This document shows positions 1-64,000 of a DNA stretch of 64,000 nucleotides, one piece after another. The position numbers and the translations under genes were made by a program. Source of the stretch: Candidatus Eisenbacteria bacterium (GTDB lineage: Bacteria; Eisenbacteria; RBG-16-71-46; CAIMUX01; JAHJDP01); NCBI GenBank assembly GCA_018831195.1, contig JAHJDP010000023.1, positions 186,001 to 250,000 on the forward strand. The letters are read 5' to 3'. How positions within the stretch are numbered: the stretch's first letter is position 1; each line of letters starts with the position of its first letter. The notes beneath the pieces were generated by a model. The model had not been told where the DNA came from, ran no database searches, and saw only the letters and a list, made by a program, of their open reading frames with translations.

Positions 1-3000
1 AGGTAGGTATTGCCGTTGCTGTACACGTGGCCTAGGGCTGGAGTGGAAAGAGGACAACCCGGACAACCAACATAATGAGGATCCCAAAGACTATCCGGAC
101 CAGCCGGACAACCGGTAGTATCGGAATCCCAGGCATATACGTAACCGGAAGGAAGCGGCTGAATGATATCAAGCTCACCATCCTCATTGAGATCAGCCAC
201 TCCAACTCCTGCATAATTGCCCCAATTATAAGTATCCCCTTGAGGAGCATCGGCAAAGAGACCATTTGTATTGTTGCACCAGTAGGTCTCTCCGTCCTCC
301 CGGAAGACAAATAGGCTACCGCCGTCGCACCCATTGAGAATGATCTCCAAATTGTCGTCGTCGTCCAGATCGGCCAGTGTTGGAGTCGATCGCGCATGGA
401 CTCTGGCAGACCAGAGCCGATCCCCATCGGAGTCAATGACCAAGAGGGAGTCATCACCGAAACATCCTACAATTTCGTCTTTGCCATCATGATCAATGTC
501 ACCGGCGGCTAGATCTCCGTGAAACTCAAAGTTGGGTTGATCAAACTCGCTGTCATCTGGAATCGGGTCATACAGCGTTCCATCGCCCCCATAAGCCGGC
601 GTCCCGTTTAGATTCCAAGCAGATATCACACGCCCGCCGACGATGATCTCCAATGAGGATTCACGATCAATGTCAGCGAGTACGACTGACGTGACGCACC
701 CTTTGGGGACGCGAATCGGCCAGCCTGACCTGTCTTGGAGAGTGGTCAGTTCAGAACCCGCCCAGGTTATCGGCCCCTCATACAGACCATTGGTTACGGC
801 CGAGACACCGTAGGTGTAGGAAAGGGGATTACCCGCCCCGTCCTTGTATTCAAGGTCATTCAATTGAAGCACAAAGGTATCGATGAGAAGCTCACCGGTG
901 ACACGCCGCACGACGGTCGCAGAATCGCGATAGACATAATAACCTAGAATATTGCCTTCACCAGGAGCTTCATCCCACCTAACCCTCAAGCCGCCATTCA
1001 TCGGCTCGACATCTATATCCGGAACTTCGACCCAGTAGTCGTTCAGAGGCCAGGGATCCAGATTTTCCCAAACACCCAGCGTGTCCATATCCCCATCAAC
1101 TTCACGAGCAGCTGTCAGAGAAGTGATTCTGAATGTACGTTCATCATCACAGAAGAGAAATTCGCCGTGGGTCCAATCTTCCTCGCCTGCTTCCAAATCC
1201 AGCCACAGTGTATCCTTGTAAACTGAGATATTTGCACCGGTGGCCTCGAGGGTCAGAAGAAGATCACCTGTTGCGGCATCCCCGCGATTCCACACCCTGG
1301 GCCGCGCGCCAAATTCCTCAGCAGTATAGCCACAGTCCCATAGACCGTCGAGGCTGTCGATTTCGACGCAATTCAAGACCAGGTCGGGAGTATGGATTGT
1401 CGTGTAGAAATCACTGAATGTGGGATCCGTATTGCTGCCTGGAGGATTTGATTGAACACTCATATTTAGACGCCAATCGGTAGGCATCCCCGGCTTTATT
1501 CGGAACTGGAATTCGACACTTGTCGTATCAATCCCATCGATAAACGAGACGGTGTCATAGGCGGCCGAGTCCGCGGTGACTTCGATCCAATTCTGCGCCT
1601 GGGCATTAAAAAGCAGCGTGTCGTCGGTTGCATCACCAACGAAGTCGAATTCCAGCACGTCAAGCGATCCCCAAGTTGTCAGTGACACCTCGTCGCTGCC
1701 GTCTATGCCTTCATAGACCACATCTATACCCCCCTCGGTTATGAACACCCCGGAGAAGGAATCGCCGATATCCGGCGTGTCATAATGAGCAACAACGTTG
1801 TAGGTGAAGGTCGTATCCCGCCAGATGTAAATGGCGCCGGTGTTGTTCATGTAATTCGGTTCCAATTCAGGCCGGAATGCATATTCATTCATGATAAGGG
1901 AGAAAGTGTCGAGCTCCGCGGGGGGATTGTATTTATCCTTGCCAATAAAGATGAGGTCGGGATTGTATTCGGAATTAATCAACATTGAAGTCTTTATCCT
2001 GGGGCTAATCCCCAGGAGCGCCTTGCCGGCCGAACTTGTTGAAAGGGTAGGGTTATGGAGGTACACCGTAAGGTCCACTAGATCGCCGGGCTCAAGAAAA
2101 TCCGCCTTGGTACTTGAATCGGGCAAGTCCGAGAATTCGTGAGAGTCGTAAATGAGCGGGATAGCGAGAACTTGCGGATGATTTCCAGGCATGCCGATTT
2201 CTGGAAGTATTTGAATCATCTTGGGGATGACGTTGGGTGCAGACGCCCAGATCGTGAGGGTGTCGCTGATATCCAGCAATTGCAGGGCAGGAAATATCGC
2301 TTCACCATTTTCATCTGTCCGGCCAATGACATAGAGATCATTCTTACTCAGGCAGACACGGGCATTCTCGACTGGCGTCGCGCCGATCTTGACAATTATC
2401 GTGTCCGGCACTGTTGAAGGGTGGCTGGGAAAAGTCTCCATGGATGAGGTTAGAGTCAGCGTATCGGGAACCGCACTCCAGGCAAGCATACTGGGATCTC
2501 CAAAGAGATGGCAAAGAAGACGGGAATATCGGTTGAATGAAGTTGGACTATCATTGTCTAAATGAGCATTGTAGAGGCTGACCCCCGTGGGAAGAGAATG
2601 CGCCAGGATATAATCGAAGTACTGCAGCGCGGTAGCGGGTTGATTTTCGCTGTCTTCCCTCCATCCTGTTAGCGACGAGCCTCCCCACATAGAGACAGCT
2701 CCGCCGTCGGGATCTCGGACCAAGGTTTCCACCACGGAATCCTCATCCAGACGGGCAACGCTACAACCACGCGAGGCGCCAACGAAATATGAGGGCCCAT
2801 TACTCATAGTCGATAGCAACTCGCGAGTTGGGCCAATGAAAATATTACTGGTTTTGTAATCATCGAAACAGACGTCGATCCAGGATAAACAGCCGTTCTC
2901 CGTGCAACCTGCACCGACATTTTGTAGGCAATCGTCTATCAGAGGTTTTGTTAAAGCACCATTTGATGGACCACCCAATCCATGCGCTCCTGAGTGTTCC

Positions 3001-4658
3001 ATGTGAAAGAATATTGCTGCATTCGCATTCAAATAATCTCTGACATTGGCCGCTGTGAATCCAGGCTCCGAAGGGTATGTGTCGAATGCGTCCTTAATGT
3101 CCTTATAACATTCCAGAGATGTGCCGCCGCAGCTTGCCGTAGTGCCGAGATCAGGATAGAGCTGCACAGTAGAAAAGGAAGGGCTCACTTCATCCAAGAT
3201 ATTTCTCTTTATTGCCTCAGCTTGACGAATCCCGCTGTGCCACCACTTATAACTATCATCAGTTGCTAAGTCCCAAGCACTATAGTTCGTAAGTCCCGCT
3301 GCAAGCACCGCTTTTGTGTAAAAGCTATCTGGAGGTGTGTCCAGGCCTAAGCCCGGAACTCGCTCATAGGTCTGGAGCTTCTCGATGATTGCAGTAGCTT
3401 CTAGGGAATCTCTGGCAGGAATCCGTCCAATCCAGAGCTCAGGATAAACATCAACCGCATAGGTCCAACTGTAGAAACCGTTATTGTCTTGATCCCAATC
3501 CGAGTCTAGACCCGCATAGTACCAATCGCTCGAGGGATCTTGACCATCTTCTCCGGCATAGGGCATCTCATACAGAGATGTTCTTGAAGGAACGACCTCT
3601 ACATCTCCCCCGAGAATTACAAAATCGGTTCCCCAGAGTGAATAGGCTTCCTTGAGAAACTCACGGATTCGTTCGGGATCATCTCCTCCTGAATAATTCT
3701 CTCGAATCCAACTGAGTGACCTCACAACTGTCGGGATCCCTGTTACAGTCCGCCAATCCGCCCAGACCTGAAAAGCTCTGGTCATGTCACCATCAAATGA
3801 CGTTCCATCTGTCCATGTATTCTCGGTCAGGATGACCATATCTACGGGAGAGCCCTGCAATGAGGGTTTCTCCGTCGGATCGAAACCGGCAGCGGCCGCA
3901 GTCTCTGCAACTGCTGCATGGAAGTTTGGCTCCTCGGAGCCAAGGTCAGGATAAAATCCTTCAAACTCCTCGGAATTCAATACGTTTTCACGGGCCCAAT
4001 CAACCTCCCATCGGCCGCGTGAGAAACGGCGCTCGGGGCGGAGTCTTGGGGGAGCGCCTTCATCATCCGAAATAGAGGTCAGATTTACGGCGACCTCGAG
4101 GGTTTGATAAAGATATAGCTCGCCGTTGTTCGCCCGCCATTCAAGAGGGAAGGCGGCGAAGGAGGCCAGGGAGAGTTCCCGATATCCCTCGTTGGTGCCG
4201 AGGATTTCAAAACGCGGCGGGAATGATCCACCCGGGCCGTAGTAGGTCGGACTCGGTTCCCATCCCTCATTCTCTTCAGTCGAAGGAACCGGCCGGGGTA
4301 AGATGTCATCCGCAATGAGAATGGGATCGCGCGGCAAAACCGTGAGCGAGGTTACGCGCATGCGGGAGGGTAATAAAATTGTCTTGTTGAGAACGGGCAA
4401 CATCGGGCAGCCGTCCCAATCGGGATCTCTGAATGAGGGGAGTCCTTCATAGGTCACAGCGCTGTAGTCAGAATCGGCGAGGTGTTGAATGTGCACTTTG
4501 GAAGAATCCATCTCGAAGGAGAAGGTGAGCAATGCTGGTTGGTTTCCGGGTGAGATCCTTCCGGCAGACAGATGGGTGCTGCCTGCAAAGAGGCAGAACA
4601 AAAGTAATATTCCGAGCATTGAATACCAGGCAAGCCGATTCATCCAAGTCGCGGCCAT
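1..4658 (-). CDS. Secreted C25 (gingipain-type) peptidase with FG-GAP/VCBS C-terminal repeats, 3' end beyond window
   Basis: The reading frame stays open from the ATG at 4658 to base 1, over 1552 codons, so the C-terminus lies outside the window. The start is set by GGGAGGTG just upstream. Residues 1-30 form a signal peptide. A propeptide-like region follows, then a C25-type caspase-fold domain at about 270-715. This contains a His cluster around residues 552-558 (HMEHSGAHG) and a Cys at about 632 in VGASRGCSVA, followed by a GAVSMWGGSS strand; these match the order of the gingipain His-Cys dyad. After it come Ig/CARDB-like regions, an FnIII-like segment near 1210-1300 (VRWDEAPGEGNILGYYVY) and repeated VCBS/FG-GAP units from about 1323 (LADIDRESSLEIIVGG, AAGDIDHDGKDEIVG). 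The protein probably degrades extracellular protein or processes other secreted proteins. Exactly which His is catalytic is uncertain. Confidence 0.85.
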   Translation of the reverse strand, partial: MAATWMNRLAWYSMLGILLLFCLFAGSTHLSAGRISPGNQPALLTFSFEMDSSKVHIQHLADSDYSAVTYEGLPSFRDPDWDGCPMLPVLNKTILLPSRMRVTSLTVLPRDPILIADDILPRPVPSTEENEGWEPSPTYYGPGGSFPPRFEILGTNEGYRELSLASFAAFPLEWRANNGELYLYQTLEVAVNLTSISDDEGAPPRLRPERRFSRGRWEVDWARENVLNSEEFEGFYPDLGSEEPNFHAAVAETAAAAGFDPTEKPSLQGSPVDMVILTENTWTDGTSFDGDMTRAFQVWADWRTVTGIPTVVRSLSWIRENYSGGDDPERIREFLKEAYSLWGTDFVILGGDVEVVPSRTSLYEMPYAGEDGQDPSSDWYYAGLDSDWDQDNNGFYSWTYAVDVYPELWIGRIPARDSLEATAIIEKLQTYERVPGLGLDTPPDSFYTKAVLAAGLTNYSAWDLATDDSYKWWHSGIRQAEAIKRNILDEVSPSFSTVQLYPDLGTTASCGGTSLECYKDIKDAFDTYPSEPGFTAANVRDYLNANAAIFFHMEHSGAHGLGGPSNGALTKPLIDDCLQNVGAGCTENGCLSWIDVCFDDYKTSNIFIGPTRELLSTMSNGPSYFVGASRGCSVARLDEDSVVETLVRDPDGGAVSMWGGSSLTGWREDSENQPATALQYFDYILAHSLPTGVSLYNAHLDNDSPTSFNRYSRLLCHLFGDPSMLAWSAVPDTLTLTSSMETFPSHPSTVPDTIIVKIGATPVENARVCLSKNDLYVIGRTDENGEAIFPALQLLDISDTLTIWASAPNVIPKMIQILPEIGMPGNHPQVLAIPLIYDSHEFSDLPDSSTKADFLEPGDLVDLTVYLHNPTLSTSSAGKALLGISPRIKTSMLINSEYNPDLIFIGKDKYNPPAELDTFSLIMNEYAFRPELEPNYMNNTGAIYIWRDTTFTYNVVAHYDTPDIGDSFSGVFITEGGIDVVYEGIDGSDEVSLTTWGSLDVLEFDFVGDATDDTLLFNAQAQNWIEVTADSAAYDTVSFIDGIDTTSVEFQFRIKPGMPTDWRLNMSVQSNPPGSNTDPTFSDFYTTIHTPDLVLNCVEIDSLDGLWDCGYTAEEFGARPRVWNRGDAATGDLLLTLEATGANISVYKDTLWLDLEAGEEDWTHGEFLFCDDERTFRITSLTAAREVDGDMDTLGVWENLDPWPLNDYWVEVPDIDVEPMNGGLRVRWDEAPGEGNILGYYVYRDSATVVRRVTGELLIDTFVLQLNDLEYKDGAGNPLSYTYGVSAVTNGLYEGPITWAGSELTTLQDRSGWPIRVPKGCVTSVVLADIDRESSLEIIVGGRVISAWNLNGTPAYGGDGTLYDPIPDDSEFDQPNFEFHGDLAAGDIDHDGKDEIVGCFGDDSLLVIDSDGDRLWSARVHARSTPTLADLDDDDNLEIILNGCDGGSLFVFREDGETYWCNNTNGLFADAPQGDTYNWGNYAGVGVADLNEDGELDIIQPLPSGYVYAWDSDTTGCPAGPDSLWDPHYVGCPGCPLSTPALGHVYSNGNTY

Positions 4659-5193
4659 TTTCACCTCCCATATTCAAGACATGCGGTCCCTCGGATGGCC
4701 CATCCGGACCAATCCTGTCTCACATTCGTGGTTTGTAGCTGACCGAAAGTACCTGGCTCGGGTATGAGAAGACGAGGGTTTGGCAAGAAAGGCTGGCAGA
4801 GGTTGGTTCTTCAGAAGGAAGATGCCGGAAAGGCGGGCTAGAGCGCCCCCCCCCCCCCCGCGTGGGCTGGAGGGCTTGATCAATGCAAAGGACATCCAAT
4901 TCGCCAGAAAGGAGGCGGCACAGAAAGCAGATCTCTGACTCAAGACCATTAGCATAATTTGCCCAACAAATAGATAATACTCATCCCAAGCCGATTGCAG
5001 AACAGTCAGTTACAAGCATGACTATAATATCAGAATGTGACTTACAGGTCAAGATGCGGTTTCCAAAAATGTGACGTGAATGATTTTGTTACTCAAGACG
5101 GTCGGATAAATTGGGCGCAAAAGGCCCATCGCGCATGTCACTTATAAATTCGACAATGCAGAATCCCCGTCGCCGACACGAACCGACAGCGGT
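4659..5193. other. Intergenic region with a 14-C homopolymer
   Basis: This 535-bp gap lies between two minus-strand genes for secreted proteins. It holds a run of 14 consecutive C at 4846-4859, about 190 bp upstream of the C25 peptidase start. A short inverted repeat, GAACCG-ACAG-CGGTTC (5180-5195), overlaps the stop codon of the GH57 gene and is at most a weak terminator. The part from about 4950 to 5110 is AT-rich and probably carries the peptidase promoter, but I see no clear consensus. No convincing gene was found. Confidence 0.6.
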
Positions 5194-8031
5194 TCATCGC
5201 ATCAAGACGCACCGCGCCGATACCGACCCTGTCTCGCCGCTCGCCTTGATCCAATAGATACCGTTGGGACAAGCCGTCCCATCTGATTTCCGGCCATTCC
5301 ATGAAAGATCCCGTGATCCCGTTGCGGCCGGTCCATCATAGATCTGCGCGACACGCTGTCCGGCAATATTGAAAATATCGATTTGTACATTCTGTGCTTG
5401 TGGGAGCTCAAGACGTAGAGTGAGGTGCGAACTGAACGGTGTCGGATGCGGGGAGAGACTTAGACCGTTAAAGAGTTGTTGCGCCGGATCATCCACCTCG
5501 CTCGCCGGCGCCAATTCACAATATTCCACCCCTTCCACATTTCCATTGCCGTTCCCGGCCGGCGCCTGGGCGATCAGAGCTCCGCCGTCTTGTGTTTCAT
5601 AACCCAAGGCCGCGAGCCAGAAAGTCTCGGGTATCCCGCCGGGATAGAGGGCGTCGAGATTCAATGTTCCCTCAAGCACCGCTCCCTGGGCGAGTCCGTA
5701 AGAGACGCCGCTTTGCACCGATTGCGCGGCGTCAAACCAGCCGATCCATCCATTGCCGTCCTCGGCGGCGAGGAAGTAATCCCATTCTCTCACCGAGCCG
5801 GACTTCGCCCAGGGAGCATTGACAACAGACGACGTGTCGGTCAGTACCATCAGAAAATGATCCAGATCGGCCGTCGCGCCGATCCCCTCCGTGGCGAGAT
5901 AAAGAATATTGTCTTCCCGGGCTCCCCACAGGGAGAGGCCGCCGCCGGAAGCCAGCAGCGCTACGCCGTCATCCAGCGATCCGTCCATGACGTAACCGCC
6001 TGAGGCGTCTTCGCCGACATAGACATGCTGGATTGGTGTGCGCTTGATATTCCCAAGGTTGTCTTCGGCTTCAACATAGTAATCGAGCAGCGTCTCGGCA
6101 TAGCCGGTGAGCTGGAGCCAATATTCATCAGCGATATAATCGGGCAACACGGTGAAATCGATCCCGGGAATGTCCCAGGGCTCGCCGATCGGGAAATCGC
6201 GATAGGTCATCGGAAGCGCCGTCCATGCGCCGGTCTCCGCGCCCCCCGCGAATGTTTCGTTGTCATGCGACTCAGGATCGTTCCAGCCGTCGAGATCCTC
6301 ACGGATCATCAGCTCGATCCTGGCGAGACCCGAGACATCATACGCAAAAGTCCAAATATGAAAGTCGGATGACATCGGCGCGCCGGCGCCGCCGGGATAT
6401 CCCCACAGCGCGCCCCCGCCGGATCCGCCGGGATTCCAAGGCAATCTCTGCGGCAACCAGATCGTCGGCGCCGTGCCGTCGGATCCGCCCGCGATGACCG
6501 CATCGGCTGCGGTGACGGCGTTGTTACAAGCCAGCGTCGCCTTGATCTCCATATCGATCGAACTGCCATAGTACATATAGCCGCTCTCGTAGCCGGCCAG
6601 CAGATGATGCCAGGCCCGCTCCGCATTATTGGCTCCCGTGGGATTCACAATCTTTTCCGGATCAACGCCGCCCAGGATCTGCTCGGCCGTCTCCACACGA
6701 TTCTGCGCCGCGGTGAGGACGGCCCAATTGCGTTCATCCTCGGCCCAGCCGCTGGGGATATCAAAGGCGCCGGACGGATCGACGAGGGGCCAATTCCAAT
6801 TGATATACTGCGGGCTGCCGAAATCGCCATCGGCATTAACCCATCCGCCGTCTTCAATGTGCACGATATCATCAGCCGGCACGGGGTGGTCTTGGAGATA
6901 CTGCGCCACGACCGTCGGTGTATAACCGGCCGAGGCGGCTTGGTGCGAAAACTGCGGTACGCTTTCGTAATAGTAGCTGTAACCTCCCGCCCAATGATTA
7001 TCACCGTCATGCGCGAAGAGCACGAGCATCGGTTGATTCGGATTGTTGCTCGACGCCATCGCGTCGATCGAACCCGTCCCGAACATCCCCGAGCCTTCCT
7101 CCCACCCCATAGCGTTCGCCGCCGGAATCACCACGATTTGTGAAACCTCCCCAGTCAGCGGATCCACCGCTTCGGCCTGATGCGGTGTGAACCCGAACGG
7201 ATAAGGCACCTTCAGCGTGACCCCGCGGGAAATATAATGACTTGTATAATCGTTCTGCGCCGGATTGATCTTATCGGCCGCATTGGGCGGATCGCAGTTG
7301 TCTTCATTGGCGGCGTAGGGGTAATTAGCGCAGGCGCGCGCGATATGGACATCCGGCACAATCACCCATTCCAAACCCGCCTCGACCAGGGCGGGGATCA
7401 ACCGTTCGCTGAAACACATCTCGGCGGGGAAGAATCCCTTCGAATAATCATTATCCCCCCAGGCCGTGTCGTAAATCGCCTTGGCGCAGGCCAGCTCTTT
7501 GCGCACCGCGTTTTCATCCATGAGGGCGTTGATGCCGTGGTGATGGCCGACGACCACCATATCCATCCGCCGCTTCCCGCCGGATGTCGTCCAGCCGCGC
7601 GCCTCGCGAAAATTCGCGGACCAGTTCGATGCGTAACGCCCGCCGTTCCATCCGGCATCGCCGAGGCTTTTTATATTTTCGATCAGGGCGCCGGCGAAGG
7701 AAACCTGTGCGCCGGCCTCGGGAAGATCGAGCATCGAATTCACCGCGTCGCGGGGCGACCATTGATAGGCGGCAACGCGGTCATCAACGTTAAAGATTGA
7801 GAAAACATCACTCTCGCTATGCCCGAGGGCGATCGTTTCATAGGCCGTCTCATAACGGCCGGGCGTCCAGGTGCTGTTATCGGGCCAGTAAATCGGCTGA
7901 TGCATGTGCCAAAGATAACTCGTGTGAACGCCGGTCGACGCGGCGGAGCCGTCTATAAATCCGCTCAGGAGGCCGCAGAGAGCGCTGATGAGAAGGGTGA
8001 CAATGAGAAGGGTCCCGCGGCTTCGAATCAT
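5194..8031 (-). CDS. Secreted GH57 family glycoside hydrolase with C-terminal sorting domain
   Basis: A 945-residue protein with an N-terminal signal segment (residues 1-30). The GH57 catalytic barrel starts at about 36 with SYLWHMHQPIYW, the diagnostic HQP motif at 44-46. FFPAEMCFSERL follows (E204 the likely nucleophile region), and LFAHDGDNHWAGG at 339-350 holds the candidate acid Asp. Members of the family hydrolyse or rearrange alpha-glucans (alpha-amylase, amylopullulanase, branching enzyme); the exact activity cannot be told here. Residues ~550-850 hold Ig-like and CBM/DOMON-like modules. The last ~85 residues are a FlgD/T9SS-type sorting module (FNIAGQRV, LSWNGRKSDGT, GIYWIKA, CVLMR at the end). 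The start is preceded by GGAGGAATA. It is transcribed divergently from a second GH57-like secreted protein. Confidence 0.88.
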   Translation of the reverse strand: MIRSRGTLLIVTLLISALCGLLSGFIDGSAASTGVHTSYLWHMHQPIYWPDNSTWTPGRYETAYETIALGHSESDVFSIFNVDDRVAAYQWSPRDAVNSMLDLPEAGAQVSFAGALIENIKSLGDAGWNGGRYASNWSANFREARGWTTSGGKRRMDMVVVGHHHGINALMDENAVRKELACAKAIYDTAWGDNDYSKGFFPAEMCFSERLIPALVEAGLEWVIVPDVHIARACANYPYAANEDNCDPPNAADKINPAQNDYTSHYISRGVTLKVPYPFGFTPHQAEAVDPLTGEVSQIVVIPAANAMGWEEGSGMFGTGSIDAMASSNNPNQPMLVLFAHDGDNHWAGGYSYYYESVPQFSHQAASAGYTPTVVAQYLQDHPVPADDIVHIEDGGWVNADGDFGSPQYINWNWPLVDPSGAFDIPSGWAEDERNWAVLTAAQNRVETAEQILGGVDPEKIVNPTGANNAERAWHHLLAGYESGYMYYGSSIDMEIKATLACNNAVTAADAVIAGGSDGTAPTIWLPQRLPWNPGGSGGGALWGYPGGAGAPMSSDFHIWTFAYDVSGLARIELMIREDLDGWNDPESHDNETFAGGAETGAWTALPMTYRDFPIGEPWDIPGIDFTVLPDYIADEYWLQLTGYAETLLDYYVEAEDNLGNIKRTPIQHVYVGEDASGGYVMDGSLDDGVALLASGGGLSLWGAREDNILYLATEGIGATADLDHFLMVLTDTSSVVNAPWAKSGSVREWDYFLAAEDGNGWIGWFDAAQSVQSGVSYGLAQGAVLEGTLNLDALYPGGIPETFWLAALGYETQDGGALIAQAPAGNGNGNVEGVEYCELAPASEVDDPAQQLFNGLSLSPHPTPFSSHLTLRLELPQAQNVQIDIFNIAGQRVAQIYDGPAATGSRDLSWNGRKSDGTACPNGIYWIKASGETGSVSARCVLMR

Positions 8032-8245
8032 TATTCCTCCGGTGTGGTTCTTGGTTGCGACTTCTATTGTATCACTCTATGCGCCGGGGTTCCCCCACTA
8101 CTCACACCCCCCTCTCTCTGGTATAATTAGCGTGACGGGGTTTAATCTGGAAACTGCCGGACCCACACCCCAATCCTTTTGCATTACAACGAGTTAGCCG
8201 GATTCAATCCCGGGCGCATCCCCAGGATCCCAAGGAGGACCCTTC
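8032..8245. promoter_or_regulatory. Divergent promoter region between the two GH57-type genes
   Basis: The region separates two outward-reading genes, so it should hold both promoters. On the plus strand GTATAATTAG contains a perfect TATAAT at 8122-8127, about 120 bp before the plus-strand start, but the -35 box is not obvious. On the minus strand TACAAT (reverse complement of 8066-8071, within TGATACAAT) is a possible -10 for the 8031 gene. The elements are assigned by consensus only. Confidence 0.4.
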
Positions 8246-11200
8246 ATGACATCCGTCATCCGCCGTATCAGACACGTGGCACCGATCCTCGCACCGATCC
8301 TTCTGGCCATATTGGCCTCTTTTGCCGTCTTTGGAGGCCCGGCCGGCGCCGCGCCGCTGGACGCCACCGGCGATCTGGACTCCTACCGGTCCATCGATGT
8401 TAAAGCTCTCGATCCGGTCTTCGACGGCGCCGCCGAGGGGACCTCGGGTGACCTGATGGCTTTCTTCTACAATCAGGAGCAGGAATGGCTTCTCTTCCGG
8501 GTCGGGTTGTTCGAGATGATTCAGGAAGGGCGGAACCGTTTTGCCCAGGATCAAACCCGCGTTTATATTCTTCTCGATTATAGGGACGGCGGAACCCGTC
8601 TTCTCCCCGCAGGGGTGGCCGGTTCGGCGCCGATTTCCTGGGATGAGGCGCTCTGCCTCGATTATCTTGATTCCCAAGGGGCGCAACCCCGCGCACGCTA
8701 TTTCACGGCGGATGGAAGCGAAGCCGGATCGAGCCTCATCCGGAAAATCCACGCCACGCCTTCGCTTGGAACACTGGAAGCCTCCATTCACCTCCCGGCC
8801 GCTTTTATACAAGCGACCGACAGGATCGCCGGCGGGCGCTCCTATGCAGAGATCGCCGAAACCGACGCGACACCGGTCGACTTTTATATCTTCACGACCG
8901 ACGGCCGTGTTGTTCTCGATGATATCGAAACATCACAGGACACCCGCCTCACCGCTCACAATGTCGCCTTTGTACAACATGGCAACCAGGGCCTGACATG
9001 GAGCACGGTCTTCCGCGGGGAACGCGGGGAAACACCCGGTATGGAATGCGATCCAGCCAATCCGGATGACGGATTCGACGAGATCATGGCGGTGCATGAA
9101 TGTTACAGTATCCCCTGCAACTTCCATCTCGCCGCGACGCTGCAGACCTCGGCTGAATGGCATGATCCCTCCTTTAATGAGTGGCTCGTGAACGGCATTT
9201 CCGCCGGCTGGGCTGAGATGACTAGTTCGGCCTATGCCCAGCACATCATGCCTTTTGCGCAGAACAATATGAACGATTGGGCGGTCTATATTGAAAAGCA
9301 GATGACCGATTGGCGTTATGGAGTGGACACGAAGGTCGCTTGGGTGCCCGAGCGGGTTTGGCTGGAGAATCCTGATGTCGATGGAAACGGCATCGACGCC
9401 TCGTGCGGCGTCGTCGATCCGACGATATCCGACAACTGGCTTCCCAACGGCATCGAAGCGGTGATCCTTGATGATTATGTTCATTGCGGCTATTACAATA
9501 CCGCCTTCGACGACCGGCACATCTATACCCTTCCAAACGGCCTCAAGATCCTCCCCATCGACAACGATTTCGTCGGCAATGTGAATTGGAACTGGGGCCA
9601 GGCTTGGAATACAATCATCGGACTTTCCTCCGACGAGCTCTTGATCTATGGAAACGACTGGGAGATCGCCGCGGAGGTGAGCCAGGGCGCCGGGAATTCC
9701 GAGGGCTTGAACAATTACATTCATGTCATACAAAACTGCTCGACCTATAGCGCAACGGTCAGCACCTGGAAACTCTCCGACACCCTGAATGAGGGCGGCT
9801 TCTATTACGGCTCCAACCCCATCACCGTGCAAAACGGCACCTACGGCCTGCTGGGTGAATTCTGGGGATACGGCGGCGGCTGCAACAGCTGGTATATTGA
9901 TTGGGCAAGTTATACAGGCCAGGAAAACTCGGATGGCCACTCCCCCAAGTGGAATTACGGCGCGATTTGGAACAACACGCTGACAAAGCTGATGTCCAGC
10001 CCGTCCAACGATCTCTCAGAATCGGGCTGGTATACCTTTATGTCCATGATGCATGAGACCGGGTGGCATGATGACGGATATGTCTCCGGCTGGATCCATC
10101 ATTACTCAAATCACATAAAGAACGCCAATGCCTATGCTGAAGCATCCCGCTGGGCCGATGGGCAGTATGTCAATCCCACCGGCGCCTATCTTTCCGACTT
10201 CGATGAGGACGGCATCGAAGAGCTCGTGATCTATAACGAGCGGATCATGGCCGTTTTTGAGTCGATCGGCGGGAAGGCGAACTATATTTTTGCGAAGGGA
10301 TCCGGCTACGGGTACTCCGTCGGCAGCAACTGTCCCGTCTATTGGGTCGACACCAACGGCGACTATAACGAAACGAATCATGTGGCGCCCCTGTCCGACG
10401 TCAGCATCGGCGGCATGGATCGCGAAAACGATCTCTACGGCTTCGAGGTTGTGCAAGCGAGCGGGGATACGGTACAGATCCGCCTGGTTCACCCCGCCGT
10501 ACAGAAAACGATCACGGTCGTCAGCGGACAGCCTTATCTCCGCGTTACATACCGGACCGGCGGCGCGGATGCTTATGTTAAATCCGCCTGGACACCCGAT
10601 CTGGTCGATCTGCTCTGGAATGCTGATCTCGATCGCGTTTGGGATAACGGCGGCCGCTATTTCGGGCAGCAGAATCCCAACACCAATGCGACGGCGGCGA
10701 TCATCACCGGCACTGCAGGGGCGGACCATAATTTCCAATTCAGCGCGACCCTGATGGAGGGGGATGAGATCCACGCGGAGGAATCTTTTGAGGTTCTGAT
10801 CTACGCAGGGTACGCGACCACGGTCGACGGAAATGAAGAAGTTCCCGAGCTGGAAGCTCTGGCGGCGGTCTTTGCCGATGAGCTGGCGCCGCTCGCCGTA
10901 TCGGGAACCTATTACCCCGGCCCCGACCGGCTGGTCCTCATCTTCGATCAGGCTGTACAATATGACGCGATCGTCCTGACCGGCATCGGGATCGATGATG
11001 ACGACGACGGCATGCCGGATGTGGCCCTTTCCGCTTCCTGTACCGTCCTGTCGACGAGCGATTCGAAGCGAATTGAGATTGAATTAGATGAATCCACGGC
11101 GAACGCTCTTGAGACTCTTAACACCGAGACTCTAGAGCTCCTGCTCGACGCCGGCGCGGTTATGGATGGAGCGGGAAACGGGAATAGCGCCCTCGACAAC

Positions 11201-12247
11201 ACGGCTGATATCGCCATTCAGTATCAACCCGCGACGACGATCACGATTGACGGTTTTGTCGATAGTGAGGAATGGACCGCCGAAACACTGCTCCACGATG
11301 ATGGCTGGGATTCCGCGTGGACGACACCGGCGCCCGGTGACACCAACGAAATCGTCGCGCTCTATACGACCTGGGACGAGACCTACTTGTACATTGCGGT
11401 GCATGGCAAGGTATACGGAAACAGCTGGCTGCTCTACATCGACACCGATCCTAATGGACCCAACGGCGAGGATGATCTCACCGCGATTGACGCCTGGGAA
11501 CGGGGCGCCTCTTTCTCCTGCCCCGGTTTCCTGGTCGATTTTGAGTATGGCTGTTACCAGCACCAGTCCCCCTATGACGGCAACGGACTGTGGAGGATCC
11601 TCTCGCCGACGACCACCGAGAATGTCACCGAGCAGGTGATTCTCGCCTTCGACTCGGCCCATTTCTACGGCGACGAAGGTGGGAGCGAGTTGGCGATTCC
11701 CTGGGATGTTCTCTATGAATTGGGCCCCGGACTGGTTCCGGTCGGCGCGCAGGTTTCGGTGGTCGCCTCCATCTGCTGGGACCCGGAACCTGACGGTGAG
11801 CTGGGTGGCGATTCCGCGCCCAGCAATCTCATCGCCGATCTGCCGGAATTGGACAATTGCATCTCCTTCATCGTCGATGGCGATCATGACGGACTGCCCG
11901 ATATACCGGACAGTGATGTGCCATGGGAAAACAGCTCACCGGCGCAAGCGACAATCCAGCTGAGTCCGAATCATCCCAATCCCTTCTCCGCGGGAACGAC
12001 GATTCATCTGCACCTGAATTCCGGAAATGACGCGTCATCCCAGCTCCTGCCGGTTCACCTGCGCGTTTTTGATATAGGCGGCCGGTGTGTGAGGAATCTC
12101 TACTCCGGATCGCTTTTGGCCGGCGGACATCAACTCTATTGGGACGGCCTTGATGACAACGGCATCCATCTCGCCAGCGGTAATTACATGATCCGAGCCG
12201 AATCGGGGAGGAAGAGGGTGTCGCAAATGATCACGATTGTGCGGTAG
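8246..12247 (+). CDS. Large secreted GH57-like glycosidase with CBM9-like and sorting domains
   Basis: A 1333-residue protein; the start is fixed by AAGGAGG seven bases upstream. A signal peptide (about 1-36) is followed by a DOMON/CBM9-like segment (about 40-230, LDSYRSIDVKALDPVFDG). A GH57-like barrel begins at FVQHGNQGLTWSTVF (~245). Its VAWVPERVW motif at 363-372 (E369) matches the WxPE nucleophile motif of GH57, and SMMHETGWHDD near 605 holds acidic candidates. At about 1000-1210 there is a CBM9-type carbohydrate-binding module (ITIDGFVDSEEW, YLYIAVHGKVYG). The C-terminal ~85 residues are a FlgD-like sorting module (LRVFDIGGRCVRNL, LYWDGLDDNG, MITIVR). It is probably exported and binds and cleaves polysaccharide. 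The GH57 call rests on motifs and overall layout; a more distant alpha-glucan or deacetylase-like activity is possible. Confidence 0.75.
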   Translation: MTSVIRRIRHVAPILAPILLAILASFAVFGGPAGAAPLDATGDLDSYRSIDVKALDPVFDGAAEGTSGDLMAFFYNQEQEWLLFRVGLFEMIQEGRNRFAQDQTRVYILLDYRDGGTRLLPAGVAGSAPISWDEALCLDYLDSQGAQPRARYFTADGSEAGSSLIRKIHATPSLGTLEASIHLPAAFIQATDRIAGGRSYAEIAETDATPVDFYIFTTDGRVVLDDIETSQDTRLTAHNVAFVQHGNQGLTWSTVFRGERGETPGMECDPANPDDGFDEIMAVHECYSIPCNFHLAATLQTSAEWHDPSFNEWLVNGISAGWAEMTSSAYAQHIMPFAQNNMNDWAVYIEKQMTDWRYGVDTKVAWVPERVWLENPDVDGNGIDASCGVVDPTISDNWLPNGIEAVILDDYVHCGYYNTAFDDRHIYTLPNGLKILPIDNDFVGNVNWNWGQAWNTIIGLSSDELLIYGNDWEIAAEVSQGAGNSEGLNNYIHVIQNCSTYSATVSTWKLSDTLNEGGFYYGSNPITVQNGTYGLLGEFWGYGGGCNSWYIDWASYTGQENSDGHSPKWNYGAIWNNTLTKLMSSPSNDLSESGWYTFMSMMHETGWHDDGYVSGWIHHYSNHIKNANAYAEASRWADGQYVNPTGAYLSDFDEDGIEELVIYNERIMAVFESIGGKANYIFAKGSGYGYSVGSNCPVYWVDTNGDYNETNHVAPLSDVSIGGMDRENDLYGFEVVQASGDTVQIRLVHPAVQKTITVVSGQPYLRVTYRTGGADAYVKSAWTPDLVDLLWNADLDRVWDNGGRYFGQQNPNTNATAAIITGTAGADHNFQFSATLMEGDEIHAEESFEVLIYAGYATTVDGNEEVPELEALAAVFADELAPLAVSGTYYPGPDRLVLIFDQAVQYDAIVLTGIGIDDDDDGMPDVALSASCTVLSTSDSKRIEIELDESTANALETLNTETLELLLDAGAVMDGAGNGNSALDNTADIAIQYQPATTITIDGFVDSEEWTAETLLHDDGWDSAWTTPAPGDTNEIVALYTTWDETYLYIAVHGKVYGNSWLLYIDTDPNGPNGEDDLTAIDAWERGASFSCPGFLVDFEYGCYQHQSPYDGNGLWRILSPTTTENVTEQVILAFDSAHFYGDEGGSELAIPWDVLYELGPGLVPVGAQVSVVASICWDPEPDGELGGDSAPSNLIADLPELDNCISFIVDGDHDGLPDIPDSDVPWENSSPAQATIQLSPNHPNPFSAGTTIHLHLNSGNDASSQLLPVHLRVFDIGGRCVRNLYSGSLLAGGHQLYWDGLDDNGIHLASGNYMIRAESGRKRVSQMITIVR

Positions 12248-12255
12248 ATCTGAAA

Positions 12256-12288
12256 GACCCCGGGGGCGAAGTCCCCGGGGTCAAATTT
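12256..12288. terminator. Bidirectional hairpin terminator
   Basis: A 10-bp GC-rich perfect stem (GACCCCGGGG at 12256-12265, CCCCGGGGTC at 12273-12282) with loop GCGAAGT is followed by AAATTTC. It lies between the converging GH57-like gene and the Cys-rich lipoprotein gene, so it can serve both. A hairpin with nearly the same arms occurs at 30985-31013. Confidence 0.7.
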
Positions 12289-12348
12289 CATTCCAGATAT
12301 AGGCAAGCGCAAGACTCAGAACGAAGTTCTGAATGAAGCATAATCGGC

Positions 12349-12885
12349 CTACTTGCCTCCAACCGCCTTATCGCCGCCCTTGTCTCCGGACATCATGGGG
12401 CAAGCACCGGCGCACTTCTTTGCACAGGCCGTCGTGTCTTTGCCCGTACAAGCCGCCGCGCAAGCCTTCTGGCAGGCGGCGCCATCCCGTCCCGCACAAG
12501 CCTTGGCGCAAACTTCGGCGCATTTCTCTTTACATTTGCCGGTGCAGGTATCACCACACTCAGCTTTGCAGATCTCCTTGCATTGCTGCATCAGCTCCGG
12601 CGAACATTTCCCAGCACAAGCCCCGGCACAAGCCTTCTGGCAGGCGGCGCTATCCCCGCCCGCGCAAGCCTTTGCACAAGCCTCAGTACAAGCCTTCTGG
12701 CAGGCCTTGTTGCAGGCGGCGTCATCGGCCAGCCCTGAATTTAAATCGGATGATGGAATGGCAATATCATCGCTCGATGAGGTGACATCACCCTTTTCAG
12801 TTGAAGTATCCCCACTGCATCCAACCGCCACGAAACCGAACCCAAACAAACAAACGATCATTAAGATCGACAGAAATCGAGTCAT
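12349..12885 (-). CDS. Cys-ladder lipoprotein, putative periplasmic metal-binding protein
   Basis: A lipoprotein of 178 residues. The start at 12885 is favoured by GAGGAG eight bases upstream; an in-frame ATG at 12900 overlaps the preceding stop codon. The signal peptide ends in a lipobox (VAVGC). The mature part carries about 23 further cysteines, most spaced exactly four residues apart (CNKACQKACTEACAKAC), so they would line one face of alpha-helices. Three segments repeat GxDxxACxKxCxxAC. Copper-storage proteins of the Csp type use similar CxxxC ladders to hold Cu(I), but no homology could be tested and the Ala/Lys-rich sequence may be unrelated. It is the last gene of an operon that also encodes a metal-sensor-like protein and an ECF sigma/anti-sigma pair. 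Metal binding is inferred. Confidence 0.8.
   Translation of the reverse strand: MTRFLSILMIVCLFGFGFVAVGCSGDTSTEKGDVTSSSDDIAIPSSDLNSGLADDAACNKACQKACTEACAKACAGGDSAACQKACAGACAGKCSPELMQQCKEICKAECGDTCTGKCKEKCAEVCAKACAGRDGAACQKACAAACTGKDTTACAKKCAGACPMMSGDKGGDKAVGGK
12461..12708. repeat. Direct DNA repeats inside the Cys-rich lipoprotein gene
   Basis: The 20-bp unit CAAGCCTTCTGGCAGGCGGC starts at 12461 and recurs at 12629; a third, shorter copy begins at 12689. The first two copies remain similar for about 50 bp. Spacings are 168 and 60 bp, whole codon numbers, so the cysteine ladder probably grew by in-frame duplication. Confidence 0.75.
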
Positions 12886-12896
12886 CAAATCACTCC

Positions 12897-13418
12897 TCAT
12901 TTTGATCCATCCTCTCTGGTTCCCATTGGCTCCGGATTACAGACTCCGGAAACCCCTCCTCTCATCCCCATACTTCCACAACTTTGACGAAAGTATTGGA
13001 AATACCTCTCTTGTTGCTTCTCCGACAGCAACTGTTTCTCTTTCAACATCTGCTCAATGATCAGGCTCTGCATCTCCCGCTGATTATCGAGAATCTTTTC
13101 TTGGAGTTCGTTAATCCGGATCTGGTTTGGTTCCGCTGCAGCGATCTCATCGATCAACTCCGCACGGGGACCGTCCAAGCGGCGGCAAATGTCACAACGC
13201 TTTTGATTAAATTCCTCAATCAGGGGCAAGATCGAAGCCCGATCCTCGGCGGTGAAACCGATCCACTCATGGGGACCGCATTGGACACCGCATTCCGCCG
13301 GCACACCGTCATCGGAGTGCTGATTCCCCGGTATCGCCCTCGCGCCCCAGACAATGAGAATCGTCAGATTAAAGGCAAGGGAGAAGATGAAGATGACAGA
13401 GATGATTTTTCCTTTCAT
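12897..13418 (-). CDS. CnrX/ZraP-like periplasmic heavy-metal sensor protein
   Basis: A 173-residue protein with one N-terminal membrane anchor (residues 2-24, IISVIFIFSLAFNLTILIVW). The periplasmic helical part holds several Cys and His: CGVQCGPHEW, then FNQKRCDICRRLDGPR, a long coiled helix (about 75-130) and QSCGSMGMR. The fold pattern matches the LTXXQ/metal_resist group (CnrX, ZraP, Spy), small helical proteins that bind Ni, Co, Zn or Cu or sense envelope stress. The start at 13418 has GGAGAGGG upstream and overlaps the anti-sigma stop codon as ATGA, which implies translational coupling. In the CnrYXH system the X protein binds metal and frees the sigma factor from its membrane anti-sigma; the gene order here invites the same reading. 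Confidence 0.75.
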   Translation of the reverse strand: MKGKIISVIFIFSLAFNLTILIVWGARAIPGNQHSDDGVPAECGVQCGPHEWIGFTAEDRASILPLIEEFNQKRCDICRRLDGPRAELIDEIAAAEPNQIRINELQEKILDNQREMQSLIIEQMLKEKQLLSEKQQERYFQYFRQSCGSMGMRGGVSGVCNPEPMGTREDGSK

Positions 13419-13942
13419 CGTTCCCTCTCCTGCGCCGCTAAATCCGCGACCAATGCCAAATAGCTCTCCAGCAGAGATCCCTCGGGAGACGCTCCGAGGC
13501 AATCCTCGCCGTAAAGCAGCTGCGCCACGCCCCGTTCATCATTGACACCCTCGGTGGAAGCACCGGGCGGGGCGTTAAACAATTGTGATCCCATAAGACC
13601 GCCGAGAATCACACCCAGGGCTGATGCCGCCAGAGTTGCCGCACGGAGTCCTCTCCCCGCCACTCGCCACCATTCCAGCGGCCGGAGCAGAGATTCAAAA
13701 AGGCTCTCCCGGTCAAACATGATCTTGCGCTCGGCGGCCAGCAGGACCCGCGCATGAAATCCATCCGGCGGATCCGACTCACCAAAATCATGAAGAAAGT
13801 TAATGATCCGGCGGCGCTCCCGCGCCTCGGCCCGGCACAAATCACACTGTTTGAGATGCTGTTCTATCAGACGCGCTTCCTCCGGCGCACAAACCCCGGA
13901 GTTATAGGTATCAAGGATAGCCTTCACCTGATCACATCTCAT
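13415..13942 (-). CDS. zf-HC2 membrane anti-sigma factor
   Basis: A 175-residue protein. I chose the ATG at 13942, which has GGAGGAGATGAA before it; a longer reading frame to 13990 lacks that support. The N-terminal zinc-finger anti-sigma motif is clear: MRCDQVKAILDTYNSG, then IEQHLKQCDLCRAE at about 28-41 (H-x3-C-x2-C). A single transmembrane helix (about 98-118, LRAATLAASALGVILGGLMG) follows, then a short periplasmic tail. It lies 59 bp downstream of the ECF sigma gene and overlaps the metal-sensor gene by 4 bp. It should hold the sigma factor at the membrane until a periplasmic signal arrives. Confidence 0.88.
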   Translation of the reverse strand: MRCDQVKAILDTYNSGVCAPEEARLIEQHLKQCDLCRAEARERRRIINFLHDFGESDPPDGFHARVLLAAERKIMFDRESLFESLLRPLEWWRVAGRGLRAATLAASALGVILGGLMGSQLFNAPPGASTEGVNDERGVAQLLYGEDCLGASPEGSLLESYLALVADLAAQERER

Positions 13943-14001
13943 TTCATCTCCTCCACCTTTATAACGTGGCAAAATCGGAAATCCCCCCATAAACCAGATC
14001 C

Positions 14002-14565
14002 CTAAAGGGAATCGCAGCCCTCTTCATCCGGCAGCAGGCGCCTCAAACGCTCCCGCGCGCGCGCCAGGTGCCGTTCCACGGCCTTCTCTGAACCGCCGAT
14101 CACTCCGGCGATCTCCGCATGCCGAAGTCCGTCATAGTATTTCAGGACGATCGCCACACGCTGTTTCGGCGGCAGGGTAAGAAGGGCCGCGCGGACCCGC
14201 TTGCATCGTTCATCGTCTTCCCGGATTTGAGATGGCGAGGGATCGGTGCTCTGGGGATCGGGCGCCTGATCGGTATAGATTGGCCGTTTTTTGCGCGACC
14301 GGTCGATGCAAAGCCGGCCGACAATCCGCAGGAGGTAGGCCCGAAGACTGCCGGTGGATTGGAAAGGAGACTTGGCCGTCAGCGCTCTAAGGAAGGTCTC
14401 TTGAGCCAGATCCTCCGCCTCGACGGCATCACCGGTAAAACGAAGGGCCGCATTCCAGATACATTTTTGATAACGGCGGACAACCTCGTCAAAAGCGCCC
14501 AAATCACCGCCGGCGACGCGCCGTATCAAAGCGTCATCGGAGGAATTGTCGGTGGGTCGCATCAT
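14002..14565 (-). CDS. ECF-family RNA polymerase sigma factor
   Basis: A protein of about 187 residues. Region 2 is clear (FDEVVRRYQKCIWNAALRFT, then DAEDLAQETF-type EAEDLAQETFLRAL). Region 4 has LPPKQRVAIVLKYYDGLRH and an HTH (AEIAGVIGGSEKAVERHLAR). The start at 14565 (ATGATG) is a choice: the reading frame extends to 14706 into the upstream gene, and the ribosome binding site is weak. The gene sits between a polyferredoxin gene and its presumed anti-sigma, all on one strand. It probably transcribes its own operon in response to metal or redox signals. Confidence 0.9.
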   Translation of the reverse strand: MMRPTDNSSDDALIRRVAGGDLGAFDEVVRRYQKCIWNAALRFTGDAVEAEDLAQETFLRALTAKSPFQSTGSLRAYLLRIVGRLCIDRSRKKRPIYTDQAPDPQSTDPSPSQIREDDERCKRVRAALLTLPPKQRVAIVLKYYDGLRHAEIAGVIGGSEKAVERHLARARERLRRLLPDEEGCDSL

Positions 14566-14641
14566 ACCGTCACCGGTTCCTATGTCCCCCGAGGCTCCAT
14601 CCGCCCTTTGTGGCCGGATTCGGGAATTTAGTGAATGCCGA

Positions 14642-15817
14642 CTAGTGATTGCCGAAGGGATTATACCCTTCGATCGTAAAAGGGGACGCGCGCCAGAGAT
14701 TCTCACCCAAATTGTAATAGGGCTCCGTCACGGCTTGCCGCACAAGCTCCGCATCGGCCTTTGCGGGATCATATATGATTTTGGCTTTCGCGGCACCCGG
14801 TCCGGGCCAGGCCTCGAGCTTTAAGTAACCCGGAATTTCAAACTCATCATCGCGATCCAGGAAAAAAACCAGCAAAGAGGCCCGGCCGCGGCACGTAAGA
14901 TCGTGGATCCCCAGCTCGACACTTGCCACCTTCCCGATAGCGGCACCCCTTTTATAGGTGAATGACGGCATGGGATTGAATACCGATGCGGCGACGGCGC
15001 CCATGATGCAAAGCAACAGGATGATCACCGGCACCGGATAGGGTAAGTTTCGTTTCGGCGCCCAGAACGGTCCCCAGGTCAGCGCTCCTCTTTTGGCGGA
15101 TGGGCAAACCGTCACGCACTCGAGACAAGTTGTACACCGCGCCGCGGTGATCTCCTCATCTTTATCGATCGGAATCGCCATGAGGCAGGATTTGGCGCAC
15201 AGACCGCAATCGGTGCAGGCTTCCGGATCCCGCCGGACACGCGTTAATCCCATTTTGGAGAAGGGTTGAAGCACGGCAGCCAGCGGGCACAACCAGCGGC
15301 AGAAGGGAATCGTGACGAGGATCGATCCGGCAATGATAAAACCTGAAACGACATAGGCCCAGAGGGTGATGTCATCGCCATGGCGGCTGAGCAAGGCATA
15401 GCAGGGATCGTAGCCGCGGAATATCAGCTCGCCGGTCCGATAGGTAAAATAGAGGATAAGCGCAAGCACTCCGTATTTCAGGAGACTTAACACCCGGTCG
15501 AGTCTATGAGAAATCCTGAACGGATTGATGCCGATTCGCACCGCCCAGCGGTGAATCCACTCAGAGATGGCTCCGATCGGGCAGACATAACCACAAAAAA
15601 CACGCCGCAACAGCAGTGTCATCAACAGAACGGCCCCTAGGATATAAAAATTGGAAACGCCGAGGGAACAGGGCATATTGCCGTCGGTGAAATAGGCGTA
15701 GATGGCTTCTATCCCCCCAAAGGGACACCACCTCTCGGCATTGCCTTTAACAATAAAAACCGCCGCCAGCGTGAGAGCCAAAAATGACAGCTGGAGAGTT
15801 GTTCTGAGCTTTCTCAA
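14642..15817 (-). CDS. NapH/CcoG-like membrane polyferredoxin with degenerate HMA-like C-terminal domain
   Basis: A 391-residue integral membrane iron-sulfur protein with about five to six membrane helices. The loop motifs FCGYVCPIGAI (near 74) and FCRWLCPLAAV (near 172) are typical of the NapH/NosR/CcoG group. A cytoplasmic 2x[4Fe-4S] ferredoxin domain at about 200-245 has CTDCGLCAKSC and CTTCLECVTVC. After a further helix, residues 300-375 resemble a heavy-metal-associated (HMA) domain (IYDPAKADAELVRQAV), but the usual GMTCxxC is reduced to HDLTCRGRA with one Cys. NapH passes electrons across the membrane; CcoG reduces Cu(II) for oxidase assembly. A redox step on a metal is plausible but inferred. 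It starts 21 bp after the TPR gene. Confidence 0.82.
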   Translation of the reverse strand: MRKLRTTLQLSFLALTLAAVFIVKGNAERWCPFGGIEAIYAYFTDGNMPCSLGVSNFYILGAVLLMTLLLRRVFCGYVCPIGAISEWIHRWAVRIGINPFRISHRLDRVLSLLKYGVLALILYFTYRTGELIFRGYDPCYALLSRHGDDITLWAYVVSGFIIAGSILVTIPFCRWLCPLAAVLQPFSKMGLTRVRRDPEACTDCGLCAKSCLMAIPIDKDEEITAARCTTCLECVTVCPSAKRGALTWGPFWAPKRNLPYPVPVIILLLCIMGAVAASVFNPMPSFTYKRGAAIGKVASVELGIHDLTCRGRASLLVFFLDRDDEFEIPGYLKLEAWPGPGAAKAKIIYDPAKADAELVRQAVTEPYYNLGENLWRASPFTIEGYNPFGNH

Positions 15818-15838
15818 TATCTTCTAAAACCGAATTTT

Positions 15839-16708
15839 CTATTTTGAGGAACTTGCGGGAGCGCTTTGGCTTCCCCCGCAGCTCTGCCGGCTCGGACAAT
15901 TACCGCAGCTCGTTCCACCGCTGCAACCCGATTCTGAGACCTTCGACTGAGTTTCGAGGGCCTTTGTAAAGACCGGGTTATTCAGCAGGCCGGCGAAATC
16001 CTTGCAGGCCATTATCTGGCGGCGGGCCGTTTCAATGCGGCTGGGAGGAATCGATTCGAGTGTGCGTGTCAGGTAGGCCGCGGCGCCCGAATCATTGCCC
16101 GTTAAGGCGTAAAGCCGGGCTGATTGATAGAGCATGCCCGGTGCCGCCGCCTCTGGAATCTCGACGTTTTCCAAAACCTTTTTTGCAAGTTCGATCTTCT
16201 GCTGACGCCCGAGGGCAATCCCATAAAGCAGCCGTCCGTAGGGCAGGGCCGACGCCTCGTCGACTCCGGCCAGAATCTTCTCGGCATCCGCATTCTTATT
16301 CAATTGAAGATACGTTTCCGCCAACTGCGTTGCGCTGAGCACTGAATCGATCTTCTTGTGAACCATCAGGTCAAGATCAAGCGCCTCTTCATAGATCTCT
16401 TTAGTGTAGTAATACCCGCGTAGAGATTGCGCCATTCGTTCCCAAATCTCGGGATCCTTCTCCGACTTGATATCTTCGCGGATTTTCATCACCCGGTGCA
16501 GAATAGCCTGCTCCTGTCTGTATTCCGTCTTTGAACCATCGATCTCGACAGCCTCCCCGTAGGCCTCATAGGCGCCAGAGAAATCACCTTTTGAAAGCCG
16601 CTGGGTCCCCATCGCGAAGGCTTCCTCGGCCGTTTTCGCCGAAGCGGCAAAGGGTGTTAAAAAAGTCACGGCGAGAATCGAAAGGATCACCGAAAGCTTT
16701 GAATGCAT
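15839..16708 (-). CDS. Exported TPR protein with Cys-rich C-terminal tail
   Basis: A 289-residue protein starting at 16708 with GGGGAGAAG upstream. The signal peptide spans residues 1-25 (ending AASAKTAEEA). TPR-like helices fill about 28-245 (FAMGTQRLSKGDFSGAYEAY, then ATQLAETYLQLNKNADAEKI and ALYALTGNDSGAAAYL-type segments). The last 30 residues hold five cysteines (SGCSGGTSCGNCPSRQSCGG) in a Gly/Ser-rich tail, a possible metal-binding or redox site. It is the first gene of the six-gene operon and may act as a periplasmic scaffold for the metal-handling proteins encoded downstream. I do not recognise a named family beyond TPR. Confidence 0.75.
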   Translation of the reverse strand: MHSKLSVILSILAVTFLTPFAASAKTAEEAFAMGTQRLSKGDFSGAYEAYGEAVEIDGSKTEYRQEQAILHRVMKIREDIKSEKDPEIWERMAQSLRGYYYTKEIYEEALDLDLMVHKKIDSVLSATQLAETYLQLNKNADAEKILAGVDEASALPYGRLLYGIALGRQQKIELAKKVLENVEIPEAAAPGMLYQSARLYALTGNDSGAAAYLTRTLESIPPSRIETARRQIMACKDFAGLLNNPVFTKALETQSKVSESGCSGGTSCGNCPSRQSCGGSQSAPASSSK

Positions 16709-16924
16709 GACAATATCTTCTCCCCAGGTTTTGAAAATAGATGGCTCAGTGGAAAACACAGACCAGAAACCGGAGCGGCCCTGTCCTCATTATAATATAA
16801 CGAACCGGCGGCCAAAATCCCCCTGGAGTTCGGCAAGGGATACAGGATGAAACCCTGGGTCGGACCAACCATCGGGGACGGCCGATCTGATTCTTTAACG
16901 TCTTGCGACACAACAAGAACGGGG
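16709..16924 (-). promoter_or_regulatory. Candidate promoter of the ECF/Cys-ladder operon
   Basis: The reverse strand of 16789-16794 reads TATAAT within TATATTATAATGAGG, about 80 bp upstream of the TPR start, a good -10 element. A -35 box is weak (TTTTGG at 17 bp). I could not recognise an ECF-type GGAAC/GTC pair. Confidence 0.4.
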
Positions 16925-17401
16925 TTAATCGTCCCGGCGCTCCGGTTCGGTGGGCTCGCCGTCACTCTTCTTTGGCGGGAATCGTTCACCAACGGGGGGT
17001 CTGGGCCACGCATCAGCCGGCCCGATGATCTTGCCGGCCGGGGAGTGCCCCCTGCATTCCGGCTCATGCCGGTCTTCGGATTCAGGGACAGCCCTCTCTG
17101 CGGAACCATCACCCGGTTCGAGCGATTCCTCGGGCGCCTGAGCCGGCGCCTCAGCCGGATTCTCTTCCACCAACGATTGGAGGTCATGTCTCAGCTCTAA
17201 AAGATGTTTCCGAAGTTCGGCCACACTCTCTCGCATCATCGCATCAAGAACGGCCATTCGATTTGCGGCGCACCCCAGATTTTTTGTCTGCCGGATGATC
17301 TCATCCTGGAACGATTGGAGTTCGGGATGGTTGCGCAGGAAGCCATCACGGGCTGCAACGGCCTCACGTATCATCTTGAAAGTATCCTGGTTTTTGGGCA
17401 C
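16925..17401 (-). CDS. Hypothetical helical protein with acidic, proline-rich C-terminus
   Basis: A 158-residue protein from a GTG start with AAGGA seven bases upstream. Residues 1-80 are predicted helical and amphipathic (FKMIREAVAARDGFLRNHPE, LRKHLLELRHDLQSLVEE). The rest is disordered and rich in Pro, Glu and Arg. No family was recognised. The reading frame looks protein-like in its first half; the tail is less certain. It ends 216 bp upstream of the TPR gene and is probably not part of that operon. Confidence 0.5.
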   Translation of the reverse strand: MPKNQDTFKMIREAVAARDGFLRNHPELQSFQDEIIRQTKNLGCAANRMAVLDAMMRESVAELRKHLLELRHDLQSLVEENPAEAPAQAPEESLEPGDGSAERAVPESEDRHEPECRGHSPAGKIIGPADAWPRPPVGERFPPKKSDGEPTEPERRDD

Positions 17402-18128
17402 CGGAAGATCCTTCTCGATCCTTGAATTTGTCTTACCGCTTCGGCCGAAGGACCACCCGCGGAGGCGGCACTACATATGACTATCGGTCAGAAATCGAGA
17501 CTCACGACTCTTACCGTATGATGGCGCATCCCCAGATACAGGTGGTCACCGTCCGTCCATAAGGATTTTTGCGTACACATTAAACAAAGAATTATGAGCA
17601 ACTTTAATCCAATTTTGCTGGTTCCTTGAAGAGAACCTATGCATGGGTGTAATAACCCAATATTTAGCAATAGATTATACACCCTCCGTTTTAGCGCGGA
17701 AAGGAATACCAAATCGAATCTCCCTGGTCATTTCATCCGCAGAATTATTCTTCCTAATGAATCGAAAATTGTTGGACATTAAAATCTCTTCACTCTTATT
17801 AAATTTCAGTGATCTCAATCTTCAATATCACTCACCGGATTTCCGAAGAGTCCATTACAGGAGTAAAACAGGTCATCGCATCGACACCTCGCTTGCGGGT
17901 GATGGGGAATCGGCAATGCGCGGTCCGGTGATTGATGATCCTTCTCGTCTCTTCTATGGGGTCAAAAGAACGAATGGGGGGAGTTGTTTTTGAGCCGGCA
18001 CCAATGTGCCTCCCACATGCACCATCGCCGGCTGTGGGGAAAGGTTATTGTGCGGTTCCAAAATGAGGATATTGCCACAATTCCGTCAATTTGTTAAAGA
18101 AGCCCCATCTGAATAAGGAGCCTTAAAT
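17402..18128. other. Long AT-rich intergenic region with a leader-like structure at its 3' end
   Basis: No convincing gene was seen in this 727-bp gap; its reading frames lack ribosome binding sites and protein-like composition. Base composition is clearly more AT-rich than the surroundings (about 17560-17860). The region should contain the promoters of the 16925 gene (minus) and of the substrate-binding protein gene (plus). The nested inverted repeat at 17993-18033 is listed separately. Confidence 0.5.
17993..18033 (+). promoter_or_regulatory. Nested hairpin in the leader of the substrate-binding protein gene
   Basis: An outer stem AGCCGGC (17993-17999)/GCCGGCT (18027-18033) encloses an inner stem ATGTG/CACAT (18004-18008/18014-18018) with loop CCTCC. 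The loop could pair with the AAGGAG ribosome binding site at 18115-18120, so translational control is conceivable. It lies about 95 bp before the ATG. No known riboswitch class was recognised. Confidence 0.35.
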
Positions 18129-19394
18129 ATGAAAAAAGTCCTATCCATCGTCACAGTGCTTGTCATCTTCTGCTTTGTCATCACACCCGCCTTTGGATCC
18201 ACTGTGAAAGTCGGTTTGAACTATCCCAAGACCGGACCATACGCCGATATGGGTCTTGATCAATATCGGGCCGCGGAACTGGCTATCGGTGAGATCAATG
18301 CCAGCGGCGGTATCCTCGGCCAGCAGGTAGAACTTGTTTGGCGCGATTCGCAATCCAAAGCGGACGTGACTGTGGCCAATGTTACCGATCTTATTGATAA
18401 CGAAGGTGTCAGCATGGTTTTTGGCGGCTCCTCAAGCGGTGTGGCCGTCGCGGCTTCCGGCGTGTGCCAGCAAAAGGGTGTTCCTTTCTTTGGGACACTG
18501 ACCTATTCAACCGACACTACAGGCAAAGATGGGCATCGCCACACGTTCCGCGAGTGCTTCGATGCCTGGGCCGGCGCAAAGGCGATGGCCGCCTATATGA
18601 ACCAGAATTACGCAGGGAAAAAGTATTTCTACGTCACTGCGGACTATACCTGGGGCTGGACCACCGAGGATTCCTTCAGAAAGTTTACCAATACGGAAGA
18701 CAAAACCACCCATAAGGGGATCACAACACCCTTCCCTGGAGCCTCCGACGAGGATTTCAAAAAGGCCCTCGGCCTGGCAAAATTGGTAAAACCCGATGTT
18801 CTCGTGCTCGTTCTCTTCGGTGACGACATGGCATCGGGCATTCGTATCGCGACATCAATGGGTCTTAAAGAAACATGCGCCATTGTTGTTCCTAACTTGA
18901 CTCTCGGCATGGCTGAAGCAGCCGGTCCGAAGGTTATGGAAGGTGTCGTTGGGGCGCTTCCCTGGTGCTGGTCGGTACCCGCCAAGTACAATTATCCAAG
19001 GGGACAACAGTTTGTCGATGCATTTGCGGCAAAGTATAACCGTTATCCGAGTACTTCGGGCGCATCCGCCTACACCATTATATATGAGTACAAAGCCGCC
19101 GCGGAACGCGCGAATTCAATCGCCTCCGCCGATATAGTCAAATCTCTGGAAAATCACAAATATACATTATTGAAAGATGAGCAGATGTGGCGGGACTTCG
19201 ATCATCAGTCTATCCAAACCGTTTATGTTGTTCGATGCAAGAATGAGGCTGATGTTCTCAAGGACAAATACAAACTTGATTACTTTGACATCATCAGCAG
19301 CATGGCCGGCTCCGAGGCTTTCATCACGAAGGCGGAATGGGATGGAGTTCGGAAAGCTGACAACAAAATGACAAGTCTTGAGCCTTTAGAATAG
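18129..19394 (+). CDS. LivK/AmiC-type periplasmic substrate-binding protein
   Basis: A 421-residue protein with signal peptide (1-23, ending TPAFG) and a type-1 periplasmic binding fold (peripla_BP_6). It opens with [17 protein letters not shown], continues with [20 protein letters not shown] and [20 protein letters not shown], the ligand-site region, and [13 protein letters not shown] in the second lobe. The family binds branched-chain amino acids, amides or urea for ABC uptake or for sensing. No permease or ATPase gene is adjacent. Instead a chemoreceptor gene follows 103 bp later on the same strand, so this protein may present its ligand to that receptor. The start has AAGGAG upstream. Confidence 0.9.
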
Positions 19395-19421
19395 CTGCAT
19401 CCGCTCTTTTGTGGCGATGGA

Positions 19422-19452
19422 GATCTGGGCGCATTATTCATGCGCCCAGATC
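19422..19452 (+). terminator. 13-bp perfect intercistronic hairpin
   Basis: GATCTGGGCGCAT (19422-19434) and its exact complement (19440-19452) flank loop TATTC. There is no U-run after it, so it is more likely an mRNA-stabilising or partial-termination structure than a full terminator. It would allow the binding protein to be made in excess over the chemoreceptor. Confidence 0.6.
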
Positions 19453-19497
19453 AACTCCATATTCACTGTGGTAGGGTTTCAACGGGGAGAATTCATT

Positions 19498-21591
19498 ATG
19501 TCCATTTTTAAATATTGGAAAAATTCCTCTATCAGATTCAAGATCAACAGTATTCTCATACCCTCATTGCTGCCGATCCTGGCAATTGGCTGGGCAAGCT
19601 ACGATTCACACAAGAATTCTTCCATCACGAGCAGTGAAAATCTGGCTCGTATCGTTGTAACCAATTCTTCCGAACAAGTTAATGACTTTCTTTCAAGTCA
19701 ATACGAAAAATTCGTCAGCATAACCGATCAACTGACATTTGGCCTGGCCATTGAATTTGAGACAATGGATGAGCTCGCATCGCAGATGCAGAGCATGCAG
19801 AACTCGACGGGATTTAATCTGTTCTTGGTTATGGACGACAAAAACCAGGTGTTGTTGAGCACTTTTCAAAACAACGGATTGACTCATGAAACAAATACAT
19901 TGAAGGGAATTTCGGTACAGGAAGCGGCCGTTTTCAACAAAGAAGCCAAAACAGACATCGCCTTCATTAAGAGCGATATATTGAAAAAACTTTCACTGGA
20001 TAACACCAGCACGCTTGTCTGCGCCTACCCATGCCAAAATTCATCGGGTGACTTCAATGGTTGGTTTTTAGCATATGTTGATTGGGGGATGATCCAAAAA
20101 AATCTCTCGATGGCGTACAAGCAGCTCTGCAACAATGAGTTGGTTGACTCTAAAATATTCCTTTACGACAAGAGCAGCCAGACCGCCTTCACTCATTCAG
20201 ATCCGGAGCTTCTTGGAACAATCTATGATTCGGCTTCGCTCTTTTCCGGGAGTGAAATGACTGTAGAGACCGCCGACACCGATCCGGGTGAAACGGAAGA
20301 GGTCTCATCAAGTGTTGTCAAGGGCAGGGTCAATGATGAGAAATGCTACATTGCCACTGCTGGAATCATCGGCCCGAAAAATCTATTGGCTGGAACCGGC
20401 ATCAAGTCACCTGACTATGAATATGTCATCGTAATACCCGAGAACAATGTCCTTGCCGACGTCCGAAACATTCTGCGTTTAACCGGAATCATGGTCCTCG
20501 CCGGCGCCGTTTTCATCCTCCTGGTCATTTGGTTGGTTTCCAGAAATATTTCCTCGGTGATCAAGGCGACCATTGAAGCCCTGCGCGACATTTCCCAGGG
20601 CGATGGCGACCTCACAAAACGGCTGGCCACAAGTTCGACAAACACGAAAAATGAGATTGATATTCTTGCCCGATACTTCAACGCCTTTACTGAAAAGATC
20701 CAGGGGATTATTCAAGACGTTGCCGAAACAACGTCTTCGCTGAATGAAGCCTCTCAAAAATTATCGGCGACATCCACCAACATGTCCCTGAGATCGGATG
20801 AGATCACATCTCAATCCAATAATCTGGCCTCCGCAACGGGCGAACTCTCGACTAATCTCAACACCGTCGCGACCGTCTCAGACGACATGTCGCTTTCCGT
20901 CAGGAATGTGGCGACAGCGATTGAAGAGATGAGCTCTTCTCTCAGTGAGGTGGCGAAAAGCTGTTCACAAGCCTCACAGATCGCATCCAATGCCAACACC
21001 AAGGCGCAGCACGCCGGCGATACAATGAAACAACTCAGCAGCTCCGCAACTGAAATCGGGAAGGTCCTGGATACCATCAGCGATATCGCTGATCAAACAA
21101 ACCTCCTGGCCCTGAACGCCACGATTGAAGCGGCCTCGGCCGGTGAGGCCGGAAAGGGATTCGCGGTTGTGGCCAATGAAGTCAAGGAACTGGCCAAGCA
21201 GACGGCTATCGCCACCGAGGAAATCGGCCGGCAGATTAACGATATGCAAAACAGCACCGGAAGCGCCGTTAAGGCTATTGAGGAAATTTCGAATGTTATT
21301 GAGGAAATCAATAGCATTACCCATACAATCGCCAGCGCCGTTGAAGAACAATCTTCCACAACAGATGAAATTTCCAGCAGCATCGCGGGGGCGTCTGATG
21401 CAGCGATCAATATCTCCAACAATGTTCAGGAAGCATCAAGTGGAGCCAATGAGATCTCTTCAAGTATTCAGAGCCTAAACCAAACAGCTCATGATACATC
21501 TGAAAACTCGAATGAGACAAAGGAAAATTCGCAGAATCTGTCGGCGATTTCATCCCGCTTACATGAACTGGTAAATCTCTTCAAAGTCTAG
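19498..21591 (+). CDS. Methyl-accepting chemotaxis protein with dCache-type sensor
   Basis: A 697-residue receptor. The start at 19498 has GGGGAG eight bases before it; the reading frame extends further upstream without support. TM1 lies at about 15-35 ([17 protein letters not shown]). The large extracellular region (about 40-315) looks like dCache. TM2 at about 325-350 ([17 protein letters not shown]) leads to a HAMP domain ([18 protein letters not shown], ~355-400). The signalling coiled coil includes the conserved hairpin tip ([33 protein letters not shown]) near 525-575. It sends ligand information to CheA/CheW, not encoded here. Adjacency to a solute-binding protein suggests indirect ligand sensing. 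Confidence 0.95.
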
Positions 21592-21618
21592 CGGTAGGAT
21601 TGGCTGTCAAAATCCAGA

Positions 21619-21656
21619 GGCAAGGCCGGAGTCATCATTCGGCCTTGCCTTCTTTC
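21619..21656. terminator. Bidirectional terminator overlapping a coding end
   Basis: A 10-bp perfect stem GGCAAGGCCG (21619-21628)/CGGCCTTGCC (21640-21649) is followed by TTCTTTC. It terminates the chemoreceptor transcript, and its right arm encodes the last codons of the converging zinc-ribbon gene. Confidence 0.8.
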
Positions 21657-21946
21657 TTGAACTGTTCCATGACTTCCGCAAATTCTTTCTCAGCGTCTCC
21701 CACCACCTTGCTGAACTCCTTTAAGATTCTGCGTCCACTGTCGGCAGCGCCGGAGCCGTGTGATCTCATATATGACTCGGCGCCCTTCCCGTGGTGATAG
21801 TAGTCGCTCAATTTGTACCTGGCGACAAACTCATTGCATTCCGCGCATCGTACAAATACGGCTTGAGGCTTGCTTGGAACCCGGACAAGCAAATTCCTCA
21901 TGTTATAGGAGTTGCATTTTTGGCATTGTTGACGATGAAGTTCCAT
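21635..21946 (-). CDS. Small zinc-ribbon protein of unknown function
   Basis: A 103-residue protein. I chose the ATG at 21946, which has GGGAG seven bases upstream, over a longer frame to 22033 that would overlap the transporter gene. Two knuckles form a zinc ribbon (CQKCNSYN near 7-10 and VRCAECNEF near 34-38). A basic His-rich stretch (YYHHGKGAESYMRSH) and a C-terminal amphipathic helix (FSKVVGDAEKEFAEVMEQF) follow. It may bind nucleic acid or a protein partner; no named family was recognised. It follows the DASS transporter gene by about 50 bp. Confidence 0.7.
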   Translation of the reverse strand: MELHRQQCQKCNSYNMRNLLVRVPSKPQAVFVRCAECNEFVARYKLSDYYHHGKGAESYMRSHGSGAADSGRRILKEFSKVVGDAEKEFAEVMEQFKKEGKAE

Positions 21947-21999
21947 TGAGAATCTCCCTCGCGAAGCCGGTTTTACACGTCTTATATCTCTAAAATCAC

Positions 22000-23373
22000 T
22001 CAATAGAGGCCGATGATCTTCCACCACCACCAACCCGCCGTAAAGGTCAAAACAATCCCGATAATGGTGCCAATCAGACCCGGCCTCAGCATGTCCTTCA
22101 CGCTTATTTCGCCGGTACTGAAGGCCAGTGCATTCGGAGGCGTTGAAATCGGCAGTGACATGGCCAAGGAGCAGGAGAAGGCGACCCCGACCAATACTGG
22201 TGAAACTTGGCTAAGCCCCATGCCCATGACAATCGGCATTATCAAGTTAGCCGTTGCCGTATTGCTCATCAAGGTTGACATGAAGCAAGAAACCACGCCC
22301 AGCACCACCGCCAGCATAAAGAAGCTTCCCTGATCCACGGGCAACCGCGCCACAAGCCAATTGGAAAGCCCCCCCGCGCTGATGATCTCGCCCAGGCACA
22401 AGCCTCCGCCCATGATCAACAATACATCCCAGGACAGAGCCCGAAGATCGTTGATTTTGAGGAACCCCACGCCGAAAAACAACAGCACTGGAATCAAGGC
22501 GACCGTTCCGGAAGATAACTTATGAATAGGTTCGGTGATCCACAGGGCCACCGTGACCAAAGAGATCGCAATAACGAGCTTGGCCCGCCGCGAATAGACG
22601 GTTTTCAGGGGTTTGAATTCCTGAACAATACCCTTGCTCGTTCCCCGAAAAAAGAACATGATGACAAACCACATTATGACCAGCATGCCAATCACACTGG
22701 GAACTCCGAGAATCATCCACTTGAGAAAACTCGGCGCGATACCGGCTTTCTGCATATATTGAATCGCGATGGCGTTTGGCGGCGTACCGATCGGAGTTCC
22801 CATTCCGCCGATATTAGCGGAAAAGGGGATAGAGAGCAGGATTGCCTTTCGATAACGATCATCCGCAGGAAGCGAATTGATGATTGGAATACAGAGCGCC
22901 AGCATCATCGCCGCGGTCGCCGTATTGCTGAGCCACATCGACAGAAAGGCTGTAATACCCATAATACCGGCTATCATCATGGGTATGGAATTCCCGGTTT
23001 TTGTAATAATCCTGCGGGCAAGATCTTCGTCAATTTTGTACCGGTGCAGCGCGGAAGAAATGACGAACCCGCCTAGAAACAGCAGGATAATGTTCGAAAA
23101 GAAAGGTCCTAGAAATACCGTTTCTGAAATTTTAACTCCACCCTCACGCAATACTCCCAGTAACCAGGTCTTGCCAAGAAAGAGAATAAGCAGGCTGGTG
23201 ACAAATAGGGGGATCGCCTCTGTAATCCAGAGGGTGGCGCCGATCAACAGTATAACGAAGGAAACTTGGACCGGTTTACTCATCCCCCAGCCCGAGAACA
23301 CTTCAAAGACACCGCAGAAATAAAACACGATCACAACAACCAATGCCAATATCCGGTTCAGATATTTCGGCAT
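22000..23373 (-). CDS. DASS (SLC13) family sodium:dicarboxylate/sulfate symporter
   Basis: A 457-residue transporter; the ATG at 23373 has GGAGAGGG upstream. It has about 11 membrane segments. The two symmetry-related Na+/substrate loops are complete: SNTATAAMM with PIGTPPNAIA in the N-terminal half, and SNTATANLI with PISTPPNALA in the C-terminal half. The family imports C4-dicarboxylates, citrate or sulfate with sodium; the substrate cannot be told from the sequence. A downstream zinc-ribbon gene is close, but no dicarboxylate enzyme genes are adjacent. The aconitase/PrpD cluster 2.5 kb away handles tricarboxylates, so a link is possible but speculative. Confidence 0.92.
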   Translation of the reverse strand: MPKYLNRILALVVVIVFYFCGVFEVFSGWGMSKPVQVSFVILLIGATLWITEAIPLFVTSLLILFLGKTWLLGVLREGGVKISETVFLGPFFSNIILLFLGGFVISSALHRYKIDEDLARRIITKTGNSIPMMIAGIMGITAFLSMWLSNTATAAMMLALCIPIINSLPADDRYRKAILLSIPFSANIGGMGTPIGTPPNAIAIQYMQKAGIAPSFLKWMILGVPSVIGMLVIMWFVIMFFFRGTSKGIVQEFKPLKTVYSRRAKLVIAISLVTVALWITEPIHKLSSGTVALIPVLLFFGVGFLKINDLRALSWDVLLIMGGGLCLGEIISAGGLSNWLVARLPVDQGSFFMLAVVLGVVSCFMSTLMSNTATANLIMPIVMGMGLSQVSPVLVGVAFSCSLAMSLPISTPPNALAFSTGEISVKDMLRPGLIGTIIGIVLTFTAGWWWWKIIGLY

Positions 23374-23440
23374 ACCATTCACCCTCTCCTGCAAAGGACA
23401 CCCTATCGGCCGCGACAAGTGAATCCTAGGTGTATTCTTC

Positions 23441-24886
23441 TCAAGTTGTACTGAGTGAGTTCAAATCGAATTCGTCCCCAATTCTCGGCCGATGGGTTTT
23501 CGCTTGGATCGCCTTCCGAATATGCTTAGCCAGGACAGCCGCTGAATCGGGTTCGCCATGCACGACAAAGACCTCTTTAGGCGCCCGTCCAGAGGTCTTG
23601 ATCCACCTCATCATTTCCTTCTGATCCGCATGCCCCGAAAGGCCGTGCAGATTCAAAAATTCGGCCCTGACAGGTATCTCCCTGCCATGCATCCGGAGAA
23701 CCTCAGCGCCATCCTGTAACGCCCGTCCACGCGTTCCCATCGCCTGATAGCCGACGAGAATAATCAGATTCTTCGGATCCGGAAGCCGCCACCCCAGATG
23801 GTGGATGACACGCCCGCCGGTGAGCATTCCGCTGGGTGAAACAATGATGCGCGGGCCCTTGAGCTGGTTGAGTTGTTTTGACTCGTCCGGGGTCACATGC
23901 AATTGGACATTGTCCGGGAAAAGCCGCTTTCGGCCGTCATCAACAAGATCATCATCGAGATTATGATCGTAGAGATGCTTGCTGTAGATGCTTGTCGCTT
24001 TCACCGCCATTGGACTGTCGATATGGATGGGCACCTCCGGGAGATCGCCCGACTTCATCATCCGTCGTAGAATTAAAGTAACAAGCTGTGACCGCCCCAC
24101 GGCAAACGCGGGAATCAGAACCATACCGCCCCGCTTAAATGTCTTCAGAATCGGTTCTTTAAGCTGATCTTCGATTGATCCCTTTTCATGGATGCGATTC
24201 CCATAGGTCGATTCCACAACCAGGATATCGCATGGCGGCATTGGATCAGGGTCTGTGTGCAATGGAACGTCATAACGGCCCACATCACCGCTGAAAATGA
24301 TTGTTTTCTGCGAGCCGTTGCTGTCTACGATGATTTCCAAAAAGGCGGAGCCAAGAATATGTCCGGCATTGTGAAAGCGAACCCTGATCCCACGCCCGAG
24401 GTCAAGCCATTTCTCATAATCGACGACACGGAACAGCTGCACCGCCGCCTCGGCATCCTTCACGGTATAAAGAGGCTCTGCCGGTTTATGCTTGCTGAAG
24501 CCCTTTTTATTCGCGAAGGCCGCGTCTTCTTCTTGAAGCTTGGCGCTGTCTTTCAAGATAAGATCGGTCAGCTCGCTTGTCGCTCGGGTGCAATGCACCG
24601 GGCCGGTGTAACCTTCTCTGGCCAGGCGGGGAAGATACCCCGAATGATCAAGGTGCGCATGCGTTAGAAGGATATGATTGATCTGCGATGGTTCAAAAGT
24701 CGGCTTCTTCCAATTCAGCTCACGGTGCGCCTTGAGTCCTTGAAACATCCCCACATCGATCAATGACCATATTTTATCGGCTTTTAGAAGGAAGCGGGAA
24801 CCGGTAACGGTTCCCACACCGCCATGAAAGCCCAATGTTAACAGCTCGAAATTCCTTGATTGAGCCACTTTATTTTTGAACCTCAT
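23441..24886 (-). CDS. Beta-CASP metallo-beta-lactamase RNase (CPSF/YSH1-like)
   Basis: A 481-residue protein with all beta-CASP hallmarks: GGVGTVTGSRFLL at the N-terminus, the metal-binding THAHLDHSGYLPRL at about 75-88, HNAGHILGSAFLE (~172), IIFSGDVGR (~196), IPAFAVGRSQ, SPSGMLTGGR and LSGHADQKEMMRW near 423. Such enzymes are zinc-dependent exo/endoribonucleases of the CPSF73 group and also occur in many bacteria. The start overlaps the end of the GYD gene by 17 bp. The ribosome binding site is poor, so a GTG six codons in is an alternative start. Confidence 0.93.
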   Translation of the reverse strand: MRFKNKVAQSRNFELLTLGFHGGVGTVTGSRFLLKADKIWSLIDVGMFQGLKAHRELNWKKPTFEPSQINHILLTHAHLDHSGYLPRLAREGYTGPVHCTRATSELTDLILKDSAKLQEEDAAFANKKGFSKHKPAEPLYTVKDAEAAVQLFRVVDYEKWLDLGRGIRVRFHNAGHILGSAFLEIIVDSNGSQKTIIFSGDVGRYDVPLHTDPDPMPPCDILVVESTYGNRIHEKGSIEDQLKEPILKTFKRGGMVLIPAFAVGRSQLVTLILRRMMKSGDLPEVPIHIDSPMAVKATSIYSKHLYDHNLDDDLVDDGRKRLFPDNVQLHVTPDESKQLNQLKGPRIIVSPSGMLTGGRVIHHLGWRLPDPKNLIILVGYQAMGTRGRALQDGAEVLRMHGREIPVRAEFLNLHGLSGHADQKEMMRWIKTSGRAPKEVFVVHGEPDSAAVLAKHIRKAIQAKTHRPRIGDEFDLNSLSTT

Positions 24887-25172
24887 CTAAGATGTCCAGG
24901 AATTCATCATATGGGAGCGCCTGCCAACTTTCCGCACTGACGGCGCCTTCGGTCAACGAAATCAACGATACTTTGTGAGCTGTTTCCGCATCGGGTGCAT
25001 CATAGATATCCATAAAGTCGTAGGCTCCGAGGAGCGCATAATGGGAGACCCATTTCACATCAGGACACTTCTCCTTCACTTTCTTAATCCAATCCTTCCC
25101 CATAGCTTTCCTGGCTTTGGCATCGACGAGGGACTCGGCCGACAGACAGGTCATCAGAATGAATCTCGGCAT
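24870..25172 (-). CDS. GYD-domain family protein
   Basis: A 100-residue protein with the GYD-type small alpha/beta fold (MPRFILMTCLSAESLVDAK, then LLGAYDFMDIYDAPDAETA, the region that gives the family its name). The start has GGAGG spaced seven bases. Its biochemical role is unknown in the family. It overlaps the downstream RNase gene, so the two are likely co-translated. Confidence 0.8.
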   Translation of the reverse strand: MPRFILMTCLSAESLVDAKARKAMGKDWIKKVKEKCPDVKWVSHYALLGAYDFMDIYDAPDAETAHKVSLISLTEGAVSAESWQALPYDEFLDILDEVQK

Positions 25173-25310
25173 GATGTGCCTCCTTTCTTGGATCCATCAT
25201 CCCACCCAACGTGCCGGGGCTCAAGACCGGATCGATTTGACCCCCCAAACTAAAATATATCGCACGACATGGCGGATGGGTCCTTTTCTGAGGTCCCGGC
25301 TCATTCGGCG

Positions 25311-25847
25311 AAGCCCCCTCTTAAAGGCGGCGTCGGAAATGAGATGCAGCGATGAGAAAGCTTTTTGCGGTAAGGGCCTATATCGGTCAGCACCGAGATC
25401 CATTCAACCTGCTGCTGGAACAGGCCGCCGAAGCCGGCATCTCGCATAAACGTCTGAAGCAGGGAGATCCGGGGATACCGGCCACATCGACATCGGCGGA
25501 GTCCGGGAAATAGGTGGGATATCATTGAGGTGATGGATCACATCGACACTGTATATGAGATCGAGGAAATCCCGCTTCGCGCAGAGATTTCCCGCCCTGG
25601 AGAGAGCGAAATGGATCGATTCCAGCTTCTTCCGAGCCTTGCCCAGCATCTCTTTGGACGGCCCAAACCCCCAGCATGTGCATTGGGTTGCACTTCTCAA
25701 GGCGGAAATATGATTCCCGGTCCCGCACCCGACCTCCAAAACCTTGGAGGTCGATGCCACGGCTCCCTGGTTGAGCAGAGTGTTAAAAACCACGGGATGG
25801 ATCCCGCGGTGCTGGGCATATTCAGCGGCGATTCTGTTGTAATCAAT
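25311..25847 (-). pseudogene. Decayed class I SAM-dependent methyltransferase
   Basis: On the minus strand the frame just below 25847 reads IDYNRIAAEYAQHRG, the usual start of a small methyltransferase, then motif I at VLEVGCGTGNHI and SVDVIHHLNDI. It lacks a proper start (a stop precedes an ATT codon). After about 25520 the family-like sequence continues in another frame (RISLLQTFMRDAGF, EWISVLTDIGPYRKK, in the frame ending at 25301). The middle of the domain, where motif IV and the following strand should lie, is too short, so there is probably a deletion as well as a frameshift. Confidence 0.75.
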
Positions 25848-25941
25848 TTATTGGGTCACGAGCCGCGTATCCTGTGCGCGCCTGCTCGGAATGGATCAAG
25901 GCGTGCACAGGATGTTCATCCCGCCCAAAGGGCCGTAAAGT

Positions 25942-27318
25942 TTACAGATCGCCTGTACAAAGCCTCATCAAATCTGAAACATTCTCCATCGAATCAAGCG
26001 CAAGAATCGCCCTGCGGATCTCATTCCGCCGCCCCACCGAGAAGGATGGCGACGCGAGCGCATCGAATTTGACCTGCAACTCCTCTTCCGTCATCGGATC
26101 GCGTGGGTCCCCCTTGGGGATATCGATCCGCTTTTCCAACTTCCGCCCGTCGATCGTCTCGATAGTGACCTTGCAGGGCTGAATTTCAGGAAAGAGCTTT
26201 TCGAATTCGGGATTCGCCGTGACCTTGATTTTGTTCAACTGCTCCCTGAGTTTTGGATTAAAAAGCATATCTTCCTGAAACTCAGGAGGCGTCACCCGGC
26301 CCTGGCTCAGCGCGGCGGAGATGCAATAAGGCAGCGAGTGATCTGCCGTTTCTTTCGACTGCGGATTGTACTTCGACGGATCGCTGAGAATATCCGCCGC
26401 CCGCGCGATCGATTCGATGTGCACCGTCTTGACATCGTCGGCTTTCAGGCTGTGTTCTTTGATCAGATCCAGAGTCGCCGTGATCGGAGCATGTGTCAGA
26501 GCCTCCGTCGGATAGGCTTTCATCCCGCATTGGCTGATCTTGAATGAGCCCCCCAAATCATTGATCAACTTTGAGTAATCCCAATCCGGTCCAAGGCAAT
26601 GAACCATTCCTTCTTTTCCGTCCAAAACATTTTCAGGGCCTGTATAGCCGCCCTGCGCCAACAAGGCGCCCTCAACCCCGCAGCGGGTCGCCATCGGATC
26701 AACGGTGTTCTTCATCATCGTCAGTTTGCCGGCGACGGCGGCGCCGAGTGTCAGGTGATGACAGGCTGAAATGCCAAGTGCATGCTGCATTTTTTGCGCA
26801 TCAAGATTGAGCATCCGGCCCGCAACGAGCGGGGCGGCATAGGCGGTGAGCGTGGCGTGATGCCATCCCCTCTCCCGGATCCCCGGCAGAGCGAACTCAC
26901 AAAGACGCATTTCAATCTCATAGGCGAGTACGATACCGAGGATCAGATCCCGTCCCGAGAGCCCCTTCCACTCGCAGATCGAGAGAGCAGCCGGAATGAT
27001 ATCCGACGGATGCGAGGGATCCTGCTTCCAATAGATATCGTTATAGTCCATCGCCCTTATCATCAGGGCGTTCAAAAAGGCCGCCTCGATGACATGCGTT
27101 TTCTTCCCGGAGACAAAAACTGAAGCCTGCCCCACCGCTCTTTTGGACATCATCAACGCTTCGGCAATCCCGCAGTCTTCGGTCCGGGCGCCGCCGATAG
27201 CGCATCCGACGGAGTCGTACATAAATCGCTTAGCGGCATCGATAGCATCATCAGTGAGATGCTCATATTTCAATTGAGAAGCCCAATCAGCCAATGTCTT
27301 TGACAGAAACTCGGCCAT
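25942..27318 (-). CDS. MmgE/PrpD family dehydratase (2-methylcitrate dehydratase-like)
   Basis: A 458-residue protein of the MmgE/PrpD fold. Visible are DAAKRFMYDSVGCAIGGA (~27-44), MDYNDIYWKQDPSHPSDII (~90-108; the Asp/His region of the active site), GWHHATLTAYAA (~146) and FKISQCGMKAYP (~257). PrpD removes water from 2-methylcitrate; IDS-epimerase and cis-aconitate decarboxylase share the fold. It lies downstream of an HD-domain gene and an aconitase-family gene on the same strand. That pairing fits a dehydration/rehydration of a tricarboxylate or related hydroxy acid. The start has GGAGAGGAAG upstream. Confidence 0.88.
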   Translation of the reverse strand: MAEFLSKTLADWASQLKYEHLTDDAIDAAKRFMYDSVGCAIGGARTEDCGIAEALMMSKRAVGQASVFVSGKKTHVIEAAFLNALMIRAMDYNDIYWKQDPSHPSDIIPAALSICEWKGLSGRDLILGIVLAYEIEMRLCEFALPGIRERGWHHATLTAYAAPLVAGRMLNLDAQKMQHALGISACHHLTLGAAVAGKLTMMKNTVDPMATRCGVEGALLAQGGYTGPENVLDGKEGMVHCLGPDWDYSKLINDLGGSFKISQCGMKAYPTEALTHAPITATLDLIKEHSLKADDVKTVHIESIARAADILSDPSKYNPQSKETADHSLPYCISAALSQGRVTPPEFQEDMLFNPKLREQLNKIKVTANPEFEKLFPEIQPCKVTIETIDGRKLEKRIDIPKGDPRDPMTEEELQVKFDALASPSFSVGRRNEIRRAILALDSMENVSDLMRLCTGDL

Positions 27319-27411
27319 CTTCCTCTCCTCTCAGGTAACACCGGCGGTTATCCCACCCGGCACTCAATCCGGTCTTCCAATTCCGTCATAAAATTCAGCC
27401 ATTCAATTCAG

Positions 27412-27942
27412 TTATTTGACCAATTCAAAATCGGTGAAATCGGCGTGATGGAATACAATCGATTCCGGAAACCGCCTGACATGATCGCCTTCCTTTGAAT
27501 GCGTGGCGACGACATGCATGACAGCATCGGATACGCCATGTTTATAACAGAGACCGACACCGCTAAAGGGATGGCGGAGATACTCCCCACCCCGGCCTTT
27601 GACGATTTTCCCATCCTTCTCGACATACTCCAAGCACTTCCCTACATCCGCCAGCATCGCGCCCGCAATCAGAATATCATGATCAACCTTGCAGCGATCA
27701 TCATAGGCGTCTTTCAACACATCATACATGGCGATACACATCCGGCAGACGGTGCGGACATGCTCATTAAACATTATTCGAACATCATCCGCCAGCAGCG
27801 TGAACGGGATCCTCTTCATATCCTCCGGCTTCCACCCACCGAGCGTCAGGGCGTCTTCCCAAACATCCACAACCTGCTTGCGCAGGTTCTTGTCATGGAT
27901 ATCATTGATTTCGGGAAACATTTCGATAATCTGATCACGCAT
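27412..27942 (-). CDS. HD-domain metal-dependent phosphohydrolase-like protein
   Basis: A 176-residue protein. The start at 27942 has AGGAGGAG upstream. The HD-type arrangement is visible: FNEHVRTVCRMC (~55), DHDILIAGAMLADVGK (~85-100; here the HD pair is replaced by AD), HPFSGVGLCYKHG (~123) and HVVATHSKEG (~143), ending with IVFHHADFTDF. HD proteins hydrolyse phosphoesters or act as oxygenases. The substrate is unknown. It sits between the fused hydratase and PrpD genes, so it may act in the same catabolic route. Confidence 0.75.
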   Translation of the reverse strand: MRDQIIEMFPEINDIHDKNLRKQVVDVWEDALTLGGWKPEDMKRIPFTLLADDVRIMFNEHVRTVCRMCIAMYDVLKDAYDDRCKVDHDILIAGAMLADVGKCLEYVEKDGKIVKGRGGEYLRHPFSGVGLCYKHGVSDAVMHVVATHSKEGDHVRRFPESIVFHHADFTDFELVK

Positions 27943-27983
27943 GATACTCCTCCTGTATCGTTCCAACGGCGCCGCCGGCGAAG

Positions 27984-29930
27984 CTATGCCAAACCCAACC
28001 GCTGTCTCAGAACCGCCTCAAAACCACCCAATGCCACTAACTCCTGAGCTACCTCCCGCAAGGGAGAAATTGAATACTTTTTGCCGTCAACGGATATTTC
28101 ACTCGATTCGAAGTCAATCCGCGCTTTCATCGATGTCCGTATCGTCAAAGCCTTCATGTCGCAGTATTTCTCCCGCAGCTCCGTCACAAGCTCCGGGCAT
28201 TCTACAACGATAAAACCATTGTTGAAAGCGTTGCGCTTGTACGTTTGCGAGTAGGATCCGGCAATAACCATCTGAATGCCGCGGTATTTTAACGCGGTCG
28301 CCGCCTGCTCCCTTGACGAACCGGAACCGAAGTTCCATCCGCCGACCAAAAGGTCGCCTACTTCAACAATATTTTGGAATTCGGGATCGTAGTTCAGCAT
28401 TGCCGCTCGTCCCATCTCCTCGGGCGTAAGATTATCTTTGTAGGTAAAATCCTTGCCATAGATGCCGTCGGTATTGAGGTTGTCCTTCGGCACAAGAAGC
28501 AGCTCACCCTCGATGAAACCGGGGAAGCCGTCACGGATTTCGATCCTTTCTTTTACCTGGGCCTGCGGCGCATTGATCTTGACAGCGCCGCGCAGGCCGG
28601 CCGGCGCCATCGATTCGGGCGCCGCGATAATCCCTGCCATGGCCGATGCGGCCACGACGGCGGGAGAAGCGAGGTAAGCGAACGCCTCGGGAGAACCCAT
28701 CCGTCCCTTAAAATTCCTATTGGTTGCTGAAACGGCGACTTCACCCGGCTCCAGCAACCCCTCACCCAGGCCGATACACGGACCGCATCCCGTTGGCAGC
28801 GCTATGGCGCCGGCCTTCATCAGGATGTCCCAATATCCAAGACGCTGGGCTTCGCTCTGCACAAACGCCGATGCGGCGGCGACGTACAACTTCACCTCAG
28901 GATGTACTTTTCCACCCTTGAGCACCCTCGCCGCTTCCGCCATATCCTCCAATCGTCCATTCACGCATGATAGCAGATAAGCCTTGTGGATCTTTACCTT
29001 TTGCCCGCTGATCTCGGACAAGGGTGTGATCTTTTTGACCTCGTTTGGCCCGGCCACATGCGGCGTCACCGAACCGAGATCAAAGGTAAACTCCTTGGCG
29101 TAGAAGGCATCGGGATCGGGTTGAGGATTCTCCGCTTCAAAGCGCCGGATAATTTCAGGAGTCAAGCGCGGATTAACAATACCCCGCTTCTTCATCTCCT
29201 CGGCGCGCATCACAAAGAAAGCCCGCGTCGTTTCATCATATGGGATCAATCCAACCAGGGCGCCCCACTCGGTCGTCATGTTGGAAATCGTCATCCGCTG
29301 ATCCATCGAAAGGGAAGCGAGACCGTCGCCATCGAACTCAATCGCGCCGTTTAGAACTTCATCTTTGTTGAAGTAACCGATGAGAGCAATGATGACATCT
29401 TTGCCCGTGACGCCGGGCCGGAGGCGTCCCTCGAGATTGACCTTTACAATCTCGGGAACCTGCCACCATGTTCGGCCCGTCGCCCAGATAGCGGCGGCAT
29501 CGGTGCGGACGACCGGCGTCCCCAGGGCCCCGACGGCTCCGTAGATATTGGAATGGGAATCGGATCCGACGACAAAAGATCCAGGTTGTACAAAACCATT
29601 CTCCAGCATGAGCTGGTGAACGATCCCCATCTTGGCGGGATGAAAGACAATTCCATGCTCTTTGGCAAACGCCTCGATCTTTGCATACTTCGCCAGATTC
29701 TCGGGCTCCTCGTTTTGAACGTCGTGATCGAGACCGTAGACCGGTTGCGCCGGATTATAAATCTTGGTCGCACCAATGGATTTGAACTTCGGGATGACGG
29801 CGCCGGTGTTATCATGGGTCATGACATGGGCTGGTTGGATCGTGAGAAAATCCCCCGATCGGACCTTGTAATTCTTAGGCAAACCGATGGCGAAGCGCTC
29901 AGCAATTTTCTCAATCCTGTTCTGTCCCAT
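27984..29930 (-). CDS. Aconitase/homoaconitase-family hydratase with fused small domain
   Basis: A 648-residue protein combining large and small subunits. The large domain shows VGSDSHSNIYGAVGALG (~122), LLSCVNGRLEDM (~323) and PTGCGPCIGLGEG (~384), giving the three [4Fe-4S] Cys ligands. The swivel domain carries VGGWNFGSGSSREQAATAL near 540-560 with the catalytic Ser/Arg loop and ends in IDFESSEISVDGKKYSI. Bacterial LeuCD and homoaconitases usually keep the two parts as separate genes; the fused form resembles fungal/bacterial single-chain homoaconitases. Likely substrates are cis-aconitate, methyl-cis-aconitate or homologues. It is the first gene of the operon with the HD and PrpD genes. 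Confidence 0.9.
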   Translation of the reverse strand: MGQNRIEKIAERFAIGLPKNYKVRSGDFLTIQPAHVMTHDNTGAVIPKFKSIGATKIYNPAQPVYGLDHDVQNEEPENLAKYAKIEAFAKEHGIVFHPAKMGIVHQLMLENGFVQPGSFVVGSDSHSNIYGAVGALGTPVVRTDAAAIWATGRTWWQVPEIVKVNLEGRLRPGVTGKDVIIALIGYFNKDEVLNGAIEFDGDGLASLSMDQRMTISNMTTEWGALVGLIPYDETTRAFFVMRAEEMKKRGIVNPRLTPEIIRRFEAENPQPDPDAFYAKEFTFDLGSVTPHVAGPNEVKKITPLSEISGQKVKIHKAYLLSCVNGRLEDMAEAARVLKGGKVHPEVKLYVAAASAFVQSEAQRLGYWDILMKAGAIALPTGCGPCIGLGEGLLEPGEVAVSATNRNFKGRMGSPEAFAYLASPAVVAASAMAGIIAAPESMAPAGLRGAVKINAPQAQVKERIEIRDGFPGFIEGELLLVPKDNLNTDGIYGKDFTYKDNLTPEEMGRAAMLNYDPEFQNIVEVGDLLVGGWNFGSGSSREQAATALKYRGIQMVIAGSYSQTYKRNAFNNGFIVVECPELVTELREKYCDMKALTIRTSMKARIDFESSEISVDGKKYSISPLREVAQELVALGGFEAVLRQRLGLA

Positions 29931-30364
29931 TAACCTCTATCTCCATGTGTTTCATTATGTTACAGACAATTTACGCCGGTCGGCCCAGGCGTCCGAGGTT
30001 CATTTCTATCCATAATGATGTGACTTCCGAGCATCGGGAATCCGATCTCGTGGGATCGGAGGGACCGATTCTACGGCCAGCCGACGCCAAAGCCTAACGA
30101 CTCCAGGATCGTTTGGCAAGATAGGTAAGCTGTTTTGGGAGGTACATTTATCGGTCGACGGTTGACAACCTTGGAGGTATCGGAGGATGCTGATCCGGAT
30201 AATCTCTCAGGGCATTCCTTTTCGGAAGTACTCTCGTTATCAGAAATCGGCCCTCTTTTCCAGAGAGCCGGTGAGGGAAGATAGGGTCTCTAAAGGGATC
30301 ACAAAGGGATAACAGGGCCGATTGAGCCCCCTTGCCTTACGGGTCCCACCTAAGGAGAAACGCC
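29931..30364. other. Divergent intergenic region with an inverted repeat
   Basis: No gene is supported in this 434-bp gap between the hydratase operon (minus) and a secreted protein (plus). A 7-bp inverted repeat, TCCGATC (30041-30047)/GATCGGA (30054-30060), lies about 115 bp upstream of the hydratase start and could be an operator or a small hairpin. Confidence 0.45.
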
Positions 30365-30967
30365 ATGCGAACCCCCCATTGTTCAACGCTATTCAATGTG
30401 GTCTTGGTCCTGTTTTTTTTGTGCGCCGCCACGGGTCTTGCCGCTGATGCCCCCCCCGATCAACCTCCGGGTGAAAAGTCGGAGGTTGTCGTCATGCCGA
30501 ACAGCATGAGTGAGATCAAGGCCGAAACCCTCCCCGCAATGACGTTGGTGGCCTTGTCGATGTCCGGCTCGTATGAACAGCACGGCGCGGCGATCGGAAA
30601 ACTCATGATGTACACAGGGATGAGTGGTTTCCAAATGACCGGGGGACCCTTCGGCATTTATCTCAACAGCCCGGAAGAGGTGGCCGAGGATTCATTACTT
30701 TGGCAAGTCTGTGTTCCCGTGGCCGGCGTGACGGCTGTCGAGAAGCCATATGAGCTGATTGAGATGCCGGAAATGCTTGCCGCCTACGGGATCTGTACAG
30801 GTCCGATTGAAACAACCGATCCTTGCTACGGCGTTCTTTTCGAGTGGATCGCAAAAAACAGCTACGAAACGGCCGGACCGTTACAGGAGCATTGGCTGAC
30901 CGATGACCGGACCACACCGCCAGAGGAAAACAAGACAAAGATTGTCATTCCAGTCGTGAAGAAATAG
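30365..30967 (+). CDS. Secreted GyrI-like (effector-binding fold) protein
   Basis: A 200-residue protein; the ATG at 30365 has AAGGAG upstream. A signal peptide (about 1-27, ending ATGLAAD) precedes a GyrI/AraC effector-binding-like domain with a duplicated SHS2 pattern. Key stretches are ETLPAMTLVALSMSGSYEQH, GKLMMYTGMSGFQMTGGPFG, then the second half AAYGICTGPIETTDPCYG and FEWIAKNSYETAGPLQEHW, typical of the family's C-terminal strand and helix. Most relatives are cytoplasmic and bind small molecules or toxins; an exported version is less usual. Its ligand is unknown. A strong hairpin terminator follows 18 bp later. Confidence 0.8.
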   Translation: MRTPHCSTLFNVVLVLFFLCAATGLAADAPPDQPPGEKSEVVVMPNSMSEIKAETLPAMTLVALSMSGSYEQHGAAIGKLMMYTGMSGFQMTGGPFGIYLNSPEEVAEDSLLWQVCVPVAGVTAVEKPYELIEMPEMLAAYGICTGPIETTDPCYGVLFEWIAKNSYETAGPLQEHWLTDDRTTPPEENKTKIVIPVVKK

Positions 30968-30984
30968 GACTCAGCATCCTTGGT

Positions 30985-31013
30985 TTTGACCCCGGGCATG
31001 ACCCGGGGTCAAA
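30985..31013. terminator. Bidirectional hairpin terminator
   Basis: The stem is TTTGACCCCGGG (30985-30996) against its exact complement (31002-31013), loop CATGA, followed by TTTTA. It sits between the converging GyrI-like and E1/rhodanese genes. Confidence 0.8.
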
Positions 31014-31037
31014 TTTTACAGGACTCGGCCGATAGGT

Positions 31038-32315
31038 TTAGTACTTCGGCATCGTTGGATCAACCTCTTCCGCCCAGCCGACGATTCCCTTTTCGAGATT
31101 ATAGACTTTATCAAATCCCATTTGCGCCAGGAATAGAGCAACCCCCCAGCTGCGAACGCCACCCTTGCAATAAACATAGGTTTCCTGTTTCGGATCCAAT
31201 TCCTTATAACGCAAGGAAATCTCTTCCAACGACATCAAACGGGATTGAGGGATCGAGCAGATCATGGCCTCCTGTGGTTCCCGCACATCCAGAACAACAA
31301 CTGGATCCCCGGCATCCAACCGCCTCTTTAACTCAACTGATTTAACATTTAAACTTGCAGGATCAATCACCGGACCCTCGCCGGATATGGTCCCAACGGG
31401 AAGACGCCTCAGCATCACTGCGGCCATTCGGCGGACTTCTTTCAAGGTCTCTTGGTCGTTTTGAATCTGTGTGATGCCGCAAAACTGCTCGTAATCGATC
31501 AGCTCCTTTTGAGTCGGCTCATCGCCGCAGAGCCCGCACTTTTTATTTTTGCTTAACCGGATCTCTCGAAATGTCATCGGCAGAGCATCGTAGAGCAATA
31601 ACCGGCCGATGAGGGGTTCTCCCAAGCCGGTGAGCAGCTTCACGACCTCGGTCGCCTGAATCAAGCCAATGACCCCGGGCAGAATCCCCATCACGCCTGC
31701 TTCCATACAAGAAGGGGCGAGACCCGGCGGCGGCGGCTCGGGATATAGACACCGATAGCAGGGGCCCTCGGCGCCAAAAAAGACCGACACCTGTCCCTCA
31801 AAGCGGAAGATCCCGCCATAGACATCCGGCTTCTTCAGAAGAACACAGGCGTCATTGATGAGATACCGGGCGGGGAAATTGTCGGTGCCATCGGCGATGA
31901 CATCGTATTCCTTGATGATCTCAAGGGCGTTCTCCGAATTTAGGAATGTCTCATGGCAATCGATCTGGACATGGGGATTGATATCCTGCAATGTCTCCTT
32001 CGCCGACTCGAGTTTCGGCCGATCAATATCCCTTGTGCCGTGTAAAATCTGACGCTGCAGATTCGACGCATCCACGACATCCAAATCGACGAGACCGATC
32101 CGCCCGACGCCGGTCGCCGCGAGATATAAAGCCAGAGGAGAGCCCAATCCCCCGGTCCCGACACATAGAACAGATCCAGCCTTCAAGCGCTTCTGCCCCG
32201 TTATCGTCATCTCCGGCAGAATAAGGTGCCGGCTATACCGCGCGACCTCAGCGTGGGTAAGTTGTACATTCGAAATATCCCGGGCCACGGCCCAGGAGGG
32301 CCATTTCGCCGTCAT
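31038..32315 (-). CDS. MoeB/ThiF-type adenylyltransferase fused to a rhodanese domain
   Basis: A 425-residue protein; the ATG at 32315 has AAGGAG seven bases upstream. Residues ~18-250 are a ThiF/MoeB E1-like domain: YSRHLILPEM, the nucleotide loop GTGGLGSPLALYLAATGVG, DNFPARYLINDAC, zinc-binding CYRC with CGLC, and the conserved SCMEAGVMG. A C-terminal rhodanese domain (about 318-420) has VVLDVREPQEAM and the active Cys in YVYCKGGVRS. Such enzymes adenylate the C-terminal Gly of a ubiquitin-like sulfur carrier and load sulfur on it. The operon partners, a cysteine desulfurase and a JAMM peptidase, fit this. Confidence 0.93.
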   Translation of the reverse strand: MTAKWPSWAVARDISNVQLTHAEVARYSRHLILPEMTITGQKRLKAGSVLCVGTGGLGSPLALYLAATGVGRIGLVDLDVVDASNLQRQILHGTRDIDRPKLESAKETLQDINPHVQIDCHETFLNSENALEIIKEYDVIADGTDNFPARYLINDACVLLKKPDVYGGIFRFEGQVSVFFGAEGPCYRCLYPEPPPPGLAPSCMEAGVMGILPGVIGLIQATEVVKLLTGLGEPLIGRLLLYDALPMTFREIRLSKNKKCGLCGDEPTQKELIDYEQFCGITQIQNDQETLKEVRRMAAVMLRRLPVGTISGEGPVIDPASLNVKSVELKRRLDAGDPVVVLDVREPQEAMICSIPQSRLMSLEEISLRYKELDPKQETYVYCKGGVRSWGVALFLAQMGFDKVYNLEKGIVGWAEEVDPTMPKY

Positions 32316-32355
32316 ACGCTTGCTCCTTGTCTTGCTCGCTGTCTTGCCGCCTGTC

Positions 32356-32799
32356 TCACTCCTCCACCCCCCCGTCATCCACACGGATGTCTTCAGGATC
32401 AAAACCAGCACGATCGTTTCTTGGCCGCCAAGCAGTCACCGAACCGGTCCTCTTCGCGCTAATCTGAACTATCAGATAGGACCAATCGGCCACTGCATGC
32501 TGCGCATCGAATTCCGACGGTTCTGCGGGATGGTCGGGGTGGGAATGATAGACGCCGAGAATCTCCATTCCCTCACGCCGGGCCTTCTGGTCGCAATGAA
32601 AAAGGCTCTCAGGTGAAATGGTGTATCGTCTCCCGGCTGCTTCGCCTTTCTGAATGTTCTCAGCTTCCCAGGTTGCATGAACCCGCCGGACGTTTCCATC
32701 AAAGATCCCGAGAAGAAAACCACAGCACTCCATGGGATAGGCTCTTCGACCCCGGCGCTGTATTGTCTCAATCTGCTCTTGTTGAAGATGCAGGGTCAT
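32356..32799 (-). CDS. JAMM/M67-family metallopeptidase (Mec-like)
   Basis: A 147-residue Mov34/MPN protein. The JAMM zinc motif HSHPDHPAEPSEFD is present near 86-99 with an upstream acidic ECCGFLLG (~24). Bacterial relatives such as Mec cleave a modified sulfur-carrier protein to release the carrier or cysteine. Its start overlaps the cysteine-desulfurase stop codon as ATGA, and the E1/rhodanese gene follows 40 bp later. Together they form a sulfur-transfer operon. Confidence 0.9.
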   Translation of the reverse strand: MTLHLQQEQIETIQRRGRRAYPMECCGFLLGIFDGNVRRVHATWEAENIQKGEAAGRRYTISPESLFHCDQKARREGMEILGVYHSHPDHPAEPSEFDAQHAVADWSYLIVQISAKRTGSVTAWRPRNDRAGFDPEDIRVDDGGVEE

Positions 32800-33962
32800 C
32801 TCAAAGCCTTCCAGGCATCCGTCAAGAAATCCGTCGCCTTTTCGACATGCGCCGCCTCTGTGTGTCGCCCCAGTGACAGGCGCAAGGCGCCCAACGCCCG
32901 AGACTCCGACAATCCCATCTTTAGAAGAATCTCAGATGGCTTCTCCTCACCGGCATGACAGGCCGATCCAGTCGAAGCGGCGAGGCCCGGACACTTCTCC
33001 AGCAAATGACGGCCTAGGACACCGGGGAATGAAACATTCAGTGTGTTCGGCAACACCTCAACAGGATGGCCATTGCGCTCGATTCCAGGGATTCTCTCCT
33101 TCAACATCCTTAAAAAAGTGTCGCGCAGCCGACGCGCATAGGGCTCATCCTCCGGCATTCGCTGATGGGCGAGACGGCACGCACAACCCAATCCGGCCAT
33201 ACCCGGGGCATTTTCCGTTCCGGCGCGGAGCCCTCGTTCCTGTCCGGCCCCAAGAATCAGCGGGACCATAGGCGTCCCGGCACGGATATAGAGAGCACCG
33301 ATCCCTTTAGGACCGTAAAGCTTATGCCCGGCAACCGTCAGGAGATCGACATCTAGTGTCGTCACGTCAACGGGTATCTTTCCCACCGATTGAGCCGCGT
33401 CGGTATGCAGAATCGCTCCCCATGATTTCACACGCCGGGAGATCTCTTGGATCGGCTGCAGCGTCCCCACTTCATTGTTAGCGTGCATGATTGAGACAAG
33501 GGCGAGCCGCCCGCCACAGCTCAGATCTCGAACAGCCGTTTCAACATCCCCCGGATCGACCCTTCCAAACTTATCAACCGGGACCACCCGCAGTTGAACA
33601 CCCCGCGCCGCCAACCAGGCCGCCGGTTTTACAATCGCTGGATGCTCCACGGCCGAGATAACAAGTCCGCCGAAGCGGTCCCCCAGCGCTTCAACAATCC
33701 CGCGCAACGCCTGATTATTCGACTCACTCCCGCCGCCGGTGATGAGGATCTCTTCAGGCGCGCAACCAAGAAGGGTGGCGATCTCGGCCCGGGCTGTGAT
33801 CACCCGCGCTCTGGCGTTTAATCCATAGGGGTGATCGCTGGAAGGATTACCGAAATCTTCCGCCAGCACCTGAGACATGAGGTTCACAACCTCAGGCGCC
33901 ACGGGTGTCGTCGCATTATGGTCCAAATAAATGGGATGCGATGCAGTGCCGTCCTGTTTCAT
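32796..33962 (-). CDS. Cysteine desulfurase (NifS/IscS-type)
   Basis: A 388-residue PLP enzyme: YLDHNATTPVAPEV at the N-terminus, VEHPAI (~107), HTDAAQSVGKIPV (~186), the PLP Lys in TVAGHKLYGPKGIGALY (~211), RAGTENAPGMAG (~247), and the reactive Cys in ASTGSACHAG (~331). It takes sulfur from cysteine and passes it on as a persulfide. GAGGAAG precedes the ATG. It is the first gene of the operon that continues with JAMM and E1/rhodanese genes, so its sulfur probably goes to the rhodanese domain. Confidence 0.93.
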   Translation of the reverse strand: MKQDGTASHPIYLDHNATTPVAPEVVNLMSQVLAEDFGNPSSDHPYGLNARARVITARAEIATLLGCAPEEILITGGGSESNNQALRGIVEALGDRFGGLVISAVEHPAIVKPAAWLAARGVQLRVVPVDKFGRVDPGDVETAVRDLSCGGRLALVSIMHANNEVGTLQPIQEISRRVKSWGAILHTDAAQSVGKIPVDVTTLDVDLLTVAGHKLYGPKGIGALYIRAGTPMVPLILGAGQERGLRAGTENAPGMAGLGCACRLAHQRMPEDEPYARRLRDTFLRMLKERIPGIERNGHPVEVLPNTLNVSFPGVLGRHLLEKCPGLAASTGSACHAGEEKPSEILLKMGLSESRALGALRLSLGRHTEAAHVEKATDFLTDAWKALR

Positions 33963-34096
33963 GAATTCTTCCTCGTCAATTCGGGTATCTTGCCCGTTTC
34001 TCTATGACAGTGATATCCTGGCCAAGAAACTGGATATCAAATAATAAGTACATCTCTGAACCCGGCTCCCCCGCCGATTCTCCATGGAGGCCGCCC

Positions 34097-35707
34097 ATGT
34101 CAAATATCATAAATGAGTTTCAGCATTTCATCGACGATTGTGTCGGGCGGATCGAACCGCTTTACAAGGAGATGTGCGAGTCGTATTGGCAGGCCAGCTT
34201 GACGGGGAAGGAAGAAGATGCGGCAAAAGCCGCCGCAATGGAAACGCGATTTCGCAAGATCTTTTCCAACGCCGGTAACTTGAGCCGGCTCAAGGCCTGG
34301 AGGGATTCCGGAGAAATCACCGAACCGCTGCTCGAACGTCAGTTGATTTTGCTCATCAATGCCCATCTCGAGAACCAGATGGATGCTGAAATGCTGCAGG
34401 AACTTGTTCAAAAGCAACGGGATATAGAGACGGCATTTTCGACCCACCGGCCGGAAGTGCACGGCGCAAAGATGACCGACAATGAGATCCGGCGGATCCT
34501 GAAGGAGAGCACAGACAGCCATGAGCGGCGCCGGGCTTGGGAAGGCAGCAAAGAGGTCGGCGCTCATGTCGCGGCGCAAATCTTAGAGCTGGCGGCGCTG
34601 CGCAACAAAGTGGCCCGCGATCTCGGTTTTGAAAACTATTATGTCATGGCGCTGGAACTTCAGGAGCAAACTGAGCAGGAAGTCATGGAGATCTGCCGAA
34701 CGTTCGAGAAACTCTCCGATGCGCCGTTTCGCAAGCTCCGGCGGGAGATGGACGCCAAACTGGCGGCACGATTTGGGATCAGGCCGGATGAGATGCGGCC
34801 CTGGCACTATGAAGACCCCTTCTTCCAGGATGCCCCGGCGCTCGAGGATGCTGATCTTGATCCCCTCTTCGCCGGTCGGAATCTGGAAGAGATCACCCGG
34901 GACTTTTACGAGGGGATCGGTCTTCCGGTCGGCGACATCCTGAAGCGCTCGGACCTCTACGAGCGTGAAGGAAAGAACCAGCATGCTTACTGTATCGATG
35001 TCGACCGCAACGAAGATGTTCGCGTATTGTGCAACATAAAACCCTCAACCCGATGGATGAGCACAATGCTCCACGAATTCGGGCATGCGGTTTATGACAA
35101 ATACCTCGACATGAAACTCCCATTCCTTCTTCGAACCGCAAGCCACACATTCACCACCGAGGCGGTGGCCATGTTGATGGGACGGCTGGCTCAGGAGGAA
35201 TCCTGGCTGCGGGAGGTGCTGCGAGTCCCTCAGGAGAAATTATCAAAGGTGGCCGTGGCGGCCCGAAAACAACTTCGAACTCAGATGCTCGTCTCGACGC
35301 GTTGGATGCTGGTCATGATTCATTTTGAGAGAGAGCTCTATCGCGGAACCGGTACCGATCTAAACTCTCTCTGGTGGGATCTTGTGGAGCAATTCCAGGT
35401 CATCCGCCGGCCGGAAAAACGCGACGCTCCCGATTGGGCCAGCAAAATCCACATCGCCTGCTTCCCCGTTTACTATCACAATTACCTCTGGGGCGAGTTT
35501 ATGGCGAGCCAGCTCCGCGGATGGATCGATCGGGAAATTCTCCCCAAGAACAATACCTCTATCGCCGGGCACCCCGCCGTCGGCAGATACCTGAAAGAAA
35601 AGATCTTCTCCCCCGGAACGGGGCTGCGATGGGATGAACTCCTCCGCCGGTCTACGGGTGAGAGCCTCAATCCGGAATACTTTGTGAAGCAATTTGTTGA
35701 AGTCTAG
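34097..35707 (+). CDS. HEXXH oligopeptidase of clan MA (M2/M3-type)
   Basis: A 536-residue protein; the ATG at 34097 has GGAGG six bases upstream. The chain is mainly helical. The zinc site MLHEFGHAVYD is near residues 318-328, and a downstream ASHTFTTEAVAMLMGR (near 344) supplies the third ligand Glu. No signal peptide was seen, so it is probably cytoplasmic. The overall pattern fits the M2/M3 peptidase fold that cleaves short peptides. The terminator at 35716 marks its 3' end. Confidence 0.85.
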   Translation: MSNIINEFQHFIDDCVGRIEPLYKEMCESYWQASLTGKEEDAAKAAAMETRFRKIFSNAGNLSRLKAWRDSGEITEPLLERQLILLINAHLENQMDAEMLQELVQKQRDIETAFSTHRPEVHGAKMTDNEIRRILKESTDSHERRRAWEGSKEVGAHVAAQILELAALRNKVARDLGFENYYVMALELQEQTEQEVMEICRTFEKLSDAPFRKLRREMDAKLAARFGIRPDEMRPWHYEDPFFQDAPALEDADLDPLFAGRNLEEITRDFYEGIGLPVGDILKRSDLYEREGKNQHAYCIDVDRNEDVRVLCNIKPSTRWMSTMLHEFGHAVYDKYLDMKLPFLLRTASHTFTTEAVAMLMGRLAQEESWLREVLRVPQEKLSKVAVAARKQLRTQMLVSTRWMLVMIHFERELYRGTGTDLNSLWWDLVEQFQVIRRPEKRDAPDWASKIHIACFPVYYHNYLWGEFMASQLRGWIDREILPKNNTSIAGHPAVGRYLKEKIFSPGTGLRWDELLRRSTGESLNPEYFVKQFVEV

Positions 35708-35715
35708 CCTGGAAA

Positions 35716-35753
35716 AACCCCCGCCCTCATTTCGAGAGCGGGGGTTCTCTTTT
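35716..35753. terminator. Bidirectional terminator between convergent genes
   Basis: A stem AACCCCCGC (35716-35724)/GCGGGGGTT (35738-35746), extended by an inner CTC/GAG pairing, is followed by CTCTTTT. It separates the oligopeptidase gene and the converging C25 protease gene. Confidence 0.85.
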
Positions 35754-35791
35754 AAAATAACAACGGTTTGTTTTACAACTTAGATGACAAC

Positions 35792-38700
35792 CTATCTTAC
35801 AACTGTCATTTGCCGTGTTAAGACCACGCCGTCCGCAACCAGCTTGGCGAAATAGATGCCACTGCCGACCGCGGCGCCATTCTGATCCCGTCCATCCCAG
35901 CGAATCTCATGGATTCCAGCATCCGGCGTGCCGGAGGCCAGAGTCGCGATCCGCCGGCCGGCGGCATTGTAAACCGCCAAATCGACAGAGCCTTGCTTCG
36001 GTAGATTGAAGGTCATCTTGGCGCAAGCCGGCGCGGGATTCGGATAAACCGGCGCAAGCCAGACCTTGTCCATTCGCTGGCCCCAATGATTTTCAACCGA
36101 AGAAGGTGTTCCATCGACAACGTAAAGCTGGAAGTTGATAAGCTTCTGCAAACCGTTATCGCCGTTAATGTTTAAGCTAAAATCCTTGGCCCCCAGGCCG
36201 ATTATAGAACTCACCTCAACGGTGAATGGCGGTGAGAGCACACCGGTTGAATGTGAGTATAACTCCTCCAGCTCCGCCTGTGTTTGCGTTACCAGTATGG
36301 AGAGCGAAGTGGAGCCCAATCGGACATTTAAGCCGGCCGCATCTCCGCCTCCATTGTTGCCGAGAGTCACGAGGATATCAGCGGTCTCCCCGGGTTGCAG
36401 ATAACCGTCACCATTTCCGAGGGCCGTGTCGTCAACATGGACGGTCGACATGATAACGTTCGGGCAGTAGACCTTGAAATTAACGAACCCGTTCCAAGAG
36501 CCCGAAGCGGCGCTGATCTCGAGGGATAGGGTTATACGCTGCCCATCAGGAACATCAGGACTGACCGAGATAACAAATGGAGCATCATTAGTTCCCGTGG
36601 CGTCGGGAGCAATATCTCCAAATGAAGCATCCCCATCAACAATGGTTATGCCGGGGTTGTTTGAGAGAAGGCTCGCCTCGACGCTGTATGCCGTCTCGAT
36701 CCCGGAATTCATCAGGACGACCTCTACTTCGACATTCTCCCCGGCCTCCACACGCCCGTTCGCAGTCCGTATACCTAGATCATTTATCGTGAAAGAGTCC
36801 ACCTCGAGAACGGCCAAGGTCGCCGAGTCGACATCAACTGAGATCTGGCGCGTTTCATGATTATAGGCCGTTACCGTCAACGTGAGTGTCTGGCCGGCGG
36901 TCGGCGCCGAATCAAGCGTAATCGTCGCCAAGCCTGTTGGATCGGTATAAGCGGAACCATAGAGCACACCATCATCATACAGGGCGGCCAAGGCTCCTTC
37001 CACACCGGGAACAGTAACATCATAAGTGCTTTGATCTTCGATGATGGTGGCGTTATGCAGAACCGTGAGACTCGCCGGGAGGTCGCTTCGTACTGTCAGG
37101 GCGCAGTCCCCAAAGATATTGTACTGCTCCACCAGCTTGAGACCCTCACCACTCTGCCCGTAAAGATCCATAACCTTCATCGATCCGGAAAAGAAGAGAG
37201 CGCCGACACTGTTGCACACATCCTCGGTCAGACAGCGGATGACTTCCGTCTGCATGTCGCAGGGAGGCACCCAGGAAGAACTCGTGGAGGCCGAGAACAT
37301 GGCGATCGCGCCAGCGGGTTCCGCAACACTTCCGGTCCGGAGAAACGCCTCCGCGAGACACTCGTTCAGTGTGAAGGTCCCGTTTGAGCATGAGACATCC
37401 ACAATAAAGGGATTCATTGTGCCGTTAACTAATTGATGGACATTGGTCACAGAGAAACCAGAAGAACTCCAGCTGGTACCGCTTCCATGGCCGATATAGT
37501 TAAAAACACCGCACCCTTGATTCAAGGCGGCCGCAACCAGGGCAATGGTGGCGTACGGATCGCAGATCTCCGTTACTGATGTATAAGTATAACCGAGCAG
37601 TGCATCCGACAAGAACCCGATTCTCTGGCAATCGGTATACGGGGTCCCGCCGGTCTGATTGCTTGCAAGACCGGCCCCCTTGGTATACCAATTCCCGGCC
37701 GGTGTCGTCAGATCAGGATCCCGCTCATAGCGGATGAATTTCGCAATCTGGGTTTCCGCCTGAGCCACCGTCTGGGCCGAGATACGCGAAACGAAGGCGT
37801 CGGGATATTGATCCCCGCCTGCCAGCTTCGCATAACAGGGATCGGAGGCGGCGCCCTGGTAATCACCGTACAAAGTGGGCATCTGCGCGGAATCCCCAAT
37901 GAGAATGATATACGTTATACCCTCCGGCTCAGCGTAGAGCCCTTGAATATAGCTTTTGACCTGGGCGCCGGTGCTCCCGATCGAAGAAAGATTCGTCAGA
38001 ATCGTCGGAATCCCCTTTTGCAACTTCCACTCGTACAGCTGAACCGCTGCGCTATAAAAGGCATCATAGGTAATGATGACGCACCGTCCGGGCTCGGGGA
38101 TAGCGGTGTAGCGGTCCCCTTCATAATTGGGGAAATGGTTCAAATAGATCGCTTCGAATTCGCTGTCGACGGAACGCAAAGGTTCATCCCGGATGAGCTC
38201 ATTAACCGCCTCGCCGTCAACCGGGGTGATTTCCAGCTCGATTCTGGTGACAACTTCTATCGTCTCTAAAGCCGGATTGTAGACGACAGGCTGGATCTCC
38301 AAGACGGCGCCGCGGAAGTCCCGAAGGATGAACGGCTCCTGGATGGCGGCGCCACCGGCCGGGTAGGGCTCGGCGTTATCGTAAACCGATCCAAAAATAT
38401 AGGGGATATCCGCCGGATCAATATCACGCTCGATGTGTCCCTTGGATGGAACCACCCGTTCCGTTTCGATGGTTACGCTTTCCATCGAAAGAATGCGCAC
38501 ATCCACCGCTCCGCGATCCGGAATGATAAAGGATTGGCGCACCACGGGCAGTTGGGGTTCTCCTTCATTCATTAAGATCGACATATCCGGAATAAAGTAC
38601 TGCGCATAATCCCGGCCGTCGATTTCCACCAGCTCCTTTTCCAAGCCTTCGAGATTGTATTCCAGCGTGATGCCCTGAGAGCTGGAATCCAAAACTTGGA

Positions 38701-38818
38701 AACCGGTCTTAACGGTCCCTAGTGGGATCCATTCCGCCATAGCCGGCAATGAATACAGGAGAGCCCACGACATCGCGACTAATGCACAGGCTATACAGCT
38801 CATCCGCTTTATGGACAT
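35792..38818 (-). CDS. Secreted gingipain-type C25 cysteine peptidase with sorting domain
   Basis: A 1008-residue protein. The ATG at 38818 has GAGGAGG upstream. After a signal peptide (1-28) comes a C25 propeptide-type region (to about 235) and the catalytic domain (about 240-620). H444 lies in FNYIGHGSGTSW, C477 in FIVDVSCSNGTF, the classic gingipain dyad order. Residues ~630-900 hold Ig-like and CARDB-like domains (IRTANGRVEAGENVEVEVVL). The last ~85 residues are a FlgD/T9SS-type sorting module (LAVYNAAGRRIATL, IRWDGRDQNG, MTVVR at the end). It probably acts at or beyond the outer membrane. It follows the M28 gene by 32 bp in one operon. Confidence 0.92.
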   Translation of the reverse strand: MSIKRMSCIACALVAMSWALLYSLPAMAEWIPLGTVKTGFQVLDSSSQGITLEYNLEGLEKELVEIDGRDYAQYFIPDMSILMNEGEPQLPVVRQSFIIPDRGAVDVRILSMESVTIETERVVPSKGHIERDIDPADIPYIFGSVYDNAEPYPAGGAAIQEPFILRDFRGAVLEIQPVVYNPALETIEVVTRIELEITPVDGEAVNELIRDEPLRSVDSEFEAIYLNHFPNYEGDRYTAIPEPGRCVIITYDAFYSAAVQLYEWKLQKGIPTILTNLSSIGSTGAQVKSYIQGLYAEPEGITYIILIGDSAQMPTLYGDYQGAASDPCYAKLAGGDQYPDAFVSRISAQTVAQAETQIAKFIRYERDPDLTTPAGNWYTKGAGLASNQTGGTPYTDCQRIGFLSDALLGYTYTSVTEICDPYATIALVAAALNQGCGVFNYIGHGSGTSWSSSGFSVTNVHQLVNGTMNPFIVDVSCSNGTFTLNECLAEAFLRTGSVAEPAGAIAMFSASTSSSWVPPCDMQTEVIRCLTEDVCNSVGALFFSGSMKVMDLYGQSGEGLKLVEQYNIFGDCALTVRSDLPASLTVLHNATIIEDQSTYDVTVPGVEGALAALYDDGVLYGSAYTDPTGLATITLDSAPTAGQTLTLTVTAYNHETRQISVDVDSATLAVLEVDSFTINDLGIRTANGRVEAGENVEVEVVLMNSGIETAYSVEASLLSNNPGITIVDGDASFGDIAPDATGTNDAPFVISVSPDVPDGQRITLSLEISAASGSWNGFVNFKVYCPNVIMSTVHVDDTALGNGDGYLQPGETADILVTLGNNGGGDAAGLNVRLGSTSLSILVTQTQAELEELYSHSTGVLSPPFTVEVSSIIGLGAKDFSLNINGDNGLQKLINFQLYVVDGTPSSVENHWGQRMDKVWLAPVYPNPAPACAKMTFNLPKQGSVDLAVYNAAGRRIATLASGTPDAGIHEIRWDGRDQNGAAVGSGIYFAKLVADGVVLTRQMTVVR

Positions 38819-38850
38819 GATTCCTCCTCTCCGGTTGGACCGGAGACTCC

Positions 38851-41781
38851 TTATTTCACCCTCACAACCCGGGTTGTCTTTTCGTTGTTGCCGGCGTCCA
38901 TTCGTACCCAATAAACCCCGGAACCCACTAGGCCTCCCCGATTATCCGTACCGTCCCACTGAGATTCATACCGCCCACTCTCGAGGGTGCCCGACATCAA
39001 GTTCCGGACCACCCGTCCGGTGACATCAAATACGGACAACCGCACATGACTGCGAGTGGGGAGATCAAATCTCAGCAAGGCCGGCCCCCTTGCGGGATTC
39101 GGGGTTGCAGGATAGAGGCGCAGAACAACGCTTCTATCATTTTCTCCAACTGCAGAAACATCCAATAGAACCTCGACATCGTCCACATACCAACCTTCTT
39201 GTTGGACAACCGCATCGGTTCCGAAAACGAATCTTACCTTCAGCCCGCCGGAATACGACGATAGGTCGAAAAACTCCTGCCGCCAATCCTCCTGTCCGCT
39301 GAAAATCGGTGTTCCAGCCGGGAACGGGCTGTCATCATTATCAACAATTGTGAAAGGATACCCGCCGGCCGGAGTGAGTAGTTCCCAATTCTGCCCGCCG
39401 TCAGAAGATATCTCCACATTACCGCCGTCCCAAGCCTGGCTGGCGGTCATGATTTCGGCATCAATCCAATGCCAGAATGACAACTCGCTTCTGAACGGCA
39501 CATTGAACGTCATCGACTCCAAAACGGCACAAAGCCCGTTGTCATAATCGGAGGCGCCCGATCCGCCGCACTTCCAGGCATATCCACCCCCGGCGGTCGC
39601 GTTTCTATAATCCTCGAGATGCCACTGATCACCGAACCCATGGAACCCGCTGCGATGAGTCCAATACTCCTCGCCCGACTCCATGTCATCGGAAAAGACA
39701 CCGCCGATATTCAGCACGAGCGATTCAATGCGGGCAATGCCGCCGTCACCGGTAAGCGCTATCGCCATTGTGGTGTAAGTTTCCACGGGCGCATCCGGAT
39801 GGAGCTGTATAACGAAAGGGCCCCCATGTTTCAATTCTCCGGCAGGAACGCCTCCGAAATTCCCGGGCGCCGGATCGATATCGAGATACGGCTCATCCGA
39901 TGACAAAACACCCAAGAGCTCCGGCACTGAAGCGCCGCCATCATTCGCCACCGTAATCCGCAGGAACAAAGCCTCCCCAGGCTCGGCAACTCCGTCGCCG
40001 TCGCCGCCGGCGACATCATCCAACTGAAATCCGGCAACGCGAAGAACCGGCGCCGAGGCGGTCATATGGAAACCGAGTTCATCCGGATCCGCATTGACGA
40101 CCATCTCAAAAACCATATCGTAATCGTCTGGAATCTCATCGCTTATATCTATGACAAAGGGATCCACTGACTCCGCTGTTCCGCCCGCCGGAATGGCGCC
40201 GAAGGATGCATTACCATCTTCTATGAAAGCGAATTCGCCTTCATATGCCAGGTCGGCTTCAACGTCCGCGGCGGCAGACAATCCGATATTTTTCAATATC
40301 ACCGTAAGCTCGATTGTTTCGCTGTATTCCGGGATGCCGTTTCCGTTCCCGTGCGAGAGACCGAGCTGATCGTCATCCACGATCAAGGCGTCAATGGCCA
40401 GATACGCTTCCGGCGGCGTGATGGGGCCCGCGGTCTGCGCGACGGCGGCCACGACGGCCTTTGTGATCGTGGCTGGGAAGTCCGTCGGATAATTTTCAAT
40501 GCGATCTTCGGTGCTGTGATACCAGGGCGAATAGTCGCTGCCCCAAACCTCTTCTTCCGCTCCATGAACGGCCGGATATCCATAATCCCAGAATGCGGCG
40601 TGATCGGAGGCCTGAATACTCTGCACAACGATCACCGGCTCCAGATCCTCCGGCAGATACCAGGACGCGGCGTCGCTCAGAGTTTGTGCAAGGGGCTGGG
40701 AGTTTTCGTTGGTATAAATAATAAAATCAGGAGGCGCCGGATCCTCGCCCCGGTAGGCGATCATATCCAGATTATAGCACCCGGTTACATTTTCTCCGGC
40801 TTGAGCAATATCGTACACATAGGCGCTGGAACCGACAAATCCCTGCTCTTCACTATTGAAGCCGACAAACCGGATCGACTTCTCAAAGCTGAACCGGGTG
40901 AGAACCCTTGCCGTTTCTAAGACGCCCGATATTCCGCTGGCGTTATCATCCGCACCCGGCGCGTGATTGTACGGATCATCACTTGTTGAATCAAAGTGGC
41001 CGACCAGATAAACATACTCTTCAGGATGGATGAGGCCCGGAAGCGTTCCAATGACATTCCGGTGCGGACCTTCTTGATCGAATTCGTGGAAGGAAACATC
41101 CAAACCCAGCGAAGTCATACGATCGGCAATCCATTGCGCGGCATCTTCATTCTGGGAAGTGAATGTATAACGCGTTTCAAAATCATCCAATTGCTGCCAG
41201 ACCGAGACGTATTCGCTTTCGTCGACCAGGCCGACCATAACATCGATCAGCGGATCAAAATCGGTTGAGGTCTTATCCGGGGTCGAAACCGTTATGGCGG
41301 GCCAGGGTTTCGGCGCTAAATTTATTCGGACAGGCTGGCAAAGACCCGGCATCTTTTCAGCACATACTGGGGTAAGTTCAGGAGTGGACCCTGATGTCCA
41401 GAGGATAACGGTGCGGCCTTCACGATGCAGAACACGGGCCGGCGGCTCAAACTCGGCCGACCAAGCATCACTTAATTGATAAAGGTAGTAGTGTCCTTGA
41501 TCTCTCCACCGCTCCAATGGAATCATTTCTACCGAACCCATCGGCGGGATAGTCCAGCTATCAGGAGTAAGAATAAGCGCCAGATCTTGGTTATATGTCA
41601 GCAGAACCGACCGGCCTTCCAACAAGGCCAGGGATTCTGCCGTGGGTGCGTCCCAATCGAGAGACCAAAGAGTTCCTTCCTGACCGTTCCATGCCAAACC
41701 CGGTCCGGCAAGCAATGCCAAACCCGGCAACATCAGCACGGGTATGCAACGAACAGCGGATGTCAGTTGTGTGCGACGCAC
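38851..41781 (-). CDS. Secreted M28 family zinc aminopeptidase with sorting domain
   Basis: A 976-residue protein with a GTG start (GGAGGTC upstream). A signal peptide (1-31) precedes a long N-terminal region. The M28 domain at about 200-460 has YLVGHFDSTSDD, GADDNASGISGVLETARVL, RFVGFNSEEQGFVGSSAYV and WYHSTEDRIENY, giving the usual His/Asp/Glu zinc ligands. CARDB-like domains (about 475-700), a jelly-roll/MAM-like segment (~720-880) and a FlgD-type sorting module (LSVFDVTGRVVRNL, SQWDGTDNRGG) follow. The enzyme probably removes N-terminal residues from peptides made by the C25 protease encoded next in the operon. Confidence 0.92.
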   Translation of the reverse strand: MRRTQLTSAVRCIPVLMLPGLALLAGPGLAWNGQEGTLWSLDWDAPTAESLALLEGRSVLLTYNQDLALILTPDSWTIPPMGSVEMIPLERWRDQGHYYLYQLSDAWSAEFEPPARVLHREGRTVILWTSGSTPELTPVCAEKMPGLCQPVRINLAPKPWPAITVSTPDKTSTDFDPLIDVMVGLVDESEYVSVWQQLDDFETRYTFTSQNEDAAQWIADRMTSLGLDVSFHEFDQEGPHRNVIGTLPGLIHPEEYVYLVGHFDSTSDDPYNHAPGADDNASGISGVLETARVLTRFSFEKSIRFVGFNSEEQGFVGSSAYVYDIAQAGENVTGCYNLDMIAYRGEDPAPPDFIIYTNENSQPLAQTLSDAASWYLPEDLEPVIVVQSIQASDHAAFWDYGYPAVHGAEEEVWGSDYSPWYHSTEDRIENYPTDFPATITKAVVAAVAQTAGPITPPEAYLAIDALIVDDDQLGLSHGNGNGIPEYSETIELTVILKNIGLSAAADVEADLAYEGEFAFIEDGNASFGAIPAGGTAESVDPFVIDISDEIPDDYDMVFEMVVNADPDELGFHMTASAPVLRVAGFQLDDVAGGDGDGVAEPGEALFLRITVANDGGASVPELLGVLSSDEPYLDIDPAPGNFGGVPAGELKHGGPFVIQLHPDAPVETYTTMAIALTGDGGIARIESLVLNIGGVFSDDMESGEEYWTHRSGFHGFGDQWHLEDYRNATAGGGYAWKCGGSGASDYDNGLCAVLESMTFNVPFRSELSFWHWIDAEIMTASQAWDGGNVEISSDGGQNWELLTPAGGYPFTIVDNDDSPFPAGTPIFSGQEDWRQEFFDLSSYSGGLKVRFVFGTDAVVQQEGWYVDDVEVLLDVSAVGENDRSVVLRLYPATPNPARGPALLRFDLPTRSHVRLSVFDVTGRVVRNLMSGTLESGRYESQWDGTDNRGGLVGSGVYWVRMDAGNNEKTTRVVRVK

Positions 41782-42203
41782 TTGACCTCCGGTTGCTTCT
41801 CATATGTGGCAGGATCCTAAAATTCCAAATTCCCAGTAAACTGTCGGGTCTTCGAAAAGTCCCCCCTGGGAAATCCAAGAGGTTATTATGCCACACTTAC
41901 TTATGATAACATAAAAGCCTATAAAATACCAGTGACGGATGACGGGTTGGATCCATCTCGGGGTTGGTATAAGCACTTGTTATAAAACAAAATACATGGA
42001 TTAGCTCGCGGCTCCTAAGATCGCTCTTGTCCTTCAGATAGGGGCATCGAACCCTTTGGATCTCTTGGGCTAACGGATGGGCGGAAATCGAAAGATATCG
42101 GGAGGGCGTAAGCACACAACTTTTGATACCCTGGCATACGAGTGCCGGCTTGAATCCTCATGACACCACCCCAATATGGGGGGCTGGAGAAACGGACATT
42201 CAG
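41782..42203. other. Divergent intergenic region
   Basis: This 422-bp gap lies between the M28 gene (minus) and the DNA glycosylase gene (plus). AT-rich hexamers such as TATAAA (41930-41935) and TATGAT (41903-41908) occur, but no full promoter could be assigned and no gene is supported. Confidence 0.4.
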
Positions 42204-42887
42204 ATGAAATCCGACCAGCTATTTGAAGTCTACCAACGCCTCAGGGACGCCAACGGCTGTCTCAACTGGTGGCCCGGCCGAACCCGTTTGGAAATCATTA
42301 TCGGCGCCATCCTGACTCAAAACACGGCGTGGACCAATGTGGAGAAGGCGCTTCAGAACCTCAAAACGGAACCTTGTTTGAATCTGGCCGCCCTGAGATC
42401 AATCCCTGAGGATGATCTTGCCCGGATCATCCGTCCATCCGGCGCCTTCCGCCAGAAAGCTCGAAAGCTAAAATCATTTGTACAGTTTATGGATGAGTCC
42501 TATGAAGGTTCTCTGCGGCGGATGGCGCGAACGGACACATCGAAGCTCCGCGGCGAGCTCCTTTCTATTTGGGGGATCGGACCCGAGACGGCTGACAGTA
42601 TCCTGCTCTATGCCTTCGATAGACCCGTTTTTGTCGTGGATACTTACACCAAAAGAGTCACAACCCGCCACAAATGGGCTCCCGGTTCAATTGGATATCC
42701 CGATCTTCAGAATTTCTTCATGAATCGCCTGCCTTCCGATATTGAATTATACAATGATTTCCACGCGCAGATCGTCTGGCTCGGGAAAAACTACTGCAAA
42801 GCAAAACCCAGCTGCGTGGGCTGCCCGCTGGAGGATCTTTTACCCGGGGTCGCCCGAAACATAAAAGGTGGGCGGAACAATGTTTGA
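42204..42887 (+). CDS. HhH-GPD DNA glycosylase, MagIII/endonuclease III-like
   Basis: A 227-residue protein starting at 42204; an upstream extension in the frame lacks support. LEIIIGAILTQNTAWTNVEK (~29) and the HhH motif LSIWGIGPETADSILLYA near 118-135 are clear, with the catalytic Asp in VFVVDTYTKRV. The Lys that makes endonuclease III bifunctional is replaced (GPETAD), which points to a monofunctional base glycosylase such as 3-methyladenine glycosylase MagIII. At the C-terminus only three Cys of the iron-sulfur loop remain (YCKAKPSCVGCPLE). It overlaps the next gene by 8 bp. Confidence 0.85.
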   Translation: MKSDQLFEVYQRLRDANGCLNWWPGRTRLEIIIGAILTQNTAWTNVEKALQNLKTEPCLNLAALRSIPEDDLARIIRPSGAFRQKARKLKSFVQFMDESYEGSLRRMARTDTSKLRGELLSIWGIGPETADSILLYAFDRPVFVVDTYTKRVTTRHKWAPGSIGYPDLQNFFMNRLPSDIELYNDFHAQIVWLGKNYCKAKPSCVGCPLEDLLPGVARNIKGGRNNV

Positions 42888-44424
42888 TCTGATCATCACT
42901 ACCGGCCTCCGGGCGAACACTTTTCTTCTTATCGGTGTCGGGATCGTCGCTTGTTTTGCCGCCGGCCGGATCTGGCGCCGTTTCGGATCCCGCGAATTTC
43001 CAACTCGGGCTCAAGCAACCAGCCTCGTTCTTATCGTCATTATTTTGATGATCGGATTGCTAATCGGCCGGCGGCCCGACTGGGATGAAATCGAACATAT
43101 TCATACCGCCTGGCTCATGCATCAAGGGTTGATCCCTTATTCCGATTTCTTTCAAAATCACCCGCCCGGACTTTGGCTTCTCTTATCGCCTATTATGGAT
43201 ATCCTCCCAAAAAATGGGATGATCTGTGATTTCATCCGCACTTTGGCTCTCGCATTGAGTGGTTGTATTCTCTGGGTCAGCATCAGGCTGGCGCGGCATC
43301 TTTGGCATGAGCGCGGTACTGGATTAATGGTGACACTTCTGGTTTTGGGGCAAGCCGTATCGCTTGAATTGTATAACCTTCGGCCTGATCTATTGGCCAA
43401 CCTCTTGGCGCTTGGCGGTGTATGGTGCCTGTTCGCCGGAAACTCGTCCCGGCGCTTTCTCGGCGCCGGTCTTCTGATGGGAATCGCCTTTTCCATCACA
43501 CCACGGCTTTGGTTCCTGTTTCCCTGGATTCTATTGTGGCTATTCTGGGAAGCTCTGCGGGGAATGCATTGTTGGCGCCAAGTCGCCGCATTCGCAGGGG
43601 GTGCTATCGGGGGCTTGATTCCGCTGGCCCTCTATCTGTTTTCAAACAGCCTAACAAAGGATTTCGTCCACTGGACGTACCTGTTCAACATTTCGGGCGA
43701 CTTTGTTGCAAAAGGCCATTTCCCCTTGGTCGTAACCGGGCTCGCGGCCTGGGGATGCATCGACGCCATGCGCTCCTCGAATCCGGAGAACCGCGCCAGG
43801 GTCAACCTATTGGTCTTTGGATTTATTCTGAGCGCCGCTTGCTATACGGTTCAACCCAATCACGATCTACAATATGGCCAGCAATTCTTCGGTTTTCTGG
43901 CAGCGGTGTTGGCGGCGGGACCGGCCGTATACATAGTAAGACGGTTGATCATCCCCGGACGCATGACCGCCATTCTTCTCGCCTTGGCTTTTGTTCTATG
44001 GCAACCCCTGCAAGCGATCCAGCATTGGGTGCGCGATGGCGGATACTTGCGCGGCCGCGCCGAGATCGCCCGGTTGATGGAAATCGCGGATGGAGAGTCG
44101 GTTGTTTGTGTCCCGCCGGGCCACCCCATATTTGCCGCCAACGCAACCTTCCTGAGTCATCCGTGGCAGCTCTACTACTGGCTGGACCGTCCCGATGTCC
44201 GCATCCCACTCAAAGGAATCGCCGCAGACATTATACAATCAAAACCCGTTATAATTCTCGACCGGCCCCTGGAGGGCAGACCCGCGCTTATAGATATCCT
44301 GAAACAGAAAAAAATCATCACCCTCGACGAATACGAAACATTGAGGGATTTTCTGGCGAGCAATTATGAATTGATTGATATTGGATTCCACAAATACTGG
44401 GTACGGCGCAATCGCCTGGATTAG
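42880..44424 (+). CDS. GT-C-type polytopic membrane glycosyltransferase (putative)
   Basis: A 514-residue protein with about 11 membrane helices. The first large loop carries the GT-C acidic signature (RRPDWDEIEHIHTAWLMH and GLIPYSDFFQNHPPG, ~67-105). Enzymes of this fold transfer a sugar from a polyprenyl-phosphate donor at the outer face of the inner membrane. The C-terminal ~100 residues are soluble. The start overlaps the DNA-glycosylase stop codon by 8 bp, so it is translationally coupled although functionally unrelated. Donor and acceptor are unknown. Confidence 0.8.
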   Translation: MFDLIITTGLRANTFLLIGVGIVACFAAGRIWRRFGSREFPTRAQATSLVLIVIILMIGLLIGRRPDWDEIEHIHTAWLMHQGLIPYSDFFQNHPPGLWLLLSPIMDILPKNGMICDFIRTLALALSGCILWVSIRLARHLWHERGTGLMVTLLVLGQAVSLELYNLRPDLLANLLALGGVWCLFAGNSSRRFLGAGLLMGIAFSITPRLWFLFPWILLWLFWEALRGMHCWRQVAAFAGGAIGGLIPLALYLFSNSLTKDFVHWTYLFNISGDFVAKGHFPLVVTGLAAWGCIDAMRSSNPENRARVNLLVFGFILSAACYTVQPNHDLQYGQQFFGFLAAVLAAGPAVYIVRRLIIPGRMTAILLALAFVLWQPLQAIQHWVRDGGYLRGRAEIARLMEIADGESVVCVPPGHPIFAANATFLSHPWQLYYWLDRPDVRIPLKGIAADIIQSKPVIILDRPLEGRPALIDILKQKKIITLDEYETLRDFLASNYELIDIGFHKYWVRRNRLD

Positions 44425-44455
44425 CGCGCCACGCTCCTCGGGCCGATGACACCCG

Positions 44456-45037
44456 CTAAGGCAGCAGAATCATCCTGCGGCTCTCTTCCACACCCGGAGC
44501 CCTTAAACTATAAAAGTACACGCCGCTGGAAACCTTCCGCCCGGAATCATCCAATCCATCCCAAGCCACGCTGTAGGCTCCGCTCCGGCGTTCATCCTTC
44601 ACAAGCGTACGGATCAGCCGGCCGCTCACATCATAAATCGTCAGCTCGGCGCGGCCTGCTTCGGGTATCTCAAACCGGATTTTTGTTTCGGGCGAAAAGG
44701 GATTCGGCTGGTTCTGGAACAGGCGGATGGCGTCGATCATGACCGCTGCATCCTCGGGATTATCAACACCCGACAGGTCCCAGACAAAATCAATTCTTGC
44801 AATACCCTCAACGGGAAAGTGATCCATCCCTCCGGAAAGCACAACAACAAGTTCCTCTATGTCATTATTGGTCTCGAATCCAATCTGTTCGATATCCCCC
44901 ACAGCGTACAACCGGTCCCCGCCCTCAACCAACCGAATGGCGAACATCGGCTCTTCAGCCTGGATCACCTGTGGCGCGGCAAACATGGAGAGAACCATCA
45001 CCGCTGGAAGCAACCATCTGAGATAAATTCTCTTCAT
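44456..45037 (-). CDS. Short secreted protein consisting largely of a FlgD/T9SS-type sorting domain
   Basis: A 193-residue protein: signal peptide (1-27), about 80 residues of small beta domain (GDIEQIGFETNNDIEELVVV), then the complete sorting module: LFQNQPNPFSPETKIRFEIP, LTIYDVSGRLIRTL, VAWDGLDDSGRKV, SSGVYFYSL, MILLP. It has almost no other cargo, so it may be a small surface protein or an anchor. AAGGGG precedes the start. Confidence 0.85.
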   Translation of the reverse strand: MKRIYLRWLLPAVMVLSMFAAPQVIQAEEPMFAIRLVEGGDRLYAVGDIEQIGFETNNDIEELVVVLSGGMDHFPVEGIARIDFVWDLSGVDNPEDAAVMIDAIRLFQNQPNPFSPETKIRFEIPEAGRAELTIYDVSGRLIRTLVKDERRSGAYSVAWDGLDDSGRKVSSGVYFYSLRAPGVEESRRMILLP

Positions 45038-45180
45038 AACGTTCCCCTTCCCCTATCGCATTCCATTCCCCATTCAATTGGATCGGTAACTCTCAGAAAG
45101 CATTGTAAGTTCCGAAAGCCAAAAATTCAAGCGGCAAAGGCCCTGGGCTCGCATCCAAAAACCCGTTAAACTCCACCGTT

Positions 45181-46510
45181 ATGAAGCACGATTCACCATC
45201 AAATCCTGAGGCCAAGAAACCGCGCGGCATCCGCCGGCTCTCGTTCCGCCGCAAGCGTATCGGTCATTTGAGCGACAGGCAAAGCCGCGCTCTCACAGGA
45301 CTGGCGATGATCTATGCGCTCCGGATGATGGGCCTCTACATGATCCTTCCTGTCCTCTCTCTTTTTGCCCTTTCATTGAAAGGGGCGACTCCCGTACTCA
45401 TCGGTTTCGCCCTCGGCGCCTACGGACTCACTCAGGCGATCTTCCAAATTCCACTGGGTCATCTGAGCGACCGGATCGGCCGCAAAGGCGTTATTAGCAT
45501 TGGTCTTGGGCTCTTTGCCGCCGGATCACTGCTCGCGGCGTTCGGCCAGCATATCGTTTGGCTTATCGCGGGCCGGATTCTTCAAGGGAGCGGCGCCGTC
45601 GCCTCTTCTGTTGTCGCGCTTGCCGCAGATTTATCCCCCGATCACGCCAGAACACAGGCGATGGCCCGCCTGGGTCTGTGGGTCGGCGTCTCTCTCGCCT
45701 TGGGCGTTGTGGCAGGACCGGTCCTTGCTTCGACATTCGGCGTTCCCGCCCTTTTCATTGGAACCGCCATTCTTTCGAGCATCGCTATTGTTTACCTGCA
45801 ATTTCTCGTTCCCGAACCGGTACATATCTCCTCACCAGCAAAACAGGACCGGTTGAACAAGCCCTCCTCTTCTGTCAAAGGCCTGGGGCCTGAAGAATTC
45901 TTGTCAGGGAAGAAGGGCCAACTTCACATGATCGACTTAAAAGCTGTTCTCACCCAGCCGACCCTCTTCCTCCTCTGTGCCGGCATCTTTCTTCTGCATG
46001 CCACCTTAACGGTCATCTTTGTCATCATGCCGATTCAGCTTGCCGCGCATGTCGGGCAGGGGATGCTGTCGCTGATCCTCGCGCCGACAATTGCGGCGGG
46101 ACTCGCCCTCATGGTCATGAGTGCGCGAATGGCGGATCGGCACCGGCGCCGGCGCGTCATCTTCCTCTACGGCGCTCTTCTTTTCATTGCCTCTTGGCGT
46201 CATGACGGCCATGCCGGGAACCTTTATCGGGCTTACGGTGGGTCTGGGTTTATTCATTCTCAGTCTCAGCCTGCTTGAACCCTTGCTGCCGGCCCTCATG
46301 TCCCGGCAGGCGCCGCGACAACACCGCGGGACGGCGATCGGCGTTTTTCATATGTGCCAGTTTTTCGGTTCGTTCGCCGGCGGGCCGGTCGGGGGCGCCT
46401 TCATCCACAGCCGGGGATCCATCCTCTTCCTCATCTTGGGCCTTCTCGGAATTATCTGGAGCGCGGTTGTCTTAAGAAGCCGGGAGGGATTCTTCCACGG
46501 GATTGATTAA
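45181..46510 (+). pseudogene. YajR-like MFS transporter interrupted by one frameshift
   Basis: The frame from 45181 encodes 365 residues of an MFS protein: LRMMGLYMILPVLSLFALSL, YGLTQAIFQIPLGHLSDRIG, RKGVISIGLGLFAAGSLLAA, GRILQGSGAVASSVVAL. It loses similarity at about residue 336 and ends at 46278. The next frame carries the missing last helices (LGVMTAMPGTFIGLTVGLGL, then GTAIGVFHMCQFFGSFAGG, ending SREGFFHGID at 46510). Removing one T near 46190-46194 joins GALLFIA to LGVMTAM. It is either a recent disruption or a sequencing error. The intact protein would be a drug-efflux-like 12-TM exporter without the YAM domain of YajR. Confidence 0.85.
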
Positions 46511-46517
46511 CTTGCCG

Positions 46518-47444
46518 CTACCGTTCGGGCGCCCGCGACTTCAATGTATCCGATATCTCTTGATAAAGTCCCGGGCCAAGCAATCCTACACCGGCGCCGA
46601 CCATCGATCCCACGATCGCGTCGAGGGCATAGTGGAATCCGCCGTAGACAACACCCACGGTGATTCCGGCGACGACCGGTAAGATGATCCAGAAGAGTTT
46701 TCTATCCAGCGGGAAAACAACCAGCAAACTCGCCACGGCGACAGCGACATGCGATGATGGAAAGGCCGACCCCAAGCTCGCTCCACGATCCAGCATCCAG
46801 TGAACAAATTCGGGAAAGACGAGACCGATCATTTTTGGATCGGGGCGCGGAAATGCATAATACGGCCCGGCCACAGGAAAAACGATAAATGCGACATAAC
46901 AAAGGAAGAAAGTCAAAAGAACCGTTGTGACATAGATCCGGAAATTCTCATATCTCTTTTTAATGTAAAAGACAATGCCGCAAAAGGGAATAAGACCGAT
47001 ATACAAAAGATAAGAAAGATGCAGGTACTCGCTCAGTGCCAGGCTCGGCAGCCATCCCCTGAGGTAAATCGCCGGTTGGGTCCGGAACAGAAGGTTTTCG
47101 ATAGGAATGATGACGGCGTCATAATATCCGTTGGCCAGAATTTGATTCAGGAATTGAAGTTCGCCGTACATCAACGGCATGGCCAGAAGCGGATAGGCGT
47201 CTCGAAGAAACATCAGGGGTACAAAACGCGGTCGAGGAATATACCGGAGAGACGCAACCAGGCCCAACGCGCCGAGATGAATCAAAAGATATTTCAGCCA
47301 GCCGGCGGGATGGTGAGGCGCGATGAGAAGGAAAAGCGCGGTAAAAATGAGATAGGCCAGTGTCACGGCATCAATGGGTGTATAACCCTTGGAATCGGTT
47401 CTGCTGAGATGTTTTTTTAAAGCCAGCCGGAATCGCGATACCAA
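46518..47444 (-). CDS. PAP2-superfamily membrane protein, possible phosphoceramide head-group enzyme
   Basis: About 308 residues with six membrane helices. PAP2 motifs are visible (AFPSSHVAVAVAS near 220 and VYGGFHYALDAIVG near 265). The annotated frame runs further upstream, but that part is antisense-free shadow of the epimerase gene. I place the start near a TTG at 47444, which overlaps the epimerase stop; this start is uncertain. In Bacteroides the inositol-phosphorylceramide synthase is a PAP2 protein, and this gene is last in a ceramide-type operon, so adding or removing a lipid head group is a reasonable inference. A generic lipid phosphatase is the alternative. Confidence 0.75.
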   Translation of the reverse strand: MVSRFRLALKKHLSRTDSKGYTPIDAVTLAYLIFTALFLLIAPHHPAGWLKYLLIHLGALGLVASLRYIPRPRFVPLMFLRDAYPLLAMPLMYGELQFLNQILANGYYDAVIIPIENLLFRTQPAIYLRGWLPSLALSEYLHLSYLLYIGLIPFCGIVFYIKKRYENFRIYVTTVLLTFFLCYVAFIVFPVAGPYYAFPRPDPKMIGLVFPEFVHWMLDRGASLGSAFPSSHVAVAVASLLVVFPLDRKLFWIILPVVAGITVGVVYGGFHYALDAIVGSMVGAGVGLLGPGLYQEISDTLKSRAPER

Positions 47445-48436
47445 GCGATGGTCGTCTTCAGGCCCTCGCTGATCATCCGACTCGGTTGGTATCCCGCTTC
47501 GCTGCGCGCTTTCTCTATACTGCAGACCCATGAAATCCCGCGCAGCTCCCGTACTTTGTCCCGGCTGATGAGGGGAGGATGATGTCGCAACCGTCCCCAT
47601 AGCTCCCCTCCCAGAGCCGCCGTCGCGGAGATCCAAAACGGGATCGGGAGATGGCGGGCTCTGACGTGCAATTGACTCGCGACCCTCTCTCCCAGATCCA
47701 GCCATGAGTGACTCTCTCCGTCGCTGAGGTGATAGGTGCCGGACAGGCCCTGTTCTGCTAAGAGAACCGTACCCAAGGCCAAGTCGTCAACATGGATCAC
47801 GCTGAACCGCGCATTTTGTGGCGCGGGAAGCGGAATCCAGCCTCTCTCCACCCAGCGGAAAAACTTTAGGATGGACGGATCTCTCGGGCCGTAAACAGCC
47901 GGTGGACGCACAATGATCTTTCGAACCGGCCCGCCTTGATGTTCCCACTTATTATCACTCTTATTATCACCAACGTCTAATAGGGCCTCTTCGCCCGCTC
48001 GCTTGCTGGCTCCATACGCAGTGACCGGTCGCGGGGTTCCCGATTCCTTCAACATGACGCCCTCTGCGCCGGGTCCCACCGCCGCCAGGCTGCTGCACAG
48101 AAGGAACAACTTCGGATCATCTCCATGCCGCAGAAAGGCCTGGAAGAGATTTCGTGTCCCCGCCGCATTCACCACGAAAAACTCCTCGCGGTTCCGGGCG
48201 CTGATCAATCCGCCGAAATGGAAGACCCAATTGATGTCCTGCAATGCGTATTTTAAAGATTCGGGCTCCCGCACATCCCCGATCACTCGTTCCGCTTCAG
48301 AAGGAACCCATCGCAGATCACTTGTTGTCCGGGTCAGAACACGGACGGGATATCCCCGCCGGATCAAGAGATCGGCCAGATGCGAACCGGCGAATCCCGT
48401 CGCTCCCGTGACCAAAACCTTCGGTTTAACATTCAT
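47417..48436 (-). CDS. cerR: NAD-dependent epimerase/dehydratase, CerR-like ceramide/ketosphinganine reductase candidate
   Basis: A 339-residue extended SDR protein: VTGATGFAGSHLADLL (nucleotide loop), FHFGGLISARN, LFLLCSSLAAVG (catalytic Ser), TAYGASKRAGEE (YxxxK), RPPAVYGPRDPS, FSVIHVDDLALGTV. In Caulobacter such an epimerase-like protein, CerR, reduces the keto group of oxidised ceramide. The gene order Spt-GNAT-epimerase here matches that pathway, so the symbol is given by context; sequence alone only proves an SDR. It ends overlapping the PAP2 gene. Confidence 0.8.
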   Translation of the reverse strand: MNVKPKVLVTGATGFAGSHLADLLIRRGYPVRVLTRTTSDLRWVPSEAERVIGDVREPESLKYALQDINWVFHFGGLISARNREEFFVVNAAGTRNLFQAFLRHGDDPKLFLLCSSLAAVGPGAEGVMLKESGTPRPVTAYGASKRAGEEALLDVGDNKSDNKWEHQGGPVRKIIVRPPAVYGPRDPSILKFFRWVERGWIPLPAPQNARFSVIHVDDLALGTVLLAEQGLSGTYHLSDGESHSWLDLGERVASQLHVRARHLPIPFWISATAALGGELWGRLRHHPPLISRDKVRELRGISWVCSIEKARSEAGYQPSRMISEGLKTTIAWYRDSGWL

Positions 48437-48490
48437 ATTTAGCCTGAGGATTCCATCAGCAGCGGATTCAAACCATTGTGGAACGGCTCG

Positions 48491-49654
48491 TCAGCCTTCG
48501 TAGATCCGATAGGTCTTGTAGACTTTGGATCCCAGATGATCAGCGGCGGTTCTCATCGGAATATTATCCTCAAGAATCCAAGAGAACTCACCATTATAAA
48601 TCCCGATCTCTTTGGCGTTCTGCCAGAGCCAAATGTACATCAGCTGGTCGATTCCCAGCCGCCGGTAGGGCGCCAGAACCCCCAACGCCAGAACCCGCGC
48701 GCGGTTGATCTTGCGGCGGTGCCAGAGAATCTTCAGCAATCCGAAAGGTAAGAGCCGGCCGTTTGCGTAACGCAGGGCTTGATGAAAATCGGGCAAACCG
48801 AGACCGAAGCCGATCGGTTCCCCGTCTTTCTCGGCAAAGCACACAAGTTTCGGTTCTGCAATCTGCCCAAGTTCATCGGCCATGTGATCCAATTCGGCGG
48901 GTGTCATGGGGATGAATCCCCAGTTCTTCTCCCACGCGGAATTGTACACCTTTTGGACCCGCTTCACCTCGTTCCGCATATCTTTTTTGTTAAGGGCCCT
49001 GATGATAACCCCGGTTCTCTCCGCCGCGGCCGTCGCTCTCTTAACCAGTGTTTCCGGCACGTCGGCGGTCGTAGCCGTATAAGCGACCAGATCCTTCGCT
49101 TTTTTGAGCCCGGACCCTTCCAGCAGCACGGCGTATTCAGGCAGGTTGTAAGGCATCATGATCTGGGGCGGGTCGTCGAATCCGTCGATGAGCAGCGCGC
49201 AGGTTTCATTTGTCGACGGATTGACCGGACCCCGAAAGACAGGCAGCGACCGTTCGGCGAGCCAGGCCCGCACTGCGGCGATCAGGGCATTAACAATTTC
49301 CTGCGGTGTGACCCCACTGACGCCCTCCCGGCTTAGGAGCTGCGGCGTCGCGAGGAGTTCAAAAAACCCGAAAAACCCCACCGCCTCTTCGTGAAACGAT
49401 TCGTGATTCTCATTGCGGATAGCGGCGATCCGGCCGACCACTTTTGGCCGCCCGGAACCATCCGCCGTTTCAGCGAGGTAGGGTTGAATCGCGCCGTGTT
49501 CATAAAATGGATGTTTTCCGGGTGTGAGCAATTTCTTTTCATCCCGGATCAAAGGCGGCACCCAATAGGAATTATCTTTGTAGACCTTCCAGGGGAAGGT
49601 TACGAAAGTGTGCAGATCTTTCGAACTCTGAACAGGACGGATTGTTAAGGACAT
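48491..49654 (-). CDS. GNAT-fold acyltransferase, candidate bacterial ceramide synthase (bCerS)
   Basis: A 387-residue protein of the large GNAT-like type: WKVYKDNSYWVPPLIRDEKK at the N-terminus, PVFRGPVNPSTNETCALLID (~142), and a C-terminal acetyltransferase half with GEPIGFGLGLPDF and RVLALGVLAPYRRLGIDQLM near 318-337. Bacterial ceramide synthase is a GNAT-like protein unrelated to the eukaryotic enzyme. Its gene lies 9 bp after the serine palmitoyltransferase-like gene, which supports that role: attaching the second acyl chain to the sphingoid base amine. Confidence 0.75.
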   Translation of the reverse strand: MSLTIRPVQSSKDLHTFVTFPWKVYKDNSYWVPPLIRDEKKLLTPGKHPFYEHGAIQPYLAETADGSGRPKVVGRIAAIRNENHESFHEEAVGFFGFFELLATPQLLSREGVSGVTPQEIVNALIAAVRAWLAERSLPVFRGPVNPSTNETCALLIDGFDDPPQIMMPYNLPEYAVLLEGSGLKKAKDLVAYTATTADVPETLVKRATAAAERTGVIIRALNKKDMRNEVKRVQKVYNSAWEKNWGFIPMTPAELDHMADELGQIAEPKLVCFAEKDGEPIGFGLGLPDFHQALRYANGRLLPFGLLKILWHRRKINRARVLALGVLAPYRRLGIDQLMYIWLWQNAKEIGIYNGEFSWILEDNIPMRTAADHLGSKVYKTYRIYEG

Positions 49655-49663
49655 GATACCCTG

Positions 49664-50896
49664 CTAAATTAATCCCATCTTCTTGCCCACTTTACCGCAT
49701 ATCTCCAAGACGCGGTCCATCTGCTCATCCGTATGAGTCGCCATGACGCTGGTCCGCAGCCGCGCCGTCTTTTCGGGAACGGCGGGGGCAATGACGGGAT
49801 TAGTATAGACCCCCGCTTCGAAGAGCGCTTTCCAGAAAAGGATGGTCTTCATCGTATCGCCGATAATAATGGGGATGATGGGCGTTTCCGTCGGACCGAT
49901 ATCAAATCCCAGGGATTTTAACCCATCGATGAGCCGTTTGGCGTTGCGCCACATCTTCTCCCGTCGTTCCGGTTCGTTTTTAATTATTTCGAGCGCCGCC
50001 CGGACCGTCGCGACGGCATAAGGCGGCATACTGGCGCTGAAGATGAGGCTCCGGGCGTGATGTTTGATGTAACTGATTACGCCCGCCTTGCCCGCGGCGA
50101 ATCCGCCGAGAGAACCAAATGATTTGCTGAAGGTCGCCATGATGATATCGACCTGGTCGGTCATGCCGAAATGTTCAGCCGCTCCGGCGCCGGTCGGTCC
50201 AAGCATGCCGACCGAGTGAGCTTCATCCACCATAAAAGCGGCGCCATACCGTTTCGCGACCGGAATCAGCTCCGGCAAATTGGCAAGATCCCCTTCCATG
50301 GAGAAGACGCCATCAACAACGACCATCTTCCCGCCGTCCCGCGCCTCGGCCTTGCGCAGCGCGCTCTCCATATCAGCGACATCATTGTGGCGGAACCGGA
50401 TCGACTCGCCCTCGGAAAGACGAACCCCGTCGACGATACTGGCATGATCCAATTTGTCGAGAATCGCCGTATCATCACGGCCTACGATAGTGGTGAGGAT
50501 ACCCTGATTGGTTTGGAATCCGGTCGAGAAGACCAGCGCCGCCTCCATCCCCACGAAATCGGCCAGCTCCCTTTCTAATTTCTCGTGAAGGTCGAGATTC
50601 CCATTGAGAAAACGACTGCCGGTGCACCCGGTCCCATAGACCCGGGCGACAGCCTCGGCCTGCTCGATAATCCGCGGATCATGTGTGAGCCCCAGGTAGT
50701 TGTTGGACCCCAGCATGATGAGTTTTTTACCCTTGATCGTAACTTCGGTGCCGTCAGATGCCTGTAGGGGAACAAAATAGGGATACCATCCCTCCTTCTT
50801 GGCAATGTCGGCACGGGTGAACTCATAACATTTCTGGAAAATGTCGGACTGTGGCCGGCTTTCCATCGGACGATCGTTGGCGGCTTCATGACTCAT
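49664..50896 (-). CDS. spt: Serine palmitoyltransferase-like alpha-oxoamine synthase
   Basis: A 410-residue PLP enzyme of the alpha-oxoamine synthase family: MLGSNNYLGLTHDPRI, YGTGCTGSRFLNGN, DKLDHASIVDG, VVVDGVFSMEGDLA, FMVDEAHSVGMLG and the PLP Lys in MATFSKSFGSLGG (~240). The family includes serine palmitoyltransferase (first step of sphingolipid synthesis), KAS/BioF and glycine C-acetyltransferase. Downstream GNAT, epimerase and PAP2 genes favour serine palmitoyltransferase over BioF or Kbl. No separate acyl-carrier gene lies in the cluster. Confidence 0.85.
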   Translation of the reverse strand: MSHEAANDRPMESRPQSDIFQKCYEFTRADIAKKEGWYPYFVPLQASDGTEVTIKGKKLIMLGSNNYLGLTHDPRIIEQAEAVARVYGTGCTGSRFLNGNLDLHEKLERELADFVGMEAALVFSTGFQTNQGILTTIVGRDDTAILDKLDHASIVDGVRLSEGESIRFRHNDVADMESALRKAEARDGGKMVVVDGVFSMEGDLANLPELIPVAKRYGAAFMVDEAHSVGMLGPTGAGAAEHFGMTDQVDIIMATFSKSFGSLGGFAAGKAGVISYIKHHARSLIFSASMPPYAVATVRAALEIIKNEPERREKMWRNAKRLIDGLKSLGFDIGPTETPIIPIIIGDTMKTILFWKALFEAGVYTNPVIAPAVPEKTARLRTSVMATHTDEQMDRVLEICGKVGKKMGLI

Positions 50897-51189
50897 TTGA
50901 TTCTCAATCCCTCAAACTCATGGTAACCGGGTAGACAACTTGGATCTCCGGATGGAGATATAGAGGCATCCCTCATGCTATTGGGATGAAAGAGGGGTGT
51001 CAACGACCACTTTGCCAAGTTTTTAAGGAGTCCCAGGATCCGACGGGCTCAGAATGGGGGCTGACCGGAACCGGCTGGAAGTGTATCCTCAGACTCGTCT
51101 GAGAGTGATACCCCATCGAAATGGATCAAAAACGCGACCGGCAGAGTGTCGATTTAGACGGATGATCCGGAAGGAAGGTGCGTGACCCG
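50897..51189. promoter_or_regulatory. Divergent region with a 16-bp operator-like palindrome
   Basis: The region separates the ceramide-type operon and the DUF2723 gene. CTCAGAC-TC-GTCTGAG at 51088-51103 is a perfect 7-bp inverted repeat with a 2-bp spacer, about 87 bp before the plus-strand start. Its size suits a dimeric regulator, but no regulator gene is adjacent. Confidence 0.4.
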
Positions 51190-53040
51190 ATGAGGCGTTC
51201 TCCCCCCGCTTGGTTGATTTTCATCCTCGCCGCGGCGCCCCCCCTCGGACTCTATGTCACCGGCTTGCAGCGCGACCTCGGCACCATCGATAGTGGAGAG
51301 CTGGCTGCTGTTGGCCGCTTCCTGGGAATCGCCCACCCTCCGGGTTATCCTCTCTATACATTTCTGGGCCGGGTGTGGGGACTTCTTCCCCTCGGAACAC
51401 CCCTCACGCGCCTCCATCTTCTCTCCGCCGTGAGCTGCGCGCTGGCGGTCGGCTTCGCCGCTCTGGCATTGCGGAAAAGCCTGACCCTGCTCGGGCGGAA
51501 AGATGAGCCACCATCCGGCCGGGGGATTCTTGCCGGGGGGCTCCCTCTCCTGGGTGCTTGGGCCTGGGGTTTGTCTCCTTCGGTATGGCGCATGGCCGTT
51601 GTCAATGAGGTCTACGGCCTCCATTACCTCATCCTGGCCGTGTGCCTATGGCTGGGCGTCTCCCTCCTGCAACGCCAACAGAACGCTCACCGGCGCAGGG
51701 TGTTGCTGGTCTATGTCTTGGGGTTGGGCTTCTGTCACCACCTCTCGCTCTTCTTCGCCGTCCCCTCGCTCCTGCTGGCCCTGGCGGTGACCGTCCATCC
51801 CTCTCCCGGCCGATCGCACATCAGCTTTTGGCCACCCGCGCGCCGCTGGCTCTCTTTGTTGCCCTGGTTCCTGCTCGGTCTCTCATGCCAGCTCTACCTT
51901 CCCCTGCGCTCCGCACAAGGACCTCTGCTGAATTGGGGTCATCCCACCACCCTTGGATCCTGGTTTCGTCACGCCTCGGGATGGCAGTATCGAATCTGGC
52001 TTTTCTCGGGGTCGGAATCGTTGAGGGAAGCGGCCCATCGCATTCCAGGGCTGTTGGCCGATCTCAATTGGATTCTGCCTCTGGCGGCCGTTCCGGGTCT
52101 GATTCTTCTCTGGCGCCGCCGCGCGGCGCTGGGGTGGTTTTGGGTGATTCTTTGTGTGGTGAGCCTCCTTTGGGCATCGTCGTACAATATTCCCGATATC
52201 CAATCCTACTATGCGGCCAGCGACCTGGCCGTTGTCGCCCTGGGAGTGCTGGGTTTGCATCTCCTGACCTCACAACGCTGGGTACCCCTTCGCCTTGCGG
52301 GACCGATACTGGGTGCCGTTCTGTGCGCCACGATGATCCTGGGAATCGGCCAACGCTGGAATCGATGCGCCGCTTCCGGCCCACCCCTTCCGGGCATCTA
52401 TGCGCGTTCACTCCTGGAAGGACTTCCGCCGAACACCCTGCTCCTGAGCCGCCAATGGGATGCCTTCACATCGAATGCCATCTACTTGCAGTGGGTAGAG
52501 GGGTGTCGCCCGGATGTTGCTATTGTGGATACGGAGCTGATGCACCGCTCCTGGTACTTTACGCAGCTGGACCGATGGTACCCGCACTTACTCGATCCAG
52601 TGCGACCGCAGCTCGCGGTGTTGCTGGAGGATCTGGAATTATTCGAGACCGGCCGCCCCTTTAACCGTTCCCGCCGGGATGCGCGCCATCAAGCCCTTCA
52701 ACTGGCTCTCCTGAACGCCTATGCCGGATCAAGGCCCGTGGCCATGACACCTGAGGCTGTTCCCAATGCGGCGATGGCCAGCCGGATTTCTCCCTATGGC
52801 CTTGTTTTTCTTCTCAACCCGACCGAAGAGATGTTGGCCGGCCGGGGGCCCTTGCCCCCCATCGAGCCCTTTCTCCAGATGGGACCTCGCACCGACGATT
52901 CCGAGATACGAATCATGCGGCAGGTGCTCGCCACCATGACCATGGCCCGGGCCCAATTGATGACCGGGCAGGGCGATGATCTATCACATGCGTTGCAACA
53001 GGAATCGCGGCGGCTGCAGACACGGCTCGCTCAACCTTAA
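51190..53040 (+). CDS. DUF2723/TMEM260-like polytopic protein (putative protein O-mannosyltransferase)
   Basis: A 616-residue protein with about 10-12 membrane helices. The DUF2723 signature is near the N-terminus: LGTIDSGELAAVGRFLGIAH then PPGYPLYTFLGRVW, with the conserved acidic DSGE loop. The related human TMEM260 transfers mannose to protein Ser/Thr, so protein O-glycosylation is the best guess. The start is either GTG at 51178 or ATG at 51190; AGGAAGG suits the latter. Its stop codon shares TTAA with that of the converging ggt gene. Confidence 0.82.
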   Translation: MRRSPPAWLIFILAAAPPLGLYVTGLQRDLGTIDSGELAAVGRFLGIAHPPGYPLYTFLGRVWGLLPLGTPLTRLHLLSAVSCALAVGFAALALRKSLTLLGRKDEPPSGRGILAGGLPLLGAWAWGLSPSVWRMAVVNEVYGLHYLILAVCLWLGVSLLQRQQNAHRRRVLLVYVLGLGFCHHLSLFFAVPSLLLALAVTVHPSPGRSHISFWPPARRWLSLLPWFLLGLSCQLYLPLRSAQGPLLNWGHPTTLGSWFRHASGWQYRIWLFSGSESLREAAHRIPGLLADLNWILPLAAVPGLILLWRRRAALGWFWVILCVVSLLWASSYNIPDIQSYYAASDLAVVALGVLGLHLLTSQRWVPLRLAGPILGAVLCATMILGIGQRWNRCAASGPPLPGIYARSLLEGLPPNTLLLSRQWDAFTSNAIYLQWVEGCRPDVAIVDTELMHRSWYFTQLDRWYPHLLDPVRPQLAVLLEDLELFETGRPFNRSRRDARHQALQLALLNAYAGSRPVAMTPEAVPNAAMASRISPYGLVFLLNPTEEMLAGRGPLPPIEPFLQMGPRTDDSEIRIMRQVLATMTMARAQLMTGQGDDLSHALQQESRRLQTRLAQP

Positions 53041-54959
53041 TTGTCCTCCCGCCGTATCACCCGGTCCACACCGCGTGCATGCCCCGATCGGCGCGGATCC
53101 GGCGCGCCCAGCAGGCGACCCGACGGAGCGACCATGATGCTGTGCGTCGAGCCGATCACCTCATCCCAGGTGGCGACAGTCTGACCTTTCGCGCGCGCCC
53201 CCTCCATCAGGTCCGTGGCCCATCCCACCGGTTCGAACCAGAGGGTATCGGGCATCCACTGATGGTGGAGACGGGGGGCGCCGACCGCTTCGTGGATCTC
53301 CATCCCGTATGTGACGACATTGAGTAAGACCTGCAAGACGGATGTGATAATGCGCGGGCCCCCGGGTGAACCCAGAAGGAGATATAGCTCCATCTCGGGT
53401 TCAGCGGCGGAGCCGGGCGCCGTGGTTCCGGAAATGTTAAATCCGGCGGCGTCCTGTTGCCTCGCTGCCACCGGACGCAGCACCATGAGCGGCGTCATCG
53501 ATGAGAGGGGGCGTTTCAACGGACGGATGGCGTTCGCTTCACCTTGTATAAGACCATAATAATTCGGTACGCCCGGTTGAACGGCGAAATCATCCATCTC
53601 ATTGTTCAGCAGGAATCCCAATCCTTCCACGGTGATGCCGGAGCCGAAAGAGGCGTTGATCGTCGTTGTCATCGCCACGGCGTTTCCCTCCGCGTCGACG
53701 ACACTGAAATGCGTTGTCTCCCCGCCTTCATTGGGGATGATGCCGAGCGACCCGCCCACCGAATCCATGAAAAGGGCCAGCCCACGGGGTTTTCCAGGCG
53801 ATACGCTGCCGGGTCGATTCGTTAAACCCTCTTGTATAAGCCGCCGGAGCGAGTCCCCATAGGCGGGATCGATTAATCCATCGACCGGCACATCGACAAA
53901 ACCGGGATCACCGAGGTAGGCGGCCCGATCGGCAAAGGCCCGGCGCATCGCCTCAACAAGAATGTTCAACCCCCGCACCGAACCCCATCCCCAATCCGAC
54001 AGGGGAAACTCTTCGAGGATATTCAGAATTTCGAGGATGGCGACGCCGCCCGAACTGGGCGGCGGCATCGCTAGTATTGTATATCCTTTGTATTGGCCCT
54101 CGAGAGGCCGGCGCACGATGGAGCGGTAGGACCGCAGGTCTTCTTTCGTCATCAGACCGCCGCTCCGCATCATGTAATCCGCCAACCGCCGCGCCGTTTC
54201 GCCCGTGTAAAACTCGCGCGGACCCTCGGCGGCGATCCGCTGAAGCGTCGCCGCAAGCTCCGGCTGGCGCAGGGTGTCGCCGGGCTGATAGAAGGTGCTG
54301 TCCTTGAGGAAAATGCGGCGGGATTCCGGGTCGGGGCCGAGTCGTCCCGCATATAATTGAAACCGTTCCGACGTCAGGCGATCGATGACAAAGCCGTCCC
54401 GCGCCAAAGCGATGGCCGGGGCCAGCAATTCATTCCAGGAAAAGGTTCCATGGCGCTCATGAAGCGTACCGAGACCGGCGACCGTCCCGGGGACACCGGC
54501 CGCCAGCGGCGACCAGAGACTCATCCCCTCATTCACCGTTCCATCGAAGTTCAGAAACATATCGCGGGAGGCCCGGGCCGGCGCTGTTTCACGAAAATCG
54601 AGCGCTTCCGTCGCGCCTCCGGAGGCGCGATGCAGCAAAAACCCGCCGCCGCCGAGATTCCCGGCCGAGGGATAGGTCACGGCCAGGGCAAAACCAACCG
54701 CCACCGCGGCATCGGCCGCCGTGCCGCCACGGGATAAAATGTCGTGCCCGACATCGCAGGCGTATTTTTCAACCGCGACAACGATCCCCGCTTCACCGAC
54801 GACGGGTTGTGGCGCGGCGGCGGCGGCCGGGCGCACGCCGAGCAGCAAAATTAGGATCAGAAGGAACAGACCGGTGAGGTATGCCGGCAAGGCCGGGCTG
54901 AAAGCGGCCTCAATCTTTATTTTCTTTTGGATTGTGGGATATGATCTCATAGCATGCAT
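53037..54959 (-). CDS. ggt: Gamma-glutamyltranspeptidase
   Basis: A 640-residue Ntn hydrolase precursor. A membrane/signal segment (~22-48) precedes VVAVEKYACDVGHDILSRGG, TYPSAGNLGGGGFLLHRASG and LDFRETAPARAS. Self-cleavage should occur before the Thr in GGETTHFSVVD near residue 418; the GSGITVEGLGFLLNNEMDDF segment and RPLSSMTPLMVL confirm the small subunit. It hydrolyses or transfers gamma-glutamyl groups in the periplasm (glutathione breakdown). The start is uncertain between ATG at 54959 and 54950; neither has a clear ribosome binding site. It is divergent from the small gene at 55037. Confidence 0.94.
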   Translation of the reverse strand: MHAMRSYPTIQKKIKIEAAFSPALPAYLTGLFLLILILLLGVRPAAAAAPQPVVGEAGIVVAVEKYACDVGHDILSRGGTAADAAVAVGFALAVTYPSAGNLGGGGFLLHRASGGATEALDFRETAPARASRDMFLNFDGTVNEGMSLWSPLAAGVPGTVAGLGTLHERHGTFSWNELLAPAIALARDGFVIDRLTSERFQLYAGRLGPDPESRRIFLKDSTFYQPGDTLRQPELAATLQRIAAEGPREFYTGETARRLADYMMRSGGLMTKEDLRSYRSIVRRPLEGQYKGYTILAMPPPSSGGVAILEILNILEEFPLSDWGWGSVRGLNILVEAMRRAFADRAAYLGDPGFVDVPVDGLIDPAYGDSLRRLIQEGLTNRPGSVSPGKPRGLALFMDSVGGSLGIIPNEGGETTHFSVVDAEGNAVAMTTTINASFGSGITVEGLGFLLNNEMDDFAVQPGVPNYYGLIQGEANAIRPLKRPLSSMTPLMVLRPVAARQQDAAGFNISGTTAPGSAAEPEMELYLLLGSPGGPRIITSVLQVLLNVVTYGMEIHEAVGAPRLHHQWMPDTLWFEPVGWATDLMEGARAKGQTVATWDEVIGSTHSIMVAPSGRLLGAPDPRRSGHARGVDRVIRREDN

Positions 54960-55036
54960 TGCATCATGCGGAGCACGAAACGGTCAACCGTCGTCTTGAA
55001 ATTGAATCTTGGAATTGGATACAGGAATTGAATCCA

Positions 55037-55519
55037 ATGAGAAGCCGGCAGATTCCCAAATTGATCATCGCGATGCTGGGATTCTTTCTCTTTCTTTTCG
55101 GCACACGCCCCGGCGCCGCGCTGCGGAATATCACACTCCGCAGTTGGGTGGCGCAGAAAACCGGGCGGGAACTGACCCTCGAGCAACGCCGCGGCCTGCT
55201 GATGGATCAGAGTTATTTTCTGCTGTTGGAGATAAACAAACGGACGCCGGAAAACGCCGTCATCCTCCTTCCCCCCCGGGAACTCCTCCGGGGCGGAAAG
55301 GAACAGATCCCCCTCGCCGCCAGCGCCTCCGCCACTTACACTTTCATCTATCCCCGCGTCCCGGTCCACTACGGTGAAAAGGCGCCCTATCGTGACAGGG
55401 TCACGCACGTTCTGAATTACGATCACTGGGCCCTCGTAACTTTTTGGCCGAATATCCCGTTGACCGAAGAGAACCGGTTCGGCATCCTGCCGTGGCCCGG
55501 CGGACGGAGCATTCCATGA
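55037..55519 (+). CDS. Small membrane-anchored protein coupled to a GT-C gene
   Basis: A 160-residue protein with an N-terminal hydrophobic helix (about 9-26, IIAMLGFFLFLFGT) and a soluble domain of no recognised family (MDQSYFLLLEINKRTPENAV, YDHWALVTFWPN). The stop overlaps the start of the next gene as ATGA. The NAVILLPP and VTFWP segments recall the C-terminal soluble halves of GT-C enzymes, so the two genes may form one split enzyme. Function unknown. Confidence 0.7.
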   Translation: MRSRQIPKLIIAMLGFFLFLFGTRPGAALRNITLRSWVAQKTGRELTLEQRRGLLMDQSYFLLLEINKRTPENAVILLPPRELLRGGKEQIPLAASASATYTFIYPRVPVHYGEKAPYRDRVTHVLNYDHWALVTFWPNIPLTEENRFGILPWPGGRSIP

Positions 55520-57003
55520 TCAGTGTGATCCTTCTCGCCATGATCGCGGCCGGTGAGCCGATTGTACAACTGCTCAGGGATCCGGATTTGGATCGCTCGA
55601 TCTTTTACAAACTCGCCCTCCGCCTGCTGCTCGGCATGGCCGCTCTTACAATCTTCTTTCTCGTGATGGACGCCGCCGGCATCCCGATAAACCGGCGCTC
55701 CATCATTGGTTCCAGTTTGCTGGCGGCCGGCATATCCTTGGCCGTGCGGCTGTTGGTCCGGCGGCAAAGAGTCCGCGGGCTTGGCGAATGGCGTAGTGAA
55801 TGTCTCAGCGGATGGCGCCGTGGCGGCCTGCACAAAATCTCATGGCCTTCTCTGCTCACCTCCCTCCTGCTGGCCTCTCTGGTCGCCGCCAGCTTTCTGC
55901 AAATGATCTACCTGGTTCCGATGGCTTACGACGCTCTGGTCGGATGGGATCTCGTCGCAAAAATCATGTCATACGAAGGGGTCTACCGCTCCAGCGTTTT
56001 TGAAAAGATCAGCTTCAACGCCCAGGCGACCTACCCGCCGCTCACCGCCTGCATGCAGGGCCTCTGCTATATTTTCACGCCTGGAACGCCGCGGATCTGG
56101 ATCCCGATTCTGGTGCTGGGCTTTATGATTCTCTTCGGGGAGGATGTTTGGCGCAGAACCCGTTCTTCGCTCTTATCGACTTTTCTGCTGCTGCTCCTCT
56201 TCACATTTCCCGAAATAAATTTTCATCTTACCGTAGCCCAAACCGATATGCCGAATATGGTCTTTGTCTCGCTCGCCTTCATCTGGATCCTGGCCTATCC
56301 GAACGATCGGAGGTCGGTGCCCCTTGCCGCCGTCTTTATGTTTATTGCGACGCTGACACGTTCGGAAACAATCCTGATCGCCGCCGCCGCCGCGCTTTGG
56401 ATGTGGATCCGGGTTCGATTCCGCAGCGGGTCACCCCTTTGGATTGTTTTACCGGGTGTCGCTCTCTTCCTCTTCTGGAACCTCTTCTATGTCCGCGTCC
56501 TCCTCGGCTATAATCCCGCCGATCATTTCCGCACCACTCTCGATATCGATCCGGCCCGGGCCTGGAAAGTCATTCGTTACGCCGTCGTCATCGTGACCGA
56601 CAGAGAGACATTCGGTGAATTGTGGTGGCTCTTCCTCGGAGGCCTCGGCGCATGGCTTCTTTGGATTGTTTTGGGCCGGCGGATGGGTGCCGGCGCGATG
56701 GCGGCCGGTGATTCCCCCGCCGGCAAGACGCGGGCGGCAAGCAATTCATCTTCGAGCGGATCGCTACAATCTCTCAATAGCCGTCTTGCTCCCGGCGCCG
56801 TGCTGTCTCTTTTCCTCTTGACCTTTCTTGCCTACCTTCCCTTTTTCTATCAATGGGATCCGGTTCTGAATCCCCTCTGGTCGATGGCGCATACCTTCAA
56901 GCGGGGGTTCTTCCGCTACGTCCCGATCATGCTGCTCTTTATCTTATCGGTGGTGAGATTGTGGTGGGTTGCGCTCGAGATCCGGTTTTTCAAGAAGGCC
57001 TGA
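55516..57003 (+). CDS. Polytopic GT-C-like membrane glycosyltransferase
   Basis: A 495-residue protein with about 11 membrane helices. The first large loop reads GWDLVAKIMSYEGVYRSSVF and FNAQATYPPLTACMQGLCY, in the place of the GT-C catalytic loop with its acidic residue. QTDMPNMVFVSLAFIW and FMFIATLTRSETILIAA follow, as in dolichyl-phosphate-mannose-type enzymes. A polar insert near 400-425 (rich in Ala, Ser and Gly) is probably a cytoplasmic loop. It is translationally coupled to the preceding gene. Probably transfers sugar from a lipid carrier; substrates unknown. Confidence 0.75.
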   Translation: MISVILLAMIAAGEPIVQLLRDPDLDRSIFYKLALRLLLGMAALTIFFLVMDAAGIPINRRSIIGSSLLAAGISLAVRLLVRRQRVRGLGEWRSECLSGWRRGGLHKISWPSLLTSLLLASLVAASFLQMIYLVPMAYDALVGWDLVAKIMSYEGVYRSSVFEKISFNAQATYPPLTACMQGLCYIFTPGTPRIWIPILVLGFMILFGEDVWRRTRSSLLSTFLLLLLFTFPEINFHLTVAQTDMPNMVFVSLAFIWILAYPNDRRSVPLAAVFMFIATLTRSETILIAAAAALWMWIRVRFRSGSPLWIVLPGVALFLFWNLFYVRVLLGYNPADHFRTTLDIDPARAWKVIRYAVVIVTDRETFGELWWLFLGGLGAWLLWIVLGRRMGAGAMAAGDSPAGKTRAASNSSSSGSLQSLNSRLAPGAVLSLFLLTFLAYLPFFYQWDPVLNPLWSMAHTFKRGFFRYVPIMLLFILSVVRLWWVALEIRFFKKA

Positions 57004-57026
57004 TTTTAAATGAGGGCGTTTTTAAT

Positions 57027-57632
57027 TTAGCGGATCTTCAACTGCCCCCAGGTCGTCGTCTTGGTTCTACTCCATTCACTCTTTGTCCTTATAGTCGTGA
57101 GATCTTTCCATCGTGCCACCTTCCATACCGTATCGCCGAATGCCGTTGTATAGGACATTTTCTTCAATTCAAACTCGACATTACCTCTGATTTCATTATT
57201 CCAAAGCTCGCCTTGGGAATCTCGCACATCAACGACTAAAAAAATGTTTGTTACAAGAACCTTGCCATCCAGCCCCTCTGTTTCAGGATTCACCATATCG
57301 CCCGGAACCCAATTCAATTCGACATCTTCCACATCGGCATCAGCGAACAACGCCTCGACGGCCCCCAGCTCCTGCGTCAGGTTCCAAGTGGGCGGGATAT
57401 CTTGGTTCTCTATATCCTCCGGACTGAAATAGAAGATGTAATCCTCCGTCAGCAACGAATCATAGAGCTCGAAATTCTTTGTCTCCCACGCCGTGGCGAA
57501 ATGAGAAATCGCCTCGCCCCAGGACCCCGCCTGCATCTGCAGAACAGGTTCCGGTTCAGGCTTCGGCTTCTTAGGATCATCGCTACACGACACAAGCAAC
57601 ATCGCAGCCAGAATCAAAATCACCCAGCGCAT
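57027..57632 (-). CDS. NTF2-like lipoprotein, copy 2 of a tandem pair
   Basis: A 201-residue lipoprotein starting at 57632 (GGAGGGAG upstream). Signal peptide and lipobox (LLVSCSDD), a Pro/Lys/Glu linker (KKPKPEPEPV), then a SnoaL/NTF2-like domain (AISHFATAWETKNFELYDSL, IRGNVEFELKKM). The neighbouring upstream gene is a paralogue with the same layout. Function unknown; such folds bind small ligands or act as periplasmic scaffolds. Confidence 0.82.
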   Translation of the reverse strand: MRWVILILAAMLLVSCSDDPKKPKPEPEPVLQMQAGSWGEAISHFATAWETKNFELYDSLLTEDYIFYFSPEDIENQDIPPTWNLTQELGAVEALFADADVEDVELNWVPGDMVNPETEGLDGKVLVTNIFLVVDVRDSQGELWNNEIRGNVEFELKKMSYTTAFGDTVWKVARWKDLTTIRTKSEWSRTKTTTWGQLKIR

Positions 57633-58286
57633 ACCAATCTCCCTCCTGTTTGAGCCGCAGGGCATGTGTACATAAACATTCCCCTGAAAAATGCCCTCCG
57701 GGGAAACTGTCCGATGCCTTTCCACAAAAATAATGACTAGTAAATACTCTTAATCCGCCCCCAGCTCGCTTCCTGTGTTTGGCCCTCCGGAACCATAAGA
57801 GGGGACACGTTCGTGAGATCTTTCCACTCCGCGATTTTCCAGACAGTATCGCCATCCGCTGTCGCATACGGCATTTTCCGCAATCCAAACCACACGGCGC
57901 CATGAATCACATTCTCCCAAAGCTCACCGGTTTCGGGATCGCGGATATCGATTTCCAAATCGATATCGGTCACAAGAACAGAGCCATCCAGGTGAAACGG
58001 AATTGGGTCTTCTATAGCGCCGACATTCCAATCCAGCGTGATACGTTCGATATTGGGATCAACAAACATGTTACTGACAGCCGCCAGCTCCTGAGCGAGG
58101 TTCCATGTTGGAGGGATATCGGGATCTTCCTCTACATCTTCCGCGTTGAAAAAAAAGACATAGTCAGCGGTTAGCAGCGAATCATAGAGCTCAAAATTCC
58201 TTGTTTCCCACGCCGTGGCGAAATGAGAAATCGCCTCGCCCCAGGATCCCGCCTGCATCTGCAGAACAGGTTCCGGTTCAGGCTTC
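57485..58286. repeat. 80-bp near-identical segment shared by the tandem lipoprotein genes
   Basis: The segments 57485-57564 and 58207-58286 differ at one base in 80, while the rest of the two genes has diverged strongly. They encode the lipoprotein linker and first helix (QMQAGSWGEAISHFATAWET). Gene conversion or strong constraint would explain it. Confidence 0.8.
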
Positions 58287-58357
58287 TTTGGATCGTCACT
58301 GCACGAAAAAAGACCGACTGCCGCTGAAACAAAAATAACAAGCATCAGCCATCGCAT
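57737..58357 (-). CDS. NTF2-like lipoprotein, copy 1 of a tandem pair
   Basis: A 206-residue lipoprotein; GAGGGAGG precedes the ATG. Lipobox GLFSCSDD, linker KKPEPEPV, and an NTF2-like domain (AISHFATAWETRNFELYDSL, VIHGAVWFGLRKMPYATADG, VWKIAEWKDLT). It is clearly homologous to the next gene over its whole length. The pair forms a small operon read from 58357 leftward. Confidence 0.82.
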   Translation of the reverse strand: MRWLMLVIFVSAAVGLFSCSDDPKKPEPEPVLQMQAGSWGEAISHFATAWETRNFELYDSLLTADYVFFFNAEDVEEDPDIPPTWNLAQELAAVSNMFVDPNIERITLDWNVGAIEDPIPFHLDGSVLVTDIDLEIDIRDPETGELWENVIHGAVWFGLRKMPYATADGDTVWKIAEWKDLTNVSPLMVPEGQTQEASWGRIKSIY

Positions 58358-58518
58358 GATCGCCTCCCTCTATTGTGATCACAGGATCGAACAGCTCAAC
58401 AGTCACACCCGAAGCATGGGTTTCAAGCGTTGCATTCTTACAGCACTGAGAATAAACAAGATAGATCCCTTTGTCGAGAACGATTCCCAGGCCGTCTTAT
58501 CCGGTATATTCTCTCCTT

Positions 58519-59883
58519 ATGAATCCGATTGAATTTTCAAATATCCCAACCGATAGAATCCTCAAAAAGCCATCGCGAGAAGAGCTTCAAGCGGCGCCCG
58601 ATCTTGTCGTCTCCGATCCCGAGGGGCGCACCTTTGAGGTGCCGGAGTTTGCCGTGGCCGGGCGCGCGGGCCTCTTTTACGCGGTTCCCGAAGCCTCCGA
58701 TTTTATTGATCAACCGGAGGGAAGCGACCTCTTCGCCCTCCCCGACCGCGATCCCGTCGGATTCGATCGCCGCACCGGTCAAGCTGTTCGACTCACCAAA
58801 ATCCAAGGCCAGCCCGTCCGCGCGACGGCTTCTTTCATGGCGCCGGCCCATACCGCGACCTGGTGGTCGGCCTTTGAGAAGCAACCGCACGCCAAAATTC
58901 TCCCGATGTTCGCCTATACGGCGCTGGGATGGCTGCGGGGCCGGTTTGTTTCCGCCGGTGTGCGCATCGATTCCGACATCCGCCAGGATCACCGGCAATT
59001 TCCCTGCGATGATGAAATGGAGAAACGCGGCCGGAAGATCATTGAAGCGCGCGGGGAAAACAATCTCATCCGCCATGTTGTCGCCAACTGCGCGTTGACC
59101 TACCGCTGTCCCGCGGCGCGCAACTATGTCATGGGCCGCTGGGAGGCGCCCCTGCCGATTTCACCCGGATGCAACGCCGAATGTGTCGGATGTATTTCGG
59201 AGCCCCCGCAGGAGCAGGAGATCCCCCCGACACAACCGCGATTGAGATTTCTTCCCACCGTCGAGGAGATCGTCGATCTCGCCGTACCGCATCTCGAGAC
59301 GGCCGAGCTTCCGGTGGTTTCATTCGGCCAAGGATGCGAGGGGGAGCCGCTGTTGCGCTCCGATACGATCGATGCGGCGATACGCCTGATCCGGAAGCGG
59401 ACGCAGAGAGGGGTGATCAATCTCAACACCAACGCCGGCCTGCCGCTTGAAGTGGAGCGGCTCGCGAAAACCGGATTGGACAGCATCCGCATTTCGCTCA
59501 ACAGCGCCCGCAAAGGAGCCTATGAGCGCTATTACCGCCCGAAAACGTATACATTCGAGGATGTCATCACTTCGGGGCTCAAGATGCGCGCGGCCGGGAA
59601 ATGGATCTCGCTCAACTACTTCATCTTTCCCGGATTCACAGACGATCCCGAGGAGACGGCCGCCTTTCTCGATTTATGCCGGCGCATTAGGCCGAATCTG
59701 ATCCAAATGCGCAATCTCAACATGGATCCCGACCTTTACGCCTCCGTCGTCGAAATGAGGACCGGAATCGACACGGATGGGGCGCCGATCGGCATCCGCC
59801 GATGGATGGCGAAGATCCAGAAAGAGCTGCCGGGACTGCGCTTCGGTTATTTCAATCCGCCGCGTGAGAAGTGGGGTCTCTAA
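58519..59883 (+). CDS. Radical SAM protein with long N-terminal domain
   Basis: A 454-residue protein. A ~215-residue N-terminal region of unknown fold (FEVPEFAVAGRAGLFYAV, NCALTYRCPAARNYVMGRWE) precedes the radical SAM core, which starts with the [4Fe-4S] motif CNAECVGC (C218, C222, C225). SFGQGCEGEPLL follows (GxxxEP-like SAM contact, ~275-286), then INLNTNAGLP, DSIRISLNSA and ISLNYFIFPGFTDD, matching the strands of a SAM barrel. No second iron-sulfur cluster is evident at the C-terminus. The reaction is unknown. The chosen ATG lacks a good ribosome binding site, so the start is uncertain. Confidence 0.85.
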   Translation: MNPIEFSNIPTDRILKKPSREELQAAPDLVVSDPEGRTFEVPEFAVAGRAGLFYAVPEASDFIDQPEGSDLFALPDRDPVGFDRRTGQAVRLTKIQGQPVRATASFMAPAHTATWWSAFEKQPHAKILPMFAYTALGWLRGRFVSAGVRIDSDIRQDHRQFPCDDEMEKRGRKIIEARGENNLIRHVVANCALTYRCPAARNYVMGRWEAPLPISPGCNAECVGCISEPPQEQEIPPTQPRLRFLPTVEEIVDLAVPHLETAELPVVSFGQGCEGEPLLRSDTIDAAIRLIRKRTQRGVINLNTNAGLPLEVERLAKTGLDSIRISLNSARKGAYERYYRPKTYTFEDVITSGLKMRAAGKWISLNYFIFPGFTDDPEETAAFLDLCRRIRPNLIQMRNLNMDPDLYASVVEMRTGIDTDGAPIGIRRWMAKIQKELPGLRFGYFNPPREKWGL

Positions 59884-60148
59884 AATGGGGGCTGCAGGTT
59901 TTTGAAATCAGCAAAAAAGCCAAAAAAAGGAGAACCGGTCTTCGGGGTGTCTCTCGAGGCACCGGCGTGGTCGTGGGTCCAGTGATAAGCTGGACGACGC
60001 TCCCTTGCGCCGGAACCGGAATCGACACTCGCTGCCGGACCGGTCCGTAATCCCTGGGTGAAATTATATTATCACACACCCGTTCTTTTTTCACCTATTC
60101 TTTTAAATAAATCGTAAGAAATCTCACACAAACAGAATTGGGATATCA

Positions 60149-60970
60149 ATGGTTCAACAGTTTCGATCCGAATTCGATCCGGCTCAAATCAAGGGCCTTC
60201 TTCTCGATCTCGACGGCGTCATCTATCAGGGACACCGGCTGATCGCTGGAAACAAGAAAGCTTTCCGGATGATCAGAGATCGAGAGACCCCTGTCCTTTT
60301 TATAACCAACACAACCTCGGTGTCGCGCCTTCACCTGCGCGAAAAGCTCCGTGGATTGGGGCTTTCCTGCTCGCCGGAAGAAATCCTCAATGCCCCGCGC
60401 GCGGCGGCGGAGTTCCTGCATTCAAAGGGCATTCGGAAGTGTCTGCTGCTGGCGCCCGAAACATGCGCCGACGATTTTATAGAGCTGGGCATTGATCCAC
60501 ATCCTCCGGAGAGTGGCGATGTGACGGTCCCCGCCGTTGTTGTCGGCGATCTCGGAGAGAGGTTTACCTTTCCGGTGATGAATAAAGCCTTCCTCGCCCT
60601 TCGCGAAGGGGCCCTCTTCGTCTCCATGAGCCCGAATCGGTACTGGATGTCGCCCAATGGCCTGGTCTTGGATTCGGGGCCCTATGTCGCCGCGCTTGAA
60701 TACGCCATTGGGCGAAAGGCCCTCCTCACCGCCAAACCGAATCCGTCGATCTTTCTTGAGGCCTGCCGCCTATTGAAACTTCCGCCGGAGAATGTGTTGA
60801 TGGTTGGGGATGATGTCGAGGTCGATATCGACGGCGCGCAGAAGGCCGGTCTGCCGGCCGTGCTTGTCAAAACGGGGAAATATCAGAGGAGGGACGAGAC
60901 CCTGATCGATCCCCCGCCCCATGGCGTCGTGAAAAATCTATTGGAGCTGATGACGCACCTTGGAGAGTGA
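60149..60970 (+). CDS. HAD-IIA family phosphatase (NagD/LHPP-like)
   Basis: A 273-residue protein: motif I LLLDLDGVIYQGHRLI, motif II VLFITNTTSVSR, the C2A cap, then TAKPNPSIFLEACRLL (motif III Lys) and the acidic motif IV VLMVGDDVEVDIDGAQKAGL. Such enzymes dephosphorylate sugar phosphates, glycolate phosphate, PLP or nucleotides; the substrate is unknown. It is followed 108 bp later by an ADP-ribosylglycohydrolase gene on the same strand. Confidence 0.92.
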   Translation: MVQQFRSEFDPAQIKGLLLDLDGVIYQGHRLIAGNKKAFRMIRDRETPVLFITNTTSVSRLHLREKLRGLGLSCSPEEILNAPRAAAEFLHSKGIRKCLLLAPETCADDFIELGIDPHPPESGDVTVPAVVVGDLGERFTFPVMNKAFLALREGALFVSMSPNRYWMSPNGLVLDSGPYVAALEYAIGRKALLTAKPNPSIFLEACRLLKLPPENVLMVGDDVEVDIDGAQKAGLPAVLVKTGKYQRRDETLIDPPPHGVVKNLLELMTHLGE

Positions 60971-61078
60971 GCTTCACAAGAAGATTCACATAAAGGTCTC
61001 CTTGGGACTCCCCACATTTGGAGGTATTCTACGGATAGTGTTCGGCTGGAAGGTGGATCGGAATGGGAGGTTGAGAAC

Positions 61079-62452
61079 GTGGGAAGGAATCGTGCGGACC
61101 GTTTTGTCGGCTCTCTTTTGGGATTGGCGACGGGTGACGCGCTGGGGCGTCCTCTCGAGGGTTTGTCGGCTGAAGAGATTCAACAATACTATGGCAGGGT
61201 GACACACTTCGTTGAAGGGCCGCCGCACAAGAATGACCGCCGGTATCTTCCCGGCCTTCACTCTGACGATACCCAGCAAGCGCTGGTGATTGCAGAAACC
61301 CTGCTGGAATCCGGGCGCGCCGATCCAGACATTATCGGCCGGAAGTTCCTATCCCTCGCACGTGGTCCAAGAGTCCTTCCCCTTGGAGCCCATCGCGGCT
61401 ACGGCCGGTCTTTTGAGTTCACTGTCGACACCTGGAAGAGGGGCTGCCACTGGAACGGTGGGGCGAGGAATTCCGCCGGGATCGGCGCCTCGATGCGTGT
61501 TGCATCCGTCGGATTGGCCTTTTCCGGCGACGACGCGGCGATCAGAGAGAATGCAGCGCTTCAAGCCTTTGTGACACATAAAGATCCCCGAGGTGTCGCA
61601 GCGGCCTGCGCCGTGGCCTATCTCGTGGGCCGGGCCATCGGGGAGACCCCCGAGTCCCTCGATCCGGAAAATCTCCTCCGCGCCACAGTCGGCTTTTCCG
61701 AACGGACACAGGAGTGGCTCCGGGATACACATGAAAGGCATCTCTCCCGGCAGACGCTCGATGCCTCCAACCATTTTTCAAAAGCCCTCGGCCGCTTGTC
61801 CGGGCATCTAGCCGATCCGCCGGAGAAGGTGCTCCCCCTGATCACACAAAACGCCGAAGAGATCGCGGAATACACATTGCGCCACCCCTGCCAGGGATTC
61901 GCCCTGGGGGGCGTCATCGCGGCGATCTATTTCTTCCTCCACGAATCCGGATCTTTCGCCGATGCTGTCTCGATGGCCATTCATGCCGGTGGAGATGCCG
62001 ACTCGGTGGCCGCGATTACCGGCGCCATCGCCGGCGCCCTCCATGGTAAAGACGGCATTCCGGAGGCGTGGCGGGATGATCTTATTGGACACAACCAGAT
62101 CACCTTGCGGGCCCTGGGCCTCTCGGGCGAACCCTTTGAACCGGAACTCTGGGTCGATCTGCCCACGAGCGAGCTGGAATGGACCCTGGCTGAGGAAGCG
62201 ATGCGGCGGGAGTATCTCAAACTCGCGCCCCTGACGGATGCCGAACTCGCGGACCTCCAGGAGATTGTCATCCGGCCGATTGAGCCAAGGCCGGAACGCT
62301 CAAGAGGTTCATACGAATCCGGATCCAGGCGGCGGGATGATTCACGGGGCGGCGACCGTGGGGGTGATTCGCATGGTGGGAACCGCCGCGATCGGGACCG
62401 ATCCCGTGGGCCGAGGCTTTCCCCTTCAGGGTCAAGGGAACGCGGACGGTAG
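61079..62452 (+). CDS. ADP-ribosylglycohydrolase (DraG/ARH) with RGG-rich tail
   Basis: A 457-residue protein with a GTG start (GGGAGG upstream). The N-terminal ARH core has LLGLATGDALGRPLEGLSA, the Mg-binding LHSDDTQQAL (near 62-71), and the C-terminal metal site HAGGDADSVAAITGAIAGAL at ~302-321; both sets of acidic ligands are intact, so it should cleave ADP-ribose from proteins or nucleic acids. Residues ~405-457 are a low-complexity Arg/Gly/Asp/Ser tail (SRRRDDSRGGDRGGDSHGG) like an RGG nucleic-acid-binding tail. This addition is unusual for the family. Confidence 0.9.
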   Translation: MGRNRADRFVGSLLGLATGDALGRPLEGLSAEEIQQYYGRVTHFVEGPPHKNDRRYLPGLHSDDTQQALVIAETLLESGRADPDIIGRKFLSLARGPRVLPLGAHRGYGRSFEFTVDTWKRGCHWNGGARNSAGIGASMRVASVGLAFSGDDAAIRENAALQAFVTHKDPRGVAAACAVAYLVGRAIGETPESLDPENLLRATVGFSERTQEWLRDTHERHLSRQTLDASNHFSKALGRLSGHLADPPEKVLPLITQNAEEIAEYTLRHPCQGFALGGVIAAIYFFLHESGSFADAVSMAIHAGGDADSVAAITGAIAGALHGKDGIPEAWRDDLIGHNQITLRALGLSGEPFEPELWVDLPTSELEWTLAEEAMRREYLKLAPLTDAELADLQEIVIRPIEPRPERSRGSYESGSRRRDDSRGGDRGGDSHGGNRRDRDRSRGPRLSPSGSRERGR

Positions 62453-62463
62453 GATTAACAAAC

Positions 62464-62490
62464 GGCCCCCATCCGGGCGGCTCTTTTTAT
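62464..62490 (+). terminator. Probable rho-independent terminator
   Basis: GGCCCCC (62464-62470) pairs with GGGCGGC (62475-62481), with one bulge, and CTCTTTTTAT follows. It lies just after the ADP-ribosylglycohydrolase gene. Confidence 0.5.
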
Positions 62491-62903
62491 GATAGCTAAT
62501 AGCTTTTCGGGCTGAATCGAGGCGGGAAATCCTCTTAATTGGTAGTTATCATGCTAGTTGTCAGGTTTTCCCTTCTTTCTGACGCCCGGTGAATTCTCAT
62601 CTCACTGGGGTTGACCCCCGCGAGGTTCTCGCTTAAGCTGCAGACTTTGAGCCTAGAAAGAATTCCTTTTTAGAGACGTTTTCACGACTCACAGTACGTG
62701 CGTCGTTCGAGTGCCCTCAACTCTCGACTGACCCGTTTTCGGTGCTTCAGAAGGGCCGTTGGGCAAGCGTTTGTAGGCCAAATTTCCACAACTGCCAGGC
62801 TTTCCTGATTGATCTGTTCGATCGCTGCTGCAGCGCTTGGGCCAGGTTTTCGGGGAAGTATGGGCGCCTAGGTTAGAATATTACTTGGTGGGGAGGCAAA
62901 AAG
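62491..62903. other. Intergenic leader of acetyl-CoA synthetase
   Basis: No gene is supported in this 413-bp gap. It presumably contains the acs promoter. TAGAAT at 62874-62879 is too near the start to be a convincing -10, and no known RNA motif was recognised. Confidence 0.4.
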
Positions 62904-64000
62904 ATGAGTGACGTTTATTCGCCCAAGCCCGAAGTGAGTGAGAGGGCTTGGATCAAGACGATGGACCAGTACAAAAAAATGTATGAGCGGTCCGTGAAGG
63001 ATCCCGAGGGGTTTTGGGCCGAATGGGCGGAAACCTTCCACTGGGAGAAGAAGTGGGACAAGGTTCTCACCTGGGATTTTGATAAAAGCATCAAGATCGA
63101 GTGGTTCAAGGGCGGAAAGACCAACGCCTGTTACAACGCCTTGGATCGTAATCTCAAGACCCGCGGCGATCGGGTCGCCTATTACTGGGAAGGCAACACG
63201 CCCGGTGAGCAGCGCACTGTTACCTATAAAGAGCTTCACGAAGAGGTGTGCAAGTTCGCCAACGTCCTAAAGAGCAAGGGCGTCAAGAAGGGCGATCGCG
63301 TTTCTATTTATATGCCGATGGTCATGGAGCTGACGGTGGCCGTTCTAGCCTGCGCGCGTATCGGCGCCGTCCACTCCGTCGTCTTCGGCGGATTCAGCGC
63401 CGATTCGCTGGCTGACCGGATTCTCGATTCTGATTGCAAAACCCTGTTGACAACCAACGCCGTCTATCGCGGCGCCAAGGCCGTTCCCCTGAAGTCCAAT
63501 GCCGACAAGGCGATGGCCATCTCCGCCGAAAAGGGTTGCACCGTGAATGCCTGTATCGTCTACAACCGCGTTCCTGATATGAAGGTTGAGATGAAAAAGG
63601 GGCGTGACTACTGGTGGAATGAGGAAATGGACAAGGCTTCCGCCGATTGTCCCGTTGAGTGGATGGATGCGGAAGATACTCTGTTCATCCTCTATACATC
63701 CGGATCCACCGGCAAGCCCAAGGGTGTCGCTCACACGGTCGGCGGTTACATGGTCTATACCGCACATACCTTCAAGTACATCTTCGATTATCATGATGAC
63801 GACATCTTCTGGTGCACCGCTGATATCGGCTGGGTCACCGGACACTCCTACATCGTCTACGGGCCGCTCGCCATGGGCGCCACCTCGGTGATGTTCGAGG
63901 GTATCCCGACCTATCCCGACGCCGGGCGGTTCTGGGATGTCGTCGATAAGTACAAGGTCACCATCTTCTATACCGCTCCAACCGCCATCCGCGCGATCGC
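62904..64000 (+). CDS. acs: Acetyl-CoA synthetase, 5' part; continues beyond window
   Basis: The reading frame starts at ATG 62904 (GGGGAGG upstream) and is open to the window end, giving about 365 residues of a ~650-residue enzyme. N-terminal features typical of Acs: FHWEKKWDKVLTWDF, GDRVAYYWEGN, YKELHEEVCKFANVLKSKGV, IGAVHSVVFGGFSADSL, the P-loop LYTSGSTGKPKGVAHTVGG near 255-273, and ADIGWVTGHSYIVYGPL. It makes acetyl-CoA from acetate, CoA and ATP. The catalytic Lys of the C-terminal domain lies outside the window. Confidence 0.95.
   Translation, partial: MSDVYSPKPEVSERAWIKTMDQYKKMYERSVKDPEGFWAEWAETFHWEKKWDKVLTWDFDKSIKIEWFKGGKTNACYNALDRNLKTRGDRVAYYWEGNTPGEQRTVTYKELHEEVCKFANVLKSKGVKKGDRVSIYMPMVMELTVAVLACARIGAVHSVVFGGFSADSLADRILDSDCKTLLTTNAVYRGAKAVPLKSNADKAMAISAEKGCTVNACIVYNRVPDMKVEMKKGRDYWWNEEMDKASADCPVEWMDAEDTLFILYTSGSTGKPKGVAHTVGGYMVYTAHTFKYIFDYHDDDIFWCTADIGWVTGHSYIVYGPLAMGATSVMFEGIPTYPDAGRFWDVVDKYKVTIFYTAPTAIRAI

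What the first reader, a model, noticed from the sequence alone, without database searches (positions are those of the whole stretch)
12349..16708. Six-gene ECF-sigma operon for envelope metal or redox response with unusual parts
The gene order is exported TPR protein with Cys tail, NapH/CcoG-like polyferredoxin with an HMA-like end, ECF sigma, zf-HC2 anti-sigma, CnrX/ZraP-like sensor, Cys-ladder lipoprotein. All are on one strand with small gaps or stop-start overlaps. Sigma, anti-sigma and sensor match the CnrH/CnrY/CnrX logic. The effectors are not the usual efflux pump but a membrane electron-transfer protein and a cysteine-laden lipoprotein. A working model is reduction of a metal (perhaps copper) followed by capture on the lipoprotein. 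The effector set is what I do not recognise from described systems.
Basis: partly seen in the sequence, partly recalled or inferred. Interest (0 to 1): 0.78.

Follow-up and report, generated by a model that had tools for sequence, protein, structure and literature searches.

The report
ECF-controlled metal-reductase operon, two modules
Six adjacent genes join a common metal-sensing gene switch to a little-known membrane electron-transfer unit ending in a copper-chaperone-like domain with only one of the usual two cysteines; the switch and the unit each occur elsewhere, but this six-gene set was seen only in this genome.

Summary
The six genes are real: minus strand, 12349-16708, close-packed, ending at a strong terminator. 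The six-gene set is not conserved. Among 47 genomes of the phylum, two separable modules recur. (1) ECF sigma / zinc-finger anti-sigma / Metal_resist sensor: common. The same genome holds two more copies, and 15 of 30 Metal_resist loci in the phylum lie beside an ECF sigma. The sensor family is CnrX/NccX/Spy-like, but this sensor keeps about one CnrX ligand and gains cysteine pairs. (2) A NapH/CcoG-like polyferredoxin with a periplasmic HMA-type domain, fused or as the next gene. In 14 divergent loci, inside and outside this phylum, the domain keeps one invariant Cys and never the second Cys of CxxC. Six of the 14 also have an adjacent exported protein ending CGxCPx4C: the TPR protein in the window and one relative, a second HMA-like protein in four others. 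The lipoprotein's 23 ladder cysteines all fall in one 4-residue register; no homologue was found. Most likely role: ECF-controlled envelope response that reduces and captures a thiophilic metal, probably copper. The metal is inferred. The switch is of a known type; I found no description of module 2 in the papers searched.

The parts
15839..16708 (-). Exported TPR protein (289 aa) with C-terminal tail CSGGTSCGNCPSRQSC
   Evidence: TPR 1e-6; 38% identical homologue in G003 with all four tail Cys; tail CGxCPx4C shared with unrelated HMA-like proteins
14642..15817 (-). NapH/CcoG-like membrane polyferredoxin (two CxxxCP motifs, two 4Fe-4S ferredoxin motifs), last TM at about residues 262-280, then a predicted periplasmic single-Cys HMA-like domain (Cys309)
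   Evidence: NapH/MauN 9e-20, below the family cut-off; 54-55% identical homologue
14002..14565 (-). ECF sigma factor (187 aa)
   Evidence: Sigma70_r2 2e-17, r4_2 6e-17; sigma70-ECF 1.5e-32, above cut-off
13415..13942 (-). Membrane anti-sigma factor with an N-terminal HxxxCxxC zinc-finger (zf-HC2), one TM and a short periplasmic tail
   Evidence: zf-HC2 22.4 bits, cut-off 22.2; alignment with anti-sigmas of other trios; TM 100-118
12897..13418 (-). Membrane-anchored periplasmic sensor, Metal_resist/CnrX-like, with CxxxC...H and CxxC
   Evidence: Metal_resist 33.8 bits, cut-off 29.2; helical hairpin, pLDDT 62
12349..12885 (-). Predicted lipoprotein with a cysteine ladder: 23 Cys between residues 63 and 167 (numbered from the ATG at 12900), all in one 4-residue register
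   Evidence: 168-nt spaced internal duplication, 82%; all-helical model, low confidence
12256..12282 (.). Strong palindromic terminator between this cluster and the convergent gene 8246-12247 (+)
   Evidence: 12 pairs, 10 G-C, loop 3

Best explanation
A two-module operon. A CnrX-type envelope sensor and a zinc-finger anti-sigma hold an ECF sigma inactive until a thiophilic metal (or a thiol-oxidising condition) reaches the periplasm. The sigma then raises expression of a reduce-and-capture set. The polyferredoxin passes electrons from the cytoplasm or quinol pool through its 4Fe-4S clusters to CxxxCP sites in the membrane and reduces the metal, most likely Cu(II) to Cu(I). The attached periplasmic one-Cys HMA domain takes the reduced ion and hands it to the CGxCPx4C tail of the TPR protein and/or to the helical Cys-ladder lipoprotein, which stores it as Csp1 does. 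Shown: genes, domains, the one-Cys HMA family, the tail shared by two scaffolds, recurrence of each module. Inferred: co-transcription, topology, metal identity, direction of electron flow, storage.
For: Compact single-strand cluster closed by a terminator. Trio recurs in the phylum; 15 of 30 Metal_resist loci have an ECF sigma within 1.5 kb; two further trios lie in the same genome. Sensor profile hits NccX 2e-4, CnrX 5e-4, Spy 9e-6. The C-terminal domain profile hits Cu-ATPase HMA domains, CopZ and MerP. The one-Cys HMA is fused to or directly follows the polyferredoxin in 14 divergent loci from this and other lineages, and those polyferredoxins form one side of a supported branch (99/96) against four without it. 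CGxCPx4C tail conserved on TPR proteins (window, G003) and HMA-like proteins (four loci), always beside this polyferredoxin. CcoG, a related polyferredoxin, is a demonstrated cupric reductase and raises Cu tolerance; Csp1 is an exported Cu(I) store (PMC7558416).
Against: No relative joins the trio to the polyferredoxin unit, so shared regulation rests on this genome alone. There is a 76-nt gap before sigma; no ECF promoter was identified. The sensor lacks most CnrX metal ligands. One-Cys HMA domains lack the usual Cu(I)-binding CxxC. The lipoprotein has no homologue, and its model is low confidence (pLDDT 63). No Cu ATPase, multicopper oxidase or Cu regulator lies in the cluster. The reductase direction is an analogy with CcoG.
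Confidence: 0.45

Rival explanations
1. Thiol-redox relay instead of metal capture. The polyferredoxin is a DsbD/CcdA-like supplier of reducing power; the one-Cys HMA domain and the CGxCPx4C tail exchange disulfides, and the ladder lipoprotein is a thiol buffer. The sensor reads its own cysteines.
For: Single Cys rather than a CxxC metal site in all 14 HMA domains; Cys pairs in the sensor, absent from the sensors of other trios; a distant plasmid homologue in Ca. Chlorohelix sits among rhodanese, glutaredoxin, TusA, DsrE and thioredoxin reductase genes.
Against: That homologue lacks the HMA domain and falls outside the clade. The partner domains belong to the HMA family, not thioredoxin, and the regulator is of metal-sensor type.
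Confidence: 0.2
2. Chance neighbours: the TPR-polyferredoxin pair and the sigma trio plus lipoprotein are two separately controlled units that happen to lie head to tail.
For: TPR-polyferredoxin occurs without the trio in G003; trios occur without it in the same genome and others; 76-nt gap between the units.
Against: Same strand, no terminator called in the gap, and both units carry unusual numbers of exposed cysteines.
Confidence: 0.2
3. The polyferredoxin unit is an electron feed or maturation factor for another envelope enzyme, as NapH or MauN are, and the degenerate HMA domain and tail serve as docking pieces with no metal chemistry.
For: Best named matches are NapH/MauN and NosR. Neighbour genes of the unit differ from locus to locus, so there is no fixed metal-resistance context.
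Against: No dedicated oxidoreductase recurs beside it, and one Cys is invariant in otherwise divergent domains.
Confidence: 0.15

Closest known systems
CnrYXH / NccYXH regulatory systems of Cupriavidus
   Same: ECF sigma, membrane anti-sigma and a membrane-anchored periplasmic helical-hairpin sensor; the sensor family profile matches CnrX and NccX structures.
   Different: The anti-sigma has a zinc-finger (zf-HC2) domain; of the CnrX ligands (His42, His46, His119, Met123, from memory) only a His at the His46 position aligns, and cysteines are added; no CnrCBA-type efflux pump.
CcoG/RdxA and YccM polyferredoxins (CcoG is a cupric reductase)
   Same: Membrane polyferredoxin with two 4Fe-4S motifs; CcoG reduces Cu(II) (PMC7558416).
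   Different: The C-terminal periplasmic domain is HMA-like with one Cys, whereas CcoG has an Ig-like domain and YccM none (PMC7558416); no ccoGHIS or cbb3 oxidase context.
NapH/MauN ferredoxin-type proteins
   Same: Best NCBIfam match (9e-20) over residues 5-240.
   Different: 71 bits against a 213-bit cut-off; extra TM plus HMA domain; no nap or mau genes nearby.
HMA proteins (CopZ, MerP, Cu-ATPase metal-binding domains)
   Same: Profile similarity over the whole domain to PDB copper-ATPase domains, CopZ and MerP.
   Different: Second Cys of CxxC absent in all 14; membrane-tethered on the predicted periplasmic side beside a ferredoxin.
Copper storage proteins Csp1/Csp3
   Same: Exported (Csp1), helix-rich, regularly spaced cysteines suited to line helices.
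   Different: No sequence match to any PDB chain or Pfam family; lipoprotein, not a Tat substrate; strict 4-residue register and an internal duplication.

Membership tests
CnrYXH-type ECF system | ECF sigma adjacent to a membrane anti-sigma and a periplasmic sensor of the CnrX/Metal_resist fold | tested here: met
   Metal_resist above its Pfam cut-off
CnrYXH-type ECF system | Ni/Co ligand set of CnrX in the sensor | tested here: not met
   only the His at the CnrX His46 position aligns; His119 and Met123 positions are not His/Met; ligand identity from memory
CnrYXH-type ECF system | Linked RND efflux genes | tested here: not met
   neighbours are TPR, polyferredoxin, lipoprotein, a large GH57-like/FlgD_ig protein and a periplasmic binding protein
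CcoG cupric reductase | Polyferredoxin core with CxxxCP motifs and two 4Fe-4S clusters | tested here: met
   C75/C79, C173/C177, C201-C211, C228-C238; invariant in the three-sequence alignment
CcoG cupric reductase | C-terminal Ig-like domain | tested here: not met
   HMA-like instead
CcoG cupric reductase | Reduces Cu(II) | not testable with these tools
   Needs purified protein
NapH (TIGR02163) | Score above the curated cut-off | tested here: not met
   71.3 bits, cut-off 213
HMA domain (PF00403) | Family-level sequence similarity | tested here: met
   family profile hits many HMA chains (8e-7 for an isolated single domain, 2e-26 for a six-domain chain); single sequences fall below the Pfam cut-off
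HMA domain (PF00403) | CxxC metal-binding motif | tested here: not met
   one Cys invariant, the second replaced in 14 of 14
Copper storage protein (Csp) | Homology to known Csps | tested here: not met
   no Pfam or PDB match
Copper storage protein (Csp) | Cys-lined helical bundle | tested here: inconclusive
   helices with a Cys every four residues, model pLDDT 63

The most novel reading that the evidence does not exclude
The polyferredoxin plus one-Cys periplasmic HMA domain, with or without a CGxCPx4C-tailed partner, is an undescribed bacterial metal-reductase/chaperone system found in several phyla, in which reduction and first capture of the ion sit on one polypeptide; here it has been placed under a CnrX-type ECF switch and given a Csp-like storage lipoprotein that arose independently of known Csps.
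Probability: 0.33. Interest if true: 0.75.

Novelty: new variant of a known kind. Interest (0 to 1): 0.52.

Why it matters
How bacteria reduce copper at the membrane and pass Cu(I) to a safe acceptor without releasing it is largely open; [quoted passage not shown] A polyferredoxin with its own periplasmic HMA domain, conserved beyond one phylum, offers a compact testable candidate with defined residues (Cys309, the CGxCPx4C tail). If copper proves wrong, the same unit would be a new route for sending electrons to periplasmic thiols.

Tried and rejected
Six-gene synteny: searched and not found. Homologues of the ladder lipoprotein: one weak hit in G005 and pattern hits in other genomes look mostly like 12-nt minisatellites or simple repeats, often open in more than one frame or without a start codon, and were discarded; the window gene is not such an array (one search finds only short, weak 12-nt stretches; SD, signal peptide and varied codons). 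A genome-collection scan with the polyferredoxin returned one false hit inside a beta-lactamase-like gene. Viral contigs: nothing. Plasmid homologues of the core examined lack the HMA domain. Three small phyla searched around distant hits gave no full-length match. AlphaFold models were single-sequence and low confidence (63 and 62), so no fold search was run on them; loci from the genome search are not on the list of sequences accepted for folding, so no alignment containing them was submitted. PADLOC: nothing. Promoter scan: no more sites than shuffles, and ECF promoters are not covered. Caps left the presence of Cu ATPases in the genome unsearched.

Full report
What is there. The cluster lies on the minus strand, 16708 down to 12349, in the order TPR, polyferredoxin, sigma, anti-sigma, sensor, lipoprotein. 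Gaps are 21 nt, 76 nt and 59 nt, then a 4-nt ATGA overlap between anti-sigma and sensor, then a start either overlapping the sensor stop (12900) or 11 nt beyond it (12885, preceded by GAGGAG). A 12-pair hairpin at 12256-12282 separates it from a convergent gene. Pfam confirms TPR, Fer4_5 with 4Fe-4S dicluster, ECF sigma, zf-HC2 and Metal_resist; the lipoprotein has no family.

Module 1, the switch. Metal_resist genes occur in 33 of 47 genomes of the phylum. Of 30 such loci examined, 15 have an ECF sigma within 1.5 kb. Complete sigma / anti-sigma / sensor sets were read in L081 and L082 (same genome as the window), L083, L087, L088 and L093; L086 has the same layout with a truncated anti-sigma reading frame. 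The sensor family profile matches Spy (9e-6), NccX (2e-4) and CnrX (5e-4) in the PDB. So the CnrH/CnrY/CnrX reading of the regulator is sound and the arrangement is common. The window's sensor differs: only its His50 falls on a CnrX ligand position in the alignment, and it carries C43xxxC47 and C75xxC78, pairs the other aligned sensors lack. This points to a soft metal or a thiol signal, which is inference.

Module 2, the electron-transfer unit. The polyferredoxin has two CxxxCP motifs and two 4Fe-4S ferredoxin motifs, resembles NapH/MauN below that family's cut-off, and ends with a last TM (262-280) and about 107 residues outside any Pfam model. G003 holds a 55% identical full-length homologue directly after a 38% identical TPR protein, with no sigma, anti-sigma or sensor there. 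In G034, G001 and G006 the C-terminal part is a separate gene right after the polyferredoxin; in G005 it is fused. The separate versions match HMA weakly, and the combined profile finds copper-ATPase HMA domains, CopZ and MerP, so the 'HMA-like end' is correct. A search of 385 genomes extended the unit beyond the phylum: fused in G350 and G134, split in G335, G164, G090, G219, G200 and G123. Over 14 sequences exactly one Cys is invariant at the HMA metal-loop position (LTCRGRA in the window, VKCKGTA, VRCVDTA and the like elsewhere), and the second Cys of CxxC is never present. Polyferredoxins with this domain separate from four without it on a supported branch (99/96; midpoint root).

The tail. 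The TPR proteins of the window and G003 end in C-x5-CGxCPx4C. In G034, G001, G350 and G090 the gene after the polyferredoxin/HMA pair encodes an exported second HMA-like protein, without CxxC, whose C-terminus is CGxCPx4C with identical spacing. Two unrelated scaffolds carrying the same tail beside the same membrane protein suggests the tail is the functional part that meets the polyferredoxin or its HMA domain. The tail-bearing rows fall in two clusters on the tree, so gain, loss or scaffold replacement cannot be told apart.

The lipoprotein. All 23 cysteines after the lipid Cys lie at 63+4k, from residue 63 to 167, with four empty slots; 18 CxxxC pairs against a maximum of 10 in 10,000 shuffles. 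The gene contains a 168-nt-spaced duplication. A single-sequence model gives five helices after the signal peptide, pLDDT 63. No convincing homologue was found in the phylum set. Storage by analogy with Csp1 (PMC7558416) is a hypothesis.

How it probably works. See best explanation. Shown by sequence: gene content, domain families, one-Cys HMA conservation, tail sharing, modularity. Inferred: one transcript, periplasmic side of the HMA domain (the split forms have an N-terminal TM), copper, reduction, hand-over and storage.

Comparison and novelty. The switch is a known kind with altered ligands. The polyferredoxin core is of the NapH/CcoG kind; its combination with a one-Cys HMA and a CGxCPx4C partner was not found in the literature searched (open-licence papers only, so absence there proves little), and Pfam and NCBIfam gave no specific model for it. 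The six-gene combination is so far known only here. I therefore call it a new variant of known kinds.

Noticed in passing
L037:4021-5766 (-) and L036:3475-6123 (+): In G001 and G034 the gene upstream of the polyferredoxin is a membrane protein with C-terminal TPRs (PMT-like in G001), so TPR proteins precede the unit in four genomes although the proteins differ.
   Followed up: partly
L081:3648-6041 and L082:2750-4343 (same genome as the window): Two further ECF sigma / anti-sigma / Metal_resist sets; L081 has a second Metal_resist gene downstream.
   Followed up: partly
L088:2535-6599: In G021 the trio is followed by TolC-like and HlyD-like genes (by eye), an efflux-type output for the same switch.
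   Followed up: no
L035:11250-11500 and L084:3671-4123: 12-nt minisatellites in G003 and G005 that read as cysteine or arginine ladders in some frames; they mimic the lipoprotein in pattern searches.
   Followed up: yes
L173:3856-5455: In G335 a different sigma factor and an anti-sigma-like gene lie about 0.4 kb downstream of the one-Cys HMA gene on the same strand; possibly coincidence.
   Followed up: no
window 5194-8031 (-) and 8246-12247 (+): Two divergent large secreted proteins with weak GH57 similarity and FlgD-like C-terminal domains; one also weakly matches a Por secretion tail.
   Followed up: no
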